DNA of 64,000 bases, taken from positions 1 through 64,000 of the forward strand of contig CALVEC010000004.1 of assembly GCA_944326475.1 (NCBI GenBank), given 5' to 3'. The translations under genes were made by a program, and so were the position numbers. Positions 1 through 64,000 of the stretch are shown here, in pieces; within the stretch, counting starts at the first letter, position 1; every line of letters begins with the position of its first letter. Source of the DNA: Candidatus Gastranaerophilales bacterium. GTDB taxonomy: Bacteria; Cyanobacteriota; Vampirovibrionia; Gastranaerophilales; Gastranaerophilaceae. The notes under the pieces were generated by a model. The model did no database searches and was not told the origin of the DNA. It saw only the letters and a program-made list of their open reading frames with translations.

Positions 1-561
1 GCTTTTTGCGTCAGGGGTTGAGTTTTGAGTATTGATACCCGCTAAAGAGTTAGTATCAGGCGTTTTAGCAGATACCCCCCCCCCCGATAGGGTGGATATG
101 GTTGCTGTGCCTGCGTTTTGGGTGGTCAGGTTCCACGTTGCGTTTGTATTAAAAATGCTTTTGCCGTTGAACAATGTGCCCTGTTGGATTTGTTTTAGTT
201 GGGCAACTAGTGAGTCCGCTTCGTTTTGCATAGCATCTAAGGAGTTCTCATCGTACACGCCGTTTGCACCCTGGACTGCGAGGTCTCTCAGGCGGTTTAA
301 GATGTTTGTCATGTTAGACAAGGAGCCTTCGGCGGTGTTTAGGAGTGATATGCCATCCTGTGCGTTCTTTTGGGCTTGTTTTAGACCTCTGATATTGGCA
401 TTCAGGTTTGAGGCGACAAACATGCCTGCAGCGTCGTCGGCAGCACAATTCACCTTATACCCCGTGCTCATGCGTTCTAATGCCGTGTTTAGGCTGAACG
501 ATGCGAGGTTAAGGTTTCTTTGGGTTGTCAGCACTGATGGGTTGTAGTTTGTGCTTATCAT
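1..561 (-). CDS. fliC: Flagellin, N-terminal part (runs off window start)
   Basis: On the minus strand an ATG at 561 opens a frame that stays open to position 1, 187 codons. It begins MISTNYNPSVLTTQRNLNLA and continues with the flagellin D0/D1 signature: SLNTALERMSTGYKVNCAAD around residues 23-42, then AAGMFVASNLNANIRGL and a helix containing LLNTAEGSLSNMTNILNRLR. This is the conserved N-terminal filament domain. Flagellin is exported unfolded through the flagellar type III apparatus and polymerises into the filament. AGGAG lies about 8 bases upstream of the ATG. The last residues seen belong to the variable middle region, so the conserved C-terminal D1/D0 half must lie beyond the window. An 11-G run at 85-75 codes for three glycines in frame. 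The family call is very safe; which flagellin paralogue it is cannot be told. Confidence 0.93.
   Translation of the reverse strand, partial: MISTNYNPSVLTTQRNLNLASFSLNTALERMSTGYKVNCAADDAAGMFVASNLNANIRGLKQAQKNAQDGISLLNTAEGSLSNMTNILNRLRDLAVQGANGVYDENSLDAMQNEADSLVAQLKQIQQGTLFNGKSIFNTNATWNLTTQNAGTATISTLSGGGVSAKTPDTNSLAGINTQNSTPDAKS
75..85. repeat. Homopolymer of 11 C (G on coding strand) inside flagellin
   Basis: Eleven consecutive C on the plus strand lie inside the flagellin frame and read as part of TCG plus GGG GGG GGG G on the minus strand. With 11 bases the frame is open to the window edge. A gain or loss of one base would shift the flagellin frame in the variable region. Tracts this long are typical slippage sites. 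Confidence 0.9.
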
Positions 562-675
562 TCCTGTATACTCCTATGATTGTTACGATACTTTTTGTTT
601 TTTTTGTTTTTTGGTTTGTTGCCAGTGTCCGGCGGGTTGAGTAGTTATTACCGACCAGGTATTCCAGCCCGTAAC

Positions 676-681
676 ATTATA
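676..681 (-). promoter_or_regulatory. Candidate -10 box for flagellin
   Basis: A perfect TATAAT is read on the minus strand about 115 bases before the flagellin ATG. The -35 region at 17 bases is weak. A possible sigma-28-like GTCGGTAA (6 of 8 to GCCGATAA) lies between it and the gene, but without a good TAAA partner. Which sigma factor is used cannot be decided from sequence. Confidence 0.35.
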
Positions 682-714
682 CAGTATACACATTACACAA
701 ATTATTTAAATTGT

Positions 715-744
715 ACTAAAGTTTGAACTTTTTCATACTTTAGT
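715..744. terminator. AT-rich inverted repeat after the GH13 gene
   Basis: The arms ACTAAAGT (715-722) and ACTTTAGT (737-744) are perfect complements. The repeat sits 33 bases beyond the stop of the minus-strand GH13 gene and upstream of flagellin. It has no clean T tract, so it is a weak terminator candidate or a protein-binding dyad. Confidence 0.3.
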
Positions 745-776
745 TGGAGACAAACCATTAAAAAACTTTCTTAAAG

Positions 777-2801
777 CTATAATTTCAGCCAAAGTGCGTC
801 ATAAGGACGAAGACGTACAGAGAGCTTTTTGTTTTGCACTCTGGTTCTTATCATCTTGTCAGAAAGCAAATCTTTCATATATACATCTTTTGTTTTCTTT
901 CCAAAATCATCGTTAGTAAAGTTAATGACGGCTCTGACTCTGTCATTAGAAAGATTGTTTATGACAACAACCCTGTCATTACCATAAGCTCTGACATACG
1001 CAAAAATTTCCGGTGAATCGGTTTTTATCTCCGTAAAATCACCTCTCGACATGACAGGATATTGTTTTCTGACTTTTATAAGCTTTTGCACACGTTCGTA
1101 AACTTTATGATTGTTAGAATTTCCGGGTTTTGCCGCATCGTAAAGAGTTTTCTTTTTAATCGGTCCGCGGTTTATATCACGACTGTCAAAATAGCTCAGC
1201 ATTTTGACTTTATTTTTCGGGTTTGATTTCTGTTTTTGTTCACGGATTTTTGCACTTTTCTTTGCATTTGCAAAATTATTTTGCGCCCCGATTTCATCAC
1301 CGTAGTAAATAATCGGCACACCTTTCAGCGAAAGCAAAATAGAAAAAGCCATTCCTATTCTGTCGGGGTCATTGTCAAGGAAATTGGCAAGACGTCCGCT
1401 TACTCCATATCCCTTTCTAAACGCAGCGCCTTTAGGTGCCAACCCGTCAAACAACAGTTCTCTGGTTTTCTCGTTTACCATTTCAAGGGTAAGTTCATCG
1501 TGGACTCTTAAAAATATAGCCCAGGAAGCTGAATCAGGAATTTTGGGCGTTTGTTTATATGCCTTCCAGAAATATGAATTGTCGGCAGTGACAAGAGACG
1601 CCCAGATTGCAGGCATGTACGGGAAATGGTAAGCAATTTGCACTTCATCCGTACGCACTATCGGCTTTTTCTGCCCTAAAATCTCATGGTCAACAGTTTT
1701 TTCCGTACCAAAATAAGGAAGTATCTGTTTTGGCTGCTGACAAGCCTCTGCCTGTATAACGGAACGAGGTGCAACAGTCTGCAAAAATGCACTCAACAAT
1801 TGGATAATCTGGTGAGTTTTAGGCAAATTTTCTGCTGTTGTGCCTTCCTCTTTTATAAAATAAGGAATTGCGTCCATTCTGAAAATATCAACCCCTATAT
1901 TTGCCCAAAATGCAATAGTTTCAAGCATATAATACAAAACTTCGGGGTTTTCCCAGTTTACATCAAGTTGAAACGGGTAAAATGTATGGTAAACATAATA
2001 ATCTTTGCCTTTTATTGTAACTTTTCTGTAATGGTTGTTGTTTATTTCAGGGAAAATAAGTCTGCGTTTTGTAACAGTCCCGTCTTTTTCCTTATATTCA
2101 ACCATATAGCCTTTTTTTTCATCTTTATACTGTCGAAATTCAGGCATATCTTCACGTACTATAAAATAATGAAGCTTGTCTATATCACCTTTTTGCGCCT
2201 CAACAAACCATTCATGCTGGTCTGAAAAATGGTTTAAAATCAAATCCGCTTTTATTTTCAAACCGCGTTTTCTGGCTTCTGCCATAAATTCTTTAAACTC
2301 GGACATACCGCCAAGGTCTGCTCTTACATTTCTCGGGTCTCTGACATCAAACCCGGAATCTCCCATCGGTGAATCGGCAAACGGAAGCACATATATCGTC
2401 GTAACACCAAGTTCTTTTAAATAATCCAGCATTCCTATCAGTGTTTTGAAAGTAGCAGGCTTTCCGTTCTCGTCTACGCCGTATTGGTCAGGATAAAACA
2501 TATAAATAACTTCATCTTTATACCAGTCAGACTGTCTGTTTAAATCCTCCTGCACAAGCCCTTCATCTCTTTCGGATTTTGCTTTTTCAACAATCTTAAG
2601 TATTTCCGAATAAATTGGCTCAACATTGTCTTTCCCGTATATATGCGCAATTGAAGATTTCATTGTTGATTCCAATTTTGCAGGAACCATAGCATCATCC
2701 GTATGTTTTTTGGAAATAGCGCAAAACGAAGAAAGTGCACTGAACTGGAGAAATATAAAAAGTGCTAAAACCAGCGAGAATATTCTTTTTAACATAGTCA
2801 T
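777..2801 (-). CDS. Secreted GH13 alpha-amylase / trehalose-synthase-like enzyme
   Basis: The product acts on alpha-glucosidic bonds: the (beta/alpha)8 GH13 motifs are all present. Region I DLILNH is at residues 186-191, region II IFRMDA carries the nucleophile Asp310, region III has Glu352 in IQAE, and region IV has His434-Asp435 in RVHDE. The beta-rich C-terminal domain (MKDLLSDKMI, RPYDALWL) resembles trehalose synthases and related enzymes. The N-terminus (LKRIFSLVLALFIFLQFSA) is a signal peptide, probably cut after SSFCA, so the enzyme should be exported. The frame is open from a TTG at 2858, but that TTG is the first half of a -35 box, so the ATG at 2801 (or 2795) after GAAAG is chosen. 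All catalytic residues are intact. The exact specificity (amylase, trehalose synthase or maltosyl transfer) is not readable. Confidence 0.88.
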   Translation of the reverse strand: MTMLKRIFSLVLALFIFLQFSALSSFCAISKKHTDDAMVPAKLESTMKSSIAHIYGKDNVEPIYSEILKIVEKAKSERDEGLVQEDLNRQSDWYKDEVIYMFYPDQYGVDENGKPATFKTLIGMLDYLKELGVTTIYVLPFADSPMGDSGFDVRDPRNVRADLGGMSEFKEFMAEARKRGLKIKADLILNHFSDQHEWFVEAQKGDIDKLHYFIVREDMPEFRQYKDEKKGYMVEYKEKDGTVTKRRLIFPEINNNHYRKVTIKGKDYYVYHTFYPFQLDVNWENPEVLYYMLETIAFWANIGVDIFRMDAIPYFIKEEGTTAENLPKTHQIIQLLSAFLQTVAPRSVIQAEACQQPKQILPYFGTEKTVDHEILGQKKPIVRTDEVQIAYHFPYMPAIWASLVTADNSYFWKAYKQTPKIPDSASWAIFLRVHDELTLEMVNEKTRELLFDGLAPKGAAFRKGYGVSGRLANFLDNDPDRIGMAFSILLSLKGVPIIYYGDEIGAQNNFANAKKSAKIREQKQKSNPKNKVKMLSYFDSRDINRGPIKKKTLYDAAKPGNSNNHKVYERVQKLIKVRKQYPVMSRGDFTEIKTDSPEIFAYVRAYGNDRVVVINNLSNDRVRAVINFTNDDFGKKTKDVYMKDLLSDKMIRTRVQNKKLSVRLRPYDALWLKL

Positions 2802-2828
2802 TAATCTTTCGTTAATTTTACATAATGT

Positions 2829-2858
2829 ATTATTGTTTGGCACAAAATATGAAGTCAA
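2829..2858 (-). promoter_or_regulatory. Promoter of the GH13 gene
   Basis: TTGACT (2858-2853) and AATAAT (2834-2829) are separated by 18 bases on the minus strand. The predicted start of transcription near 2822 gives a leader of about 20 bases before the ATG at 2801. This decides against the upstream TTG start. A TTGACA at 2874-2879 points the other way, toward the helicase gene, but has no good -10. Confidence 0.55.
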
Positions 2859-3011
2859 GATTTATTAACTTATTTGACAGAGATTTCAAAAAAATAGCCC
2901 GACCGGTTATGTCAGTTACCGATTCTATTAGTTAAGAAATGTAAAAACAATACCGATTCCATGTTCAAAAAAATTTTGTGCAAAACTTCATGCACAAAAA
3001 GGGAGCTTTAT

Positions 3012-5399
3012 ATGCAAGTTCAAAAAATTTTAATAAATCCCACAATAAAAAATCACAACTCTATCTCTGAAAAATCAGAAAAAAGTGTTCATAAAACCTC
3101 AAATCCCCCCTCTCTTTCCCCTGTTTTTGCCAATAATATACTCGGTTATGTTCGACCGCTGAGTTTTAAAGGTTTTGACTATCAAAAAACAGTCGACACA
3201 AACTATTTTCAGCTTCCAAAAGGCGCAAAGCCGGATATTTTCCAAAAAGCCGCAGCCGAAAATCTGTATCTCGGCAATGATGTAATCGTTACAGCTCCGA
3301 CCGGCACCGGAAAAACCGCTATTGCGCATTACATAATCACAAAAAATCTTGAAGAAGGCAAAAAAACTTTTTATACAACCCCGTTAAAAGCATTGAGCAA
3401 CGAAAAATTCAAAGACTTTCAACGAACTTACGGAAAAAACAATGTCGGATTGCTCACAGGCGACGTAAAATTAAACATTAATGCACCCGTTGTTTTAATG
3501 ACCACTGAAATCTACAGAAATATGGTTTTTGGCGATAATTTTAAAGATAAAAACAAAATGCTTGAAAACCTTAAAACCGTAGTTTTTGATGAACTGCACT
3601 ATCTTGGAGATGTAGACAGAGGCGGAATATGGGAACAGTCTATTATCCTCTCGGATCCAAAAACCCAGTTGCTCTCACTCTCTGCAACAGTAGGAAACAA
3701 AAAAGATGTTGCCACCTGGATGTCGGAGCTGAGACCTCAGGACAAATTGGAAATAGTTGCACTGAAAAATGCTGATGACAAATATACTGCAGATATAAAT
3801 GCGCCCAAACATACGGTCCTTATAGATGTTCCGTCTAAAAACAGGCATGTTGAACTTGAAATTAATCATCTTAAAGCAGAGGCAAAATCTTATAACTTTA
3901 GATATGTATTCTCTAATTCAATAAACAACAAAGATAACAAACCTAAACAATTGACTGTCAGCTATAATATACCGCCGTCAATGGAAGCTTATGTGAATAT
4001 AGTTCAAAAGCTTAAACAAGAAGACAAACTCCCCGCCATTATCTTTGTATTCAGCAAAAAAGGCTGCAATGCAATTATGAAATATTTGAGTCAGTTCGGT
4101 CCAAAATTGACAACAGAAGAAGAACAGACTGAAATTTTAGAAATAATTTCAAAATACAAAAGCAAAGGCAAATATCTCGGAGAGTCACTGAATTTCAAAA
4201 CACTTCTAAACGGTTACGCAATGCACAATTCCGGACTTTTACCCACTCAAAAAGAGCTTATAGAAGAACTTTTCCAGAAAAAGCTTATAAAACTCGTCTT
4301 TGCAACAGAAACCCTATCTGCCGGCATCAATATGCCCGCCAGAACCACTATTATCACTTCTGTCAGAAAGCCGACCGAAACACCTGATGGTGCTGACGGA
4401 AAACGTTTTTTGACGCCAAATGAATTTCATCAGATGGCAGGACGAGCCGGAAGACGAGGTATTGATAAAAAAGGCTACTGCTATGCGTTGAGCGTTAATG
4501 ACGCACAGCAGGAAAAGTTTGAAGAACTCATGCAAGCCCCGAGCAATGATTTAAAAAGCGCATTCCGTCCGGATTACTCCTTCATTGCAGGTTATTACGA
4601 TTTTACATCAGACGATGATTATATAAAACAGCCCTTTGAAAAATCATTTTTCGCATATAACGAAGACAAAAATACCCGGCAAACAAATGCTGAACAACTA
4701 TTGAAACTGTTTTACACAAGAAAAGGAATCTTGCGAAAAATGGATTTCATAAAAACTGACAACACCCTTACGCAAAAAGGAAAAATGCTGACAGGACTCA
4801 ATGGTTACGAACAGATACCAATAATAAATGCAATATATAACAAGGATTTACAGGATTTTAACGCATTAGAACTCGCTGCAATTGCTGGTGCATTTGCAAA
4901 TATTGAGCCAAAAGCAAAAGAACAGGAAGAAGGAAAAACCGAGCGTCAGAACGCTGTTTTCAAAACAAAAAATAAAAAACTTGAAAAATTCATTTACGAA
5001 TTTGAAAAAACACTGAATGACTATAACGGAACAATGAAAAAGCTGGATAAAAAATTCAAAAAATGCGCAATGAACAAAGACGCCTTAAATCACATAAACG
5101 AGTGGGCCGAAGCAAATTATATTTACAAAGATTCACGCGAAAACTGGAACAGGCTTTATTTTGGGTCATCAAGAGATACAATACGGGACGAAGGCTCGAT
5201 GTTTAAAGAAATTACAATGACTGCAGACCTTCTGAGACAAATGCAAAAAATTGCGGAAATCGGAGAAACAACCTCCAAAACAAAAGACGACATACAGTAT
5301 TACAAAAAACTGCAAACCACTTTAAAAGAAGCGGAAAACTTAATAAGCAAAGAACCGATTGTTGATACTTTGGCTGTAAAAAATCAATATGCTCTATAA
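3012..5399 (+). CDS. Ski2/Mtr4-like superfamily 2 RNA helicase
   Basis: This is an ATP-driven helicase of 795 aa. Motif I APTGTGKT is at residues 95-102, motif II DELH at 193-196, motif III LSATV follows, and motif VI QMAGRAGRRG is near 475-484. The GRAGRRG form and the long helical C-terminal half are typical of the Ski2/Mtr4 RNA-helicase branch, which in bacteria includes cyanobacterial proteins. The frame is open from 2961, but GGGAG lies 6 bases before the ATG at 3012, which I take as the start. About 50 low-complexity residues precede the core and include an LSFKG motif (residues 50-54) that recurs in other proteins here. The role is likely RNA turnover or ribosome-related, by family only. 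No terminator is evident before the convergent gene. Confidence 0.88.
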   Translation: MQVQKILINPTIKNHNSISEKSEKSVHKTSNPPSLSPVFANNILGYVRPLSFKGFDYQKTVDTNYFQLPKGAKPDIFQKAAAENLYLGNDVIVTAPTGTGKTAIAHYIITKNLEEGKKTFYTTPLKALSNEKFKDFQRTYGKNNVGLLTGDVKLNINAPVVLMTTEIYRNMVFGDNFKDKNKMLENLKTVVFDELHYLGDVDRGGIWEQSIILSDPKTQLLSLSATVGNKKDVATWMSELRPQDKLEIVALKNADDKYTADINAPKHTVLIDVPSKNRHVELEINHLKAEAKSYNFRYVFSNSINNKDNKPKQLTVSYNIPPSMEAYVNIVQKLKQEDKLPAIIFVFSKKGCNAIMKYLSQFGPKLTTEEEQTEILEIISKYKSKGKYLGESLNFKTLLNGYAMHNSGLLPTQKELIEELFQKKLIKLVFATETLSAGINMPARTTIITSVRKPTETPDGADGKRFLTPNEFHQMAGRAGRRGIDKKGYCYALSVNDAQQEKFEELMQAPSNDLKSAFRPDYSFIAGYYDFTSDDDYIKQPFEKSFFAYNEDKNTRQTNAEQLLKLFYTRKGILRKMDFIKTDNTLTQKGKMLTGLNGYEQIPIINAIYNKDLQDFNALELAAIAGAFANIEPKAKEQEEGKTERQNAVFKTKNKKLEKFIYEFEKTLNDYNGTMKKLDKKFKKCAMNKDALNHINEWAEANYIYKDSRENWNRLYFGSSRDTIRDEGSMFKEITMTADLLRQMQKIAEIGETTSKTKDDIQYYKKLQTTLKEAENLISKEPIVDTLAVKNQYAL

Positions 5400-5410
5400 A
5401 AACAGCAAAG

Positions 5411-6382
5411 CTATTTTTTAACAAATCGTTGCGATTTATCTGCATGCAAAATATCTAAAAGACAAAACTGCATATTTTTTGCGCTGGTTTCTAAAGGTTG
5501 ATTTACTGCGGACGCGATTTCGCCAAGGTGGTTATAAGCAAGGTATTTTACACTTGAATAACCGTCAAAACCCTGAGATATAAGCTCCCACTCCATATCC
5601 ATAAGTCTGGAATTTAGAAATAAAAATTCATCAGGAAGATTGTCTGCAATATTGCATAATATTTTATTTAATTTAAGAAAGCGAACATTATGTAACTGCA
5701 GACCTACACTTTTGTCAGTTACAATCCTTTTAAAAGCCGTTAAGCTGTTACCGGTTTGTGCATAATCGCAAAATAAATAGTATTTATGTGACTCTTTAAC
5801 CTGCTCAGGCGACAAACCTTCTGAATTTAAGAAATCAAGATATTTCTGAAAACCTGACTGATGGAGTATTTTCTGAACGGAACTCTTTTCAGTGATATTT
5901 GACGCTCCGGAAAAAGGTATGCATCTGGTCTCATTGCCCATATACTCAAGACATTTAGCCAGTGCGGCAAAAGAACGCCCTACCGATATAAAAACATAAT
6001 TTCTTTCACCATACTTTTTGTCAAAAACTTTTTTGACGAGCTTTGCGGCATTTACAATAGTTTCCGCGTTTTGCGCGGTTTGCACTGTTATATTGGCTCT
6101 TATTGCCCTGATTTCATCTTTTGTCAACGAGTCATAATCTTTGTGTGTAAATTGCTTCAATTTTTTCAGTACTGTTTTATACAAAAACGTATCTCCGGGT
6201 TCAACAGACTCATGCAATATCAACTCCGGGTAACTGCTTCTGTAAAATGTATCTCTCGTTAGTAATAAATTTTTAATCAACTTCGGGTAATCAGCAAAAT
6301 TACCGCCCGCAGAAAAAATTCTCAGGTTTTGGAGACAAGAATTTATAGTAAATTTAATGTTTCGGATAGAGGGTATTTTCAT
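5411..6382 (-). CDS. Uncharacterised protein with phosphoribosyltransferase-like core
   Basis: This 323-residue protein has no signal peptide or membrane segment, and I do not recognise the family. The middle resembles a type I phosphoribosyltransferase fold: a hydrophobic strand YVFISVGRSFAAL (around 135) is followed by a strand ending in an acidic residue and a small-residue turn, YYLFCDYAQTGNSL (around 210), like the PRPP loop. The match is loose and one canonical acidic residue is replaced, so catalysis is uncertain. The gene is convergent with the helicase and 46 bases downstream of the radical SAM gene, so those two may be cotranscribed. The upstream region has only a weak ribosome-binding site. 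Confidence 0.6.
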   Translation of the reverse strand: MKIPSIRNIKFTINSCLQNLRIFSAGGNFADYPKLIKNLLLTRDTFYRSSYPELILHESVEPGDTFLYKTVLKKLKQFTHKDYDSLTKDEIRAIRANITVQTAQNAETIVNAAKLVKKVFDKKYGERNYVFISVGRSFAALAKCLEYMGNETRCIPFSGASNITEKSSVQKILHQSGFQKYLDFLNSEGLSPEQVKESHKYYLFCDYAQTGNSLTAFKRIVTDKSVGLQLHNVRFLKLNKILCNIADNLPDEFLFLNSRLMDMEWELISQGFDGYSSVKYLAYNHLGEIASAVNQPLETSAKNMQFCLLDILHADKSQRFVKK

Positions 6383-6427
6383 AATGCTACTTAAGTTAAA
6401 TCAAAACAAGAAAAAAATTTGCCGTCA

Positions 6428-7051
6428 TCAATACCCGTTTTCAATCCAGGGGCGTTCTCTGAAATTTGCCCCCATTGCTTCAATTTGAGATTTACAGTTC
6501 TCAAGGTCGACCTTGTAATCTTTATAACCGGTAACAATAGTCGCTGTCGTTTCTATATTATGTTTTACGCATTCTTTGATAAATTCTTTCATTGATTCAT
6601 AAGCATGCGGAAGTTTCGGCAAAGATATTGCGTTGTATACTTCTTCATTTTCTCCGTTAAAGCTGACGGATATACTGTCAATAAGCCCGACCAGCTCAGG
6701 CACAACATTTCTTTTGTATATAAGATTTGCCTGTCCGTTTGTGTTGATTCTTATTTTTAAATGCGGATATTTTTCTCTTATATATTGTGCTGTTTCTTTA
6801 AGTTCTTCAAGTCTCAGCATAGGTTCTCCATATCCGCAAAATACAATTTCCTTATAGTTTTCGGGTTTTATATCATTCAACTGTTTTTTGAGTTCAGTCA
6901 TATCGACTTTTTCTTCTGACAGGAACAAATTTGCCCCTACAACGTCATCTTTAATTGCACGAATACAGAATACACAATCATTTGTGCATAAATTTGTCAG
7001 ATTAATATAAATTTTACCGTATAGAAGGTATACAAAATTATTCTCTTTCAT
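6428..7051 (-). CDS. Radical SAM protein, TatD-associated type
   Basis: A small radical SAM enzyme: Cys22, Cys26 and Cys29 (LCTNDCVFC) form the CX3CX2C site for the 4Fe-4S cluster that cleaves S-adenosylmethionine. The GYGEPMLR and RINTNGQ motifs that bind SAM follow. The short length (207 aa), IYINLTNLC start and C-terminal ending match the family often found beside tatD, but no tatD gene is in this window. The frame is open to an ATG at 7096. The ATG at 7051 gives the usual family N-terminus and is preferred, though neither has a strong ribosome-binding site. The substrate is unknown. Confidence 0.8.
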   Translation of the reverse strand: MKENNFVYLLYGKIYINLTNLCTNDCVFCIRAIKDDVVGANLFLSEEKVDMTELKKQLNDIKPENYKEIVFCGYGEPMLRLEELKETAQYIREKYPHLKIRINTNGQANLIYKRNVVPELVGLIDSISVSFNGENEEVYNAISLPKLPHAYESMKEFIKECVKHNIETTATIVTGYKDYKVDLENCKSQIEAMGANFRERPWIENGY

Positions 7052-7247
7052 AAACTTTATTTTTGCACAACAATACCTATAATCAAGTATTGTCATTTTT
7101 TTAGTTTTGTGTATACTTATATTAAGGTAGCTGTTTGATGATTGCTTTGAGTTACCGTGAGGGGAATGAATAAAAAGGAAGTTCTTTTTATTTTTACCGC
7201 AATGTTGCTTTTCAGAAAGCTTTTTCTGATAAGGTTATTTAATATTT

Positions 7248-10200
7248 ATGAAAAAACAAAAACAAACTAACGCTTGCAAATTTAATTATAAGTACATCAA
7301 AGACAGATCAACCCCGGGAAGCTGGCGCAGAGGATATGAAAGCCATCAAAAAGGGATTGTTCTCTCTTATGAAACAAGACTTGCCGGAGTAGACGCAAAA
7401 GTCAAAGGCAACTTTAAAGATGCTTACGAAACAAGTCTGACCTTTACACGCGACGGCGTAAAGGCTGACTGCAGCTGCCCTCTGAAAGAGGAATGGTGCA
7501 AACACGCTGTAGCAGTCGGACTAAAAGTAATTGAAGACAAAGTTTACGACAAATATCTTGAAAAAACACATAAAATAAAAGTTGAATACCCTGATGAAAT
7601 TGTACCGGAAGTAGAAAATCCGCAAGGTAATTACATTTTCCATTTCAACCCGAAACGCAGACAAAACTTTTTCTCTATTCTGGTTATGGACAGAACTACA
7701 GGGAAAGTCATCCGCGATTTGGAAGCCATTTTAAGAGCCTTGATAGAAATACAAAAAAACGACCCGAATTTTGAGTTAAATAACGAACAAAAGGTAGAAG
7801 TAGCTATATTTCAACTCCTTCTACAGCGTTCAAGACTCGACAAAAAAGCAGGCTGGTACGATGTTCCCATAAATAAATTCGACGGATTTTTCCAGCTTTT
7901 ATCAAAAGCGGAAGAAGTTATAGACGGAAAAACCAAAGACAGATTAAGATTTGATGACCAAGAGTGGTCATTGACTCTTTCCGTTAATTTTTCTATGGTG
8001 GGTAACGTTCTTTTGTCCTTGTCGTGGGACAGACCTGACGGAAGCGATTCTTACCCGTTTGAAGAAATCAGATATTTTTCAAGGCAGTTAAAATGGGGAA
8101 GATATAAAAACGTAATTTTCCCGACGACAACTCAGGTCTCAGCTTTGCCGCAAAACCTGATAAAAGCCAGTTTTACAGATGTTAGAGATTCTGACGGTGC
8201 AAAATTCTTGTATGAAGAACTGCCCAAACTCCAACAGGCAATGCATGTTGAAGTCGCAGAATCTATTCAAAAACTCTTTCTTGAACAGAAACCGCCGATT
8301 AATGTTGTTTCACTCGGACTGGATTACGACGGTTCGCTGAAAGCTGCGCTCGAGTTTGACTATGACGGAACAAGAGTACCTTACACAAAACATATTGAAA
8401 AAACTCCATATGTAACAATCAAAAAACCGAAAGAGGACTTGCTATACTGGGTAAAAAGGAATCCGCAGCATGAAGAAGCTGCTTATAACATGCTTCTTGC
8501 CTGCAAATTTGCTCCTATGCAAACAAATAACCTTGCGCTTGAAAAAGAAAATGCAATTGATTTCTATAACTATTACATCCAACAAGCCGGCGACGGCTGG
8601 GTTTTTGAAGAAAAAGACGATATGTCTTTCTTTAAACTTACAAAAGATAAATTTGAACTCTGTGCGGATATAGATTTTGCAATCAATACAACAGACAGTT
8701 TTGAAATAGATTTATACGGACGTGTAGGCGAGGAAATCTTGCCGTTCGATGAGGTATACTCATTGACTACAGACGGAAGTAAATATATTAGAATTAGAAA
8801 TCTGGGTTTTGCCGAAGTTCCGACAGATGCCGTATATTCTTTATTAAAAGCATTCAACACCTTTGATGTTTACAGAAATGACGAGAATAAATATATTGTA
8901 AAAACATACCGTGCCGGTCTGCTTTCCGAGATGGAAAACCTCGGAATGACAATCAAAATGAGCCGCAAATTTTCAAAATTCTGGAAACAAATTTCTACAT
9001 TCTCAACAATGGATGTTCCCTCGCTGCCCAAAGGTATTAACGCAGAACTCAGAGAATATCAGACCAGAGGTTTCGGATGGCTGTGGTTTTTGTATCAATA
9101 CGGATTGAACGGTATACTTGCCGACGATATGGGGCTTGGTAAAACGCTGCAAGCACTTGCGCTTCTGCAAAAGGCAAAAGAAAAAAATAAAAAAGAAGCG
9201 TCACTTGTTGTTTGTCCGACGTCAGTTGTTTTTAACTGGGAGAATGAAATTGAAAAATTTGCGCCCGGTTTAAACTGTTTAAAACTTTCCGGCACTGACA
9301 GAAAAGAGCTTTTTAAAGAAATACCTAAATACGATATAGTTATAACAAGCTATGCACTCGTAAGACGTGATATTAAAGAACTTAAAAAGCACGAGTTCAG
9401 ATACGTTATTCTGGATGAATCCCAAAATATAAAAAATGCAGACTCACAAACCGCACAAGCTGTTAAAGAGCTTAAATGCAAACATAAACTCGCTCTTTCC
9501 GGTACACCTATTGAAAACAGACTTGAAGAATTATGGTCTTTGTTTGATTTTCTCATGCCCGGATTTTTGTTTGACAAGTCTGAATTTAACTACAGATACG
9601 TTAACCCTATAACGGAACGTGAAGACAAGACAGTCGAAAAACGTTTAAAATCACAAATTTATCCGTTTATCTTAAGACGTATGAAACGAGACGTAGCGAA
9701 AGACTTGCCGGATAAAATTGAAAACGTGGCATACTGCGAACTCACTCCGGAACAAAAAGACTTCTACATGGAAGTTCTCGACTCAACAAAAGAAGAATTG
9801 TTCAAGAGTATTGAAGAACACGGTATTGAAAAAAGCCGTATGTCTATATTCTCGGCACTTCTCAGACTTCGCCAGATATGCTGCCATCCGAAACTGTATG
9901 ACAAAGAAAATATTAAAGGCATAAAAGAATCCGGAAAATTTGAACAGTTGAAAGAAATGCTGAAAGAAATTGTTGCGGAAGGTCACAGAGTGCTTTTATT
10001 CAGCCAGTTTGTAGATATGCTCGATATAATCAAAGAATGGCTGGAAAGAGAAGGTATAAAACACGAATACCTGACCGGCAAAACGAAGAACCGACAAGAA
10101 GCTGTTGAAAACTTCAACACTGACCCGACTATCCCGATATTCCTTATCAGCTTAAAGGCAGGCGGTACGGGATTAAACCTGACGGGCGCAGACTATGTAA

Positions 10201-10442
10201 TACACTATGACCCTTGGTGGAATCCGGCAGTTGAAGACCAGGCAACAGACAGGGCTTACCGTATTGGTCAAACTAAAAAAGTTTTTGTATACAGAATGAT
10301 TACAAAAGGAACAGTTGAAGAAAAAATTCAAAAACTGAAATCAAGAAAAAGAGACCTTGTCGACTCGGTAATTTCTGTTGATAGAAATATCGGAAAATCT
10401 TTGACTTACGAAGATTTGAAAGACATATTCTCTTTGGATTAG
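7248..10442 (+). CDS. SWI2/SNF2-family helicase with N-terminal SWIM zinc finger
   Basis: A 1064-residue ATP-dependent DNA translocase. The SWIM-type zinc site is visible at the N-terminus as Cys75-x-Cys77 and Cys84-x-His86. A bacterial SNF2-associated middle region follows, then the motor: DDMGLGKT near 626, DESQ near 723, SGTPIENRLEELWSL, and lobe 2 with GGTGLNLTGAD and DRAYRIGQ near 972-1000. All helicase motifs look intact. Bacterial proteins of this layout are thought to remodel protein-DNA or RNA polymerase complexes; the exact role is not known. It is the first gene of a plus-strand run, with the LdpA-like gene starting 4 bases after its stop. The 150-bp upstream region has small inverted repeats and a poorly spaced ribosome-binding site. 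Confidence 0.93.
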   Translation: MKKQKQTNACKFNYKYIKDRSTPGSWRRGYESHQKGIVLSYETRLAGVDAKVKGNFKDAYETSLTFTRDGVKADCSCPLKEEWCKHAVAVGLKVIEDKVYDKYLEKTHKIKVEYPDEIVPEVENPQGNYIFHFNPKRRQNFFSILVMDRTTGKVIRDLEAILRALIEIQKNDPNFELNNEQKVEVAIFQLLLQRSRLDKKAGWYDVPINKFDGFFQLLSKAEEVIDGKTKDRLRFDDQEWSLTLSVNFSMVGNVLLSLSWDRPDGSDSYPFEEIRYFSRQLKWGRYKNVIFPTTTQVSALPQNLIKASFTDVRDSDGAKFLYEELPKLQQAMHVEVAESIQKLFLEQKPPINVVSLGLDYDGSLKAALEFDYDGTRVPYTKHIEKTPYVTIKKPKEDLLYWVKRNPQHEEAAYNMLLACKFAPMQTNNLALEKENAIDFYNYYIQQAGDGWVFEEKDDMSFFKLTKDKFELCADIDFAINTTDSFEIDLYGRVGEEILPFDEVYSLTTDGSKYIRIRNLGFAEVPTDAVYSLLKAFNTFDVYRNDENKYIVKTYRAGLLSEMENLGMTIKMSRKFSKFWKQISTFSTMDVPSLPKGINAELREYQTRGFGWLWFLYQYGLNGILADDMGLGKTLQALALLQKAKEKNKKEASLVVCPTSVVFNWENEIEKFAPGLNCLKLSGTDRKELFKEIPKYDIVITSYALVRRDIKELKKHEFRYVILDESQNIKNADSQTAQAVKELKCKHKLALSGTPIENRLEELWSLFDFLMPGFLFDKSEFNYRYVNPITEREDKTVEKRLKSQIYPFILRRMKRDVAKDLPDKIENVAYCELTPEQKDFYMEVLDSTKEELFKSIEEHGIEKSRMSIFSALLRLRQICCHPKLYDKENIKGIKESGKFEQLKEMLKEIVAEGHRVLLFSQFVDMLDIIKEWLEREGIKHEYLTGKTKNRQEAVENFNTDPTIPIFLISLKAGGTGLNLTGADYVIHYDPWWNPAVEDQATDRAYRIGQTKKVFVYRMITKGTVEEKIQKLKSRKRDLVDSVISVDRNIGKSLTYEDLKDIFSLD

Positions 10443-10446
10443 AAAT

Positions 10447-11364
10447 ATGAAAAAAAATCTATTTAAAATTCTAGATGAAAGAAAAATATTCAAACTTGTA
10501 CTCGGTCTCGGAAATCAAAGTGAAGAAAGCATAATTTCAAACGTAGAAGTATATGCTCGCTCGGGTTGTGATATGTTCGACGTTAATGCGTCAGGAAAAG
10601 CAATCGAAGCTGTTTACAAAGGAATTGAAAAAGCAGGAAAAAACAAAGAAGATTTTCTTGTATGCCTGAGTATAGGCGTTTCGGGAGACGCACATATTAA
10701 CAAAGCTGAAATTATAAAAGAAAAATGCACAAGATGCTCAGCATGTGTAAATGTCTGCCCGCAGGATGCAATTATACTTCTCAACGACGGATATCCTTTT
10801 GTGCAGAAAGAGAAATGCATTGGCTGCAAACGCTGCAAATGCAAAGCTATTTCTTTTTTTGAAAAGGAGAGCGATTTCGATGAAGCATTAAGATTGGCGG
10901 AAAAATATGATATAGACTGTATAGAAGTTCATCTTGCTTCAAAAAAACCGCCTTACGATAAGCTTAAATACCTTATAAGAAACGCAAAAACACCCTTAAG
11001 CTTTTGTCTTGACAGAAAATATTACAGCAATGAAAAAATTAGAAAAATTGTCAGTAAAATAAAAAAATGGCTTGGCAACTCTGATTTTATAATTCAAGCA
11101 GACGGTGTGCCTATGTCCGGAGGAAAAAACGATTTTAACTCTACATTACAGGCTGTTGCAATGGCGCATATAGTAAAAGAATACGGAACATACATTATTC
11201 TCTCGGGCGGCACAAACGAAAAAACCGCACAGCTCGCAAAAATGTGTGATATAAAATATAATGGAATAGGCGTCGGCTCATACGCAAGAGAAATTATCAA
11301 GGGTAAAAATATTGAAGACGCTGTTAAGGCTGCAGAAAATCTGGTTGAAAAATGCAAAGAATAA
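10447..11364 (+). CDS. ldpA: LdpA-like iron-sulfur protein
   Basis: The first 60 residues (FKLVLGLGNQ, then VYARSGCDMFDVNASGKAI) read like the start of cyanobacterial LdpA, in which a TIM-barrel-like N-terminus precedes ferredoxin motifs. One 4Fe-4S site is clear: Cys94, 97, 100 and 104 (CTRCSACVNVC). A second, unusual cluster site has Cys124, 127, 130 and 132 (CIGCKRCKC). The C-terminal half holds IILSGGTN and GIGVGSYAR, typical of a barrel phosphate-binding end. In Synechococcus LdpA carries redox/light information to the circadian clock; no kai genes are visible here. It lies 4 bases after the SNF2 gene and overlaps tilS by 13 bases. The assignment is by memory of the family; the fold is more certain than the role. 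Confidence 0.7.
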   Translation: MKKNLFKILDERKIFKLVLGLGNQSEESIISNVEVYARSGCDMFDVNASGKAIEAVYKGIEKAGKNKEDFLVCLSIGVSGDAHINKAEIIKEKCTRCSACVNVCPQDAIILLNDGYPFVQKEKCIGCKRCKCKAISFFEKESDFDEALRLAEKYDIDCIEVHLASKKPPYDKLKYLIRNAKTPLSFCLDRKYYSNEKIRKIVSKIKKWLGNSDFIIQADGVPMSGGKNDFNSTLQAVAMAHIVKEYGTYIILSGGTNEKTAQLAKMCDIKYNGIGVGSYAREIIKGKNIEDAVKAAENLVEKCKE

Positions 11365-12683
11365 TTGCTTTTCTAAATAAATACAAAATATTTAACTCCG
11401 AAAAATGTTTTCTTGTAGGTTTTTCCGGTGGCTTTGATTCAATGTGTCTTCTTGACATACTGACTAAACTTTCAAAAGAACACCATTTTAAAATTATTGC
11501 AGTACATCTAAATCACAACTGGCGCGGTGATGAATCGGATAAAGAGGAAGAAAACTGCAAAAATTTTTGCGAAAAACACGATTTAACCTTTTATTCTGAA
11601 CGCCTTCCAGACAGTATTAAAAAATCAGAAACAGCAGCAAGAGAAGCACGCCAAAAATTTTTCAAAAAATGTTGTGAAAAATTCAATGCAGAAGGTATAT
11701 TTCTTGCCCATAACAAATCAGACAATACAGAAACCGTGATATTCAGAATTGCCCATGGTACAGGCGTCAAAGGTTTGTGCGGAATAACCGAATATTCTCA
11801 AATTTTCGGATACAAAATATACAGACCGCTGCTTTCATGGTCAAGACAAGATGTGGAAGAATACTGTAAGACGCACAATCTCACTCCGAACAACGATTCC
11901 AGCAACTCGGATACAAAATACAACAGAAATTTTCTCCGCCACAAAGTAATTAAAGATTTAAAACAAATAAATGAAGATATTGACAGCGCTGTTATGAGAC
12001 TGTCTGAAATTGCACAATCCGAGCAGAATATTATAAATGAATACCTGAACAAAATCCGTGCAAAAATTGAAATTGATAACAAAATTAAAACCGGAAGCTT
12101 TTTGGAGCTGTCTTATGATGTTCAAAAAAAATTTATACACGAATTTTTTATCAAAAATAATCTTGAGTATGATGCAAAAAAAATTATTGAAGTGCTTCTG
12201 TTTATACAAGAAAATTCAAATTTAAAGTCCGGCAAAACCTTATCACTTACGGATAATTTGTGGCTGTTTGTAAATGAAAAATACTTTGCGCTCATCAATA
12301 AAGCGGATAAAAATTATGATGAACTGCGCATAGAAGGAGAGGGAGAATATATTTTTCAAAACAAAATATTTGAAATAAAAAAAATCGAAAACACGCCTGA
12401 AAAATTTCCGCTTGAAACAGAAAATTATGCCTATGCAAATTTAACATTTCCTTTGTATCTCAGAACACGCCGGGACGGCGATATAATCAATCCTTTCGGA
12501 ATGCAAGGGAGTATGAAACTAAAAAAATATTTTATAAATAAAAATATTGAACAGTACATAAGAGACAAAATTGTGCTATTATGCAATGAAAGAGAAGTGC
12601 TCTGGATACCGGGTACAGGATTAAGCGAAAAAATACGAGTAAAGAAAACACCGCTTTATCTTGTCTCAATGAAAGAAAGATAG
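11352..12683 (+). CDS. tilS: tRNA(Ile)-lysidine synthetase TilS
   Basis: The product converts C34 of the CAU-anticodon tRNA-Ile to lysidine using ATP and lysine, so that it reads AUA. The PP-loop SGGFDS is at residues 25-30, followed by HLNHNWRGDESDKEE and the family HNKSDNTETV motif. The length of 443 aa includes the C-terminal TilS domains (LRTRRDGDIINPFGMQGSMK). The gene overlaps the LdpA-like gene by 13 bases and is followed after 3 bases by hpt, a pairing conserved in many bacteria. It is intact and essential by family. Confidence 0.95.
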   Translation: MQRIIAFLNKYKIFNSEKCFLVGFSGGFDSMCLLDILTKLSKEHHFKIIAVHLNHNWRGDESDKEEENCKNFCEKHDLTFYSERLPDSIKKSETAAREARQKFFKKCCEKFNAEGIFLAHNKSDNTETVIFRIAHGTGVKGLCGITEYSQIFGYKIYRPLLSWSRQDVEEYCKTHNLTPNNDSSNSDTKYNRNFLRHKVIKDLKQINEDIDSAVMRLSEIAQSEQNIINEYLNKIRAKIEIDNKIKTGSFLELSYDVQKKFIHEFFIKNNLEYDAKKIIEVLLFIQENSNLKSGKTLSLTDNLWLFVNEKYFALINKADKNYDELRIEGEGEYIFQNKIFEIKKIENTPEKFPLETENYAYANLTFPLYLRTRRDGDIINPFGMQGSMKLKKYFINKNIEQYIRDKIVLLCNEREVLWIPGTGLSEKIRVKKTPLYLVSMKER

Positions 12684-12686
12684 CTT

Positions 12687-13223
12687 ATGAAAAAAGATGC
12701 AAAAGATTTAAAAATTCTGTTTAGTTCAGATGATGTTTTAAAAAGGACAAAAGAACTTGCCGGTGAAATAAACAGAGACTTTGGCACTAACGAAGATTTG
12801 ACGGTTATTTGCGTCTTAAAAGGCTCAAGTATTTTTTGCTGCGACTTGATAAAATATTTAAAAATGCCTGTTCAACTGGAGTTCATTAAGGTTTCAAGCT
12901 ACGGAAACGAACAAAAGTCTTCCGGCAATGTAAAAGCACTGGATTTGACCTTACCAAATCTTGAAGGCAAAAATGTTATCATAGTCGAAGATATTATTGA
13001 CACCGGATGTACTTTAAAATTCTTATGTGATATGCTAATGCGGACTCATGCACCAAAACATCTGGGAATTATTACATTTTTAAATAAAAAAATAGCAAGA
13101 ATTACCGATATAGAGCCGGATTACTACGGATTTGAGATAGATGACAAATTTGTTGTCGGATATGGACTGGATTACGAAGGCTACTTTAGAAATCTGCCAT
13201 ACATCGGTTATTTCCCAGACTAA
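12687..13223 (+). CDS. hpt: Hypoxanthine phosphoribosyltransferase
   Basis: A purine salvage enzyme that joins hypoxanthine or guanine to PRPP to give IMP or GMP. The 178-aa length is typical, and the PRPP-binding signature VIIVEDIIDTGCT is at residues 97-109. The early CVLKGSSIF loop and the late YYGFEIDDKFVVGYGLDY segment match the bacterial Hpt type. The tilS-hpt order is widely conserved. The gene ends 4 bases into the convergent acyltransferase gene, and no terminator is visible between them. Confidence 0.95.
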   Translation: MKKDAKDLKILFSSDDVLKRTKELAGEINRDFGTNEDLTVICVLKGSSIFCCDLIKYLKMPVQLEFIKVSSYGNEQKSSGNVKALDLTLPNLEGKNVIIVEDIIDTGCTLKFLCDMLMRTHAPKHLGIITFLNKKIARITDIEPDYYGFEIDDKFVVGYGLDYEGYFRNLPYIGYFPD

Positions 13224-14044
13224 ACACCTGAATTTGTCACTTTGACTCTTTTAAGACGTTTTTCCAGTTTTCTGTACCATTTCAATTTTTGTTTAAATAC
13301 GTATTCATTTCCTTCAAGACAACCGTGCCTGATATTGAGCAGATGTTCATCGCACAAAGCCTGGAAATTGGTTTGTAAAATATGCGTCAAATCTTTTCTG
13401 TCCACTTTAGGATCAGTCAACGTATATGGTTCGCCGACTTTCACAAGGACTTCCGGTCTGTCTTCTCTTAAAAAGACATAGTTAACGGATACAGGTATCA
13501 GATTCACACCGCCGGCTTTTTTAACAACATTTTTTGCTATATACGCCATGCCTGTTTGAAATTCTATCGGACGGAACATCGGCGGTCGGATTATTCCCTC
13601 GGGGAAAATCCATAATGATATATCTTTATTACAAAGCTGGTCAACCGCATACTGGAGAGCTTTCATGGATGCCTGAGGAGATTTTTTATTTACCGCAAAA
13701 GCACCTGCTTTGGCAAGAATAGGGAATCTGTTCAATTCTTCAATCATCATCCGTATAGTTGTATTAAAAACCCTGCGGCACAAATTGTATCCGACAATCC
13801 CATCCCACCAGTTACAATGCGGAGCATATATAATGGAAGCATATTCAGGATTGCGTTTGTCAAAATTTTCTTTGTGGTTAACCTGCATGGAATAAAATCT
13901 GTTCTCCAGCATTCCATAGAAAAATCTGTCAGCAAGCCAAATCCAAAAAGGACCGGTATGAGCTTCTCTGAACTTTTCGTCTCTGTTCCTCAATTTTGTG
14001 GGTGGTACATCAGAATATAAAGATTGTTCTATATATTTTTCCAA
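13220..14044 (-). CDS. 1-acyl-glycerol-phosphate acyltransferase family protein
   Basis: A PlsC-type acyltransferase of 274 aa. The catalytic HX4D is His76-Cys-Asn-Trp-Trp-Asp81, and the FPEG substrate motif is at 147-150. Such enzymes add the second acyl chain to lysophosphatidate or acylate other membrane lipids; the substrate is not readable. No transmembrane helix is evident. The only usable start is a TTG at 14044, with AAGGAG 11 bases upstream, so translation may be modest. The gene is last in the minus-strand group OppB-OppC-MgtC-TPR, 78 bases after the TPR gene. Confidence 0.85.
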   Translation of the reverse strand: MEKYIEQSLYSDVPPTKLRNRDEKFREAHTGPFWIWLADRFFYGMLENRFYSMQVNHKENFDKRNPEYASIIYAPHCNWWDGIVGYNLCRRVFNTTIRMMIEELNRFPILAKAGAFAVNKKSPQASMKALQYAVDQLCNKDISLWIFPEGIIRPPMFRPIEFQTGMAYIAKNVVKKAGGVNLIPVSVNYVFLREDRPEVLVKVGEPYTLTDPKVDRKDLTHILQTNFQALCDEHLLNIRHGCLEGNEYVFKQKLKWYRKLEKRLKRVKVTNSGV

Positions 14045-14122
14045 GATATAACTAACTCTCCTTAGTATTATTTTACTCGGTTTTTATTTTTTTGAAAATA
14101 GATTAAAATTATATATTTACAA

Positions 14123-15412
14123 TTACTTATGCATTTCAAAAGAAAATATTGTAAATTTACGCATATTTTGTTTTTTAGAGACATTAAAATCAAAAATAAT
14201 ATTCTTTGTGTTTACAATATCTTTTTCGTCATCAAATTTCAGTTCAAAACTCAACGTCTCTGACGAAGCCAAAGGTTTCAACGGATTTTTCTTTGAGAAA
14301 AGAACCTTGTTAAACGCAACCTCTGTTTTGTCATTATATTTTGCTTCAACAACAACAAACAAAGTATTCAAGTTTTCTTTTGTTTTATTTTTTATCTTGA
14401 ATTTTACAAAAATAGTTTTTTTATTTCCGAAAATATTCGTTTTTAACTTGTGTGACACAATCTCTATACCGTAATCTTTATCCGTAAAAATGTACCTTTT
14501 TCTGAATTGTTTAATCATTTTATATTTCTGGTAATAAAGTCTGGCCTCGGTGTAAAGATTTAGGGCTTGTGCACGTTTTATTGCTTTTATAAGTATTTGT
14601 TCATACAAATCGTAGTTAATAAGTCCTGGGTCAACTGAATAAGTTTTTTCAAGATATTCTACTGACTTAAACACATCGACATCCTGATACAAAAGTGCCA
14701 GCTTGTAGTTTAACACAGGCGTTTCTTTGTATATAAGCGCTGTTTCTATATCCTGAATAGCAAGGTTAACTTTATTCGTTACATAATGCTGGGAAGCCAA
14801 TCTGCTATAGCAGTCAAGGATTGCTGAAATCGCAATCTCAGACTTTTCCGAGTCAACCTTTTTATAGAAAAACAACGCCATTTTGTACTGTTTTAACGCA
14901 CCGAAATAACTCCCTTTTTTCCAAAAAGCATCGCCTAATTCCATATAGAAATTGCCTTTTGCAACAAGCAGAGGTTTATGATCAATATTTTTTAATTTTT
15001 TAATAGTTATCTGTGCATTATCGAGTTTATCCATTTTTATATACAGCCTGGCAAGTCCGATATATGGACTATAAACCCCGTAAGGTGCTTTTGTAATTGC
15101 CATTTGATAGTTTTTTTCCGATTGTTCATAACTGAAAAGCAGTTCATACAATTCACCCAATCTTACATTCAAAACATAATTGGACGGATCTTTTTGAAGC
15201 TCTTGTTCATATTTAGAAATCAGAAAGCCCAGCATCTGATTGTCTTGCTCTTTGTTCTGAATTTTCGACGCAAGTCTGTAATGATGTTCCGCAATTACAT
15301 TAGAAAAACCCGTCGCCACTGCAGCTATAATCAATGCGACTATCAGTGAAATGGCAACCGTCTTTGCATATTCTGCGAGTTCTGAGTTGTTTTCCGTTTT
15401 TGTTTTATTCAT
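14123..15412 (-). CDS. Membrane-anchored TPR protein
   Basis: A 429-residue protein with one transmembrane segment near residues 17-40 (ISLIVALIIAAVATGFSNVI). A run of tetratricopeptide-like helices (about 70-300) contains YSPYIGLARLYIKMDKLDNA and LGDAFWKKGSYFGALKQYKMAL. A beta-rich C-terminal part resembles domains that follow TPRs in surface or secretion proteins. It probably acts as a scaffold on the outer face of the inner membrane; the partner is unknown. Its start overlaps the mgtC stop by 8 bases, so the two are translationally coupled. The ribosome-binding site is weak. Confidence 0.75.
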   Translation of the reverse strand: MNKTKTENNSELAEYAKTVAISLIVALIIAAVATGFSNVIAEHHYRLASKIQNKEQDNQMLGFLISKYEQELQKDPSNYVLNVRLGELYELLFSYEQSEKNYQMAITKAPYGVYSPYIGLARLYIKMDKLDNAQITIKKLKNIDHKPLLVAKGNFYMELGDAFWKKGSYFGALKQYKMALFFYKKVDSEKSEIAISAILDCYSRLASQHYVTNKVNLAIQDIETALIYKETPVLNYKLALLYQDVDVFKSVEYLEKTYSVDPGLINYDLYEQILIKAIKRAQALNLYTEARLYYQKYKMIKQFRKRYIFTDKDYGIEIVSHKLKTNIFGNKKTIFVKFKIKNKTKENLNTLFVVVEAKYNDKTEVAFNKVLFSKKNPLKPLASSETLSFELKFDDEKDIVNTKNIIFDFNVSKKQNMRKFTIFSFEMHK

Positions 15413-16112
15413 ACAATTCTTGTATCGAAACCGATTCTATTCCTTCAATTTTTTCTAATTCACTATGAATGTACTGTATAGGATTTTTTGTTTGAATACA
15501 TAATTTAAAACTTACTTTTTTATATTCATCAGATTCTGAAGAATTTTTTTGTTTTATCTCATATATCGACTCAAAGGTGTTCAAAACTTTTTTATAAGCT
15601 TCATCCCAAATATCCTTGCGGCAGAAAAAAGCAACACTCATTCTTCTGATGATTTTAGACCCCTTATGTATAAACTGTTTTTCAAATATTCTTATAAGCA
15701 CAAGAACACTTACGACAATAATTGTGGATACAATGGCAAGATTGTTAAATCCGCAGCCGCAAGCCATACCGATACTGGCGGTAATCCAAAGCGCCGCAGC
15801 AGTAGTCAAGCCGTATATTGCAGAACCATGCTTTAACACGGTACCGCCGCCGATAAAACCTATACCGGTAAGCACCTGTGCAGCAATACGGGCAGGATCA
15901 GCCTGAGGGCTGTGGGCAAAAACAGGAAATGCGTGTATTGAAAGAAGCGTAAATATACAAGAACCCATACAAACAAGCATATGCGTTCTCAAACCCGCCC
16001 ATTTGTTCGTAAGTTCACGCTCAAAACCTATTGCGAAACCGAGAACCATAGCGAGCAATATATCAAGCAGCATATTCTTTTCTAAAAGAATTGTTGTTAT
16101 AAAATTCTCCAT
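15405..16112 (-). CDS. MgtC/SapB-family membrane protein
   Basis: A 235-aa protein whose first 140 residues form the MgtC fold of several transmembrane helices, with the family motifs LGFAIGFEREL, GLRTHMLVCMGSC, IAAQVLTGIGFIGGG and GLTTAAALWITA. A soluble C-terminal ACT-like tail follows. MgtC proteins are linked to growth at low magnesium and, in some bacteria, to inhibition of the F-ATPase. There is a good ribosome-binding site (GGAGAG). The gene lies 27 bases after oppC and overlaps the TPR gene by 8 bases. Confidence 0.92.
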   Translation of the reverse strand: MENFITTILLEKNMLLDILLAMVLGFAIGFERELTNKWAGLRTHMLVCMGSCIFTLLSIHAFPVFAHSPQADPARIAAQVLTGIGFIGGGTVLKHGSAIYGLTTAAALWITASIGMACGCGFNNLAIVSTIIVVSVLVLIRIFEKQFIHKGSKIIRRMSVAFFCRKDIWDEAYKKVLNTFESIYEIKQKNSSESDEYKKVSFKLCIQTKNPIQYIHSELEKIEGIESVSIQELYE

Positions 16113-16139
16113 ACTCTCCGTTTTCCGTTCTTCAGTATT

Positions 16140-17222
16140 TTATCTCATTTTACTCTTTGGGTCTAATATGTCTCTTATTGTATCACCAATCAGGTTAAAA
16201 GATAAGACTGCAATAAAAATTAAGAAACCCGGAGTTAAAAGCCATGGACGATATAGAATATTCACATATTCCTGAGCTTCTTTGAGCATGTTTCCCCAGC
16301 TTGCATCAGGTTGTTGTATTCCGAGTCCCAAAAAACTTAAACCCGATTCTGAAAGAATATAAGAAGGAACACTCAATGTCATGGCAACTATTACATAACT
16401 CAAAGTCTGAGGCAGGAGATGTTTTACTATTATTCTTTTTTTTGACGCCCCGAGTGCCTCTGCCGCCTGAACAAATTCCTGATTTTTTATTGAAAGAACC
16501 ATTCCCCTGACAACTCTTGAAAAGCCTGCCCAACCTATCATTGCAAGAATTACCACAATCAGAGCAAACCTTTGGATGCTCGTCATATTAGCAGGCAATA
16601 TTGCCGCAAGAATAATCAAAAGATAAAAACTTGGAATCGACATTATAGCTTCTGAAATTCTCATCATTATATTATCAACTATCCCGCCTAAATATCCGGA
16701 TACACCGCCATATAGCATACCGAGCGGAAAAGAAATAAACAATGCAAGAAATCCGATTGTTAAAGAAATCCTACCGCCAAACAAAATTCTTGAGAAAACA
16801 TCCCGCCCGTTAATATCCGTGCCAAGCAAGAACAATCTGCCCTCCGGTTCTACACTCACCAGATGTCTGTCCATAGGAATCAAACCAAGAAATTTGTACT
16901 TTTCGCCTTTTGCAAAAAATTTCAGATAAAACTTTTTGCTCCTGTCAAGTTTATATGTAATTTTGTATTCCTCAGGGTCAAAATATCTGACATAATTATA
17001 TGTATAAGGACGTGAAATTCTGCCGTTTTCATCAATAGTAAAAACTTTTGAAGGGGGTGCATATGCTCTGTGTCGGTCTGAAAATTCTTTTGAATACGGC
17101 GCCAAAAAATCAGCAAAAAGAATAGCAAGATAAAGCAGCAAAAGTACAACAAGAGCAATTAGAGAATATCTATCTCTGAGTATTTGTCTTAGTATGCTGT
17201 CTTTTTGTCTTTCATTCGCCAT
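16140..17222 (-). CDS. ABC transporter permease, OppC/DppC type
   Basis: An inner-membrane permease of 360 aa. After a first transmembrane helix and a roughly 110-residue periplasmic loop come the five helices of the permease core and the coupling EAA-type loop FVQAAEALGASKKRIIVKHLLPQ. The fragment GTDINGRDVFSRILFGGRISL is an OppC hallmark. The long loop with AYAPPS and the DRHLVSVEPEG stretch occurs in DppC-like permeases. It overlaps the upstream OppB gene by one base, so the pair forms a heterodimer. No ATPase or solute-binding protein is near, so the substrate (usually oligopeptides) is open. Confidence 0.92.
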   Translation of the reverse strand: MANERQKDSILRQILRDRYSLIALVVLLLLYLAILFADFLAPYSKEFSDRHRAYAPPSKVFTIDENGRISRPYTYNYVRYFDPEEYKITYKLDRSKKFYLKFFAKGEKYKFLGLIPMDRHLVSVEPEGRLFLLGTDINGRDVFSRILFGGRISLTIGFLALFISFPLGMLYGGVSGYLGGIVDNIMMRISEAIMSIPSFYLLIILAAILPANMTSIQRFALIVVILAMIGWAGFSRVVRGMVLSIKNQEFVQAAEALGASKKRIIVKHLLPQTLSYVIVAMTLSVPSYILSESGLSFLGLGIQQPDASWGNMLKEAQEYVNILYRPWLLTPGFLIFIAVLSFNLIGDTIRDILDPKSKMR

Positions 17223-18199
17223 CAGTTTACACTCACCCTCGGATCGACCATTTTAAGCAGTATATCCGCTATAAGATTGCCCAGAATCAACATCACAGTA
17301 CCCATCATCAATGACGCCATAACAAGATTTATGTCTGATTTCATAACCGCTTCCAGTATCAAGCGCCCAAGCCCCGGATACTGAAAAACGTACTCGGTAA
17401 GAGCTGCACCGCTCAACAAGGATGCAAACTCAAAACCCAAAAGCGTAACCATAGGATTTATTGCATTTCTGAGTGCGTGTTTATAAACCACTTTATTTTC
17501 ACTCAACCCTTTTGCACGTGCAAATTTTACATAATCAGACCCCAAAACATCAAGCAGATTTCCCCTCATCTGCCTTTGCAAACCTGACAGTGAAAGAGTA
17601 AAAAGAACAGTAACAGGAAGCACCAGATGGTGCATCACATCAAGCACCTTATGCAGCGGAGAATACGTCGAAAAATCATAACAGGTTAAACCGCCAGTCG
17701 GGAACCAGCTCGTTTTTACGGCAAATATCAAAAGTAAAAGCGCAAAGAAAAAAGACGGGACTGCCATACCGACGCTTGTCAGTATAGTCATAAGTCTGTC
17801 TATTGGTTTTTTCCAGTTCAGTGCCGCATAAATCCCTAGAGGTATACCGACAAGCCAGGTTAAGAGAATCACCACGCTCGTTAAAAGAAGTGTGTTGGGA
17901 ATACGTTCCATAAGTTTGTCGCTGACTTTCTCGCCTGTCACACTAACACCCAAATCCCCTTTTAAAAAACTTTTAAGCCACAAGCCGTACTGAACTATCA
18001 AAGGTTTATCAAGCCCGAGCCGTTTTTCTTCCGCTTTCAAAGTTTCCTGAGAAATTGAAGGGTTTATACGAAGCTCCGCCAGAGGATCAACCGGACTGAG
18101 TCTTATTATGAAAAAACTTATTACAGACACAAGAAACAAAAGCGGTATTGCCTGTATCAGTCTTTTGACTATGTAAATGAATAACTGCGCATTAAACAT
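17222..18199 (-). CDS. ABC transporter permease, OppB/DppB type
   Basis: A 325-aa permease that partners OppC. The N-terminal segment VKRLIQAIPLLFLVSVISFFIIRLSPVDP is classic for OppB, and the cytoplasmic loop YVKFARAKGLSENKVVYKHALRNA is the EAA coupling motif that contacts the ATPase. Six helices are predicted. It is the first gene of the minus-strand group and overlaps oppC by one base. The ATP-binding and solute-binding subunits are missing from the neighbourhood. Confidence 0.93.
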   Translation of the reverse strand: MFNAQLFIYIVKRLIQAIPLLFLVSVISFFIIRLSPVDPLAELRINPSISQETLKAEEKRLGLDKPLIVQYGLWLKSFLKGDLGVSVTGEKVSDKLMERIPNTLLLTSVVILLTWLVGIPLGIYAALNWKKPIDRLMTILTSVGMAVPSFFFALLLLIFAVKTSWFPTGGLTCYDFSTYSPLHKVLDVMHHLVLPVTVLFTLSLSGLQRQMRGNLLDVLGSDYVKFARAKGLSENKVVYKHALRNAINPMVTLLGFEFASLLSGAALTEYVFQYPGLGRLILEAVMKSDINLVMASLMMGTVMLILGNLIADILLKMVDPRVSVN

Positions 18200-18558
18200 A
18201 ATATAATTTTATAAGATAGTTCAAGTTTTGCAATTAGTTTGTTGTATTAAATTTATAAAATTGTTAAGTATTGTAAAACAAAAATTTTTAATGTTTTTTC
18301 CAAAAAAAATACCAATTTTTGTTTTTTTATTTGTTATAAATTTTTAAAAATTCATTTTATTTTATAAAAATTCAACATTAATCATTTCATTATTTAATAA
18401 ATTTCTAAAACTTGACTTTGCGGTTAAAACTCTTGTGGTTTGCAATATTTCAAATCCGGGTGTAATAATTGAAAACATAAAAAGGCAACGCAATATTAAA
18501 GTCTCATACATCAGATTTTTATATCTACACTACAAGCATTAATAAAAGGAATAACAAA
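18200..18558. other. AT-rich divergent intergenic region
   Basis: A 359-base region between the divergent permease and decarboxylase genes. It is very AT-rich with A and T runs (18280-18400). I see no open frame or structured RNA. The only supportable element is the promoter listed separately. Confidence 0.6.
18440..18469 (+). promoter_or_regulatory. Candidate promoter of the decarboxylase gene
   Basis: TTGCAA (18440-18445) and AATAAT (18464-18469) are 18 bases apart on the plus strand. They leave a leader of about 80 bases before the ATG at 18559, which has AAAGGA as ribosome-binding site. Confidence 0.4.
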
Positions 18559-20223
18559 ATGAACAAAATTACTGTTTCTGACTATTTGATTCAAGAACTT
18601 TCCAAACTTGGAATAAAAGACTTTTTCGGATTGCCCGGAGATTATAATTTCAACATATTAACCTCTGTCGAAAACAACGAAAATACAAACTGGATTGGCT
18701 GCACAAACGAACTCAATGCAGGATATGCAGCCGACGGATACGCACGCATAAACGGATACGGCGCACTTATTACCACATACGGAGTCGGTGAACTAAGCGC
18801 AATTAATGCGGTTGCTGGAAGTTTTGCAGAAAACATCCCGGTTTTTAAAATAGTTGGAGTACCCGCTACAAAATATATAGAACAAAATACATTGCTTCAT
18901 CATAATTTCAGCAATCCGGATTACTATGCATTTCAAAGAGCTTACGCAAATGTAGTTGAAGCAACAGCATTTCTTGATTGCAAAAATGCAAAACAAGAAA
19001 TAGACAGGTTGATTCAAATTTTTATCAGAGCAAAAAGACCTGTCTATCTTGCTATTCCTGTTGATATTTGCAAAATGGAAATAGAAAACAATCCTGTAAC
19101 AGAACAACCCGTCAGTAATCACAAAAATCTGACAGAAGCTGTGAAACATGCTCTAAACCTGATAAAGACCTCCGATTTCCCCGTTATTCTCGCCGATGTA
19201 TTAGCAAAAAGATTCAATGCAACAGATGAAATGAAAAAATTTGCTGATACATCGGGACTTCCCCTATGTACACTGCTTATGGGGAAAAGCCTGATTGAGG
19301 AAGAAAATGAAATGTACCTTGGAACATATCTCGGCTCTTATGACAATTTGTATGCCTACAAATATGTAAACAACTCTGACTGTGTAATCTCAATAGGTAC
19401 AATAATCAGCGACCTGAACACATTCAGTTTTGACATAAAATTTGACCCGTCGCAATATATAAATATTCAAGGTACTTATACAATAATTGAAAATAAAAAA
19501 TATGAAAATGTACTGATGAAAGATATTTTAGCCGCACTTTGCGAAAAAATTGAAAAAAAAGATGTTGTGATAGAACATGAAAAACGAGGATTTGAAAAAA
19601 CAGACCAAGCTGATAATGCAAAACTGACGGCAGATTATATTTATCCGAGACTGCAAGAATTTTTAAAACCCGGTGACATAATTTTTTCAGAAACAGGTCT
19701 GACAAAATTCGGTATAGCACCCATGAGATTGCCCGAAGATTGTATTCTCAATAATCAGGTTCTCTGGGGTTCTATAGGCTGGGCGACTCCGGCAGCGTTC
19801 GGTGCCGCAATTGCCGATAAAAACAGAAGGGTAGTACTGATTACCGGAGAAGGTGCTCACCAACTGACGGCACAAGAAATCAGCACTATAATGAAACATA
19901 ATTTGAACATGGTTATCATTGTTATAAACAACTCCGGATACACGATAGAACGTATTCTTGCAGATAATCCATTAGACAAATTTAATGACATAGCAAACTG
20001 GAATTACTCAAAACTTCCCTCCGTATTTGAAGGAGAATATCGTTCGATAAGGGTTCATACCGAGTCAGAATTTGATAAAGCTTTAAAAGATACAGAAAAT
20101 GAACCAAACAAATTATATTATATTGAAGTTCTAACAGATATGTTTGATGTTCCGTATTTAACAAAACGTGTCGTAAAAAAACTGAGAAACCAAGATAAAA
20201 CTTTTGTCTGCCAGATAAAATAA
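18559..20223 (+). CDS. ThDP-dependent 2-oxoacid (pyruvate/indolepyruvate) decarboxylase
   Basis: A 554-aa enzyme of the pyruvate decarboxylase family that splits CO2 from a 2-oxoacid to give an aldehyde. The N-terminus (YLIQELSKLGIKDFFGLPGD) and the activating glutamate Glu51 in CTNELNAGYAADGYAR bind thiamine diphosphate. The His-His pair of decarboxylases appears as LLHHNF near residue 113, which argues against acetolactate synthase. The C-terminal ThDP/Mg site is GEGAHQLTAQEI with INNSGYTIE. In a fermenting bacterium it would yield acetaldehyde or a fusel aldehyde; the preferred substrate is not readable. The gene stands alone with its own promoter. Confidence 0.9.
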   Translation: MNKITVSDYLIQELSKLGIKDFFGLPGDYNFNILTSVENNENTNWIGCTNELNAGYAADGYARINGYGALITTYGVGELSAINAVAGSFAENIPVFKIVGVPATKYIEQNTLLHHNFSNPDYYAFQRAYANVVEATAFLDCKNAKQEIDRLIQIFIRAKRPVYLAIPVDICKMEIENNPVTEQPVSNHKNLTEAVKHALNLIKTSDFPVILADVLAKRFNATDEMKKFADTSGLPLCTLLMGKSLIEEENEMYLGTYLGSYDNLYAYKYVNNSDCVISIGTIISDLNTFSFDIKFDPSQYINIQGTYTIIENKKYENVLMKDILAALCEKIEKKDVVIEHEKRGFEKTDQADNAKLTADYIYPRLQEFLKPGDIIFSETGLTKFGIAPMRLPEDCILNNQVLWGSIGWATPAAFGAAIADKNRRVVLITGEGAHQLTAQEISTIMKHNLNMVIIVINNSGYTIERILADNPLDKFNDIANWNYSKLPSVFEGEYRSIRVHTESEFDKALKDTENEPNKLYYIEVLTDMFDVPYLTKRVVKKLRNQDKTFVCQIK

Positions 20224-20288
20224 TAAACAATGGGGACTTTAAAGAACTCGCTTTTTGTTGTAATATATTTTCAGCAGAGGATTTTTAT

Positions 20289-21728
20289 ATGTTGAAATTA
20301 TTTAACACTTATTCGGACAAAATTGAAGAATTTACCCCACTAAACGGCAACAAAGTCAATATGTATGTCTGCGGACCGACAGTTTATGACCATCCGCATT
20401 TAGGACATGCCAGATGCTATATCACCTGGGATGTTGTATACAGATATTTAAAATTTTTAGGATACGACGTAAAATACTGCCGCAATGTCACGGATGTCGA
20501 CGACAAAATCCTCGCACGCTCCGAAAAAGAAGGTATAACACCTGATGAAGTTGCAAAAAAATACTATGATATTTTTTCTGAATCAATGAAAAAACTGAAT
20601 AACCTCAAACCGGACATAGAACCTTTTGCAACAAAAAACCTCGGAGAAATGATAGCTATTGTAAAAAAACTTATAGAAAAAGGATTTGCTTACGAGGTTG
20701 ACGGCGACGTATATTTTAGGGTAAAAAAATTCCCAAAATACGGCGCACTGAGCAAACAGCCTATAGATGACCTCGTAGCGGGTGCACGTGTCGAAGCTTC
20801 TACAAAGAAAGAGGACGTGCTCGACTTTGCACTATGGAAAAAAGACGAAAAACATGGTTACAAAAGCCCGTGGGGAATCGGAAGACCAGGATGGCACATT
20901 GAATGCTCCGCAATGGCAAGAAAACATCTTGCACCTGAAATTGATATACATGCAGGCGGAGCTGATTTAATATTCCCGCACCACGAAAATGAGATTGCAC
21001 AGTCTGAATGTGCAAATGGCTGTCAGTTCGTAAAATACTGGCTGCACAATGGTTTTGTCACAATTAACAAAGAAAAAATGTCAAAATCTTTAGGCAATTT
21101 CAAAACCATTGACAGCATTTTAGAAAACTACGATGCGAACACAATCAGATTTTTTATATTAACAAATCACTACAGAATGCCTGTTGAATTTAATGACGAA
21201 GCACTGGAAGCTGCTTCTGCAGGTGTAAAAAGGCTAAAAAACGCGGCAAATAATCTTCTCAACTACACAGGAAAAGAAAATCTTAAAGAAGATGTTCAAT
21301 GTGAAGAAATAGAACAGTTTAAAGCGGCAATGAATGATGATTTCAACACCTCGAAAGCCCTTGCTGTTCTGTTTGATATCGCAACAAAAGGAAACAAAGC
21401 AAAAGACACCAATGACAAAGAAAATGCAGAAAAATATATTTCTGCATTAATGAAACTTGCACGGGTGCTCGGATTTGATTTTGAAAAAGTTGAACTCGAT
21501 GAAAACCAGCTTAAAGAAAAACTGGACATTATTGTAAACGAATTTGATTTTATTACCGATAAAAACGCGCCTGCTTTTGATATTATGCAAAAAATAATTG
21601 AAGAAAGAAACAAAGCAAGGTCAGAAAAAAACTGGACTGTTGCGGATAAGATAAGAAATGAACTGGATAAAATAAATATTGTGTTAAAAGATACTAAAAA
21701 CGGTACCACTGAATGGGAGGTAAAATAG
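20289..21728 (+). CDS. cysS: Cysteinyl-tRNA synthetase
   Basis: A class I aminoacyl-tRNA synthetase of 479 aa that charges tRNA-Cys. The HIGH motif is HLGH at residues 37-40 and KMSKS is near 264-268. The zinc ligands and family signatures YVCGPTVYD, GRPGWHIECSAMA and DIHAGGADLIFPHHENE are present. GAGGA lies 8 bases before the ATG. coaE follows after 4 bases, so the two are probably cotranscribed. Confidence 0.98.
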   Translation: MLKLFNTYSDKIEEFTPLNGNKVNMYVCGPTVYDHPHLGHARCYITWDVVYRYLKFLGYDVKYCRNVTDVDDKILARSEKEGITPDEVAKKYYDIFSESMKKLNNLKPDIEPFATKNLGEMIAIVKKLIEKGFAYEVDGDVYFRVKKFPKYGALSKQPIDDLVAGARVEASTKKEDVLDFALWKKDEKHGYKSPWGIGRPGWHIECSAMARKHLAPEIDIHAGGADLIFPHHENEIAQSECANGCQFVKYWLHNGFVTINKEKMSKSLGNFKTIDSILENYDANTIRFFILTNHYRMPVEFNDEALEAASAGVKRLKNAANNLLNYTGKENLKEDVQCEEIEQFKAAMNDDFNTSKALAVLFDIATKGNKAKDTNDKENAEKYISALMKLARVLGFDFEKVELDENQLKEKLDIIVNEFDFITDKNAPAFDIMQKIIEERNKARSEKNWTVADKIRNELDKINIVLKDTKNGTTEWEVK

Positions 21729-21732
21729 TATT

Positions 21733-22323
21733 ATGTTAAGAATAGGTCTCACGGGTAATATTGCATCCGGAAAATCAATAGTTGAAAGTTATTTTGAAAA
21801 AAAAGGCATACCGGTAATCAATGCCGATGACGTCTGTCATGAACTGATTGACAAAGATGAAAATGTAATTTCTCAAATAGAAAACATATTTAAAGATGAA
21901 GATATATACAGAGACAACGGTACCTTGTCCAGATTCAAAATAGGACAGATAGTTTTTTCAAACCCTGAAAAACTTGAAGAACTGGAACATATTCTTCATC
22001 CTCCGATTGAACAAAAAATTAAAGACTTTTTTGAACAAAATCAGGATAAAGAGATGGTTGTCGCCTCTGTTCCGCTTTTGTTTGAGACAGGCATGCAGAA
22101 TATGTTTGATACAACAGTTCTTGTTTGCGCAGACAAAAAAATCCGCCTGCAGCGTTTAATGAACAGAAACGGATACAGTCTGGAACATGCAATGAACCGC
22201 ATAAATTCGCAGGTCTCGCAGGAAGAAAAAAGATATATGTCTGACTATATTATTGAAAACAATAACGACCTGATTGAGCTGGAAAGACAGATTAACAAAA
22301 TAATCGAAAGACTGGGTGCATGA
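21733..22323 (+). CDS. coaE: Dephospho-CoA kinase
   Basis: The last step of coenzyme A synthesis, ATP-dependent phosphorylation of the 3'-hydroxyl of dephospho-CoA. The P-loop is GLTGNIASGKS at residues 5-15; INADDVCHELI and the lid/base region LQRLMNRNG are also seen. The 196-aa length is typical. The stop overlaps the next start by 4 bases (ATGA), coupling it to the small membrane protein gene. Confidence 0.96.
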   Translation: MLRIGLTGNIASGKSIVESYFEKKGIPVINADDVCHELIDKDENVISQIENIFKDEDIYRDNGTLSRFKIGQIVFSNPEKLEELEHILHPPIEQKIKDFFEQNQDKEMVVASVPLLFETGMQNMFDTTVLVCADKKIRLQRLMNRNGYSLEHAMNRINSQVSQEEKRYMSDYIIENNNDLIELERQINKIIERLGA

Positions 22324-22736
22324 AAATATCTGACAATTTTGTATGCGGACTTGTCTTTTTGCTGTTATTCGGATTCTCATTTCAGTATTTGTCCTTGCTT
22401 GTAAAGGTGCCTTTTTCCTTAATATTTGTCCCATACAGGCAGGTTAATATGTTTGAAAGCAAATCCGCCGTTTTGAAAAAAAATAGTGATTTTTTCAAAG
22501 GACAAAAGTATGTCGGCTACATTAGCGATGTTGAACCGGACAAAGTTTTTTTACAATCAGATTCAATTTTTAATTTTTTCTCGGCACAATACGCAATTGT
22601 ACCGTCAGTTCTTGTAAACGATATTGATGAAAAATATACAATCGGAATTTTTTACAAAAAAGATTTTAACAAAAAAAACCTGAAACTTGTTAAAAAGCTA
22701 GATGAGCGAACATATATTTTCGAGGAGGCAAAATGA
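22320..22736 (+). CDS. Small membrane-anchored protein, partner of the PMT-like protein
   Basis: A 138-aa protein I do not recognise. It has an N-terminal hydrophobic anchor (residues 8-38) and then about 100 soluble residues, likely outside the membrane, with pairs of beta strands. It overlaps coaE by 4 bases at its start and the following PMT-like gene by 4 bases at its end. This tight coupling suggests it works with that glycosyltransferase-like protein. No lipobox or enzymatic motif is seen. Confidence 0.65.
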   Translation: MKISDNFVCGLVFLLLFGFSFQYLSLLVKVPFSLIFVPYRQVNMFESKSAVLKKNSDFFKGQKYVGYISDVEPDKVFLQSDSIFNFFSAQYAIVPSVLVNDIDEKYTIGIFYKKDFNKKNLKLVKKLDERTYIFEEAK

Positions 22737-24049
22737 CAGCATTTTTGGGCTTTCTCTATTCAATTATAACAGCCTTGTTTTTCGGATTTTTGAACAAAGA
22801 AAAAGAGTTCAGATGTTTTTTTGCAATACCGCTGGGCTTTGGCTTCTGCTCAATATTATATTTTTTATTTTTATTAACAGGCATTTCAAATATAACTATT
22901 TATAAAATATTTGAATTTTTATTGGTAATTGCCGCAGCGTTTGTGATTTTTACAAATAAAAATTTTCATAATTTTTGTATTGAACTGCCTAAAAAAATAT
23001 CATTACCGCTTGCGAGTGCAAACCTTCTTGCGCTTATGATATTTTTAAAATTTTACATAAACAGCCCGCTCGGAAACTGGGACGGTTTTCGTATGTGGAA
23101 TACAAAAGCGGAATTTATGTTTCGGGATATAACTTTGTGGAAGAATATGTTCCTCCAGCCGCATTTTCTTTCTCATAATGATTATCCTCTCTTTACACCT
23201 GCTTCCGTTGCAAGAATATGGCAGTATGCAGGTTCAGATAACAGCGTTTTCAACGCATTTTTCTATTTAATATTAACTTTCGGAATCATTTATTTTGTTT
23301 ATTTTACGATTAAACATTTTAAAAACAAAAAACTGGCAATGCTAACCACTTTGATACTTATGCTGACTCCGGCTTTTCTTGTAAAAGGCGCGGCACAATG
23401 CGCTGATATTCCGCTTGCTTACTTTATTTTGGCATCAACCGTATCCCTGTTTTTGTATTTTGAAAAAGAGAAAAACAGCTTTCTGGTTCTAAGCACAATT
23501 TTTGCAGGTTTTTGCGGGTGGGTAAAAAACGAAGGTCTGATGTTTTTTGCGATATTCTTGGCAGTAACCGGCACATATTTTTTCCTTAAAAAATATTACA
23601 AAAAAATCGGAATTATGCTGGTGTCAGCTATGCCCTTTGTAATACTTATATGTATTTTCAAATCTGTGTGCAAAACGCCAAATGACTTAGTACAGGGCTT
23701 TTTTGTCTTAAAATCATACACCCATCTTTTTCAGGCTCACTATTATATTATGATAATAAAAACATTTGCTCACATGTTTGTTGAGCGTTTTTCTGTAGTA
23801 TTTGTTTCACTGGCTCTAATGCTGAAGGGATTTTTTATACCGGAGAAAATAAAAACACCGTTAATTTTATCGGGAATAATTTTTATTTTGACATGCAGCG
23901 GATATTTTATGACTTATGTGCTGTCTCCGCATGATTTAGACTGGCTTTTGACTTATTCTCTGGATAGAATTATATTGCATGTGCTGCCGCTGTTTTTATT
24001 CTTGTATGCTTTATGTTTAAAAATCGGTCAAGAAGATACAGAAAACTAA
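22733..24049 (+). CDS. Polytopic membrane protein resembling PMT/ArnT glycosyltransferases
   Basis: A 438-aa protein with about ten transmembrane helices. The large first loop holds NWDGFRMWNTKAEFMF and the segment HNDYPLFTP, placed like the acidic DE-type loop of GT39/GT83 (PMT, ArnT) lipid-linked sugar transferases. Later helices contain KGAAQCADIPLAYFILA, also seen in such proteins. It probably moves a sugar from a polyprenyl phosphate donor to a surface molecule. This is a fold-level call and the substrate is unknown. Translation is coupled to the 138-aa gene. Confidence 0.7.
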   Translation: MTAFLGFLYSIITALFFGFLNKEKEFRCFFAIPLGFGFCSILYFLFLLTGISNITIYKIFEFLLVIAAAFVIFTNKNFHNFCIELPKKISLPLASANLLALMIFLKFYINSPLGNWDGFRMWNTKAEFMFRDITLWKNMFLQPHFLSHNDYPLFTPASVARIWQYAGSDNSVFNAFFYLILTFGIIYFVYFTIKHFKNKKLAMLTTLILMLTPAFLVKGAAQCADIPLAYFILASTVSLFLYFEKEKNSFLVLSTIFAGFCGWVKNEGLMFFAIFLAVTGTYFFLKKYYKKIGIMLVSAMPFVILICIFKSVCKTPNDLVQGFFVLKSYTHLFQAHYYIMIIKTFAHMFVERFSVVFVSLALMLKGFFIPEKIKTPLILSGIIFILTCSGYFMTYVLSPHDLDWLLTYSLDRIILHVLPLFLFLYALCLKIGQEDTEN

Positions 24050-24117
24050 TTATTACTATTTTGCCAATATGTGATAATATGTAATTGACTCTAATAAAAA
24101 AACAAAAAGGGGAAAAA

Positions 24118-24636
24118 ATGAAAAATAAATTTTTAATAATAGCATTGTCAGCAGTAATCGGTTTTGCAGGATTAAATTTTGTTGCGGATAAAATTACCGC
24201 TGCTCCGGCAACCCAAACAAAACCCGCTGAAGTAAAACTGGAAACAAAAACAACAGACAATACGTCATATGTTTCAGTATGTCCGTTAGACGTTGTTGCG
24301 AATCCGGATGCCTACCTTGGTAAAAATATAAAAATGAAAGCTACGTTTGACAAATTTGCTACACTCGGTCTTGATTACAAACCGGCATTCAGAAGTTCTC
24401 AGGATTATATCTCTTTCTTGATAAAAAGAGATGATGTAACAGATCACACGATACCGCTTTCAGAAATGAAAATTTTTATCAAAAGAACAGAAGCTGAAAA
24501 ATTCATAGACCTTGACTCCGGAGATGTCATAGATATTTACGGAAAAGTATTTTCAACAGCTCTATCCGACCCCTGGATTGATGTAACAAAACTCGTTGTT
24601 GTACAAAAGAAAAATCCGGATAAGAAAAAAGCATAG
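24118..24636 (+). CDS. Secreted OB-fold-like protein, unknown function
   Basis: A 172-aa protein with a signal peptide (KNKFLIIALSAVIGFAGLNF, cleavage near ITAA). The mature part is beta-rich: VVANPDAYLGKNIKMKATFD, LDSGDVIDIYGKVF and DPWIDVTKLVVV. This is the usual pattern of periplasmic OB-fold proteins, in which a modification of ion or ligand binding is often assumed. The frame opens at 24085, but AAGGGG just before the ATG at 24118 fixes the start. It lies between the PMT-like and GH57 genes, with no evident functional link. Confidence 0.75.
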   Translation: MKNKFLIIALSAVIGFAGLNFVADKITAAPATQTKPAEVKLETKTTDNTSYVSVCPLDVVANPDAYLGKNIKMKATFDKFATLGLDYKPAFRSSQDYISFLIKRDDVTDHTIPLSEMKIFIKRTEAEKFIDLDSGDVIDIYGKVFSTALSDPWIDVTKLVVVQKKNPDKKKA

Positions 24637-24679
24637 GGCAATTCAGTATTAAGCATTCTAAGTTGTGGAGTTTTAAAAG

Positions 24680-27190
24680 ATGAGTAAAAATCCTATTTAT
24701 TTGACTATACATGGACATTTTTATCAGCCCCCGAGAGAAAATCCATGGCTTGAAGCCATAGAACAGCAGGATAGTGCATATCCTTATCATGACTGGAATG
24801 AGAGAATAAACCTCGAATGCTATAACCCAAACTCTGCCTCAAGAATTGTTGATGACAAAAACAGAGTTCTTGATATAGTTAACAATTACTCGCTTATGAG
24901 CTACAATTTCGGTCCGACACTTATGTCCTGGCTGGAAACCCATGCACCGCTGACATATGAAAGAATCATTAAAGCGGATGTAATCAGCAGAAATAATTTT
25001 TCCGGACACGGAAACGCCATTGCGCAAGTTTATAACCATATGATTATGCCGCTGGCAAACCGTCGCGACAAAGAAACACAGGTCAAATGGGGAATCCGTG
25101 ATTTTCAATACCGTTTCGGACGCAACCCCGAAGGTATGTGGCTCGCAGAAACTGCAGTGGACGACGAAACTTTGGAAGTTCTTGCGGATAACGGCATAAA
25201 ATTCACGATTCTGTCACCGTTTCAGGCTTTAAAGTGCAGAAAAATAGGTTCAAAAGACTGGCAGGATGTAAGCTGGGGCAACATTGACCCTGCTCGACCA
25301 TACAGATACTTTATTAAAACAAATCCTAAAAAATATGTAGATTTGTTTTTCTATGACGGTGCAATCTCAAAATCCGTTGCATTTGACAACATTTTAAAAG
25401 ACGGAAACAAATTTGCACGCAGATTGAAAGACGGAGTATCTAACGACAGAAATTATCCGCAGATTATCAATATCGGAACAGACGGAGAAAGTTACGGACA
25501 CCACACAAAATTCGGTGACATGGCTCTGGCATACGTGCTAAAAGTCAAAGCAAAGGACGAAGGTTTTACTATCACAAACTTCGGTGAATATCTTGATTTG
25601 CACGGAACTGATTATGAAGTAGACATAAAACAGGCATCTTCCTGGAGCTGCTTCCACGGCGTCGGAAGATGGAAAGAAGACTGCGGATGTTCAACGGGAG
25701 GACAAGCCGGTTGGAACCAAAAATGGAGAAAACCGTTAAGAGATGCTTTTGACTATTTAAGAGATAACCTGGCGATACTGTTTGAAAGAGAAGGTCAAAA
25801 ATACTTTATAAAAAATCCGTGGGAGGTAAGAAACGAATATATAGATGTTATTCTTGACCGAAACGAGATGAATGTAAAATATTTCATCCAGCAAAATACC
25901 AAACCCGAACTCGACGACAATCAAAGAGTTCTGGCAATGAAGCTGCTGGAGATTCAACGTCAGGCAATGCTTATGTATACAAGCTGCGGATGGTTCTTTG
26001 CGGACATTTCAGGTATTGAAACTACACAAATTATGAAATACGCAGCCCGTGCAATGCAGCTTGCGGCATACTTTACCGATGAAGATTATGAAAAAACTTT
26101 TGTTGAAATTCTTGCAAATGCTCAAAGCAACATAAGAGAATTTGGCACAGGCAAAGACATTTATGAAAAATTCGTAAAACCCTCCATTGTAAATGTAAAA
26201 CAGATAGCCAGCCTGTGGGCAATATCATCATTATACGAAGATATTGAAGATGAAAGCACTTTCTATTCATACAAATTTAAACGCCTTGGATACAAAAAAG
26301 CCTTCAACGGAAAAAATAAATTTGTCGTAGGCAGAATAGAAGTGCAATCAAGAATAACGCTTGAAAAATACGATTTGGTATTTGCTCTGCTGAAATTCTC
26401 CGGAGAAGATTTCCACTGCACCATGAAGGAATTTTCAAACGAAGCTGATTTTGCAAGAATACAAAAAGACCTGATTTCTATATTCAAAGACAACCCGATT
26501 ACAGAAATAATCAGGCATATGGATGCAGAATTTGGCTCCGAGTACTACACTTTGAAAAATATTTTTCTCGAAGAAAGAAGAAAAATTCTTACCATGCTGC
26601 TTAAAAGCAAGACGAGCAAATTTACCCAGTTATATAAAGAAATTTACGACGAAGGTAAAGGCTCAATCTATCATTACAAAAGCCTCGGTCTTGACCCGCC
26701 GAACGAATTTAAAATCGCAACATCATACACTCTTGGAAAAGAGTTCAATGAGTATATTGAAAAATGTAAAGACAGCATAAACATAAATGATATCATGTCA
26801 GCTATAGATATTAACAGTGAGGCAAAAAATATCGGAATAAAACTCGATAAAAAATATGCAAACTCTGTATTTACGGAAAAGATTACAGATGCAATATTTA
26901 ATGTGGCAAAAAGTCCGGAAGTTCACAGACTTGAAATTGCATTAGAACTCTTTAAATATGCAGATTTATTAGACATAAATCCGGATATAACAGAAGCTCA
27001 AAATATTTACTACAACAGAATGAAAGAACTGTTAGACGAATTTGCGGAAGAAAATAGCGCAGCACGCGATGATTATGACAGAAAGTTCATATTACTTTTG
27101 TTTGACTTAGGCGTAAGACTCAATATTAACACGGATTTTTATAAGGACAAATTCGATACGCTTATGTCTCCTATAAATCAATGTAAGTAA
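24680..27190 (+). CDS. GH57-family alpha-glucan enzyme with DUF3536
   Basis: A cytoplasmic 836-aa glycoside hydrolase of family 57. Motif 1 is HGHFYQPP near residue 10. Motif 3 WLAE has the nucleophile Glu157 and motif 4 GTDGESYGHH has the proton donor Asp268. The second half is the helical DUF3536 region (CGWFFADISGIETTQ, LEKYDLVFALLKFSGEDFHC). This architecture is common in Cyanobacteria and their relatives. It acts on glycogen or starch-like glucans as amylase or glucanotransferase. The start has no strong ribosome-binding site (GGAG 13 bases upstream). Confidence 0.9.
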   Translation: MSKNPIYLTIHGHFYQPPRENPWLEAIEQQDSAYPYHDWNERINLECYNPNSASRIVDDKNRVLDIVNNYSLMSYNFGPTLMSWLETHAPLTYERIIKADVISRNNFSGHGNAIAQVYNHMIMPLANRRDKETQVKWGIRDFQYRFGRNPEGMWLAETAVDDETLEVLADNGIKFTILSPFQALKCRKIGSKDWQDVSWGNIDPARPYRYFIKTNPKKYVDLFFYDGAISKSVAFDNILKDGNKFARRLKDGVSNDRNYPQIINIGTDGESYGHHTKFGDMALAYVLKVKAKDEGFTITNFGEYLDLHGTDYEVDIKQASSWSCFHGVGRWKEDCGCSTGGQAGWNQKWRKPLRDAFDYLRDNLAILFEREGQKYFIKNPWEVRNEYIDVILDRNEMNVKYFIQQNTKPELDDNQRVLAMKLLEIQRQAMLMYTSCGWFFADISGIETTQIMKYAARAMQLAAYFTDEDYEKTFVEILANAQSNIREFGTGKDIYEKFVKPSIVNVKQIASLWAISSLYEDIEDESTFYSYKFKRLGYKKAFNGKNKFVVGRIEVQSRITLEKYDLVFALLKFSGEDFHCTMKEFSNEADFARIQKDLISIFKDNPITEIIRHMDAEFGSEYYTLKNIFLEERRKILTMLLKSKTSKFTQLYKEIYDEGKGSIYHYKSLGLDPPNEFKIATSYTLGKEFNEYIEKCKDSININDIMSAIDINSEAKNIGIKLDKKYANSVFTEKITDAIFNVAKSPEVHRLEIALELFKYADLLDINPDITEAQNIYYNRMKELLDEFAEENSAARDDYDRKFILLLFDLGVRLNINTDFYKDKFDTLMSPINQCK

Positions 27191-27264
27191 GTATTGGCTT
27201 TTATTCCTTGCTGGTGGTAAAATTAAATCTGATAGTAAACTTTATAGATTAGAGTGAAAATAAA

Positions 27265-27474
27265 ATGGCAAGGATTGTTATAAACAAGGATCTGTGTAAA
27301 TCTTGCAAGATTTGTATGAATGCTTGTCCGAAAAATCTTATAAAAACTGCTTCTTGTACAAACTCAATCGGAGTACACTATGCAGAATTTGAGGATAAAA
27401 ACGGGGAATGCTTAGGGTGCGCGCTCTGTGCAGAAAGCTGCCCCGAAGCAGCAATAGTAGAGGTTTACAGATAG
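27265..27474 (+). CDS. korD: 2-oxoacid:ferredoxin oxidoreductase delta subunit (4Fe-4S)
   Basis: A 69-aa protein with two 4Fe-4S motifs, CKSCKICMNACPKNL and CLGCALCAESCPEAA, carrying electrons from the oxidoreductase core. It is the first gene of a korDABC operon and its TAG stop overlaps the GTG start of korA by one base. The subunit set, with a separate small ferredoxin and a gamma subunit, fits 2-oxoglutarate rather than single-chain pyruvate enzymes, but 2-oxoisovalerate enzymes share the layout. Confidence 0.92.
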   Translation: MARIVINKDLCKSCKICMNACPKNLIKTASCTNSIGVHYAEFEDKNGECLGCALCAESCPEAAIVEVYR

Positions 27475-28541
27475 TGACAAAGGTTTTATGGAAAGGTAAT
27501 CAGGCTATAGCACAGGCAGCTATAAATGCAGGCTGCCAGTGTTATTTTGGCTATCCGATTACACCGCAAAGTGAAATCGGGGAATATATGGGCGACAAAA
27601 TGCCAGAGCTTGGGCGTACATTTATCACTGCCGAAAGTGAACTGGCGTCAATAAGCATGGTCATAGGCGCCGGCACAACAGGAACAAAAGCAATGACATC
27701 ATCTTCGTCTTGCGGTATTGCACTGATGCAGGAGGCAATTTCTGCGATGTGCTGCGCGGAAGTTCCGGGGGTAATTGTCAGTGTTATGCGGGGCGGACCG
27801 GGACTGGGAAATATTGCAAGCGCACAGGGTGACTATTTTCAGGCAGTCCGGGGCGGCGGCAACGGGGACTATAAAATTATAGTCTACTCCCCTGCAACTA
27901 TACAGGAAGCTATTGACCTGATGTATAGAGCATTCCACGTGTCAATGAAATACAGAAATCCTGTTATGCTTTTAGCAGACGGCATTCTCGGACAAATGAT
28001 GGAGCCTGTGGAGTTTGGAAAATATCCGTATATAGATGAAGATGTTTCAAAATGGGCACTCTCAGGAGCCAAGGGTCGTGCACCGAGAAATCTTGTTTCT
28101 TTACACATGCCGGATGGTGAACTTGAAAAAATTTCAGACAAAATTTTTGAAAAATACAAAATTATTTCTGAAAAAGAAATGATTGTGGACAAATTTATGA
28201 CTGATGATGCAGAACTTATCGTTACTGCGTTCGGGACAACCGCAAGAATTGCAAAATCAGCAGTCAAAAAAGCCAGAAAAGCTGGCATGAAAGTCGGTCT
28301 GTTCAGACCGGTTATGCTCTCGCCATTCCCGGAAAAAGAGCTTTATGAAACTGCAAAATCAACGCAGATGATACTGGACATAGAACTAAACCAGGGACAG
28401 ATGCTTCTCGACGTAAAAGCATCGGTTTTCGGAGCATGCCCTGTGGAATTTCTCGGAAGAAGCGGCGGAGGAATGCTTACTGATACTCAAATGCTTGAAA
28501 AAATTACAACATTATACAAAAAGATAGGTGTTAAGGTGTAG
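27474..28541 (+). CDS. korA: 2-oxoacid:ferredoxin oxidoreductase alpha subunit
   Basis: The subunit that binds the 2-oxoacid and pairs with KorB. The family start GNQAIAQAAINAGCQCYFGYPITPQSEI and the segment MTSSSSCGIALMQEAISAM are clear, with the C-terminal transketolase-like domain (KVGLFRPVMLSPFPEKEL) after it. A GTG at 27474 overlaps the korD stop and gives 355 aa with the normal N-terminus; an in-frame extension to 27408 would run backward through korD and is not believed. The pathway is likely reductive or fermentative 2-oxoglutarate metabolism. Confidence 0.92.
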   Translation: MTKVLWKGNQAIAQAAINAGCQCYFGYPITPQSEIGEYMGDKMPELGRTFITAESELASISMVIGAGTTGTKAMTSSSSCGIALMQEAISAMCCAEVPGVIVSVMRGGPGLGNIASAQGDYFQAVRGGGNGDYKIIVYSPATIQEAIDLMYRAFHVSMKYRNPVMLLADGILGQMMEPVEFGKYPYIDEDVSKWALSGAKGRAPRNLVSLHMPDGELEKISDKIFEKYKIISEKEMIVDKFMTDDAELIVTAFGTTARIAKSAVKKARKAGMKVGLFRPVMLSPFPEKELYETAKSTQMILDIELNQGQMLLDVKASVFGACPVEFLGRSGGGMLTDTQMLEKITTLYKKIGVKV

Positions 28542-28544
28542 ACA

Positions 28545-29309
28545 ATGAACGGGGAGACTTTAGTTTATAAAAGACCGGAAACGTTAATAAAGGACAAAGG
28601 GTTTACGTTTTGTCCGGGTTGCGGGCATGGTGTTGTGCTTAAAATTATAGCGGAATTAATAGATGAATTTGGAATAAGAGAAAATACAATTGCTATTTCA
28701 TCTGTCGGCTGCTCAATCTTTCTTGAAAAATTTTATGAGCTTGATGTTGCAGGCGCGTCTCACGGACGCTCTCCCTGCGTTGCAACCGGTATAAAACGTT
28801 CACTTCCTGACAAATTTGTATTTACCTACCAGGGCGACGGTGATGCTGCAACAATCGGGTTTAATGAAACTATTCATACGGCTTGCCGCGGTGAAAAAAT
28901 CACAACAATATGTATAAACAACACAACCTTCGGGATGACCGGCGGACAGGCAAGCGCAACGACCCTTGTCGGACAGGTTACAACAACAACACCGCGCGGA
29001 AGAAAAGCAGAACTCACCGGCTATCCTTTAAGAGTCGCCGAAACTGTCGCAAATTGTGAAGGTGCCGCTTATGTGGCAAGAGTTGCAATAAGCACGCCAA
29101 AATACATAAAAGAAGCAAAAAAAGCGATAAGAAAAGCTTTTGAAATGCAGATAAAAGGACTCGGGTACAGTTTTGTAGAGGTTATAGCAGCATGTCCTAC
29201 AAACTGGCACATGACACCGGTTGAATGTATTGACTATATAGAAAACACTGTTGAAAAAGTACACAAGCTTGGTGTTTTCAAAGATATAACCAAAGGAGAA
29301 AATATCTGA
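28545..29309 (+). CDS. korB: 2-oxoacid:ferredoxin oxidoreductase beta subunit
   Basis: The 254-aa subunit that binds thiamine diphosphate. The N-terminal FCPGCGHGVVLK, the ThDP/Mg motif GDGDAATIGFNE and INNTTFGMTGGQASATT are intact. It starts 3 bases after korA and its TGA overlaps the korC ATG, so the operon is translationally coupled. With KorA it makes the catalytic half that oxidatively decarboxylates a 2-oxoacid to acyl-CoA. Confidence 0.95.
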   Translation: MNGETLVYKRPETLIKDKGFTFCPGCGHGVVLKIIAELIDEFGIRENTIAISSVGCSIFLEKFYELDVAGASHGRSPCVATGIKRSLPDKFVFTYQGDGDAATIGFNETIHTACRGEKITTICINNTTFGMTGGQASATTLVGQVTTTTPRGRKAELTGYPLRVAETVANCEGAAYVARVAISTPKYIKEAKKAIRKAFEMQIKGLGYSFVEVIAACPTNWHMTPVECIDYIENTVEKVHKLGVFKDITKGENI

Positions 29310-29866
29310 TGGAAACCAGCATTATTATATCGGGATATGGCGGACAAGGAATACTTTTTGCGGGTTCATTATTGTGCCATGCCGCTGTTATCGAAGGCAA
29401 AAACACAACCTGGATTCCCTCCTACGGAGCTGAAATGCGGGGTGGGGCTGCAAATTGCTCAGTAAATATATCAGATGATGAAATTTCATCTCCTGTCATC
29501 GATAGGGCAGACGTATTGTTTGCTCTTAATCTTCCGTCAGAATTAAAATTTGAACACAGGATAAAACCCGGCGGTCTTATGCTTTTAAATACATCTCTGG
29601 TAAAAAAAATTCCGGAAAGACACGATATTGAATATTTGAACATGAACCTCAACGACATGGCAGAAAATCTTGAGGGCAAAGGTTTTGCAAACGTAATAGC
29701 AGTGGGTGCTTTTGTTGAAAAGACAAAAATTCTCTCAGTCGAAAGTCTGAAACAAGCTTTGACTGAAATGGTACCTGAAAAAAGACGCCATCTTCTGCCC
29801 GCAAACATTGCTTCGCTTGAATGCGGCGTTAATTTTATAAAAAATTCAACTAAGGTAAGTTTATGA
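29309..29866 (+). CDS. korC: 2-oxoacid:ferredoxin oxidoreductase gamma subunit
   Basis: A 185-aa gamma subunit that binds coenzyme A and closes the active site. It has the hallmark start IIISGYGGQGILFAGSLLC and the motif PSYGAEMRGGAANCSV. It completes the korDABC set. The last 4 bases overlap the start of the purine nucleoside phosphorylase gene, so that gene is probably read in the same transcript. Confidence 0.94.
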   Translation: METSIIISGYGGQGILFAGSLLCHAAVIEGKNTTWIPSYGAEMRGGAANCSVNISDDEISSPVIDRADVLFALNLPSELKFEHRIKPGGLMLLNTSLVKKIPERHDIEYLNMNLNDMAENLEGKGFANVIAVGAFVEKTKILSVESLKQALTEMVPEKRRHLLPANIASLECGVNFIKNSTKVSL

Positions 29867-30669
29867 TAAACGAAACAGTAAAATACATTCAGAAAAAAAT
29901 TAAAGACTATAAACCACAAATAGGAATAATTCTTGGTTCGGGGCTCGGGGATTTTGCGAATGATTTTGAACCTGTGCAGGTAATATCTTATGCGGATATT
30001 CCGGGATTTGAAAAATCTACGGTAATCGGACACAAAGGACAGCTTGTATTTGCCGGTATTAAAGGCAAAAATACCGTGATAATGCAAGGTCGGTACCATT
30101 TTTATGAGGGGTATAATATAAGTAAAATTGTATACCCTATAAAAGTTATGAGAAAACTCGGAGTCGAACATCTTATCATAACAAATGCAGCAGGCAGCGT
30201 AAACAAAGAATACAAAGCCGGCGACTTAATGTTAATCAAAGACCATATAAACCTCATGGGCGTCAATCCGCTTGTCGGTGAAAATGATTCAACACTCGGC
30301 GACAGATTCCCTGATATGAGCGAAGTTTACAAACATGAATTGCGAGAAATGGCAGAAAAACAGGCAAAAGAGATTGGTTTGACCGTGCACAAAGGCGTTT
30401 ATGCAGCAATGAGCGGACCAAGTTATGAAACTCCGGCTGAAATCAATATGCTTAGAGTAATGGGGGCGGATGCGGTCGGAATGTCCACTGTTCCGGAGGC
30501 ATTGGTAGCAAATTATTGCGGCATGGACGTTCTTGGTATAAGCTGTATTACAAATTCTGCTGCCGGCGTACACCCCAGCAGACTATCACACATTGAAGTT
30601 GTAGAAACAGCAAACAAAGTAAAAGGGCTTTTTAAAGAATTACTGTTAAAAGTTATAGAACAGATTTAA
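29863..30669 (+). CDS. punA: Purine nucleoside phosphorylase (trimeric PNP type)
   Basis: The product cleaves purine nucleosides with phosphate to free base and ribose 1-phosphate. The phosphate loop GSGLGDFA, VIMQGRYHFYEGY, ITNAAGSVN and the substrate region MSGPSYETPAEI with STVPEALVA are intact in 268 aa. The trimeric, guanosine/inosine-specific type is inferred from these motifs. It overlaps korC by 4 bases. A strong hairpin follows the stop. Confidence 0.96.
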   Translation: MINETVKYIQKKIKDYKPQIGIILGSGLGDFANDFEPVQVISYADIPGFEKSTVIGHKGQLVFAGIKGKNTVIMQGRYHFYEGYNISKIVYPIKVMRKLGVEHLIITNAAGSVNKEYKAGDLMLIKDHINLMGVNPLVGENDSTLGDRFPDMSEVYKHELREMAEKQAKEIGLTVHKGVYAAMSGPSYETPAEINMLRVMGADAVGMSTVPEALVANYCGMDVLGISCITNSAAGVHPSRLSHIEVVETANKVKGLFKELLLKVIEQI

Positions 30670-30674
30670 TTAAA

Positions 30675-30695
30675 AAGACCTGTTATACAGGTCTT
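30675..30695. terminator. Hairpin terminator between convergent genes
   Basis: AAGACCTGT (30675-30683) and its complement ACAGGTCTT (30687-30695) enclose a 3-base loop. The repeat follows the purine phosphorylase stop and overlaps the 3' end of the convergent small gene, whose TAA lies in the hairpin. The A-rich 5' flank and T-containing 3' flank allow use from both sides. Confidence 0.7.
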
Positions 30696-31060
30696 CCTAA
30701 TCTTTCTTGAAGCATTTTATTTTGTTCTTCTATAACTTTTTTGGCTTTATGTTTATAGTACAGACTCATCACTGAATCTATAGCAATAAATCCGAGACCT
30801 ACGATAGCGGCATTTGAACCTATTGTTTTCCAGGACTGCTGCGGTGCTTTGGTTACATAATTATAACCGGCTCTAACCGCATCAAATAACCCGCTGACTA
30901 CAGCACCCAAAACAAACTGCTCGCCCATTCTTTTCAACGTCTTTTTAGCCGGGCTTTCAGGTTTTTCATAATAAGAAAGACCAAAAGCCGGTTTTTTGCA
31001 TCCGGGGCAGTTGTTTTTGTAAGTGTTAGAGACATTTGCCGAAGAAATTGCTTGTATCAT
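30683..31060 (-). CDS. Small protein with Cys pair, FG motif and membrane-like segments
   Basis: A 125-aa protein I cannot name. The N-terminus has CPGC (residues 19-22), perhaps a metal site, followed by PAFG. The rest carries two weakly hydrophobic helical stretches, FVLGAVVSGLFDAVRAGYNYV and SNAAIVGLGFIAIDSVMSLYY, that could be membrane-associated, and a charged helical tail (KAKKVIEEQNKML). GGAG lies 7 bases upstream of the ATG. The AFG motif is like those near the start of the helicase (3012) and of the protein at 44765. Confidence 0.65.
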   Translation of the reverse strand: MIQAISSANVSNTYKNNCPGCKKPAFGLSYYEKPESPAKKTLKRMGEQFVLGAVVSGLFDAVRAGYNYVTKAPQQSWKTIGSNAAIVGLGFIAIDSVMSLYYKHKAKKVIEEQNKMLQERLGRPV

Positions 31061-31181
31061 TTTTTTACTCCACTTTATGCTGTTATTATAAACCCTATAA
31101 AGGATTTTTTTTGCTAATTAGCAACAGAAAATTAACATAACTTTAATATTTATAATATAATAATAAAAAAAGAGGGATATC

Positions 31182-31652
31182 ATGGACGACAAATACATAC
31201 TGCTTGAACAATATAGAATATACAGTGAAGCAAAAGACAGATTCATCGACAGAACTTTTCTGGTAAACAGGTTTTATATAGTATTTTCAGCAGTGCTGTT
31301 TTTGTCAATGATAACGATAAAATCCATTTTTGTAGACGCATACGCATTACTTTTAGGTATCGAATTTTTCGGGCTTGCGGTATGTTTTTCTTGGGTGTCC
31401 AATCAGGACGCATATGCATCAATCATAAAATTAAAATACAGCACGGTTATTGAAGGCATAGAGAATCAGCTACCTGTCTCACCGAACAAAGACGAATACG
31501 CAAAACTTAAAGAGCTTCGCTCGCACAAAAAAATTGTTCTTCTAAAAGATATACAAAAATGGTTTGCTGTAATTTTAATGCTTTTATTTCTTGGCAATGG
31601 TCTTTTCGATTTAACCGGATTTGTATTAACATCTTTTTTAAATGCCCAATAA
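31182..31652 (+). CDS. RipA-like membrane protein
   Basis: A 156-aa protein with two closely spaced hydrophobic hairpins (residues 28-65) and a further segment near the C-terminus (ILMLLFLGNGLFDLTGF). The block FSWVSNQDAYASIIKLKYSTVIEGIENQLPV resembles the RipA family of oligomeric membrane proteins, in which a similar block after the second helix is conserved. The role of the family is poorly known. GAGGG lies 7 bases before the ATG. TATAAT boxes on both strands between this gene and the preceding minus gene suggest divergent promoters. Confidence 0.55.
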   Translation: MDDKYILLEQYRIYSEAKDRFIDRTFLVNRFYIVFSAVLFLSMITIKSIFVDAYALLLGIEFFGLAVCFSWVSNQDAYASIIKLKYSTVIEGIENQLPVSPNKDEYAKLKELRSHKKIVLLKDIQKWFAVILMLLFLGNGLFDLTGFVLTSFLNAQ

Positions 31653-31714
31653 TACATTAACTCACCGGCTGATTAAAAATCTTCGTTAATGGACAATAAT
31701 TTCATTGTTAGTAA

Positions 31715-32591
<877 letters not shown>

Positions 32592-32630
32592 ATTTTATCC
32601 CTCTTATACACAAATTATAATATATAAAAA

Positions 32631-32653
32631 GCTGCGCCAATATATAACGCAGC
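32631..32653 (-). terminator. Terminator of the pilin-adhesin operon
   Basis: GCTGCG and CGCAGC arms (32631-32636, 32648-32653) form a stem on the minus strand followed by TTTTTATAT. It lies just after the stop at 32676 and before the PilZ gene, so it ends the three-gene operon. Confidence 0.75.
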
Positions 32654-32675
32654 CCTTTTGCTATAACAAAATACC

Positions 32676-34214
32676 TCACCAGGAAACAATGATACCGCCG
32701 GAGGCACCATTACCGCCTTGTCCGTATGTTGTTCTTTGTTTTATGTATTCCTGATTGGTTTCTTTATATGATTCAACCTGTTCTTTTGACATGTTGATTG
32801 CAGCACCGCCGCCGCCGCCGCCGGAGCCAAGACCTCTGCCTTCTGCGCCGTTACCGGCTGTTGTGCTGTATCCGCCTCTGCCGCCGGCACCGCCGACTGA
32901 GTCACCAATGTATGTAGTTGGAGCACTTGCACCTTGACCGCCTATACCTGCATTTTCACCAACCGGAGGCGATGTGGATTCAGAGCAGCCTGTGCCGCCT
33001 TTTGCCGTAACCTGGTTAAAGACAGTAGCCTGACCGTCTTTACCCGGAAGACCGCCTTTACCTATTTGTATAACAGGTGCTTCTTCAGTATCATCCTGAC
33101 GAGCCATAAGAACTGAGTTTACAGAACCGGCACCGCCGCCGCAGCCGCCTCTGAGGTCAACTGTCGTAGACACAGCTTTTACGTATGAGGTTGAACCGCC
33201 TGATATTATATCAGCACCTGCCGGAGCTTTTTTTACAAGCATTCTGTAATCACCTACATCACGTGTATAAATAGGCGTATATCTGTTACAAGATATGAAT
33301 CGGCAGTTATTATCCGAGTAGTTGCTGACGTACATACCGCCTGCTCCGCCTTCAATTTCAACCAAATCTTCTATATTATTTTTATTATATTCTTTTTCTT
33401 TTAAAAATACCCTGTCACCATTTGAACCCGGTTTAGAAACAATATTTTTAAATGTAAACCAATCCAGATTTATTGACATCCCGTCAAAAATAGCAACGGC
33501 ACCGCCTTCAACTAAACCACCCGGACAGATTTTCTGGTAGTTGTCAATTTCTGTATCCGGTTGTGTTTCTAACCAGAGTTTGTCTCCGGCACGATATGTC
33601 TTTTTATATTTTACACTTGCAATTGTAGGGTTCGGTTCAGCACCGGGGTATTCACAATTTGCCAGAATATATTCTCTACCGTTTGGATCGACCAAAAACG
33701 CTTCAAAGAAATTATCCATCAACTGACCAACAGTACCCTTATTGCCAACCACATTAACTTCGTATTCAGCCGTAGCCGGTATTTCAAGAGCATTACCGGC
33801 AATGCCCATTTCATACTCTTTGTCAGCTTCTGTAGCTATAGGCAGGTTAAACGTATCTTCAGGTTTGATAAAATCAAGATACGGCAAACCTTCATCAAAG
33901 TTACCGCCGGCACCGCCGCCTACTACTTGTATCAGCATATAGGGTACATTTGACGGAAGAACAGGGAAGGTGCAGCCCTCTTTCCATTTGTCAGGATTTG
34001 AGGGAAGCGCCGAGTTCTGGTCAGCGGCTGTCGCATGATACATTTTGTTGTTTATATACTTACAAGCCCACTTGCCGTGAGGTCCTCTTGTCGGAAGAAT
34101 AAGGTGTTTTTTAGTGATAACAGGCATGGTCGCAGCAAGTATCAATGCCGCAATCAATAATGCTATCATAGCTTCTGCAAGTGAAAATGCTCTTTGTTTT
34201 TTGTTATAAATCAT
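32676..34214 (-). CDS. Prepilin-like protein with glycine-rich adhesin-like domain (third of three)
   Basis: A 512-aa protein. The prepilin peptidase site is A|FSLAEAM (residues 9-15) with Glu at +5, then a single hydrophobic helix to about residue 30 and TKKH. A head with HGKWACKYINN, W and GC (a likely disulfide) leads at about residue 98 to YMLIQVVGGGAGG, the start of a glycine-rich domain that continues to the C-terminus and ends GGIIVSW. That type of tail is known from phage and bacterial Gly-rich adhesive proteins. The start has a good ribosome-binding site (AAGGA). It lies 21 bases after its paralogue and is followed by a terminator. The protein is likely exposed on a pilus or as a minor pilin; receptor unknown. 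Function is inferred. Confidence 0.82.
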   Translation of the reverse strand: MIYNKKQRAFSLAEAMIALLIAALILAATMPVITKKHLILPTRGPHGKWACKYINNKMYHATAADQNSALPSNPDKWKEGCTFPVLPSNVPYMLIQVVGGGAGGNFDEGLPYLDFIKPEDTFNLPIATEADKEYEMGIAGNALEIPATAEYEVNVVGNKGTVGQLMDNFFEAFLVDPNGREYILANCEYPGAEPNPTIASVKYKKTYRAGDKLWLETQPDTEIDNYQKICPGGLVEGGAVAIFDGMSINLDWFTFKNIVSKPGSNGDRVFLKEKEYNKNNIEDLVEIEGGAGGMYVSNYSDNNCRFISCNRYTPIYTRDVGDYRMLVKKAPAGADIISGGSTSYVKAVSTTVDLRGGCGGGAGSVNSVLMARQDDTEEAPVIQIGKGGLPGKDGQATVFNQVTAKGGTGCSESTSPPVGENAGIGGQGASAPTTYIGDSVGGAGGRGGYSTTAGNGAEGRGLGSGGGGGGAAINMSKEQVESYKETNQEYIKQRTTYGQGGNGASGGIIVSW

Positions 34215-34235
34215 ATAGTTGTCCTTGTATTATAT

Positions 34236-35780
34236 TTACCAGGTTATTACCAATAATCCGTTGGTACCGTTTCCGCCCGTACCCTGATACCATTTTCTGG
34301 TACCATTCTGAACAGGCTGGCTATTCATTGCTTCTGTTAATGAATTGTTGTATGTCGGAGTGGTTGTGTAATATATAGCTCCGCCGCCACCGCCGGCACC
34401 ATAACCGGAACCGTTACCGCCGTTAACTTTTGCGGCACTTGCTCCTGCCTGTCCGGCACCTAAAGCACCGAGTCCGCCTGTTGATACCAGTTTTTTAATA
34501 CCGGTAGCTGCTTCACCGTCAGAACCGCTTGTCTGGCTGACTGTTTTACAGTTGCCGCCGGTAGTACCGCCTGCTGCAGGGAAGGAACCAAACGATGTAG
34601 CTGTAGCAGGTGTGGTCGGAGTACCGCCTCTACCTATCACTATAGCAGGTATCGTATCTCTAAGTACCGGATAAAGGGTAGCAGCAGTTTGTCCTGCTTC
34701 TCCGCCGCAGCCGCCGCTAGGTGTAAATTCTCTGGTTGAAGAATTTTTGGTTGTTGAGTATCTTATTGTCGCAACACCATCCTGAGACGGATAGTTTCTA
34801 TAAGCACCATTTGTGTTTGGATCCATATAAACTACATCGGACATACCGGTAGCTTTTACGAGTGTTCCGTTTGCGCCCTGAGTTACTGTATATCTGTTTG
34901 TACAGTTAGGCGGATTTGTTGAGCTGCAAACAGTAACTCCGGCTTTACTTCCGTTAATTGAAAGAAATTCAGAGCCGTTTAACAGCAATGCCGTTTTACC
35001 GCCGTCTTTTCCTTTATAGTACTCATCTTTAGTCGGTCTGTGTCTGTTATCACCGCAGAAAAAGTTAGTGTCTGTATTAGTAACTTTTTCTTCTTTGTAA
35101 AGCTGAATAATATCACCGCGTTTTAGCTGCATTTCACCCTGAACACGATAAGGAAATCCCGGCTGGGAAGGCGCAACGTTGCAGCCTCCGTTAGCCAAAT
35201 CCCACTCGGAACGCCAGCTCGATTCACCGTACTGACCGAACAAGTATATTGTGTACCATCCGTCATATTCAACGTAATATTTGTCACCATGAACCCCAAG
35301 ATCACCGTCTTGAACTCTGGATTCTTTGTCCCAGGTAACAGATGCATCTTTTCCGGCGCCGCCGCCGCCAATCATCGTGACATTAAGCAAGTTTGCATAT
35401 TTAGGAACCTTGAAGTTAGACTGGCAGTTACCGAGCTTCCATCCGGCGCCTCCGGGCGCAGGTATTTCTGCATTTCTGCTGTTGGATTTAAAGTAATACT
35501 GCTGGTTATTAAATATTGTACAGGCATATAAACCATGAGGTACCTGAGGATCACCTTTTTTAAGTTTTTTAGGGAGTATAATACCTGAACCCATAGCCAG
35601 AATCGCAACCAATAGCAGAATCATAATCATTTCCGCCAAACTGAATGCATCTTTTAGAGAAAGTTTTTCTGTTTTACCTGAAACAATATTTTTTATATGA
35701 GCCAAAAAATCAAAAAACAGGCAGCCCTGAACAGAGTTCAGGGATGCTTGCTTTTGAGGTTTTTTATTACTTTTTTCCAT
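34236..35780 (-). CDS. Prepilin-like protein with glycine-rich adhesin-like domain (second of three)
   Basis: A 514-aa paralogue with a longer leader of about 40 residues before the cleavage site A|FSLAEMI. The helix IMILLLVAILAMGSGIIL, the head HGLYACTIFNN with a second Cys after GWKLGN, and a glycine-rich domain beginning VTMIGGGGAG follow. It ends NGLLVITW. The frame is open to 35792, but GAGGA sits 6 bases before the ATG at 35780, so that start is chosen. It lies in an operon between the other two and shares the domain order but diverges strongly in the Gly-rich part. The leader is rich in charged and polar residues. Confidence 0.82.
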   Translation of the reverse strand: MEKSNKKPQKQASLNSVQGCLFFDFLAHIKNIVSGKTEKLSLKDAFSLAEMIMILLLVAILAMGSGIILPKKLKKGDPQVPHGLYACTIFNNQQYYFKSNSRNAEIPAPGGAGWKLGNCQSNFKVPKYANLLNVTMIGGGGAGKDASVTWDKESRVQDGDLGVHGDKYYVEYDGWYTIYLFGQYGESSWRSEWDLANGGCNVAPSQPGFPYRVQGEMQLKRGDIIQLYKEEKVTNTDTNFFCGDNRHRPTKDEYYKGKDGGKTALLLNGSEFLSINGSKAGVTVCSSTNPPNCTNRYTVTQGANGTLVKATGMSDVVYMDPNTNGAYRNYPSQDGVATIRYSTTKNSSTREFTPSGGCGGEAGQTAATLYPVLRDTIPAIVIGRGGTPTTPATATSFGSFPAAGGTTGGNCKTVSQTSGSDGEAATGIKKLVSTGGLGALGAGQAGASAAKVNGGNGSGYGAGGGGGAIYYTTTPTYNNSLTEAMNSQPVQNGTRKWYQGTGGNGTNGLLVITW

Positions 35781-35803
35781 TGTTTTCCTCATGTATTAAG
35801 TGT

Positions 35804-37714
35804 TTACCAGCTTACGATAATCATACCGTTGTCGCCTTTACCGGCAGGGAGGACTTCCCATCTGCCTTTAGGTTCTTCATCTTCAATACGGCTGTATCTA
35901 TAATCTCGTTTAGGTCCGTTGAACGGTCCTGAAGTATCCCAGATTTTTACATCACCGGCGCCGCCGCCATTGCTGACACCTGAAATACCCATAGAATTAT
36001 ATCTCTGACCGTTGCTGGCTACTTCGGCTTTATTTATATCAGTAGTTTTTGTATAGCAGCCTTTGTACGCACCTTTACCGCCTTCTGCTGTTACCCAGCT
36101 GAAGAATGTGTCGCCACCGTCTTCATTGTCTCCGCCGCCTCTGCCGACCTGAAATTTCATATTTCTAGCGCCGGCAGTCGGAAGCATAGATGCATTAATT
36201 TGACCTGCTTGACCATGACATCCGACATAGTATTCGAATCTATCAAGGTCTACATAAAGCCCTTCTTCACGGGTTGCATCTTTTGAAGGCTGCTCAAATC
36301 CGGATACTTTAATTTCATTATATCCGTTAGCCCCGTTTGTTGCACACTGTGTTGAGCCACCTCTTGAATTAGGGAAGTTCGGGTGAGGTCCGCAGTTATT
36401 GCAGCAATTCGTACCGGTTGTTCCGAGAAGTCCTGCTTTACCGCCCCATGTAGTGACAAGAAGTTTTGAAGTACCTGTAACAACAGTACCCTGACCAGTT
36501 TGGCTGTTTCCGCCGGAAACATTTACAACAAAGTGTTTGTAGTCATAAGACTCTGCGTCATGAGCTTTTGTTACAGTATAACCACCCGCTGTACCGGGAT
36601 TATATTCTTTATATGTACCTTTAGCGACTTTAGAAATATATTCACCTGTCTTCATGGATACTTTACCGGATATAGGCTGCGAGCCCGTTCCACCAGTGGC
36701 TGTCGGCAGAGGTCCTCTGTGATTTTTGTCACAGTATGCACCTGCATATACCCAGCAATCATGAACCTTACACTGATACGGATTACAGTCATAATATTCA
36801 GTATTATAGCCAGTACAAGTATCGCATGTAGGAGTACAATCAGCTCCGCCTGTAACAAGACCGTTTCTGTACTGCGAGTTAAATAATTTGTCTATGAGAT
36901 TGTCTGACAGTATTTCTGTGTTTGCCGGCGTGTACATACGACCGCCGCCACCCCAGCCGCCGCCGGAACCGCTTGAGCTGGAGCTGGATGAGCTGCTCGA
37001 GCTGGAGCTGGATGAGCTGCTCGAGCTGGAGCTGGATGAGCTGCTCGAGCTGGAGCTGGATGAACTGGGACAAGAAGTACAATTACAATCGTACTCATAC
37101 GGCACACTTTTAGAGCAGGTTTCATAACAAGTCTCCCAGTGCCAAACTTCGTCTATAATGTTACTTTCGCAGTTATTATTACATTCACCGCCGGAATGCC
37201 AGTATTCATCATAAAAAACGCCCTGGTTTCCGTATTTATGATAACCAGAAGGATCGTAGATACTGCTTCCTGCTGTACGTGTCATAGCACTACCGCCATC
37301 AGCACCTTTAATATAGACACTATATGTACCATCAATAGGGACAGCTTCACCCCAGTTGATATGTTCTACATAGTATTCCCAAGGTGTAACCTTAGCCGGT
37401 GAGCCGCCGCCGCCTGCACCGTATACCTCAACATAGAGATATTTTACGCTCTTACCCGTTCCGGGAAAGACACAACCCTTAGCCCATTCGCTGTCAGGGG
37501 GCAATTCGTCGTCAATATTCGCGGCTCTGGCTGAATGCAAAGTGCCGTTGATATACTTACAAGCCCACTTTCCGTGCTGAGAGTTGTTATCAATTGTTCT
37601 GTGTTTTTTAGTGAACACAGGAATCGATGCAGCTACAAGCAAGGCAACAACCAACATTGTTACCAATGCCTCTGCCATTGAGAATGCTCTTTTTTTCATC
37701 ATTTTCTTTTTCAT
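35804..37714 (-). CDS. Prepilin-like protein with glycine-rich domain and poly-serine tract (first of three)
   Basis: The first and largest gene of the operon (636 aa). The cleavage site is A|FSMAEAL, followed by the helix VTMLVVALLVAASIPVF, TKKH, and the head HGKWACKYINGT with a Trp and a second Cys. A cysteine-rich middle (about 22 Cys in all) brackets a run of exactly 32 serines, then GSGGGWGGGG. The Gly-rich domain ends DNGMIIVSW. The serine run is encoded by 24-bp repeats and could act as a flexible spacer or be glycosylated. The start at 37714 has a poorly spaced ribosome-binding site; internal ATGs 4-5 codons later are possible. Confidence 0.82.
   Translation of the reverse strand: MKKKMMKKRAFSMAEALVTMLVVALLVAASIPVFTKKHRTIDNNSQHGKWACKYINGTLHSARAANIDDELPPDSEWAKGCVFPGTGKSVKYLYVEVYGAGGGGSPAKVTPWEYYVEHINWGEAVPIDGTYSVYIKGADGGSAMTRTAGSSIYDPSGYHKYGNQGVFYDEYWHSGGECNNNCESNIIDEVWHWETCYETCSKSVPYEYDCNCTSCPSSSSSSSSSSSSSSSSSSSSSSSSSSSSSSSSGSGGGWGGGGRMYTPANTEILSDNLIDKLFNSQYRNGLVTGGADCTPTCDTCTGYNTEYYDCNPYQCKVHDCWVYAGAYCDKNHRGPLPTATGGTGSQPISGKVSMKTGEYISKVAKGTYKEYNPGTAGGYTVTKAHDAESYDYKHFVVNVSGGNSQTGQGTVVTGTSKLLVTTWGGKAGLLGTTGTNCCNNCGPHPNFPNSRGGSTQCATNGANGYNEIKVSGFEQPSKDATREEGLYVDLDRFEYYVGCHGQAGQINASMLPTAGARNMKFQVGRGGGDNEDGGDTFFSWVTAEGGKGAYKGCYTKTTDINKAEVASNGQRYNSMGISGVSNGGGAGDVKIWDTSGPFNGPKRDYRYSRIEDEEPKGRWEVLPAGKGDNGMIIVSW
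36974..37066. repeat. 24-bp minisatellite coding poly-serine
   Basis: About 3.9 tandem copies of a 24-base unit (eight Ser codons, using AGC, TCC, TCA and TCG) lie in the first pilin-like gene. Copies are nearly identical at the DNA level, including the choice of codon. The unit is a multiple of three, so copy changes keep the frame and only alter spacer length. Confidence 0.92.
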
Positions 37715-37981
37715 ATCCTATCTTTTTCTATTGATTGCTCGTTCTACCAGTAATGATATTATATATATCATAATATATATATAATACCCAATTGTGATAA
37801 TAATATCACACTTTTTTAAAATTTTGTATGATATATTAGGAGTATTCCGCTATTTACCTGAAAATACAGCTTAATAATCCTTTATATAGTGAATATTTAC
37901 AATCTTGATAAAAATAATATAATAAAAATTAGCACTAAAATTCATACAGCAAGAGTATAAAACAACAAGGATTTAATCATT
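37715..37981. promoter_or_regulatory. Divergent control region of pilin operon and leuA
   Basis: The 267 bases are extremely AT-rich. They hold an 18-base dyad TGTGATAATAATATCACA (37793-37810), a second smaller dyad near 37754-37772, and a good leuA-side promoter TTTACA (37896-37901), 16 bases, TATAAT (37918-37923). TATATA-like sequences may serve the pilin operon. The dyad has CRP/FNR-like half-sites but an 8-base gap, not 6. Confidence 0.5.
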
Positions 37982-39499
37982 ATGACAAGACAACCCTTCT
38001 TCTACGACATAACCCTGCGCGACGGAAACCAATCCCTCAAAAAACCCTGGAATCTAAAAGAGAAAGAGTTTATTTTTAACAAACTGATAGATTTCGGTGT
38101 ACAAGCAGTGGAAGCCGGTTTCCCCGCAGCGTCTGAAATGGATTTTGAGGCTTGCAGAAGGCTTGCGCAAATAGCGCCGGAAAACCTTGTCATAAGTGCT
38201 CTGGCAAGATGTGTCAAAAGTGATATAAAAACCGCAGTCGATGCAATAAATGTCTGCAAAAAACCCAGGCTCCACACCTTTATAGCTATGAGTCCTTTCA
38301 ATATGAAATATGTTTTGAACAAATCACCGGAAGAAGTTCGCAACACTGCAATCGAGGCGGTCTCCTTCGCAAAATCACTTATGGGAAACAACGGCGAAGT
38401 CCAGTTCTCTGTTGAACATTTCGGAGATTGTATGGAGAATCTGGACTTTGTAATTGACACGCTGAAAGAAGTTGTAAATGCCGGTGCAACGGTTATTAAC
38501 CTCCCCAATACAGTTGAGCGCACCAGAGTTAAAACTTTTGTGGACATGGTTGAAAAAGTTTACAATGCACTGCCCAAAGATATTATGATAGCAGTACACT
38601 GCCATAATGACCTCGGTATGGCAACTGCAGCCACGGTCGAAAGTTATTTTGCCGGTGCAACACAGCTAGAATGCTGTTTAAACGGTATCGGGGAACGCGC
38701 CGGCAACACAAATATGTATGAAGTCGCTATAGCCCTTCATAACAGCGGTGTTGAGGTTCCGCTTAAACTCTCTGACATTTACGAACTTGCCTTAACCATA
38801 TCTGATATGGCAAAAATTCGTATTCCTGATTTAGCACCCTTAGTCGGCTCAGAAGCGCTTGCTCACAGAAGCGGTATCCATCAGGACGGCGCTATAAAAA
38901 CAAAAGATATGGAAAAAGGCGCCTACAGACCTATTCATCCGACGCTCATCGGAAGAAAAGACGACGAAAAACTAGGATTCACGAGCCAATCCGGAAAAAC
39001 CGCCATCTTTGAAATAATCAAAGACGCAGGCTATCCTATAACTATACAGGAAGCTGTCAGAATTTCACCCATCGTCAAGGAAGCTGCCGAAAAAATCGGG
39101 GAGCTGCCGACAAGAAATATTATCGATATTTACTTCAAAGAAGTTTTCAATGTGTCAGGAGATTTCAGGCTTGTTAGTTTTGAAAAACTTACTGACGGCG
39201 TATTCAATCTGAAATTTTTCCACAAAGACAAATGCTACGACATCGACGGACACGGCAACGGTCCTGTTGACGCCTGTCTTGACGCATTAAAACAGGCAGG
39301 ATTTGAACAAAAACTGCTGGATTACGAACAGTTTGCGCTGGACGGAGAACTCTCAGGCTCCGGCGCTGTTGCAATGACTGTTATGCACTTTGAAGACAAA
39401 AACGGAAAAACAGTTATCTCGCGCGGCAAAGATGAAAGCACTGCAAAAGCTAACGTCAAAGCTATATTTAACGGTTTGAATTTAATGAGGCAAGAATAA
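37982..39499 (+). CDS. leuA: 2-isopropylmalate synthase family protein
   Basis: A homocitrate/isopropylmalate synthase of 505 aa. The N-terminal barrel begins FYDITLRDGNQSLKKPW. The metal-binding HCHND and GIGERAGNTNM, with the LeuA_dimer regulatory domain (GHGNGPVDACLDALKQ) at the C-terminus, support the leucine pathway enzyme that condenses acetyl-CoA with 2-oxoisovalerate. Citramalate synthase is a weaker alternative. No other leu gene is near. Its end overlaps the last 18 bases of the convergent gene. Confidence 0.85.
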   Translation: MTRQPFFYDITLRDGNQSLKKPWNLKEKEFIFNKLIDFGVQAVEAGFPAASEMDFEACRRLAQIAPENLVISALARCVKSDIKTAVDAINVCKKPRLHTFIAMSPFNMKYVLNKSPEEVRNTAIEAVSFAKSLMGNNGEVQFSVEHFGDCMENLDFVIDTLKEVVNAGATVINLPNTVERTRVKTFVDMVEKVYNALPKDIMIAVHCHNDLGMATAATVESYFAGATQLECCLNGIGERAGNTNMYEVAIALHNSGVEVPLKLSDIYELALTISDMAKIRIPDLAPLVGSEALAHRSGIHQDGAIKTKDMEKGAYRPIHPTLIGRKDDEKLGFTSQSGKTAIFEIIKDAGYPITIQEAVRISPIVKEAAEKIGELPTRNIIDIYFKEVFNVSGDFRLVSFEKLTDGVFNLKFFHKDKCYDIDGHGNGPVDACLDALKQAGFEQKLLDYEQFALDGELSGSGAVAMTVMHFEDKNGKTVISRGKDESTAKANVKAIFNGLNLMRQE

Positions 39500-40072
39500 A
39501 ATCTCAAGATTTAAACGAACTGCCATATATAAAAATATCAAAGCGAATACCGCCATAACAACAAAATTCGGAGTCAAAGACTGTCGTTGATTTATAAGAG
39601 TTTTCTTATAAAGCTCATTCACTTCAAGATATACGGGAAACCTGTCTTTAATGGCACTATAGATTGAACTTACGGAATCAACTCTTGTACAGGCTATTTC
39701 TATTATTTCAAATTCCTGCTCTACAGAAATTACCGTATCTGTTCCCCTCCCGTAATATTCACCTTTAATTTTTACGTTTTTTATATCATCAATGTTTATC
39801 AGTTTTGTACTGCCGTCAAAATATCTGACTGTTAAGTACGAATCACCGATATAAACAAATCGTGTTTTTTTTGATTTACAGTATTTATATTGAAAAATTT
39901 CAACAATAATAAAAACAACAGGAGCTATCAGTGCAAACCAGGGCATCTGCGGAAATATTTTTATTACAGGCAAGAACAAAAGACTTATGATTATGTACAA
40001 AAAAATTGAAAGTATCCGCCATATTTTATTGTCTATAATGTGAAGTTCAACAGCTTTTTCGCACTGATACAT
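39482..40072 (-). CDS. Membrane protein with PH-like domain, unknown
   Basis: A 196-aa protein with two N-terminal transmembrane helices (residues 18-60), then about 100 residues of beta strand character (YLTVRYFDGSTKLINIDDIKNVKI) as in bacterial PH domains, and a C-terminal helix (VVMAVFALIFLYMAVRL). I do not recognise a specific family. It lies 15 bases after the phosphoglucomutase gene and may be cotranscribed with it. It overlaps leuA tail to tail by 18 bases. Confidence 0.6.
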   Translation of the reverse strand: MYQCEKAVELHIIDNKIWRILSIFLYIIISLLFLPVIKIFPQMPWFALIAPVVFIIVEIFQYKYCKSKKTRFVYIGDSYLTVRYFDGSTKLINIDDIKNVKIKGEYYGRGTDTVISVEQEFEIIEIACTRVDSVSSIYSAIKDRFPVYLEVNELYKKTLINQRQSLTPNFVVMAVFALIFLYMAVRLNLEILFLPH

Positions 40073-40087
40073 ACTATTTCACCTTTA

Positions 40088-41488
40088 TTAGAAAAAATTC
40101 TTTAGTTCTTCCGCCTTTTCCCTTGAATCTGTCTCAAAATAAATCCGCAAAAGCGGTTCCGTTCCGCTCGGACGCACAAGCACCCAGGTTCTTCCGTCTT
40201 CAAGGTAGTATTTCACGCCGTCTTTGTTATCTTTTGATTTCACCTTATAACCCGCAATATTCTTAAGACAAGAATACTTCTCCATTAACAGCTTAAGCTG
40301 AGACTGCGTTTCAAGTTTTATATCAACTCTGTTGTTTATAAATTCACAGCCTGCCTCATGTTTTAGTTCTTCTTGAAGCTCCCAGAGTTGTTTTTGCTCG
40401 TAAGCCAGCATCTCCAGCACCAGCAAATCCGCAAGTATACCGTCTTTCTCCGGTATATGTCCCTTTATACTCAAACCGCCGGATTCCTCACCGCCTATTA
40501 TAACGTCATTATCACGCATTGCCTGTCCGACCCATTTAAAACCGACCGGCGTCTCTATGACCTCAACATCATATTTTTCCGCAATAATATCAAGCATTCT
40601 GCTTGCGCCAACTGTCTTCACCAGTTTACCGCTATAGTGTTTATTTTTTTTAAGATGCTTCAACAAAAGTGCAATAATTTCATTGGGTGTCACAAACTCA
40701 GCCTTTTCGTTTATTACACCAAACCTGTCACCGTCTCCGTCATTGCTCAATCCGATTGCATTTGTCCGGTGTGCAATAAGGTCTATCAGTTCAGTAAGAT
40801 ATTGTGCTTTGGGCTCCGGCATGCCGCCCCCGAAATTAGGGTCATGCTCCATGTGAAGCGTTTCACAGTTTATTTCATTGCGTTTTAACAACCCGTCAAA
40901 ATAGCCGATACTTGCACTGTATAATCCGTCATAAACTATTTGTATACCTGCTTCCTTAATCTTTTCAAAGTCAATTATTTGTTCAATATGTTTAAAATAA
41001 TCTTCCTTAAAGGATTTTAGCTCGACCGGATAAATTTCCTTTGGCGAAAATTCAATACTTTCGCTTATATTTGAAACAATTTTATTTGTAATCTCCGATG
41101 TGGCAGGTCCTGCATAGTCCGGTATAAATTTTATACCGAGATATTCAGGCGGATTATGTGAAGCAGTGAACATTAATGCATTTGCGTTTAAGTGTTTTGC
41201 GCTGTAAGCAAGAACCGGAGTCGGTATGACCGCCTCTGAAAGCCAAACCCGAAAACCTGCTTTTGACAACAAATCCGCTGAAAACTCAGCAAATTCCTTT
41301 GCCTTGTTTCTGGGGTCATAGCCGATTATGAACAGTTTTTTTACTCCGTCTTTTTCTAAAACATATTTTGCTATTGCTTTAGTAACTGTTTCGACATTTT
41401 TTTCGTTAAATTCCTTACCGACGATTGCCCGCCAGCCGTCTGTTCCAAATTTTATACTCTCGCTTTCTCCTGCCCCGGTATTTGCCAT
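40088..41488 (-). CDS. Phosphoglucomutase / phosphomannomutase
   Basis: A 466-aa alpha-D-phosphohexomutase. The phosphorylated serine is Ser110 in FTASHNP, the metal loop DGDGDR is near 250, the sugar-binding GEESGG near 325, and the phosphate-binding RPSGTEPLLR near the C-terminus. It interconverts 1- and 6-phosphates of glucose or mannose for glycogen and surface polysaccharides. Which substrate is preferred cannot be told. It is divergent from pheA. Confidence 0.92.
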   Translation of the reverse strand: MANTGAGESESIKFGTDGWRAIVGKEFNEKNVETVTKAIAKYVLEKDGVKKLFIIGYDPRNKAKEFAEFSADLLSKAGFRVWLSEAVIPTPVLAYSAKHLNANALMFTASHNPPEYLGIKFIPDYAGPATSEITNKIVSNISESIEFSPKEIYPVELKSFKEDYFKHIEQIIDFEKIKEAGIQIVYDGLYSASIGYFDGLLKRNEINCETLHMEHDPNFGGGMPEPKAQYLTELIDLIAHRTNAIGLSNDGDGDRFGVINEKAEFVTPNEIIALLLKHLKKNKHYSGKLVKTVGASRMLDIIAEKYDVEVIETPVGFKWVGQAMRDNDVIIGGEESGGLSIKGHIPEKDGILADLLVLEMLAYEQKQLWELQEELKHEAGCEFINNRVDIKLETQSQLKLLMEKYSCLKNIAGYKVKSKDNKDGVKYYLEDGRTWVLVRPSGTEPLLRIYFETDSREKAEELKNFF

Positions 41489-41533
41489 TTCCTTTGCCTT
41501 TTTGTAATATTAATGAATAAAACTATTTTATCA

Positions 41534-41539
41534 GATAAT
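41534..41539 (+). promoter_or_regulatory. Candidate -10 box for pheA, short leader
   Basis: GATAAT lies 14 bases before the pheA ATG, and no ribosome-binding site is seen between. The mRNA may be leaderless or nearly so. The -35 is weak. Confidence 0.3.
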
Positions 41540-41553
41540 GCGAATATACACAA

Positions 41554-42411
41554 ATGACAGAAACTTTAAAAAAAATCATATACCTCGGTCCAAAAGGTTC
41601 ATATTGTGAAATTGCAAAAAATAATTTCTTAAAACACCTGAATATGTATTCGCTTGAACAAGAGTACTTTCCGACCGTAAAAAATATTATAAAATATACA
41701 GAGAAACATCCTGATACTTGCGGAGTTATACCGATTGAAAATTCGATTGAAGGAGTTGTCAGAGAGACTATGGACAACCTTCTGACCGTTGATGATGAAA
41801 CACTCCAAATCACGGCAGAAACGGTAATACCAGTAAACCACTGTCTTATCTCAAAAAACTCTGATATAAATAAAATTAAAAAAGTTATATCTCATCCGCA
41901 GGCGCTTGCGCAGTGTCAAAGCTATTTACAGAAAACCTTCGGCACAAATACAGAACAGATTGAAAAATCTTCTACAAGCAGAGCAGCTCAGGAATTGACT
42001 GATTTAAGCGATGAATATGCGGCAATTGCAAACGCCGCAAATGCTAAAATATACGGATTAAACGTGCTCGCTGAAAATATAAACGATGAACCTGACAATA
42101 AAACAAGATTCGTATTTATTTCCAGAGAAAAAACGCAACCCACAGGATTTGACAAAACAAGTATTGCTTTTGCAACAAAAAATACAGCAGGTGCTCTTGT
42201 TAAAGTTTTGAATGTTTTTGACTCAATGAGTATAAATCTTTTGTACATTGATTCCCGCCCGTCTAAAAAAAATCTGGGCGAGTACGTGTTTTTTCTTGAT
42301 TTTGAAGGACATATAGAGGAAGAAAAGACTAAAAGAGTGCTGGATTTAATTAAGTTAAACACAAATTACATCAAAATTCTCGGCTCGTACGAAAGAAAAG
42401 TTATTTCATAG
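41554..42411 (+). CDS. pheA: Prephenate dehydratase
   Basis: A 285-aa enzyme of phenylalanine synthesis, converting prephenate to phenylpyruvate. The catalytic domain begins IIYLGPKGSYCEIAKNNFL, with IPIENSIEGVVRETMDNL and the TSRAAQEL segment (catalytic Thr in SSTSRAA). A C-terminal ACT domain for feedback by phenylalanine has KNTAGALVKVLNVFDSMSINL and SRPSK. There is no fused chorismate mutase. The ribosome-binding site is not visible. A strong hairpin follows. Confidence 0.95.
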   Translation: MTETLKKIIYLGPKGSYCEIAKNNFLKHLNMYSLEQEYFPTVKNIIKYTEKHPDTCGVIPIENSIEGVVRETMDNLLTVDDETLQITAETVIPVNHCLISKNSDINKIKKVISHPQALAQCQSYLQKTFGTNTEQIEKSSTSRAAQELTDLSDEYAAIANAANAKIYGLNVLAENINDEPDNKTRFVFISREKTQPTGFDKTSIAFATKNTAGALVKVLNVFDSMSINLLYIDSRPSKKNLGEYVFFLDFEGHIEEEKTKRVLDLIKLNTNYIKILGSYERKVIS

Positions 42412-42493
42412 AGTCAACTGCCCCTCCTACTTGTCGAACCAGCACATTAATCAAGTCAGTTCATCATAAACAAAACTTGCACAGACAATAAAA

Positions 42494-42519
42494 AACCGGA
42501 TAAAAGCTTTTATCCGGTT
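42494..42519. terminator. Bidirectional hairpin terminator
   Basis: A perfect 26-base palindrome (arm AACCGGATAAAAG) lies between the convergent pheA and Cys-rich genes. It is flanked by A on the left and T-containing sequence on the right, so it can end both transcripts. Confidence 0.8.
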
Positions 42520-42538
42520 CTATGTTTAAAAGAAGAAA

Positions 42539-43147
42539 TTAGTCACATCCGCAATCGTTTTTACATCTGTCATCGCAGCCGCAAGAATATTGTACTTCCG
42601 GGACTTTCTTTTTGCAGGTACAGTCATAATCCTTGTGCATCTTTTTAAAATCCTTGAGCTGACAGTCTGTTAATATTGATTTAAAACAGTCGCAGTATTC
42701 CTCCTGTTTCTTTTTTAGTCTGTCCTTTGCATCATTCATTTTATCTTTCTGGCAGCGAAGCTCCTGACGGCAAGCTTTTGCACATTTTAGTTTTTCGTAT
42801 TTGCATTTTTCCTGAACATAACACTCCTTAAGCTTTTCTATTTCATCAAAATATTTATTATCAACAGCTTGTGCCTTAAGTGTCTGGTTTTGATTCAGGC
42901 ATAATTTTTTGTACAGTTCACAACGCATAGCAAGATAATCACTTTTTGTCATACATGGAGTTGTAACCTGGCATGGTCTGTCTGTTTGGGATTGGAAAGC
43001 GTCAGGACAGTCCGACTTAACCATAGGTGCTGCTCCGCAAGGTGCCGGTCCCGGTCTTAAGACAGGACAATTTACAGGAATCTCAACAGCATATGCGCTA
43101 GTCGAACAAACAATTATTGCAGCAAGTGTAATAGCAAGTTTTTTCAT
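42539..43147 (-). CDS. Cysteine-rich secreted protein, unknown
   Basis: A 202-aa protein with a signal peptide (KKLAITLAAIIVCSTSAYA, cut before VEIP). The mature part has about 22 cysteines, first in proline-rich spacing (NCPVLRPGPAPCG), then among charged helices (KLKECYVQEKCKYEKLKCAKAC), and ends SCGCDDRCKNDCGCD. It is therefore disulfide-rich or metal-binding in the periplasm or outside. No family is recognised. It has its own signal-peptide start with a good ribosome-binding site (GAGGAGAAA) and is bounded by a terminator on each side. Confidence 0.72.
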   Translation of the reverse strand: MKKLAITLAAIIVCSTSAYAVEIPVNCPVLRPGPAPCGAAPMVKSDCPDAFQSQTDRPCQVTTPCMTKSDYLAMRCELYKKLCLNQNQTLKAQAVDNKYFDEIEKLKECYVQEKCKYEKLKCAKACRQELRCQKDKMNDAKDRLKKKQEEYCDCFKSILTDCQLKDFKKMHKDYDCTCKKKVPEVQYSCGCDDRCKNDCGCD

Positions 43148-43302
43148 TTTTTCTCCTCAAGTCTGATACTTTTCTCTTACTGAATCAATTATAAAACTTG
43201 CTGCAACTGAGTAAACTACACAGCCGGAGATACAGACGGGTAATATTATAAACTGCTAAAAAGCTCCGGATTCTTGTATGAAAGGTACTTCCTTACATAC
43301 GG

Positions 43303-43330
43303 AAAAACCGCCCCGTAAAGGGCGGTTTTT
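43303..43330 (-). terminator. Terminator of rplJ-rplL
   Basis: AAAAACCGCCC and GGGCGGTTTTT arms with a 6-base loop follow the rplL stop on the minus strand and end in a T-rich run. The stem is GC-rich and strong. Confidence 0.88.
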
Positions 43331-43353
43331 TATTTTTGAAATCCATAAAATAA

Positions 43354-43734
43354 CTACTTGATTTCAACAGAAGCGCCTGCAGCTTCAAGCTGTTTCTTGA
43401 TAGCTTCAGCATCTTCTTTTTTGATGTTTTCTTTAATCGGTTTCGGAGCTGCATCAACTAAATCTTTAGCTTCTTTCAAGCCAAGACCGGTGATAGCTCT
43501 AACTTCTTTAAGAACAGCAATTTTGTTAGCACCTGCAGAAGCAAGAATTACACTAACTTCAGAAGCTTCTTCAGCACCGCCTTCAGCTGCTGCACCTGCA
43601 GCGGGAGCTGCTGCAACAGCAACAGGAGCTGCTGCTGATACGCCAAATTTTTCTTCCATAGCTTTTACTAATTCAGCTGCTTCTAACAAAGTCAATTTTT
43701 CAATTGATTCTAAGATTGATTCTACGTTACTCAT
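43354..43734 (-). CDS. rplL: Ribosomal protein L7/L12
   Basis: The flexible stalk protein that recruits translation factors. The N-terminal dimerisation part ([28 protein letters not shown]), the Ala-rich hinge, and the C-terminal domain ([25 protein letters not shown]) are complete in 126 aa. It follows rplJ after 64 bases. A terminator lies after it. Confidence 0.98.
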
Positions 43735-43798
43735 TGATTTTTTCTCCTTTTTATTTTTTTATTATACTTTTCTCTTTCATGCGGCTATGCCGCTAGTT

Positions 43799-44317
43799 TT
43801 AGGCTTTTTGTTTTGCAACAGCATCGAGTGCTCTGACAAGACTGCTCATTACTGCATTTACAGCGCCCGCAATACCTGTTGCCGGTGAATTTATGCAGCC
43901 AAGCATTTTTGCGTAAAGTTCTTCTTTTGAAGGTGTCTTTGCAAGTTCCTTAACCTGATCTGCGTTCAAAAGCTGACCGTCAAGAGCTGCTGCAATGATT
44001 TCACATTTTTTTGTATCTTTAATAAATTTGTCCAGAACTTTTGCGGCAGAAACTTCGTCATCAAAACCGAAAGCAATAGCCGTAGATTCTTTCATTACAT
44101 CAGAAAGAACCTCAAAAGCAGTTCCTTTCATCGCCAATTTAGCTAATGTATTTTTTGTAACCGTATAATCTGAGCCTTCTTTTTGAAGAAGTCTTCTGAG
44201 TTTTGTAATTTCTTCAACGCTAAGACCTTTATAGTTAGTTACAATTGCTACTTTAGCCTTTTCAAGATTTTCTTTTATGTGATTAATTTTTTCCTGTTTA
44301 AAGGCTTTTGTTGCCAT
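43799..44317 (-). CDS. rplJ: Ribosomal protein L10
   Basis: The stalk base protein that binds 23S rRNA and several L7/L12 dimers. It is 172 aa, starting ATKAFKQEKINHIKENLEKAKVAIVTNYKG, with the KNTLAKLAMKG segment and a C-terminal helix for L12. The ribosome-binding site is AGGAG. The usual upstream rplK-rplA pair is absent; an L10-type leader with an attenuator precedes the gene. Confidence 0.97.
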   Translation of the reverse strand: MATKAFKQEKINHIKENLEKAKVAIVTNYKGLSVEEITKLRRLLQKEGSDYTVTKNTLAKLAMKGTAFEVLSDVMKESTAIAFGFDDEVSAAKVLDKFIKDTKKCEIIAAALDGQLLNADQVKELAKTPSKEELYAKMLGCINSPATGIAGAVNAVMSSLVRALDAVAKQKA

Positions 44318-44500
44318 AATGTGCTCCTTTATTTTATTTTGTATCGACCTTATTTTTTACACAAAAAAATTTTGCGTCACCGCAAAATCATCAGTTACAT
44401 TATTTTAATGTAATACGCTGTAATCAATACAGCTTCTGTGATCCTCGACAGGCTTTTTATTTTTAAGGGAAACCGTTTTTAGCTTTTCCGGCTCGTGAAT
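44318..44500 (-). ncRNA. L10-type ribosomal leader with intrinsic attenuator
   Basis: The minus-strand 5' region carries CCTGTCGAGGATCAC (near 44436-44450), resembling the conserved CCTGCCGAGG of rplJ leaders. Hairpins GCTGTA-TACAGC and TTACATTA-TAATGTAA follow, then a terminator stem TTTTGCG-GTGA-CGCAAAA with a 7-T tract (44362-44387). This order fits leaders in which L10, or L10 with L12, ends transcription early. The identification is by motif memory; the terminator is seen directly. Confidence 0.55.
44362..44387 (-). terminator. Attenuator hairpin upstream of rplJ
   Basis: On the minus strand, TTTTGCG GTGA CGCAAAA is followed by seven T. It is about 45 bases before the rplJ ATG with no gene ending close by, so it acts in the leader. 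Confidence 0.75.
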
Positions 44501-44504
44501 TGTA

Positions 44505-44690
44505 TCAAATATAACACTTGACTATTCAACTTGCCGACCCGTGTACTTGTCAAATATAACACCTGACCTGTCCACTTTGCTGACCTGCGGACTTACCAAA
44601 TTATAACACTTGCCTTATCCGCTTCGCCGACCTGCGGACTTGTCAAATAAACACTTGACTTGTCCGGCTTTTGCCAGTCCCCCGCCTGTT
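44505..44690. repeat. Four degenerate tandem repeats, period 45-47 bp
   Basis: Repeats begin with TCAAAT/CCAAAT at 44505, 44550, 44596 and 44643. Each goes on with TATAACAC(T/C)TG, a CTTATCC/CCTGTCC-like box and GCCGACCTGCGGAC. On the minus strand the central ones can form TCCGC-loop-GCGGA stems (GTGGA with a G-U pair in the second copy), suggesting a conserved fold. They lie between the large unknown gene and the rplJ leader, and no gene overlaps them. Confidence 0.7.
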
Positions 44691-44764
44691 GTCTGCGGTT
44701 CATGTATAAATTTATATTAAAAGCTGTTAAAAATCAACCATGAATGTAATATTTGTTAATATTC

Positions 44765-46747
44765 TTACTTCCAGTATGTTTTTTTAGGGTCTTCCGTTCC
44801 TGTATTTTTGCTTTTATAGGTTTGTGCAGTAGATACGTTGTCAGCAAATTTTTGTTTCATCCGCATAATCGCATCTTTTATATTTATGTTTTTATCTTTA
44901 AGAGCCTCAAGAGCTTTTTTACCGCCGGCACCGACCGCCGCACCGCCTAACGCCGTCAAACCGAGAATAATAGGCAGATTTCTTTTCTGCTGTTCTTCTT
45001 TTTCTCTGGCTTCTTTTTCAGCGAGCATTTGCTCGGCTTGTGCTATAATTTTTGCCTGCAGCTCAGCGTCAGAAAGCTCATTTTCAGAAGATTTAGGAGC
45101 TTGAGCCGAGACAGTTGTTGAATTGCTTGAATCGCCGGACTCTGCATCATCTGCGACATAAGAAGATGCATAATTGCTTGTATCTGTTTCATCTGTCAAT
45201 AAATCATCAGGAAAAGCATCCATGTCAAGCCCGTCAGAAGTGTTCATATCTAAAGTGAAATAATCTTCCATTTCCATACCGTCATAATAGGTTTGTGTTC
45301 TGACTTCGTCACGTTTTTTAAACATATCATGTTCCGCAAAATAAGAGAGGTCACCGGGTATATCTTCTTTCGTTGCATAATACTGATGCTTCATATCATC
45401 TTCAAGAATCTTGCCCATATCAAGAATGGTCGCTTGCTTTCCTTCTTCTGTAAAATCAATTACATGAACTTTGTTGTCAGAACCCATCATTGTGCAATAA
45501 ACGTTGTCAGTATCTAAATCTCTGAACAGAGAGTAGATAATATTACCCTTACCGTCAGCCATTGTTAACATTTCCATTTTTTTTGAGCCGTGATTTTCAT
45601 CCGTTTGCAATACACCACTGGCATAAACGGTCATCTCATCAGGCTGACGCATGGTCAACAAGGTAGTAAAACTATTAGTTTTCACCTTTGCTTTGATATT
45701 TTCATCTGTTTGTTCAAGAATTTGTACATTTTCACGGGCAATACCCTTTGCACTCAAGAGGTTCTGTAAATCATTATGAACAGTATTTACTAATGCAGTT
45801 TCGCCGCTGTCAGCTTCAAAGTCCGATATATCATTATTCACTGCACCGTTTCTTGATGCTGCCTGTGAAGATACCCCAGTATTTTTATTAGCTCCGGCAA
45901 GCCCCGGCAAGATAGGTCTTACATCTTCCGTCAAATGTTTATATTCAAGGTCATTGTTGCCGGAATAGTCATCTTCATCTATATCTTCATTAAGAAATGC
46001 TTCTTTTTCCTGCAAAAGGTTAAGTTTTGCTTCGACTGCATAGGGGGGATAATTAAGTGCTGTCGTCATCGCAGGTGTAATATACATATATTGAAGCGGC
46101 ATTTCTGTAATAAGAGACATATTCGTATTAGTTGAAAGATAATGTGCTCTGAGTCTGGGTTGTTTTGCCAAAGCTTCTTCTGAATACGGATCCGGCTTTC
46201 CGTCTCTTATTGCATCACGGGATTCCAGTTCTCTTAGTTTATACAGATTTTCAAAATAAGCAATACCGCGCTGCACCATGCTCATTTGAGCAAGATCCAT
46301 ATTGTTGTCGCGTTTAAACTTATCCCAGTTAACTCTGCCTTGAACATATCTGTCAAAAAGACTATTCATATCAATAAGTTTGGGTGTACGCATATTATTG
46401 AAAACATAGTAAAATAATTCGTTTAAATTCAGATGTAAATACTTTGACTCCCCGTCATATTGGGGGTCATATCTGCTGTCACTTGGCGGATACATTCTTG
46501 GTGCATAGTCAGGGTTTGTTAATGATTGGGGCATTGTAAATAACTGCTGCGGAGAATCACTGCTCAACGTTGTTGCTGCAGCAACAGGCTGCATGCCAGC
46601 CATTGCCATCATAACAGGGAGCATTTTTAATATAGAAACTTTAGTGGAATGCGGCAAATGAATTTCTTTTTTCTGATTTTCTTCTTTTTTGCCAAATCCG
46701 GTATTGTACCCTTTGTTTGTATAACCTTGTATTGCAGCTATTTTCAT
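44765..46747 (-). CDS. Large unknown protein with two hydrophobic segments
   Basis: A 660-aa protein with no recognised family. The N-terminus contains NTGFGKKEENQ; a hydrophobic segment (around residues 37-60: ILKMLPVMMAMAGMQPVAAA) lies after about 35 polar residues, unlike a normal signal peptide. A middle region with LNELFYYVFNNM and FDRYVQGRVNWDKF is helical, followed by a part rich in Asp, Glu, Asn and Ser. Near the C-terminus comes a charged coiled coil (AKIIAQAEQMLAEKEAREKEEQQ) and a Gly/Ala-rich membrane segment (IILGLTALGGAAVGAGG). AAAGGA before the ATG at 46747 fixes the start. The frame is open slightly upstream to 46771. Confidence 0.75.
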   Translation of the reverse strand: MKIAAIQGYTNKGYNTGFGKKEENQKKEIHLPHSTKVSILKMLPVMMAMAGMQPVAAATTLSSDSPQQLFTMPQSLTNPDYAPRMYPPSDSRYDPQYDGESKYLHLNLNELFYYVFNNMRTPKLIDMNSLFDRYVQGRVNWDKFKRDNNMDLAQMSMVQRGIAYFENLYKLRELESRDAIRDGKPDPYSEEALAKQPRLRAHYLSTNTNMSLITEMPLQYMYITPAMTTALNYPPYAVEAKLNLLQEKEAFLNEDIDEDDYSGNNDLEYKHLTEDVRPILPGLAGANKNTGVSSQAASRNGAVNNDISDFEADSGETALVNTVHNDLQNLLSAKGIARENVQILEQTDENIKAKVKTNSFTTLLTMRQPDEMTVYASGVLQTDENHGSKKMEMLTMADGKGNIIYSLFRDLDTDNVYCTMMGSDNKVHVIDFTEEGKQATILDMGKILEDDMKHQYYATKEDIPGDLSYFAEHDMFKKRDEVRTQTYYDGMEMEDYFTLDMNTSDGLDMDAFPDDLLTDETDTSNYASSYVADDAESGDSSNSTTVSAQAPKSSENELSDAELQAKIIAQAEQMLAEKEAREKEEQQKRNLPIILGLTALGGAAVGAGGKKALEALKDKNINIKDAIMRMKQKFADNVSTAQTYKSKNTGTEDPKKTYWK

Positions 46748-47050
46748 ATTAATCCTTTCACACATCCACATTTTAATTCTTTATAACAAAGTCTCTGCAA
46801 TCAATTTTGCAGAGTCTGAAATTTATTACTCAAACTTTTATGGGGCTAAAACATAAGAAGGAAACCATTGTGCCCTTCTTCAATTGTCTTGCTGCTTTTG
46901 CAGCCATATTTAATAGTGAGAATTCAGTCGAAACTGCCATATTCTGTCCTAGTAAACATGTCTATTATAAGTCCTGAGACCAATTTATTTGCTACAATTA
47001 TAAAATTTGTTACATATTTTTACATCATACATGTAATTTAGTATCTGATT
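46748..47050 (-). other. Non-coding region with 5' leader hairpin
   Basis: About 300 bases upstream of the 660-aa gene. They contain a hairpin with 8-base arms CTCTGCAA and TTGCAGAG (46793-46814) some 45 bases before the ATG, and a perfect minus-strand TATAAT at 46965-46970 lacking a good -35. A long structured leader is possible. No open frame. Confidence 0.5.
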
Positions 47051-47551
47051 TTATTTTAAAATGTAGCCGGTAGCTTGTATTCGTCCGTTTTTGTACTTTA
47101 AAATGTAATAATTGTCCTTTGTATCAATAATAGATGCTTCCATATCAGCCTGTTCTTCAAGATATGTAGTATCCAGAGGCTTTTTTCTCGGACGCTTACG
47201 ATATTTTTTTTCCATTTTTTCTTTTTTCTTTAATTTTTCCCGTTCTTCATCCTCGTTTACGGCTTCTTCAACAAGATGTGCAACGGGAATAGACGCTTTA
47301 ATTTTGTTTGATTCTACAAGATGCAGCATTTTTCTGTTCGGAGCGAGTACCACCTGATAAAATCCGGGCGGCAAAGAATTTTGGTCATAATCATAAAGCT
47401 GGTACGGAATATTAACAAGTGGATATTTAGTCGACGGATAACCGTAATATACCGGTGGATTTTCAAACTTTAAAAGCCCTGACTTCGGTGGACGATAGGG
47501 CATGATATCATCAGGATTATTCAATGCTAAATAATTACAATCCAAAAACAT
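47051..47551 (-). CDS. Unknown basic/tyrosine-rich protein
   Basis: A 166-aa protein. The first half is rich in Pro and Tyr (YRPPKSGLLKFENPPVYYGYPSTKYPLVNIPY), the middle is very charged (EDEEREKLKKKEKMEKKYRKRPRKK) and the end contains NYYILKYKNGRIQATGYILK. No signal peptide or membrane helix. The family is not recognised. It is 81 bases after secY and separated from it by a terminator hairpin. Confidence 0.6.
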   Translation of the reverse strand: MFLDCNYLALNNPDDIMPYRPPKSGLLKFENPPVYYGYPSTKYPLVNIPYQLYDYDQNSLPPGFYQVVLAPNRKMLHLVESNKIKASIPVAHLVEEAVNEDEEREKLKKKEKMEKKYRKRPRKKPLDTTYLEEQADMEASIIDTKDNYYILKYKNGRIQATGYILK

Positions 47552-47586
47552 GTATTTCTTTATAACATATTTTTTTACCTAAATCA

Positions 47587-47617
47587 AAAAGAGTCCTGAT
47601 AAAATCAGGACTCTTTT
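47587..47617 (-). terminator. Terminator of the rpsE-secY operon
   Basis: AAAAGAGTCCTGAT and ATCAGGACTCTTTT arms with a 3-base loop lie 16 bases after the secY stop. The stem is long and has A and T flanks on both sides. Confidence 0.85.
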
Positions 47618-47632
47618 GGGTTAAAAAATATT

Positions 47633-48976
47633 TTACTCTTTTAAAAAGCTTTCATAGTTCTTAGCCAGCAACTGTGTTTTTATCTGATTGATAAAATCAA
47701 GAGCAACACCGACCATGATGATTAATGATGTAGCACCAATACCTTGCAAGGTAGTTATTCTTGTAATATAGCTTGCAAAAGAAGGTATCAAAGCAACAAT
47801 ACCAAGGCACAATGCACCCAACAGAGTAATTCTGCTCAAAATCTTATCAAGTGCTTCTGCAGTGGGCTTTCCGGGCTTTATACCGGGAATAGACGAACCG
47901 TATTTTTTAAGATTGTTTGCAATCTCCTTCGGCTGCATATTCGGCATAATCGATGCATAGAAGAAAGTCAGGAAAACAATCAGCAAGAAATACAGTACGT
48001 AGTGCATAACACCAGAAGGACTTAAAAATGTAGTTAAACTGGTGATAACATTTTTAATCATACCTTCCGGTAAATTTGCCTGTCCGACAAGACTCAAAAT
48101 AGTCGTCGGAAAAAGCAAAATAGCAATCGCAAAGATGATAGGCATTACACCGCCGGGATTCATCTTGAACGGAATGTAGGTATTAACCCCGCCGTATATT
48201 TTGTTGCCAACCTGTCTTTTCGGATTAACAATTAAGACCTTTCTTATTGCTTCCTGCATAATTACAATCAATACCATTGTTGCAAAGAATATTGCAAGAA
48301 GAAGAAGTAAACCGAGCTGTAATGAAGAATCATTCATAACAAGCGTACCGGTTTGCTCGCAATAAAAAGGTATACGGGATAAAATACCCACAAAAATCAA
48401 CAGTGACCCGCCGTTACCAATGCCTCTTTCTGTAATCAGCTCTGCAAGCCACATTACAAACATTGCACCGGCTGTCAATATTGAAACTGAGCCGACAAAG
48501 AACATGAACGGATTGATACCGGGTACAATAGCCGCCGGAGCCTGATGAAGCAGATAAAGCATAAATATGCTTGCCTGGAATATAGCAATAAATACAGTAA
48601 ATACCCTTGTATACTGCGATATTTTTCTTCTTCCGGCTTCGCCTTCTTCCTTTTGCAGCTGTTCAAGATGAGGAATTACAACTGTCAAAAGCTGCATTAT
48701 GATAGAAGATGTAATGTATGGTCCGATACCAAGAGCAAGTATTGAAATATTTGCAAGCGCACCGCCTGAAAACAAGTCAATAAACCCAATGATATTATTG
48801 CTCTGTGCCAGTCTTGCGAACATTTCATTGTTTATGCCGTACAAAGGCAAATGCACGCCCAGTCTGAACACTGCAATCATTAAAAATGTAAATATTAATT
48901 TTGATTTCAGACCCGAAGCCTGAAACATAGATACCACATCGTCCATTGACGGCGGTTTCATTCTTGCATTTTGCAT
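47633..48976 (-). CDS. secY: Protein translocase subunit SecY
   Basis: The channel of the Sec translocon in the inner membrane. Ten transmembrane helices fit the 447 aa. The SecY signature is VFRLGVHLPLYGIN at the start, with FFSGGALANISILALGIGPYI-like text after it and the cytoplasmic loop KKYGSSIPGIKPGKPT that contacts the ribosome and SecA. It overlaps the rplO stop by one base. No adk, map or infA follow; a terminator does. Confidence 0.97.
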   Translation of the reverse strand: MQNARMKPPSMDDVVSMFQASGLKSKLIFTFLMIAVFRLGVHLPLYGINNEMFARLAQSNNIIGFIDLFSGGALANISILALGIGPYITSSIIMQLLTVVIPHLEQLQKEEGEAGRRKISQYTRVFTVFIAIFQASIFMLYLLHQAPAAIVPGINPFMFFVGSVSILTAGAMFVMWLAELITERGIGNGGSLLIFVGILSRIPFYCEQTGTLVMNDSSLQLGLLLLLAIFFATMVLIVIMQEAIRKVLIVNPKRQVGNKIYGGVNTYIPFKMNPGGVMPIIFAIAILLFPTTILSLVGQANLPEGMIKNVITSLTTFLSPSGVMHYVLYFLLIVFLTFFYASIMPNMQPKEIANNLKKYGSSIPGIKPGKPTAEALDKILSRITLLGALCLGIVALIPSFASYITRITTLQGIGATSLIIMVGVALDFINQIKTQLLAKNYESFLKE

Positions 48977-49428
48977 TATACTAACTCAGCCTTTCCGCCT
49001 GCTTTTTGTATTTTTTCCGAAGCTGATGCAGTAAAGTAGTTTGCTTTAACAGTAACAGCTTTAGAAATTTCTCCGTTACCTAATACTCTCAAACCTTCTG
49101 ATGAGGGATGAGCTTTTCCGTTTTCTATCAAATAAACCAAATCAATTTCTGCTGCGTCAAGCTTTTCAATATCTTTAACGTTGATTTCAGCATAGTTGAT
49201 AGCATTAAAGTTTCTGAAACCTTTCAGTTTTGGCATCTGTCTGTAAGATGGCATCTGACCGCCTTCAAAACCTCTTTTTGCACTGCTGCCAGAACGCTGT
49301 CCTTCACCGTTATGACCGCGGCAGCTTGTTTTACCGTGACCTGAAGCTCTGCCTCTGCCGACTCTTTTAGATTTGCTGGTAGCGCCTTCTGCAGGTCTTA
49401 AATCTTCTAATGTAATTTTATCTGACAT
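48976..49428 (-). CDS. rplO: Ribosomal protein L15
   Basis: A large-subunit protein that binds 23S rRNA. It is 150 aa with the typical start LRPAEGATSKSKRVGRGRASGHGKTS, GFEGGQMPSYRQMPKLKGF and the signature at the C-terminal half. It is coupled to secY by a one-base overlap and follows rpmD after 21 bases. Confidence 0.97.
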   Translation of the reverse strand: MSDKITLEDLRPAEGATSKSKRVGRGRASGHGKTSCRGHNGEGQRSGSSAKRGFEGGQMPSYRQMPKLKGFRNFNAINYAEINVKDIEKLDAAEIDLVYLIENGKAHPSSEGLRVLGNGEISKAVTVKANYFTASASEKIQKAGGKAELV

Positions 49429-49449
49429 TTTTATTTATACCTTTCTTTA

Positions 49450-49641
49450 CTATTCAATTACTTCCAACAGATGGGGAACTTTATTTACCATACCCATAAT
49501 TGTCGGACTGTTGAAGTGTTCAACTACCTGATTGGTCTTTTTCAAGCCGAGAGCATGAACGACTTTTATCTGTTTTTCAGTAGAACCAATAAGACTTTTA
49601 ACAAGTTTTATTGATATTTTTTTGTATTTATCGTTTGCCAT
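49450..49641 (-). CDS. rpmD: Ribosomal protein L30
   Basis: A 63-aa protein with the L30 signature KISIKLVKSLIGSTEKQIKVV and LGLKKTNQVVEHFNSPTIMGMVNKVPHLLEV. It sits between rpsE and rplO in the order of the spc operon. Confidence 0.96.
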   Translation of the reverse strand: MANDKYKKISIKLVKSLIGSTEKQIKVVHALGLKKTNQVVEHFNSPTIMGMVNKVPHLLEVIE

Positions 49642-49662
49642 TTTTTTCTTCCTTTATTCCAA

Positions 49663-50325
49663 TTAGTTTAACATTTCTTTCAAAGTAAGTCCGCGCTGTT
49701 TTGCAACATCAGAGAATGTTCTGAGATTTTTAAGCGCGTCTATAGTGGCGTTTGCAGCATTCAACGGAGATTTGGAACCGAGTGATTTGCTCAAAATGTT
49801 CTCAATACCTGCAAGTTCAAGTACTGCACGAACGGCGCCGCCGGCAATAACACCTGTACCTTGAGAAGCAGGTTTAAGCATTACACTGCCTGCACCTGAA
49901 TTTCCGACAATCGGATGAGGAATAGTTGTTTTAAAGATAGGCACTGTTACAAGATTTTTTCTGCCTTCTGCAATAGCTTTCTGAATAGCAACAATAACTT
50001 CAGAAGCTTTTGCACATCCTACACCAACCTGACCTTTAGCGTTTCCAACGATAACAATAGCTCTGAAGCTGAGTTTTTTACCGCCTTTAACTACTTTAGT
50101 TACACGTCTGATTTGTACAACGCGTTCTTTCCATTCTGACTGAACAGCATCAACTGTTTCTACTTTTCTTCTTTTACCTTTGCCTTCTCTTTTAGGCTTT
50201 CTGACCTGTTTTTCTTCAACAGCAGCTTCTGCTGCAGTATTTTCAGCATTTTCAACATTTTCTGCTGTTTCCTGTGAAGCTTCAACAGTTTCTACTGTTT
50301 CTTGAATTTCTTTTGATTCTTCCAC
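49663..50325 (-). CDS. rpsE: Ribosomal protein S5 with acidic N-terminal extension
   Basis: S5 helps decoding accuracy and mRNA unwinding at the entry site. The S5 body ([50 protein letters not shown] and [18 protein letters not shown]) is complete. About 55 extra residues precede it: an acidic part rich in Glu, Ala, Val and Asn, then a basic stretch ([13 protein letters not shown]). E. coli S5 is 167 aa; this one is 220. It is the first gene of this operon fragment, with a 120-base leader, and rplR does not precede it. Confidence 0.96.
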
Positions 50326-50396
50326 TGTTATTACCTTTCTTTAGTGATTTAGTGTGCTTTTCATTTTATTTTGACAACAAATAACATAAACAAAGA

Positions 50397-50482
50397 GGCT
50401 AATTTCATTAGCCGGCATGATATTTAATTGTCGGGTAACTTTTCTGACTATCTTATAATACATGCTCATAGTTTTCATGCAA
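50397..50482 (-). promoter_or_regulatory. rpsE promoter and leader hairpin
   Basis: On the minus strand, TTGCAT (50482-50477), 16 bases, then TATTAT (50460-50455). The leader contains GGCTAAT-GAA-ATTAGCC (50397-50413), a perfect 7-base stem followed by TCTTTGTTT. It may bind a ribosomal protein or attenuate transcription. Confidence 0.45.
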
Positions 50483-50559
50483 GTCCGCAAGCATTTACAC
50501 ATCAAAATGTAACAAAAACTTAACATTCTAAAATAAAAAAAGCAATTTTTCAAAAAAGA

Positions 50560-50732
50560 AATACTTTATATATACACGAGAGATAAATAAAATATAGAGA
50601 GTCAAAATTCCAAAAGCTTTATAATTTCAACAACACATACATACTTACTTACACACTAACCTACCACACTAACCTACACACGAGGAATCACAAAAGATTT
50701 CCGGGGGACTTAATTATAAGTCCCTTTTTTTT
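50560..50732 (+). ncRNA. Candidate small RNA ending at an orphan terminator
   Basis: The plus strand has a classic terminator at 50705-50732, but no plus-strand gene precedes it: the flanking genes rpsE and the 302-aa gene are both minus. The 170 bases before it lack an ATG-led frame, are poor in G, and contain two exact copies of CACACTAACCTAC (50652-50677). The 5' end is uncertain and I found no clear promoter. Confidence 0.4.
50705..50732 (+). terminator. Plus-strand terminator with 8 T
   Basis: GGGACTTA-ATTA-TAAGTCCC is followed by TTTTTTTT. On the minus strand the T tract is missing, so the terminator faces right. It abuts the stop of the convergent 302-aa gene. Confidence 0.8.
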
Positions 50733-51639
50733 ATTTAAAAAACTTTGCTCTTATTTTGTTTTTCAGCACCGTAAGAATATCAGAAAGTTCTTTAATCTCG
50801 TAGTCGTGTTTCCAAGCATTTTCAGTGACTCTTGCTGCACAGCCTTCTCCGGAGACAAACAGCGACAGGTTTATATTTTTCCCGCCGCAGAGCATTTTTT
50901 TGTTACGCCAGTACAATTTTGACTTCTTCCAGTTTTCCCCTGCATTATAAATAGCCCTGTCTTTTCCGTAGTACGGATACAGATGACCGTCTTGCGCAAT
51001 ATAAAAGCCAAACAAATCTTTTCCCCATTTGTTGGGTTTGTCATTTCCGTTTATATCAATCTGCACAAGTCCGTAGATTTTAGTCATTTTTCCGCCGGCT
51101 TTTATTATATCTTCAACTTGTGATTCATGTTCTATTCCGTATTTGTAAATATCGAAATAGTAAAGCATTCCGTCATTTGTATATATTCTGTAGTGAGACG
51201 GAAAACTGGTTTTTATCCAGAATGGATATTTCAATCCGCCGTATTCGATTTTAGGACAATCTTCAAGGTAGTTATAGCAAGTTTTTTGTATATTCAAACC
51301 CGAAAATGCCTCATCAAGATAAACCTGTGTTTCAGCTTCAACACTTCTGTACGCCGGCATATTAACAAAAAATGAGGTTTCTCCAAGGTCAGTTTTGTTT
51401 TCCTGCTTCATTATATTTTGAAAATTATCAGTAATAATGTAATAAGCTTTTTTGAGTTTTGCCATATCATTTTTTTTGTTTATTTTGTGAAAATTCAACA
51501 CATCTTCACCATGTCCGTTTTCATATTGTTTTACTAAAGCAATACCCTTAACCAGAACAAACTGCAATGCAAAAAGAATAAAAACAGCAAGCGATGCAGT
51601 CAATAAAATATACATAAACAAAAACAGTTTCTTTTTCAT
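50731..51639 (-). CDS. Pseudopilin-domain-like membrane protein without prepilin motif
   Basis: A 302-aa protein. It has one N-terminal hydrophobic segment (LFLFMYILLTASLAVFILFALQFVLV, residues 5-30) and an external part. The stretch QIDINGNDKPNKWGKDLFGFYIAQDG (around 195-220) matches the pattern (D-NG--KPN--G-D-F) common at the C-terminal end of type II secretion pseudopilin-like proteins in this lineage. The N-terminus lacks an FxxxE prepilin cleavage site. Cys pairs near 118-125 and 255-275 could form disulfides. Role unknown; the family link is a pattern observation. Confidence 0.6.
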   Translation of the reverse strand: MKKKLFLFMYILLTASLAVFILFALQFVLVKGIALVKQYENGHGEDVLNFHKINKKNDMAKLKKAYYIITDNFQNIMKQENKTDLGETSFFVNMPAYRSVEAETQVYLDEAFSGLNIQKTCYNYLEDCPKIEYGGLKYPFWIKTSFPSHYRIYTNDGMLYYFDIYKYGIEHESQVEDIIKAGGKMTKIYGLVQIDINGNDKPNKWGKDLFGFYIAQDGHLYPYYGKDRAIYNAGENWKKSKLYWRNKKMLCGGKNINLSLFVSGEGCAARVTENAWKHDYEIKELSDILTVLKNKIRAKFFK

Positions 51640-51776
51640 AATATACCGGAGTTATTGATTCTACTTCAAAATACTTGTATGGAGCTAATCTGTCAATACG
51701 CTTAATCAATGATTTTTAGTGTTTTTAATTGATTAGACGGTTGTGTTCTGATATAATTCAGGCAGGAATTAAAAGT

Positions 51777-52349
51777 ATGTCATTAAAAAACAGAATTGAA
51801 GCAGTGTTGTTCATCACAGCGCAAGCACTGGAAGTTAAAGATATTTCAGAAATATTAAAAGCAGATGAAGAAGAAGTGGAAAATGCACTTCTTGAGCTTA
51901 TTATGGATTATTCAGCCAGAGACGGAGCTTTGGAAATTGATGATGAAAACGGTTATATTTTACAAGTTAAAGAGGAGTTTATGGATATTGTCGAACAACT
52001 CTGTCCTGTTGAATTAAAGCCATCTGTTCTTAAAACGCTCACTGTAATTGCTCTGAAAGAACCCATAAGACAGTCTTATCTTAAAGAACTCAGAGGCTCA
52101 AATGCCTATGAACATGTTCAGGAACTTTTAAAGAAAGGGCTTATATCAAGACATAAAGACAAAAACGGTCGCTCTTTCAACTTAAAAACAACACCAAAGT
52201 TTGCAGAATATTTCAAACTCAAAGGAGACGCAAAAACACTTGCAAAAATCATGGACTTGGAAAAACAGGCAAAAGACAATGGTCATGAAGATGACGAAAG
52301 CATTGATGACACAGAAAATATAACGGAAACAGCTTTGATTGAAGAATAG
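51777..52349 (+). CDS. scpB: Segregation and condensation protein B
   Basis: A winged-helix partner of SMC-ScpA in chromosome segregation. MSLKNRIEAVLFITAQALEVKDISEIL is the usual start, then ALKEPIRQSYLKELRGSNAYEHVQELLKKGLI as in ScpB. The 190-aa length and an acidic tail are normal. An AGGA lies 9 bases before the ATG at 51777; an in-frame extension to 51729 is not needed. No scpA is nearby. Confidence 0.9.
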   Translation: MSLKNRIEAVLFITAQALEVKDISEILKADEEEVENALLELIMDYSARDGALEIDDENGYILQVKEEFMDIVEQLCPVELKPSVLKTLTVIALKEPIRQSYLKELRGSNAYEHVQELLKKGLISRHKDKNGRSFNLKTTPKFAEYFKLKGDAKTLAKIMDLEKQAKDNGHEDDESIDDTENITETALIEE

Positions 52350-52351
52350 TT

Positions 52352-53368
52352 TTAAATTTTAAATGCCGGTTTTCTGCCGATATCGTTGAAAACAATCGCT
52401 GGTTTTCCAAATCTTTCCGGCTCTTGTATGCGTTTGTAAAAATCTTTTACCATAACAATTCTATGATTTATACATTCAAATCCGTTAGAAGTTAAATAGT
52501 CTTCAGTTTTTGATGAAGTGCTCTGATATTTTTTATTTAAAATATACAGGTTAAAGTCCTTTTTGCGCATAAGAATCTGACCGATACAGAAGTTTATCAC
52601 ATCCGGATAATGTTCTATATAAGGCTGAATAAGATTTATATCCAGTATAAAATTTTTATTATCGTCGGTTTGTATTGAGAAATAGCCTTTTATCGGGTTT
52701 TTACTATTGTCTTCAAGAACATATTTAAAATACGTGTTTTTGCTCAACCCCGAAAACATTAAGTCATAAAATTCTTGTTTTTTCTTTTCAAGTGAATATC
52801 TGAAATACGGAGAAATCAGCTCATTACATAGTATAGCAACAGCTTGTGCATCCGTATTTTTAAAAGGTCGGAAAAAACTCTTATCAAAGTACGGCTGCTG
52901 CAAGTTTATTTCTTTCATTCGCCAGAGCTGCTCGGAAGAACAAACCCGAAACCCGCAGCCTTTTGAAAACAGTTCAATTGTTTCCTCCTGATGGTCGTCA
53001 ACCCGGACTGTAAATGTGTTTGCACCTGCAGCACCGTATCTTGACACAACATAGTCTACAAGCTGTCTGCCGACATCATAAGCGTTTTCTTTAAGTATAA
53101 GTTTATTTATTCTCCAGCTGCAATGATTTCCGGGTAATGCATTCAAAGATATCATGCCCGTAAGTTCATTTTTGTCAGTTGCAACATAAGATTCGTTGCA
53201 AAATTTGAATTTCAAAGGGAGCACGCTGTGCAAAAAATTCAACGGAAACGGAATGTATGCCTCGCCAAGCCCGAAATAAAAATTTTCGTTCTCTGCAGCC
53301 GGAAGCATAGATATCATTTTTTTAACCTTTTGCAAATCTCTGAATGCAAGTGTTCTAATCTTTGCCAT
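52352..53368 (-). CDS. Double GNAT-like acetyltransferase domain protein
   Basis: A 338-aa protein. The first half (GMISLNALPGNHCSWRINKLILKENAYDVGRQLVDYVVSRY) has strand and helix order of a GNAT domain with V/I-rich beta-4 and the acetyl-CoA binding region. The second half (FRPFKNTDAQAVAILCNEL, YFKYVLEDNSKNPIKGYFSIQT) looks like another copy. The pyrophosphate-binding QxxGxG/A is degenerate in both. The substrate is unknown. It is the last gene of the rsgA operon, 23 bases after the histidine kinase. Confidence 0.6.
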   Translation of the reverse strand: MAKIRTLAFRDLQKVKKMISMLPAAENENFYFGLGEAYIPFPLNFLHSVLPLKFKFCNESYVATDKNELTGMISLNALPGNHCSWRINKLILKENAYDVGRQLVDYVVSRYGAAGANTFTVRVDDHQEETIELFSKGCGFRVCSSEQLWRMKEINLQQPYFDKSFFRPFKNTDAQAVAILCNELISPYFRYSLEKKKQEFYDLMFSGLSKNTYFKYVLEDNSKNPIKGYFSIQTDDNKNFILDINLIQPYIEHYPDVINFCIGQILMRKKDFNLYILNKKYQSTSSKTEDYLTSNGFECINHRIVMVKDFYKRIQEPERFGKPAIVFNDIGRKPAFKI

Positions 53369-53391
53369 AATAATAATATAACATATTTTTA

Positions 53392-55068
53392 TTACTGCAT
53401 TTGAGGGATTTTTACGATAAACTCTGTGCCTGCATTTTTTTTCGATGTAAATGTTATAGTTCCGTTATGCTTTTGAATAATTTTTTGAGAAATTGCAAGC
53501 CCCAGACCGGTTCCTATTCCCACTTTTTTGGTTGTTGTGCCAGCCGTAAATATTTTATCTTTTATGGACTCATCAATACCCGTACCGTTATCTTTTATTT
53601 TGACGGTAAGGATTCCGTCCGAAAAATTTGTTGTAATAACAATTTCTCCGGTCTTGTCTATACTCTGGCAGGCATTTACAAGTAAGTTCATAAAAACTTG
53701 ATTAAGTATATTCGGATAACATTTTATTTGAGGCAGGTCTGAATAATTTTTTGTTATTTTAATTCTGTTTTTGGTCTCATGTTTTATCAATTCAAGAGTC
53801 AAATCCAGTTCCTTGTTAATATCCGCAAACTGCAGCTCTGACTCATCAAGACGTACAAATTTTTTCAAGCTCTGTACAATCTGGCTGATACGTTTTATTG
53901 CTTCCTTGTCTATTTCATTTATTTTTCGGATTGTTTGGACGGTATCATTACAATCAAGACGGTTTAAAAGTTTGTTTAAAATATCATTGTTAGAATTAAT
54001 TGACCCGAGCGGAGTATTTATTTCATGGGCAACACCGGCAACAAGCTGACCCAAAGAAGCCATTTTTTCAGAGTTAATAAGTTGTATTTGCGTTTCTTTA
54101 AGCTCTGTCAATGTATTTTGAAGTTCTTCGTTTTTTGCAGAGATTTGCTCGAATAATGACGCCTGAACAATCGCCGTGGCAAGCTGGGTAGCTATAGACT
54201 GCAAAATATCATTTTGCAAATCCGCAGCATTTTTCTGTGCTGTGTAAATTATAAGTATACCCAAAAATTCGTTCAACCTGTACACTGGAACAATAATCCT
54301 TGTTACAGGCTTGGGATAGGTTATCTCACTGTTCAAATATTCTTTTAAGCACGGGTTTATTCTTATGTTTTTAGACAAAATATCTTTAGTTGCCTCTTTT
54401 TCAAGGTTTATTTCCGACCCGGCGGCAGTTTTATATTTTGCAGGGTATACATGTTCAATAACATAATTTTTTGTATCCACTCTTGCATAATAGACTTTGA
54501 TTGCTGCAAAAAGATTATACAGCTCTTTTAATGCCGAGCCTATAATTTTAGAAATATTTATGGATTCTCTGATAACATTCGACACTCTGTGCATAAGAGC
54601 CATTTTTATAGCCTGATTTTGTGCTTTTTGTTGAAAATTTACATAGTTTTTATTCTCTGCAATAACTTTTTCATATTCATTTTTTAAATTTTCATATCTG
54701 TTTGTTAATTCTTCACAGTTTTTTTGGGCAGTAATATCGTTGAAAAGTATAATTTTGTCATCTTTATAGAAAAATGAAGAAATTTCAAAATACTGAAAAA
54801 TTTCTTTTGCTTTTTGATACACAGCTAACGTAAAAAAGTCTTCGTTTGCAGAAAGTGCAAAACTTATTGGATTTGAATTTTGTATATTGTCAGTATCCAG
54901 CAGACAGATATCGAAGTTGAAATAATTTGAAAACTTTTCCAGATTCTTTATATTACCAAATATTTTTAAAAACCGATAATTCTTGAAAAGAACTCTGCCT
55001 GTTGAATCAACTGCAATAGCCGCATCAGAAAAATTATTCAAAAATTCAAAATTATTCAAACTTACCAT
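53392..55068 (-). CDS. Sensor histidine kinase (PAS-coiled coil-GAF-HisKA)
   Basis: A 558-aa soluble sensor kinase. It has an N-terminal PAS-like domain (GRVLFKNYRFLKIFGN), a coiled coil near 115-145, a GAF-like domain (around 160-300: RVDTKNYVIEHVYPAKYK, RIIVPVYRLNEFLGILIIYTA), and the HisKA box VAGVAHEINTPLGSIN with the phosphorylated His near 346. The HATPase boxes are NQVFMNLLVNACQSID, DNGTGID and GTGLGLAISQKIIQ. No transmembrane helix is seen, so it senses an internal signal. No response regulator is adjacent. Confidence 0.9.
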   Translation of the reverse strand: MVSLNNFEFLNNFSDAAIAVDSTGRVLFKNYRFLKIFGNIKNLEKFSNYFNFDICLLDTDNIQNSNPISFALSANEDFFTLAVYQKAKEIFQYFEISSFFYKDDKIILFNDITAQKNCEELTNRYENLKNEYEKVIAENKNYVNFQQKAQNQAIKMALMHRVSNVIRESINISKIIGSALKELYNLFAAIKVYYARVDTKNYVIEHVYPAKYKTAAGSEINLEKEATKDILSKNIRINPCLKEYLNSEITYPKPVTRIIVPVYRLNEFLGILIIYTAQKNAADLQNDILQSIATQLATAIVQASLFEQISAKNEELQNTLTELKETQIQLINSEKMASLGQLVAGVAHEINTPLGSINSNNDILNKLLNRLDCNDTVQTIRKINEIDKEAIKRISQIVQSLKKFVRLDESELQFADINKELDLTLELIKHETKNRIKITKNYSDLPQIKCYPNILNQVFMNLLVNACQSIDKTGEIVITTNFSDGILTVKIKDNGTGIDESIKDKIFTAGTTTKKVGIGTGLGLAISQKIIQKHNGTITFTSKKNAGTEFIVKIPQMQ

Positions 55069-55088
55069 ACTAAATATAATATCATTAT

Positions 55089-55544
55089 TTATGATAAAAC
55101 GTAGAAGTGGAGCACGTATGCAATAGCGGCACCGAGAATTGCGCCTACAAAAACCTCAAAAGGAGTGTGACCGAGAAGTTCTTTGAGTTTTTCGCCTGCG
55201 GCTGATGGACGATGCGCATAGAAATCTTCCATAACTCTATTGAGCGATGCCGCTATTTTACCTGCCGACCGTCTGACTCCTGCTGCATCATACATTACAA
55301 CAAGCGAATAACCAAACGCAATTGCAAATGTCACGGAATTAAACCCGTCAATTAGCCCAACCGAAGTCGCTATACCAATAACACCTGCACTATGAGAACT
55401 CGGCATACCGCCTGTTGTCGTAAATATTTTAAAATTAATTTTTTTATTTTTAATAAAAAAGAACATTACCTTCAAAGCTTGAGCAATACAAGCGGCGATT
55501 ATACCATTTATTAAAACCTCTGACCCCGTATTAATTTCGTACAT
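55089..55544 (-). CDS. Divergent PAP2 family protein (DUF212)
   Basis: A 151-aa membrane protein with about four helices. The family signature GGMPSSHSAGVIGIATSVG and the DAAGVRRSAGKIA segment are clear. It is a divergent relative of PAP2 phosphatases, with conserved Ser-His and Arg-Arg, and may act on polyprenyl diphosphates, which fits its one-base overlap with the upstream polyprenyl synthase gene. Confidence 0.88.
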   Translation of the reverse strand: MYEINTGSEVLINGIIAACIAQALKVMFFFIKNKKINFKIFTTTGGMPSSHSAGVIGIATSVGLIDGFNSVTFAIAFGYSLVVMYDAAGVRRSAGKIAASLNRVMEDFYAHRPSAAGEKLKELLGHTPFEVFVGAILGAAIAYVLHFYVLS

Positions 55545-56428
55545 TATCTCACCCTTTCATTAATGCTCAAGGCAATCTCCTTCAATACTTCGGATTTTAT
55601 GCCATGCTCCTCAAGTATATCACAAGCGCTCTCACAAAGAAAAGCCAATCGTTTTTTTGCTTCTTCCATTCCGTAAAAACTCAGATATGTAACCTTACCC
55701 GCGGCTTTATCCTTATGAGGTGTTTTTCCGAGGGTTTCAATCGTCGCAGTTTCATCAAGAATATCGTCAGAAATCTGAAAAGCAAGTCCCAGTTTTTCCG
55801 CAAATTCTGTCAATGCCGTAAGGATTTTCTCATCAGCTCCGCCGAGTATTGCACCGATACGCAAAGAGAGTTTGAATAACGCACCTGTTTTATTTTTATG
55901 AATAAAATCAAGTGTTTCCTTACTTATCTGCTTACCTTCTGAAGCAATATCCACAACCTGTCCGGCTATGAGCTTTTCCGCACCTGCATTTATTAAAAAT
56001 TCTTCAAGAATTTTCAGCTTTACTGAATCATCACAAACCGTATGCTGAATTATCATTTGCGGCGCAAAAGACAAAAGCGCATCGCCGGCAAGTACAGCCG
56101 TCGATTCCCCAAAAACTTTGTGATTCGTGAGTTTTCCGCGTCTGTAATCGTCATTGTCCATACACGGCAAATCATCATGAATTAAACTCTGGCAATGAAG
56201 CATTTCAATGGCACAAGCCGCCGGAAGCGCTTTCTCATAGCTGCCGGATAAAACATTACAGGTTTCCAATGTTAAAACCGGTCGTATTCTTTTTCCGCCC
56301 GCCAGAACGGAATAGCGCATAGATTCCCATATTTCTTCCGGATACTGAATTTTCAGATATTCATCCAGTTTTTTATTAACCGCTTCTTTATATGCTCTTA
56401 TTTTTGTTTCTGCTGTACTATTCATCAT
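55544..56428 (-). CDS. ispA: Polyprenyl (farnesyl/geranylgeranyl) diphosphate synthase
   Basis: A 294-aa isoprenoid chain elongase. The first Asp-rich motif DDLPCMD is at residues 85-91 with the MDNDDYRRGKLTNHK context, and the second is DDILDETAT near 219. LAGGKRIRP binds diphosphate. Residues before the first Asp motif suggest a short-chain (C15-C20) product. It overlaps the rsgA end by 11 bases, so the pair is coupled. Confidence 0.93.
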   Translation of the reverse strand: MMNSTAETKIRAYKEAVNKKLDEYLKIQYPEEIWESMRYSVLAGGKRIRPVLTLETCNVLSGSYEKALPAACAIEMLHCQSLIHDDLPCMDNDDYRRGKLTNHKVFGESTAVLAGDALLSFAPQMIIQHTVCDDSVKLKILEEFLINAGAEKLIAGQVVDIASEGKQISKETLDFIHKNKTGALFKLSLRIGAILGGADEKILTALTEFAEKLGLAFQISDDILDETATIETLGKTPHKDKAAGKVTYLSFYGMEEAKKRLAFLCESACDILEEHGIKSEVLKEIALSINERVR

Positions 56429-57440
56429 ATTTTCCTTTATGTGTATCCTGAGTTTCTTTTCTTCTCGATGTTACACGTTTTTTGCTGCTGATTTTTGTCA
56501 ATGTTTTATTATGAACAACTTTTGAACTGCTTTCTGTTTTTGTACCGGAGTATGTAACTTTATTTTTATACTCTTTTGCTTCGTTCACAAATTTTAGATA
56601 ACTGTCATACCTGGTCGAATCTATATTTTCTTTGTTCCTGATTATATTACACCCGACTTCTGATATGTGCAGACAGTCTTTAAATTTACAGTCTTTTTCA
56701 AGTTCGCATATTTCAGGAAACAGTTTGCCTATTTCAGCCGGCATAAGAAAGTCAAATTTTAAATGGCTGAATCCGGGAGTATCAACAAGTCTCGCTGTTC
56801 TGTTATCCATAAACTCCAGTTCAATAATCTCGCAATGTCTTGTCGTATGAGTGCCTCTGCCGGTTTTTTCGCTTATCGGTTTTGTTTTTAAATTAAGGTT
56901 TGAATTTAGTGCATTTGCAATAGACGACTTACCCACGCCTGACGCACCGCACAAAACCGTAGTATTCCCGGCAAGTATATTCTCCAATTCGTTTATTCCG
57001 TTTTTATTAAGAGCAGACGTAAAAACAGCTTCATAACCCAGCGGTTCATATATATTTTTTATTTTTTCAAGCACCTCGGATGTTTTACACAAATCATTTT
57101 TGTTAAAGCAAAGTACCGGTTTTATTTTAAAATATTCACAAAAACACAAATATCTGTTTAGCTGTTCAAAATCCAGCTCCGGTTCTTTTATTGCGGAAAC
57201 GATGATAACTCTGTCTATATTTGCAACTTTAGGTTTTGTTATAAAATTTTTACGGGGAAGAATTTTCACTATAAAAGCCTGTTTTGAATCAAAATTTTCT
57301 CCTTCAAGCTCCACATAATCCCCCACAAATATCTGCTCGCGCTGTTTTTTCAGAATCTCTCTCACTTTACATTCAAACACGCCCTCGTCTGTATTTGTGT
57401 AGTAAAAATCCGAATGTATTTTAAAAATCTGTCCTTTCAT
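56418..57440 (-). CDS. rsgA: Ribosome small-subunit GTPase RsgA
   Basis: A circularly permuted GTPase that checks late 30S assembly. An N-terminal OB domain is followed by the G4 motif NKND, then G1 GASGVGKSS near 167, G3 DTPGF, and a C-terminal zinc site (Cys, Cys, His, Cys in CELEKDCKFKDCLHISEVGC). A Lys/Ser/Thr-rich tail of about 50 residues is added. The ATG at 57440 is 8 bases from a perfect -10, so the mRNA is probably leaderless. The apparent TTG at 57443 is just upstream. Confidence 0.95.
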   Translation of the reverse strand: MKGQIFKIHSDFYYTNTDEGVFECKVREILKKQREQIFVGDYVELEGENFDSKQAFIVKILPRKNFITKPKVANIDRVIIVSAIKEPELDFEQLNRYLCFCEYFKIKPVLCFNKNDLCKTSEVLEKIKNIYEPLGYEAVFTSALNKNGINELENILAGNTTVLCGASGVGKSSIANALNSNLNLKTKPISEKTGRGTHTTRHCEIIELEFMDNRTARLVDTPGFSHLKFDFLMPAEIGKLFPEICELEKDCKFKDCLHISEVGCNIIRNKENIDSTRYDSYLKFVNEAKEYKNKVTYSGTKTESSSKVVHNKTLTKISSKKRVTSRRKETQDTHKGKYDE

Positions 57441-57447
57441 CAAACTA

Positions 57448-57476
57448 ATTATAGCTTATTCAACATGCAATGTAAA
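57448..57476 (-). promoter_or_regulatory. Promoter of the rsgA operon (leaderless)
   Basis: TTTACA (57476-57471), 17 bases, TATAAT (57453-57448) on the minus strand, near consensus. The predicted transcript start is at about 57441, right at the rsgA ATG (57440), leaving no room for a ribosome-binding site. Confidence 0.7.
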
Positions 57477-57534
57477 TTTTTCATATTTTTGATAGAATAG
57501 ATTTTAGGATAAAAAATAAGTAAGAGGAAAGAGT

Positions 57535-59058
57535 ATGCAAGAGCAAAATCATACACAAAATGCCATAAGGAATACAAGAATACAAAAGCTTACGGAACTT
57601 GCCGACAAAGGTATAAATCCTTATCCGTATTCTTTTGACAAAAATGCGTCGGCAAAACACCTCCAGGAAAAGTATGAAAATTTAGCAGCCGGTGAAGAAA
57701 CACAAGATTCTTATTCTGTTGCAGGTCGTGTTATGGCAATGAGAAATACGGGTATGTTCATTGACTTGATGGACGATTCCGGCAAAATCCAAATCTTTTG
57801 CCACAAAGAAAATCTGTCAGAAGAACAAATGAAACTGTTGAAATTGCTTGATATCGGAGATATTGTAGGATTTAGCGGAACTATTAGAAGAACTCCGCGC
57901 GGAGAGCTTTCAATAAAAGCAACTTCTTTAAAACTTTTGTCAAAATCCCTGCTGCCGCTGCCGAACAAACAGATAAGCAAAGAAGTAAGAGAACATCTTG
58001 AAAACTTTAATTCGTTCTCTGATGTAGAAAACAAATACCGTCAGAGATATGTTGACCTCATTGTTAATGAAGATGTCAGAGAAACTTTCAAAAAGAGAAG
58101 CAAAATTATTCAAAAAATAAGAGAATATTTAACCGCTCAGGGCTTCCTTGAAGTAGAAACACCTATGCTGCACCCGCAGGCAGGCGGTGCAAACGCAAGA
58201 CCGTTCATTACCCATCATAATACGCTGGATATGGATATGTTCTTAAGAATAGCTCCCGAGCTTTATTTAAAGAGACTTATGGTCGGCGGATTGTCAGAAA
58301 AGATTTTTGAAATAAACAGAAGTTTCAGAAATGAAGGTATAGACACAAGACACAATCCTGAATTTACAATGATGGAATTATATCAGGCCTATGTTGACTA
58401 TAATGAAATGATGGCACTGACTGAAAATCTCATAAGTACTATTGCCCAGGAAGTTTTAGGCACAATGAAAATAACCTATCAGGGTAAAGAAATTGACCTT
58501 ACCCCGCCATGGGACAGAAAAACAATGATTGGCGCAATTCAAGAGTATACAGGCATAGATTTTGGCGAAGTTTATACTGTACAAGATGCAAAATCAAAAG
58601 CACAAGAAATTGGTATAAATGCAGAAGACTGCGACAACTGGGGGCAAGTTCTTGATTTAATTTTTGAAGAAAAAGTTGAGCCCCATCTCATCCAGCCGGT
58701 GCATATAATCGATTATCCCAGAGACATATCACCTCTTGCAAAAGTTCACAGAGACAATGATCGCCTTACCGAACGTTTTGAAACAAGAGTCAATGGCTGG
58801 GAAATTGCGAATGCGTTTTCTGAATTAACCGATCCGATTGATCAGAGAGCAAGATTTGAAGCCCAGGCGCTTGCAAAAGTCAACGGAGATGAAGAAGCAA
58901 TGGAAATCGATGAAGATTTTATTTGCGCGCTGGAACACGGCATGCCTCCGGCAGGCGGACTCGGCATCGGTATAGACAGAGTGGTTATGCTTTTGACAGA
59001 CTCACCGTCAATCAGAGATGTAATTGCATTCCCGACAATGCGAAAAATTGAAAAATAA
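57535..59058 (+). CDS. lysS: Lysyl-tRNA synthetase, class II
   Basis: A 507-aa enzyme that charges tRNA-Lys. The N-terminal OB fold (VAGRVMAMRNTGMFIDLMDDSGKIQIF) binds the anticodon. The class II motifs are FLEVETPMLHPQAGGANARPF (motif 2 precursor), RSFRNEGIDTRHNPEFTMMELYQAY and GLGIGIDRVVMLL (motif 3). AGAGGA is upstream of the ATG. A strong hairpin terminator follows. Confidence 0.98.
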   Translation: MQEQNHTQNAIRNTRIQKLTELADKGINPYPYSFDKNASAKHLQEKYENLAAGEETQDSYSVAGRVMAMRNTGMFIDLMDDSGKIQIFCHKENLSEEQMKLLKLLDIGDIVGFSGTIRRTPRGELSIKATSLKLLSKSLLPLPNKQISKEVREHLENFNSFSDVENKYRQRYVDLIVNEDVRETFKKRSKIIQKIREYLTAQGFLEVETPMLHPQAGGANARPFITHHNTLDMDMFLRIAPELYLKRLMVGGLSEKIFEINRSFRNEGIDTRHNPEFTMMELYQAYVDYNEMMALTENLISTIAQEVLGTMKITYQGKEIDLTPPWDRKTMIGAIQEYTGIDFGEVYTVQDAKSKAQEIGINAEDCDNWGQVLDLIFEEKVEPHLIQPVHIIDYPRDISPLAKVHRDNDRLTERFETRVNGWEIANAFSELTDPIDQRARFEAQALAKVNGDEEAMEIDEDFICALEHGMPPAGGLGIGIDRVVMLLTDSPSIRDVIAFPTMRKIEK

Positions 59059-59077
59059 TCTGATTATGCTCAATATT

Positions 59078-59107
59078 AAAACACCCCTTTTAAAAAAGGG
59101 GTGTTTT
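59078..59107 (+). terminator. lysS terminator
   Basis: AAAACACCCCTTT and AAAGGGGTGTTTT arms follow the lysS stop by 19 bases, with T-rich sequence after. Confidence 0.85.
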
Positions 59108-59240
59108 GTTTAAAAAAGATAAAAATAACCTGTTTAATGCACGAAAAATTTACAATGTTAATCTAAATAAACACAAATTATATGTAAAATAAAAAATTTG
59201 AGATAAAATATCATTATCTATAGACCATTGGGGAAAATAA

Positions 59241-60623
59241 ATGATAAAAAAAGTATTAATAGCCAACAGAGGCGAAATCGCAATAAGAATAATCAGAGCA
59301 TGCCGGGAACTCGGTATACAGACCGTAGCGGTATACTCACAGGCAGATGCGGATTCACTGCATGTAAGTCTTGCTGATGAAGCATATTGTATCGGACCGG
59401 CACAGAGTGCAAAAAGTTATCTGAACATACCTGCAATAATTTCAGTTGCCCTGACAAGCGGCGCTGACGCAATCCACCCAGGATACGGATTTATGTCAGA
59501 ACGAGCAGATTTTGTAGACATCTGTTCTGACCACGGTATAAAATTTATCGGTCCGACAGCAGAAGCTATGCGAAAAATGGGTGACAAAGCAACTGCAAGA
59601 AAAACAATGATTGCCCATAATGTACCTGTTACCCCCGGTACAGACATAGTGGATGACCTCAATGCTGCAAAAGAATTTGCAAGAACAGCAGGATATCCTG
59701 TTATTGTCAAAGCCACAGCAGGCGGCGGCGGCAAGGGCATGAGAATAGCAAACGGACCTGATGAACTTGAAGAAGCTATTACCCTTTGTCAGACAGAAGC
59801 ACAAAATGCCTTCGGTAACGCCGGAGTATACATTGAAAAATATATTATTAACCCGAGACACATAGAAGTTCAAATAATTGCAGACCAGTACGGCAATGTC
59901 GTTCACCTCGGAGAAAGAGACTGCTCTGTCCAAAGAAGGCACCAAAAACTTCTTGAAGAAGCACCCTCTCCCGCAATAGATGAAAAGACAAGAAAAGCAA
60001 TGGGTGAAGCAGCAGTAACTGCCGCAAAATCAATCAACTATGAAGGCGCCGGCACAATAGAATTTTTGCTTGACCACGACGGTAGCTGGTATTTTATGGA
60101 AATGAACACAAGAATACAGGTTGAGCACTGTGTTTCCGAAATGATTTCAAGCATTGACCTTGTTAAAGAACAAATCAGGGTGGCTTGCGGAGAAAAACTC
60201 TCATTTACACAGGACGACGTACAACTCAAAGGACACGCTATAGAATGCCGAATCAACGCAGAAGACGCCGACAAGGATTTCATGCCCTGTCCGGGAGAAA
60301 TCAAAGGATACATTGCCCCCGGCGGTTTTGGGGTAAGAGTAGACTCTCATTCTTATACCGGTTACAAAATTCCCCCGTATTATGATTCTATGATAGGTAA
60401 ACTCATCTGCTGGGGCAAAGACCGTGAGGATGCAAGAAAAAGAATGCTGCGAGCACTCAGCGAATACGTTATAACAGGTATAAAGACTACAATTCCATAC
60501 CACAAAAAGATTTTAACCAACGATGTCTTTATCTCGGGTAATTTTAACACAGGTTTTATTGCGGAACATATGACCCCGCACAAAGAAGAACAAGAGCCTG
60601 TAAACCCCGTAAACATTGGGTAA
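59241..60623 (+). CDS. accC: Biotin carboxylase
   Basis: The ATP-grasp subunit of acetyl-CoA carboxylase, 460 aa. The N-terminus [23 protein letters not shown] is diagnostic. The ATP loop GGGGKGMR is near 162, and [19 protein letters not shown] and [14 protein letters not shown] follow. No accB precedes it, so biotin carrier protein must be encoded elsewhere. The start has GGGG as ribosome-binding site. A hairpin follows the stop. Confidence 0.97.
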
Positions 60624-60644
60624 GTGACTATATTTTTTGACTGC

Positions 60645-60671
60645 ACAAGCTTAACATATCGTTAAGCTTGT
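60645..60671 (+). terminator. accC terminator
   Basis: ACAAGCTTAAC and GTTAAGCTTGT arms with loop ATATC lie 22 bases after the accC stop, followed by TTGTTTATTT. Confidence 0.75.
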
Positions 60672-60762
60672 TTGTTTATTTAATAATAAAAGATTAAAAA
60701 TTATAAAAATGTGGAAATAATAAATCAGTAGCGATTGTAAATGAAGGATATTGAAGGACAGA

Positions 60763-60792
60763 TTGTTAACAAAACTTAATAAATCATAAAAT
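60763..60792 (+). promoter_or_regulatory. Candidate promoter of the repeat protein gene
   Basis: TTGTTA (60763-60768), 18 bases, TAAAAT (60787-60792), giving a leader of about 125 bases before the ATG at 60923. The region is otherwise AT-rich. Confidence 0.45.
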
Positions 60793-60922
60793 TTTAGCAC
60801 TTTTTGTTAAACCAATGTGTTTTAAAAAACATAAGTGTAGAAAATCTCATCAGAGGTATCTATGTGCAATAGGCGCTAGTTGTAATTTTATTATTTATAA
60901 AGCCAAGATAAAGGAGAAAAAA

Positions 60923-62797
60923 ATGACTAATGGTATTAATTCATTCGACAACAATGATGCAAACATTAAAAGACTAGGAAACACAAATGCAGGAAAAAGT
61001 GAAGGCACTCCGCGTTATGTTTATCACAATAACGACAAGGGTGATTCTCTGGAGTTGTCGACAAAAAATAAAACCAAAAGAGACAACCCGATTGTAAAAT
61101 GGTTCAAGACAATAGCTCTGGCAACTGCAGTTGCTGCTTCCTCAATGGGTGTTTCATCCTGCACACAGGAAGAAAATTTTGAGGGCAGAGATGTTGTTAT
61201 AACAAACGATGTAACAATTGATATGTCAGTTATGAACGATTTGCTTCAAAAAATTCTTAACAAACTCGATGAAATGAATCAAAATATCGTAGTCGGAAAC
61301 GAAACTATATCAAGCCAAATCACTGATTTATACGAAGAACTTCAAAACGGACACATTGATGACCAACTATTCTTCCAGAAAATAATAGACTTGTTGGGCA
61401 ACATTAACGAAAACGTAGTAGTCGGCGATACAACAACTCAGGAACTCTTAAAACAACTGCTTGAACAATACCAGGCAGGTCAAATTGACTACAAAGAAAT
61501 GCTGAACAAAATCCTCGACGTTCTTGGCAGCATTGATTCATCATTGGAGGATCTTCTCGGTCAGTTCGGCGACTTTGTTAATAACTATAATAAAAATAAT
61601 GAACAGTATCAACAAAACTTTGACCAGATGCTCGATTGGATGTCTACAATAGACTCCTCTATTAAGGACAACCACATTGATATGTCTAAGATAGAAGAAA
61701 TTGTAAGCAACATAACAGTTAGCGGCGGTGCTACACAGGAATCCTTAGATAAGATTCTCCAGGCAATCATCGACGTTAAAAACTCAACAGAAGCAAATAA
61801 ACCTATCACTGTTGAAGACTTAGAAAATGTGCTGAAACAATACGTAAATGACGATAAGGATTACACTGAAATCCTTAACACAATCAAAGAACTCCTTGAA
61901 CAAGGCGGAGTAGGCGGCGGTTCAGGTTCTAACATTACTATCGACCAGTTAGAACAAATCATCAAAGACAACAAAACAGATCTTACCAAAGTTACACAGT
62001 TGATGACTTCAATCCTGAACGCACTGAACAATCTCAACCTTGGCGGTTCAATCGGCGGCGGCGACGGAGATGTTACAGTTAACGTTGACCTCTCAACCAT
62101 CGAAGGCTTGCTCAATGATTTGATTAACAAATTTGACCAGGGCAGAATCGATGAAACAGAACTTCTTGAAGAAATCAGCGGAAAATTAGACAATATGGTA
62201 ACTGTTGAAGATCTTGACGGTCTCCTCAACAAATACTACTCACAGCTCAAAGCTGACAGCGACGAACATACCGCTAACATACTCGATGCAATCAAAGACA
62301 TCACTATAACAGGCGGTACAGGCGTTGATATGGACGCACTTGAAGAACTGATTGCAAAATACGCAAACAACAATGACGATGTCGTTAACGCTCTTGATAA
62401 AATCTACGAAAAAATGGATGAACTTGCTCAAAACAGCGGCGGCGGTTCAGGCTCAGGTATTACTATCAGAGAAATAGAAAACCTGATTCAGCAATACTAC
62501 AAAGATCCGACTCCTATCTTGAGTGAAATCAAAGGTCTTCTTGAAGATTTAGGCACAGGCGACAGAATCACAATGGATCAACTTGAACAATTGCTTGAAG
62601 CAAACAAAACAGACCTTACTAAAGTTACACAGTTAATGACTTCCATATTGAATGCATTACAGAACAATTCCGGTAACGGTGTTGATATGAGCAGTCTCGA
62701 AAGCAAAATCAATTCACTCATTAACACCTACAACAACGGTAACGCAGATTTAAGTGCAACACTTGAAAAAATCCTTGATGCAATTAGATCTCTATAA
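60923..62797 (+). CDS. Large helical repeat protein with late lipobox-like segment
   Basis: A 624-aa protein. AAAGGAG before the ATG at 60923 fixes the start; an in-frame extension to 60815 lacks one. After 59 polar residues comes a hydrophobic stretch (WFKTIALATAVAASSMGVSSC) with VSSC like a lipobox, Cys80. The rest (80-624) consists of helix-forming units with Leu/Ile every 3-4 residues, such as LLQKILNKLDEMNQNIVVG, LLKQLLEQYQAGQIDYKEML and LLNDLINKFDQGRIDETEL, alternating with GGGSGSG or VTVNVD linkers. TDLTKVTQLMTSILNAL occurs twice (near 350 and 562). The pattern suggests a surface-attached fibrous coiled-coil protein. I do not know its family. Confidence 0.75.
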   Translation: MTNGINSFDNNDANIKRLGNTNAGKSEGTPRYVYHNNDKGDSLELSTKNKTKRDNPIVKWFKTIALATAVAASSMGVSSCTQEENFEGRDVVITNDVTIDMSVMNDLLQKILNKLDEMNQNIVVGNETISSQITDLYEELQNGHIDDQLFFQKIIDLLGNINENVVVGDTTTQELLKQLLEQYQAGQIDYKEMLNKILDVLGSIDSSLEDLLGQFGDFVNNYNKNNEQYQQNFDQMLDWMSTIDSSIKDNHIDMSKIEEIVSNITVSGGATQESLDKILQAIIDVKNSTEANKPITVEDLENVLKQYVNDDKDYTEILNTIKELLEQGGVGGGSGSNITIDQLEQIIKDNKTDLTKVTQLMTSILNALNNLNLGGSIGGGDGDVTVNVDLSTIEGLLNDLINKFDQGRIDETELLEEISGKLDNMVTVEDLDGLLNKYYSQLKADSDEHTANILDAIKDITITGGTGVDMDALEELIAKYANNNDDVVNALDKIYEKMDELAQNSGGGSGSGITIREIENLIQQYYKDPTPILSEIKGLLEDLGTGDRITMDQLEQLLEANKTDLTKVTQLMTSILNALQNNSGNGVDMSSLESKINSLINTYNNGNADLSATLEKILDAIRSL

Positions 62798-62819
62798 TCA
62801 AAGGAAGTCAAATAAAACA

Positions 62820-62848
62820 AAAACCCTCTTGTATAAAGAGGGTTTTTT
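62820..62848 (+). terminator. Terminator after the repeat protein
   Basis: AAAACCCTCTT and AAGAGGGTTTT arms, 5-base loop, then TT. It follows the stop by 22 bases. Confidence 0.85.
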
Positions 62849-63000
62849 GTTATCAATTTTGACAGACCGCTCTGTTGTGCAAATTTTATACTAACCCAAC
62901 CTGATATCATACGCTGTTAGGAAAATACAATTTACATATTGAGAGTTCTTCATACTTCATAAAAATGGAAGATTTGAATAAAATTGATTACAAAAAATAC

Positions 63001-63032
63001 AAAGTCAGAGCCTGAAAATTTGCTCTGACTTT
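63001..63032 (-). terminator. Terminator downstream of tRNA-Pro
   Basis: AAAGTCAGAGC and GCTCTGACTTT arms form a stem on the minus strand that follows the tRNA 3' end by 9 bases and leads into GTATTTTTT. Confidence 0.8.
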
Positions 63033-63041
63033 TGTTTTAAA

Positions 63042-63118
<77 letters not shown>

Positions 63119-63179
63119 TCTTTGGTCGCTTTTGTTTAGATTTTCAACAAAATTATATTAAGTCAAAATCGAAAACATT

Positions 63180-64000
63180 TCAAGTCTGCATGTTCGTAGC
63201 TGCAACCTGCATCAATTTTTTCTTATAAAATTCTACCGCGTGGGGGTCTTTTTCGTTGCCCATCAGCCATTTGTAAATTTCTGTAAGCATGTTTGAAATA
63301 TGCGAAAGGTTAAGTCCAAGATGGTGTTTTGAAATTATTTCAAAGGACTGATTTGCACAAAACAAAGCTTTTTCAACCTCATGATTGGCTAAAAGCAACT
63401 CAGCATACATCGTCTTAAACATCATAATAAAATATGGCGAAACATTTTCATCTTTTTCTATATTTAACAAGGCGTTATTTAAAATACCCATTGCAGTGTC
63501 ATTATTGCCTTCAAGCCTTTCTGCCTGAGCAATCAAATACCAGCAAAGATATGTAATATTTTTTATAGCCTTAGCTGATGAAGAATCAAGTACACTGTAA
63601 TAAATCTGTTTTGCCTTTTTGAGATTGTCCATATTTTGATATGCAAAACCTATCATTAAATCGCAAAAATGTTCAATCTGATGCAGACAGTATGAATTAG
63701 ACACAAGTTTTGCCTGATAAATGTAATCTCCGAGAGAATCCCAATCCCTAAGCCTTAATGCTATCATTCCTCTTAATATAGGGTACAAAATCTGCGAATA
63801 TTTATCTTGTGAAAAATCTCTGTTCTCAAATTTATTAAGCTCCGGAGCTATGTTTTGTCCGGTCAGGAATTTTTGCAGCACAAGCAGCAGGTCAAAACAA
63901 GCGTATCTGTTTGCAACTGCGGGTATAATCTCTGAGATTTTTTTCGCAGCATCGGGTTTTAGCTGGATTATGCGGGAAAGTGACACAAAGAACAACGCAT
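63180..64000 (-). CDS. TPR-type repeat protein, 5' end outside window
   Basis: An open frame on the minus strand continues through the window edge at 64000, so the start is missing and at least 273 codons are seen. The product is made of helical pairs of TPR/PPR type (residues such as YCLHQIEHFCDLMIGFAYQNM and NLKKAKQIYYSVLDS, then MYAELLLANHEVEKALFCANQSFEII), as in the superhelical parts of MalT- or SARP-like regulators or scaffold proteins. No catalytic motif is visible. The stop is near the tRNA. Confidence 0.65.
   Translation of the reverse strand, partial: ALFFVSLSRIIQLKPDAAKKISEIIPAVANRYACFDLLLVLQKFLTGQNIAPELNKFENRDFSQDKYSQILYPILRGMIALRLRDWDSLGDYIYQAKLVSNSYCLHQIEHFCDLMIGFAYQNMDNLKKAKQIYYSVLDSSSAKAIKNITYLCWYLIAQAERLEGNNDTAMGILNNALLNIEKDENVSPYFIMMFKTMYAELLLANHEVEKALFCANQSFEIISKHHLGLNLSHISNMLTEIYKWLMGNEKDPHAVEFYKKKLMQVAATNMQT

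Follow-up and report, generated by a model that had tools for sequence, protein, structure and literature searches.

A conserved three-gene cassette of prepilin-like proteins with probable phage-fibre-type heads in Gastranaerophilaceae

We describe an operon of three adjacent minus-strand genes, whose products probably each consist of a pilin anchor and a TNF-like/glycine-rich head, since they are homologous to a relative for which such a structure was modelled. The operon spans positions 32676-37714 of the window, a 64,000-nucleotide stretch of DNA from Candidatus Gastranaerophilales bacterium, an uncultured gut-dwelling relative of the cyanobacteria, where it had been noticed from the letters alone; its layout was confirmed by our analysis. 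In our preferred reading, to which we assign a probability of roughly two in three, the three genes form a minor-pilin operon encoding receptor-binding heads located at or near the tip of a type IV pilus. The cassette is probably the fast-changing, sticky tip of surface hairs.

The three genes are separated by gaps of 21 and 11 bp (Table 1). Two ATG starts are available for gene 2; the second of them, at 35780, is preceded by a better ribosome-binding sequence than the first and is also the start of the orthologue in genome G002, which supports the length of 514 aa given by the earlier, sequence-only reading. The end of the operon is marked by a hairpin resembling an intrinsic terminator, and the intergenic stretch that separates the operon from a divergent gene, presumed to hold the promoter, contained no promoter match above chance. 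A PilZ gene adjoining the operon was considered as a part of the unit and rejected, because the terminator lies between them and because cassettes at other locations do not have this neighbour. A palindrome in the leader of gene 2 was not found to be a genome-wide repeat.

Table 1. Positions of the operon and its predicted parts in the window. Bit scores given against decoys are without bias correction.
Feature	Position	Strand	Basis
Gene 1, putative prepilin with TNF-like/Gly-rich ectodomain, 636 aa	35804..37714	-	ORF; orthologues; A4 core search
Gene 1 residues 1-37: leader with predicted cleavage A10↓F11, then the N-terminal pilin helix	37604..37714	-	Sequence; N_methyl 20.2 bits
Four 24-bp tandem repeats (97% match) encoding the poly-Ser spacer of gene 1	36971..37067	-	
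Gene 1 ectodomain, HGKWAC (residue 47) to C-terminal IIVSW	35807..37576	-	A4 core match
Gene 2, putative prepilin with TNF-like/Gly-rich ectodomain, 514 aa (start 35780) or 518 aa (start 35792)	34236..35792	-	
Gene 2 residues 1-77: long leader with predicted cleavage A49↓F50, then the N-terminal pilin helix	35562..35792	-	Sequence
Gene 2 ectodomain, HGLYAC (residue 86) to LLVITW	34239..35537	-	Core; 40.1 bits vs decoy maximum 19.9
Gene 3, putative prepilin with TNF-like/Gly-rich ectodomain, 512 aa	32676..34214	-	
Gene 3 residues 1-37: leader with predicted cleavage A9↓F10, then the N-terminal pilin helix	34104..34214	-	Pfam N_methyl 24.6 bits
Gene 3 ectodomain, HGKWAC (residue 46) to IIVSW	32679..34079	-	Core; 43.6 bits vs decoy maximum 22.9
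Intrinsic-terminator-like hairpin at operon end, 14-bp stem, T run	32626..32658	-	Fold z -3.06
Intergenic stretch between operon and divergent gene, presumed promoter region	37715..37981	.	

All three proteins carry the sequence hallmarks of prepilins: a cleavage site of the form A↓FSLAE or A↓FSMAE with Glu at +5, and one hydrophobic N-terminal helix, which is followed by a basic stretch and a long glycine-containing ectodomain. The residue at position -1 is Ala, not Gly, and the leader of the gene 2 product is unusually long (45 aa). The open reading frames and the conservation of the genes across 11 genera bear out these sites as the sequence-only reading had described them, and the C-terminal tails it reported (IIVSW or LLVITW) are indeed present. 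Its assignment of the N-termini to prepilins was only partly matched by profile searches: the 512-aa protein alone exceeds the Pfam N_methyl cut-off of 21.2 bits, while the 636-aa protein remains below it (14.9 bits, and 20.2 in the genome search) and the 514/518-aa protein gave no match. Among 42 family members, 24 match N_methyl. Across the 165 proteins of the 55 cassettes described below, Glu5 is found in 161, with the FSLAE context kept, and the C-terminal Trp in 163.

The core shared by the three proteins was represented by an alignment of about 100 columns (A4), comprising the prepilin helix, HGxxxC, C-F-PP, a strand and a Gly run; it matches no Pfam or NCBIfam family. The A4 model, built with all three window proteins included, re-finds them at 1e-25 to 1e-30. 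Of 286 genomes of the order, 122 contained the core at E <= 1e-8, and only one of these 122 lay outside the window's own family (Gastranaerophilaceae); in a phylum-wide sample only two matches, at about 1e-6, were located outside the order. Orthologous three-gene units are present in other genomes of the window's genus. The regions retrieved around core matches yielded 55 cassettes of three adjacent genes in a fixed order, distributed over 11 genera; having been picked from core matches, these cassettes show the architecture and not its frequency. Their proteins vary widely in length, from 353 to 931 aa for gene 1, 159 to 893 aa for gene 2 (median 350) and 408 to 1406 aa for gene 3 (median 731), and neighbouring genes mostly overlap slightly or stand less than 40 bp apart. 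Being conserved in 11 genera, the arrangement observed in the window is not due to chance. Judged from these genomes, it is an operon that recurs throughout the family with its gene order kept, and no peculiarity of the window genome.

The sequence-only reading had likened the Gly-rich domains to those of phage adhesins and surface proteins; we could support a phage-fibre-type fold for a homologue but not on a window protein itself. An AlphaFold2 model of the window's own gene 3 product (512 aa), based on six sequences, was unusable (pLDDT 35), most likely due to too few sequences. A 317-aa position-2 homologue, L111, was predicted with 38 sequences at a pLDDT of 83 and a pTM of 0.68. The model comprises a 22-residue pilin helix (residues 14-35), a low-confidence linker (37-43) and a TNF-like/Gly-rich domain. 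This domain directly follows the linker and takes in the final (V/I)xW strand, and we saw no globular domain of pilin type beside it in the model. Structural comparison matched it to the fibre of cyanophage Pam3 (Z 12.2, rmsd 2.4, 130 of ~270 residues within model range 47-317), to the tail tip of mycobacteriophage Bxb1 (Z 10.7) and to several ALK/LTK structures (Z 8.2-9.1), with unrelated rows at Z 4 and below, and a fold search in a viral library led to glycine-rich phage proteins. Foldseek of the model against the PDB gave nothing at E below 0.001, the best match (4.5e-3) being Bxb1. Neither CofB, TcpB nor any other pilin chain appeared in the L111 fold lists, which we do not take as exclusion. 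Middle genes of 159-188 aa lacking Gly had first led us to take the Gly-rich part for an insertion into the fold of an ordinary pilin; this idea was dropped because the domain accepting the insertion looks like a TNF-like sandwich.

Sequence searches also related the relatives of the window proteins to Gly-rich families. Pfam Gly_rich_2 (PF21722) is matched at E <= 0.1 by 19 of 42 relatives, and the phage tail-fibre family phrog_863 by 18 of 42 (best 4.3e-16). Several relatives exceed the Gly_rich_2 cut-off of 24.3 bits, the best with 63.5 bits, but the window proteins fell short of it and gave no match up to E 1. Using hhalign, the window profiles were aligned to Gly_rich_2-positive relatives with probabilities of 99.9% for the family of gene 3 and 99.6% for that of gene 2, mainly over the prepilin helix, the core and the first module. 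By these searches, the window proteins are remote relatives of Gly_rich_2 and not members of it. For the C-terminal Gly module, we generated 300 composition-preserving shuffles per protein as decoys. Genes 2 and 3 scored above the decoy maximum, and the Gly-rich part of gene 1 (18.0 bits vs a decoy maximum of 20.4) was not separable from composition; with composition correction, none of the three proteins was significant against the Gly-module model. HMM searches of PDB sequences with alignments A1 and A2 found nothing up to E 10, and the best matches of A3 were rejected as low-complexity Ser runs. A tblastn search of P0001 and L140 against phage records detected no similarity, and so no recent phage gene was found.

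The genome contains one secretin-PilB-PilC locus, one prepilin peptidase, several ordinary prepilins and two PilT-family ATPases above the TIGR01420 cut-off, in accordance with the type IV pilus or type II-like machine that had been anticipated from the window. The components checked for a type IVa machine (PilB, PilC, PilT and the secretin) are all present, and PilB shows a cyclic-di-GMP-binding motif above cut-off. PilM was not detected above cut-off in the window genome (best 14.5 bits vs 27), in a search that finds it in 9 of 14 control genomes, and the machine is therefore not a textbook type IVa pilus.

We propose that the prepilin peptidase would remove the leader of each of the three products, whose N-terminal helices would then be inserted into a type IV pilus by the single PilB/PilC/secretin platform of the genome. 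The globular domain of a pilin would be replaced on each helix by a TNF-like beta-sandwich, which is attached through a short, flexible linker and contains a glycine-rich insertion; this is the fold that makes up the receptor-binding end in some tail fibres of phages. Situated at or near the pilus tip, these bulky heads would bind a gut receptor, on which PilT could pull. The minor-pilin reading is supported by the ordinary-sized prepilin gene that lies <=400 bp after the cassette in at least 24 of the 55 cases, as in minor-pilin operons. Furthermore, the persistence of the three paralogues together and in fixed order suggests one complex holding all three heads.

Alternatively, a type II secretion-like system could use the proteins as pseudopilins at its tip, where they would push or select secreted cargo with a short filament and have no role as surface adhesins. 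GspD is a slightly better match for the secretin than PilQ, GspF is the nearer one for PilC, the gene preceding the secretin has a weak GspC-like match, and the failure to detect PilM points in the same direction. However, both PilT/PilU retraction ATPases exceed their family cut-off, PilB scores best to type IV PilB and several other prepilins are encoded in the genome, while the rapid divergence of the ectodomains is easier to reconcile with outward contact than with a conserved handling of cargo, so that we regard a secretion role as unlikely.

A different arrangement within a pilus would place the proteins along the shaft as structural subunits, forming a bristly coat instead of a tip complex. 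The flexible linker (the low-confidence residues 37-43 of L111) could let the heads stand off, as the authors describing modular pilins likewise allow (PMC8179133), but heads of ~50 kDa or larger would be expected to clash on neighbouring subunits. The single copy of each of three distinct paralogues beside a small prepilin resembles a minor-pilin operon as well, though this is not decisive, and a coat seems to us quite improbable. Finally, we see very little chance that the N-termini are membrane anchors only, the proteins remaining on the inner membrane and never entering pili. Such a role would agree with the sub-cut-off N_methyl results for two of the three proteins and with Ala at -1, but it is opposed by the conservation of Glu5 in its FSLAE context and by the N_methyl matches in the wider family. 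Moreover, the core occurs in 49 of 93 family genomes with PilC and in none of the nine sampled without detectable PilC (Fisher p 0.003, not corrected for kinship). The minor-pilin operon remains our preferred reading.

We then compared the paralogues among genomes, using a family tree on ~99 columns in which the deep forks are weak. In genera g2, g8, g11, g14, g25 and g51, the proteins at position 2 fall into a single group, as do those at position 3 and, very nearly, those at position 1, indicating that the three paralogues are probably older than these genera. Positions 1 and 3 of the window's genus, however, are sister groups (98), so that its three-paralogue state may reflect a separate origin or reshaping by gene conversion. 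Between cassette types of this genus, identity amounts to 74-100% (mostly 84-100%) over the N-terminal segment and to 40-58% over the rest. At the same site, the flanking proteins of genome G003 are 77-97% identical (most 85-97%) to those of the window, as against 51-57% for the cassette proteins. The G003 cassette is nearer to that of G001 (67-74% over all three genes), which is located at another place; overall, the right-flank proteins of G001 are farther from those of the window (76-96%). No clean empty site was found in G001, where the left flank differs too, and G002 contains three cassettes. By these identities, the ectodomains diverge far faster than the anchors or the flanking genes. 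The comparison of cassette and flank further indicates that the three genes change type together, either through cassette exchange or through sorting of old duplicates. Since the phage head is threefold and three paralogues persist, one might speculate by analogy that the tip bears an obligate heterotrimeric head, phage-fibre-like but with three different subunits, and that its exchange or sorting as a unit gives related gut bacteria differing receptor specificities; we put this forward tentatively, as a rather doubtful extension of the minor-pilin reading.

Modular pilins of ~50 kDa and up to 860 residues have already been described (PMC8179133); the window proteins, termed giant in the sequence-only reading, are therefore large compared with ordinary pilins but not unprecedented. 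Streptococcus sanguinis PilB and PilC are modular type IV pilins, with an adhesin role shown for PilB (PMC8179133). Like them, the cassette proteins fuse a class III prepilin N-terminus with Glu5 to a bulky domain that is not pilus-specific, a combination found directly in the relatives and by homology in the window proteins. In S. sanguinis, a C-terminal graft (vWA, lectin) is added to a pilin module, whereas the cassette domain follows straight after the N-terminal helix, is TNF-like/Gly-rich according to the homologue model and is encoded by three paralogues in one fixed cassette.

The head of Pam3 gp24 has TNF-like and glycine-rich parts on an N-terminal helical anchor and forms a trimer recognising the host, and the Pam3 fibre is a homotrimer that needs a chaperone (PMC9608196). 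The L111 model shares the TNF-like and glycine-rich head with gp24 and the Bxb1 tail tip, but, unlike in gp24, a prepilin helix takes the place of the phage anchor. The extracellular TNF-like and glycine-rich region of ALK/LTK belongs to the same fold family as the model; these are, however, animal receptor kinases, whose ligand binding says nothing about the ligand of the cassette. TcpB and CofB of type IVb pili are trimeric tip minor pilins with a trimeric distal domain (PMC9565799). They resemble the proposed cassette proteins as large minor pilins at the pilus tip, but each is a homotrimer of one protein, whereas the cassette comprises three paralogues in one operon, and no fold match was found.

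Within the part of the full-text literature covered, nothing joined minor pilins with glycine-rich tail fibres, and the match for TNF-like or jelly-roll terms with pili concerned other pili only. Modular pilins being known, the novelty is a phage-fibre-type head, with no pilin globular module seen, in a three-paralogue cassette. A phage-fibre-type receptor-binding head would join the domains mounted on type IV pili. For Gastranaerophilales, gut bacteria whose attachment is little studied, the cassette offers a concrete candidate for holding hosts or other microbes, as well as an opportunity to test whether three paralogues make up one tip complex. The ~100-column core provides a ready marker to annotate proteins that now look hypothetical. 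Finally, the poly-Ser spacer of gene 1 is replaced in orthologues by Gly- or Asp-rich runs.

The number and arrangement of genes bearing the shared core alignment varied among the relatives. A region of G002, one of the genomes with cassette orthologues, contains two complete cassettes with a 290-aa prepilin gene between them (L044, G002:C22, 5764-17036), and an 89% identical homologue of this prepilin stands alone on another contig of the window's genome (L081:2438-3310). Up to 10 profile matches to the core per genome were found in genus g52 (G112, G182 and others), and the core genes of genus g6 (G008 and others) are single and dispersed. Therefore, the three-gene rule for core-bearing genes is not universal. 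The middle genes of four loci (L126, L128, L148 and L056) encode only 159-188 aa, retaining the core and the last strand without the glycine-rich insertion, and apparently correspond to a bare TNF-like head. A further cassette lies on a contig assigned to a Lachnospiraceae metagenome bin (L057), and one of its flanking genes is 93% identical to the window's counterpart; the contig was probably mis-binned.

The PilZ-domain gene is retained at the cassette site in G002 and G003. Because PilB of the window's genome carries a cyclic-di-GMP-binding motif, cyclic-di-GMP may control pilus activity in this genome.

Features noted in the window and at other loci
Feature	Location	Strand	Context
PilZ-domain gene	window 31989-32591	-	directly downstream of cassette, behind terminator
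Four 24-bp repeats	window 36971-37067		poly-Ser-coding stretch of gene 1
Palindrome CCCTGAACTCTGTTCAGGG	window 35720-35746	-	within unusually long leader of gene 2
Small proteins with P/S-x-FG-like motif	window 30683-31060	-	
	L052:969-1331		
	L118 small ORFs		

Slippage at the gene 1 repeats could possibly change its length in frame; its orthologues have Gly- or Asp-rich runs in place of poly-Ser. The gene 2 palindrome occurs once in the whole genome, and the residues it encodes are preserved in G002. Several small proteins share a short initial stretch ending in the P/S-x-FG-like motif (e.g. KKPAFGLSYY, QPSFGMALY, NISFGANFV), possibly an N-terminal signal common to this group.
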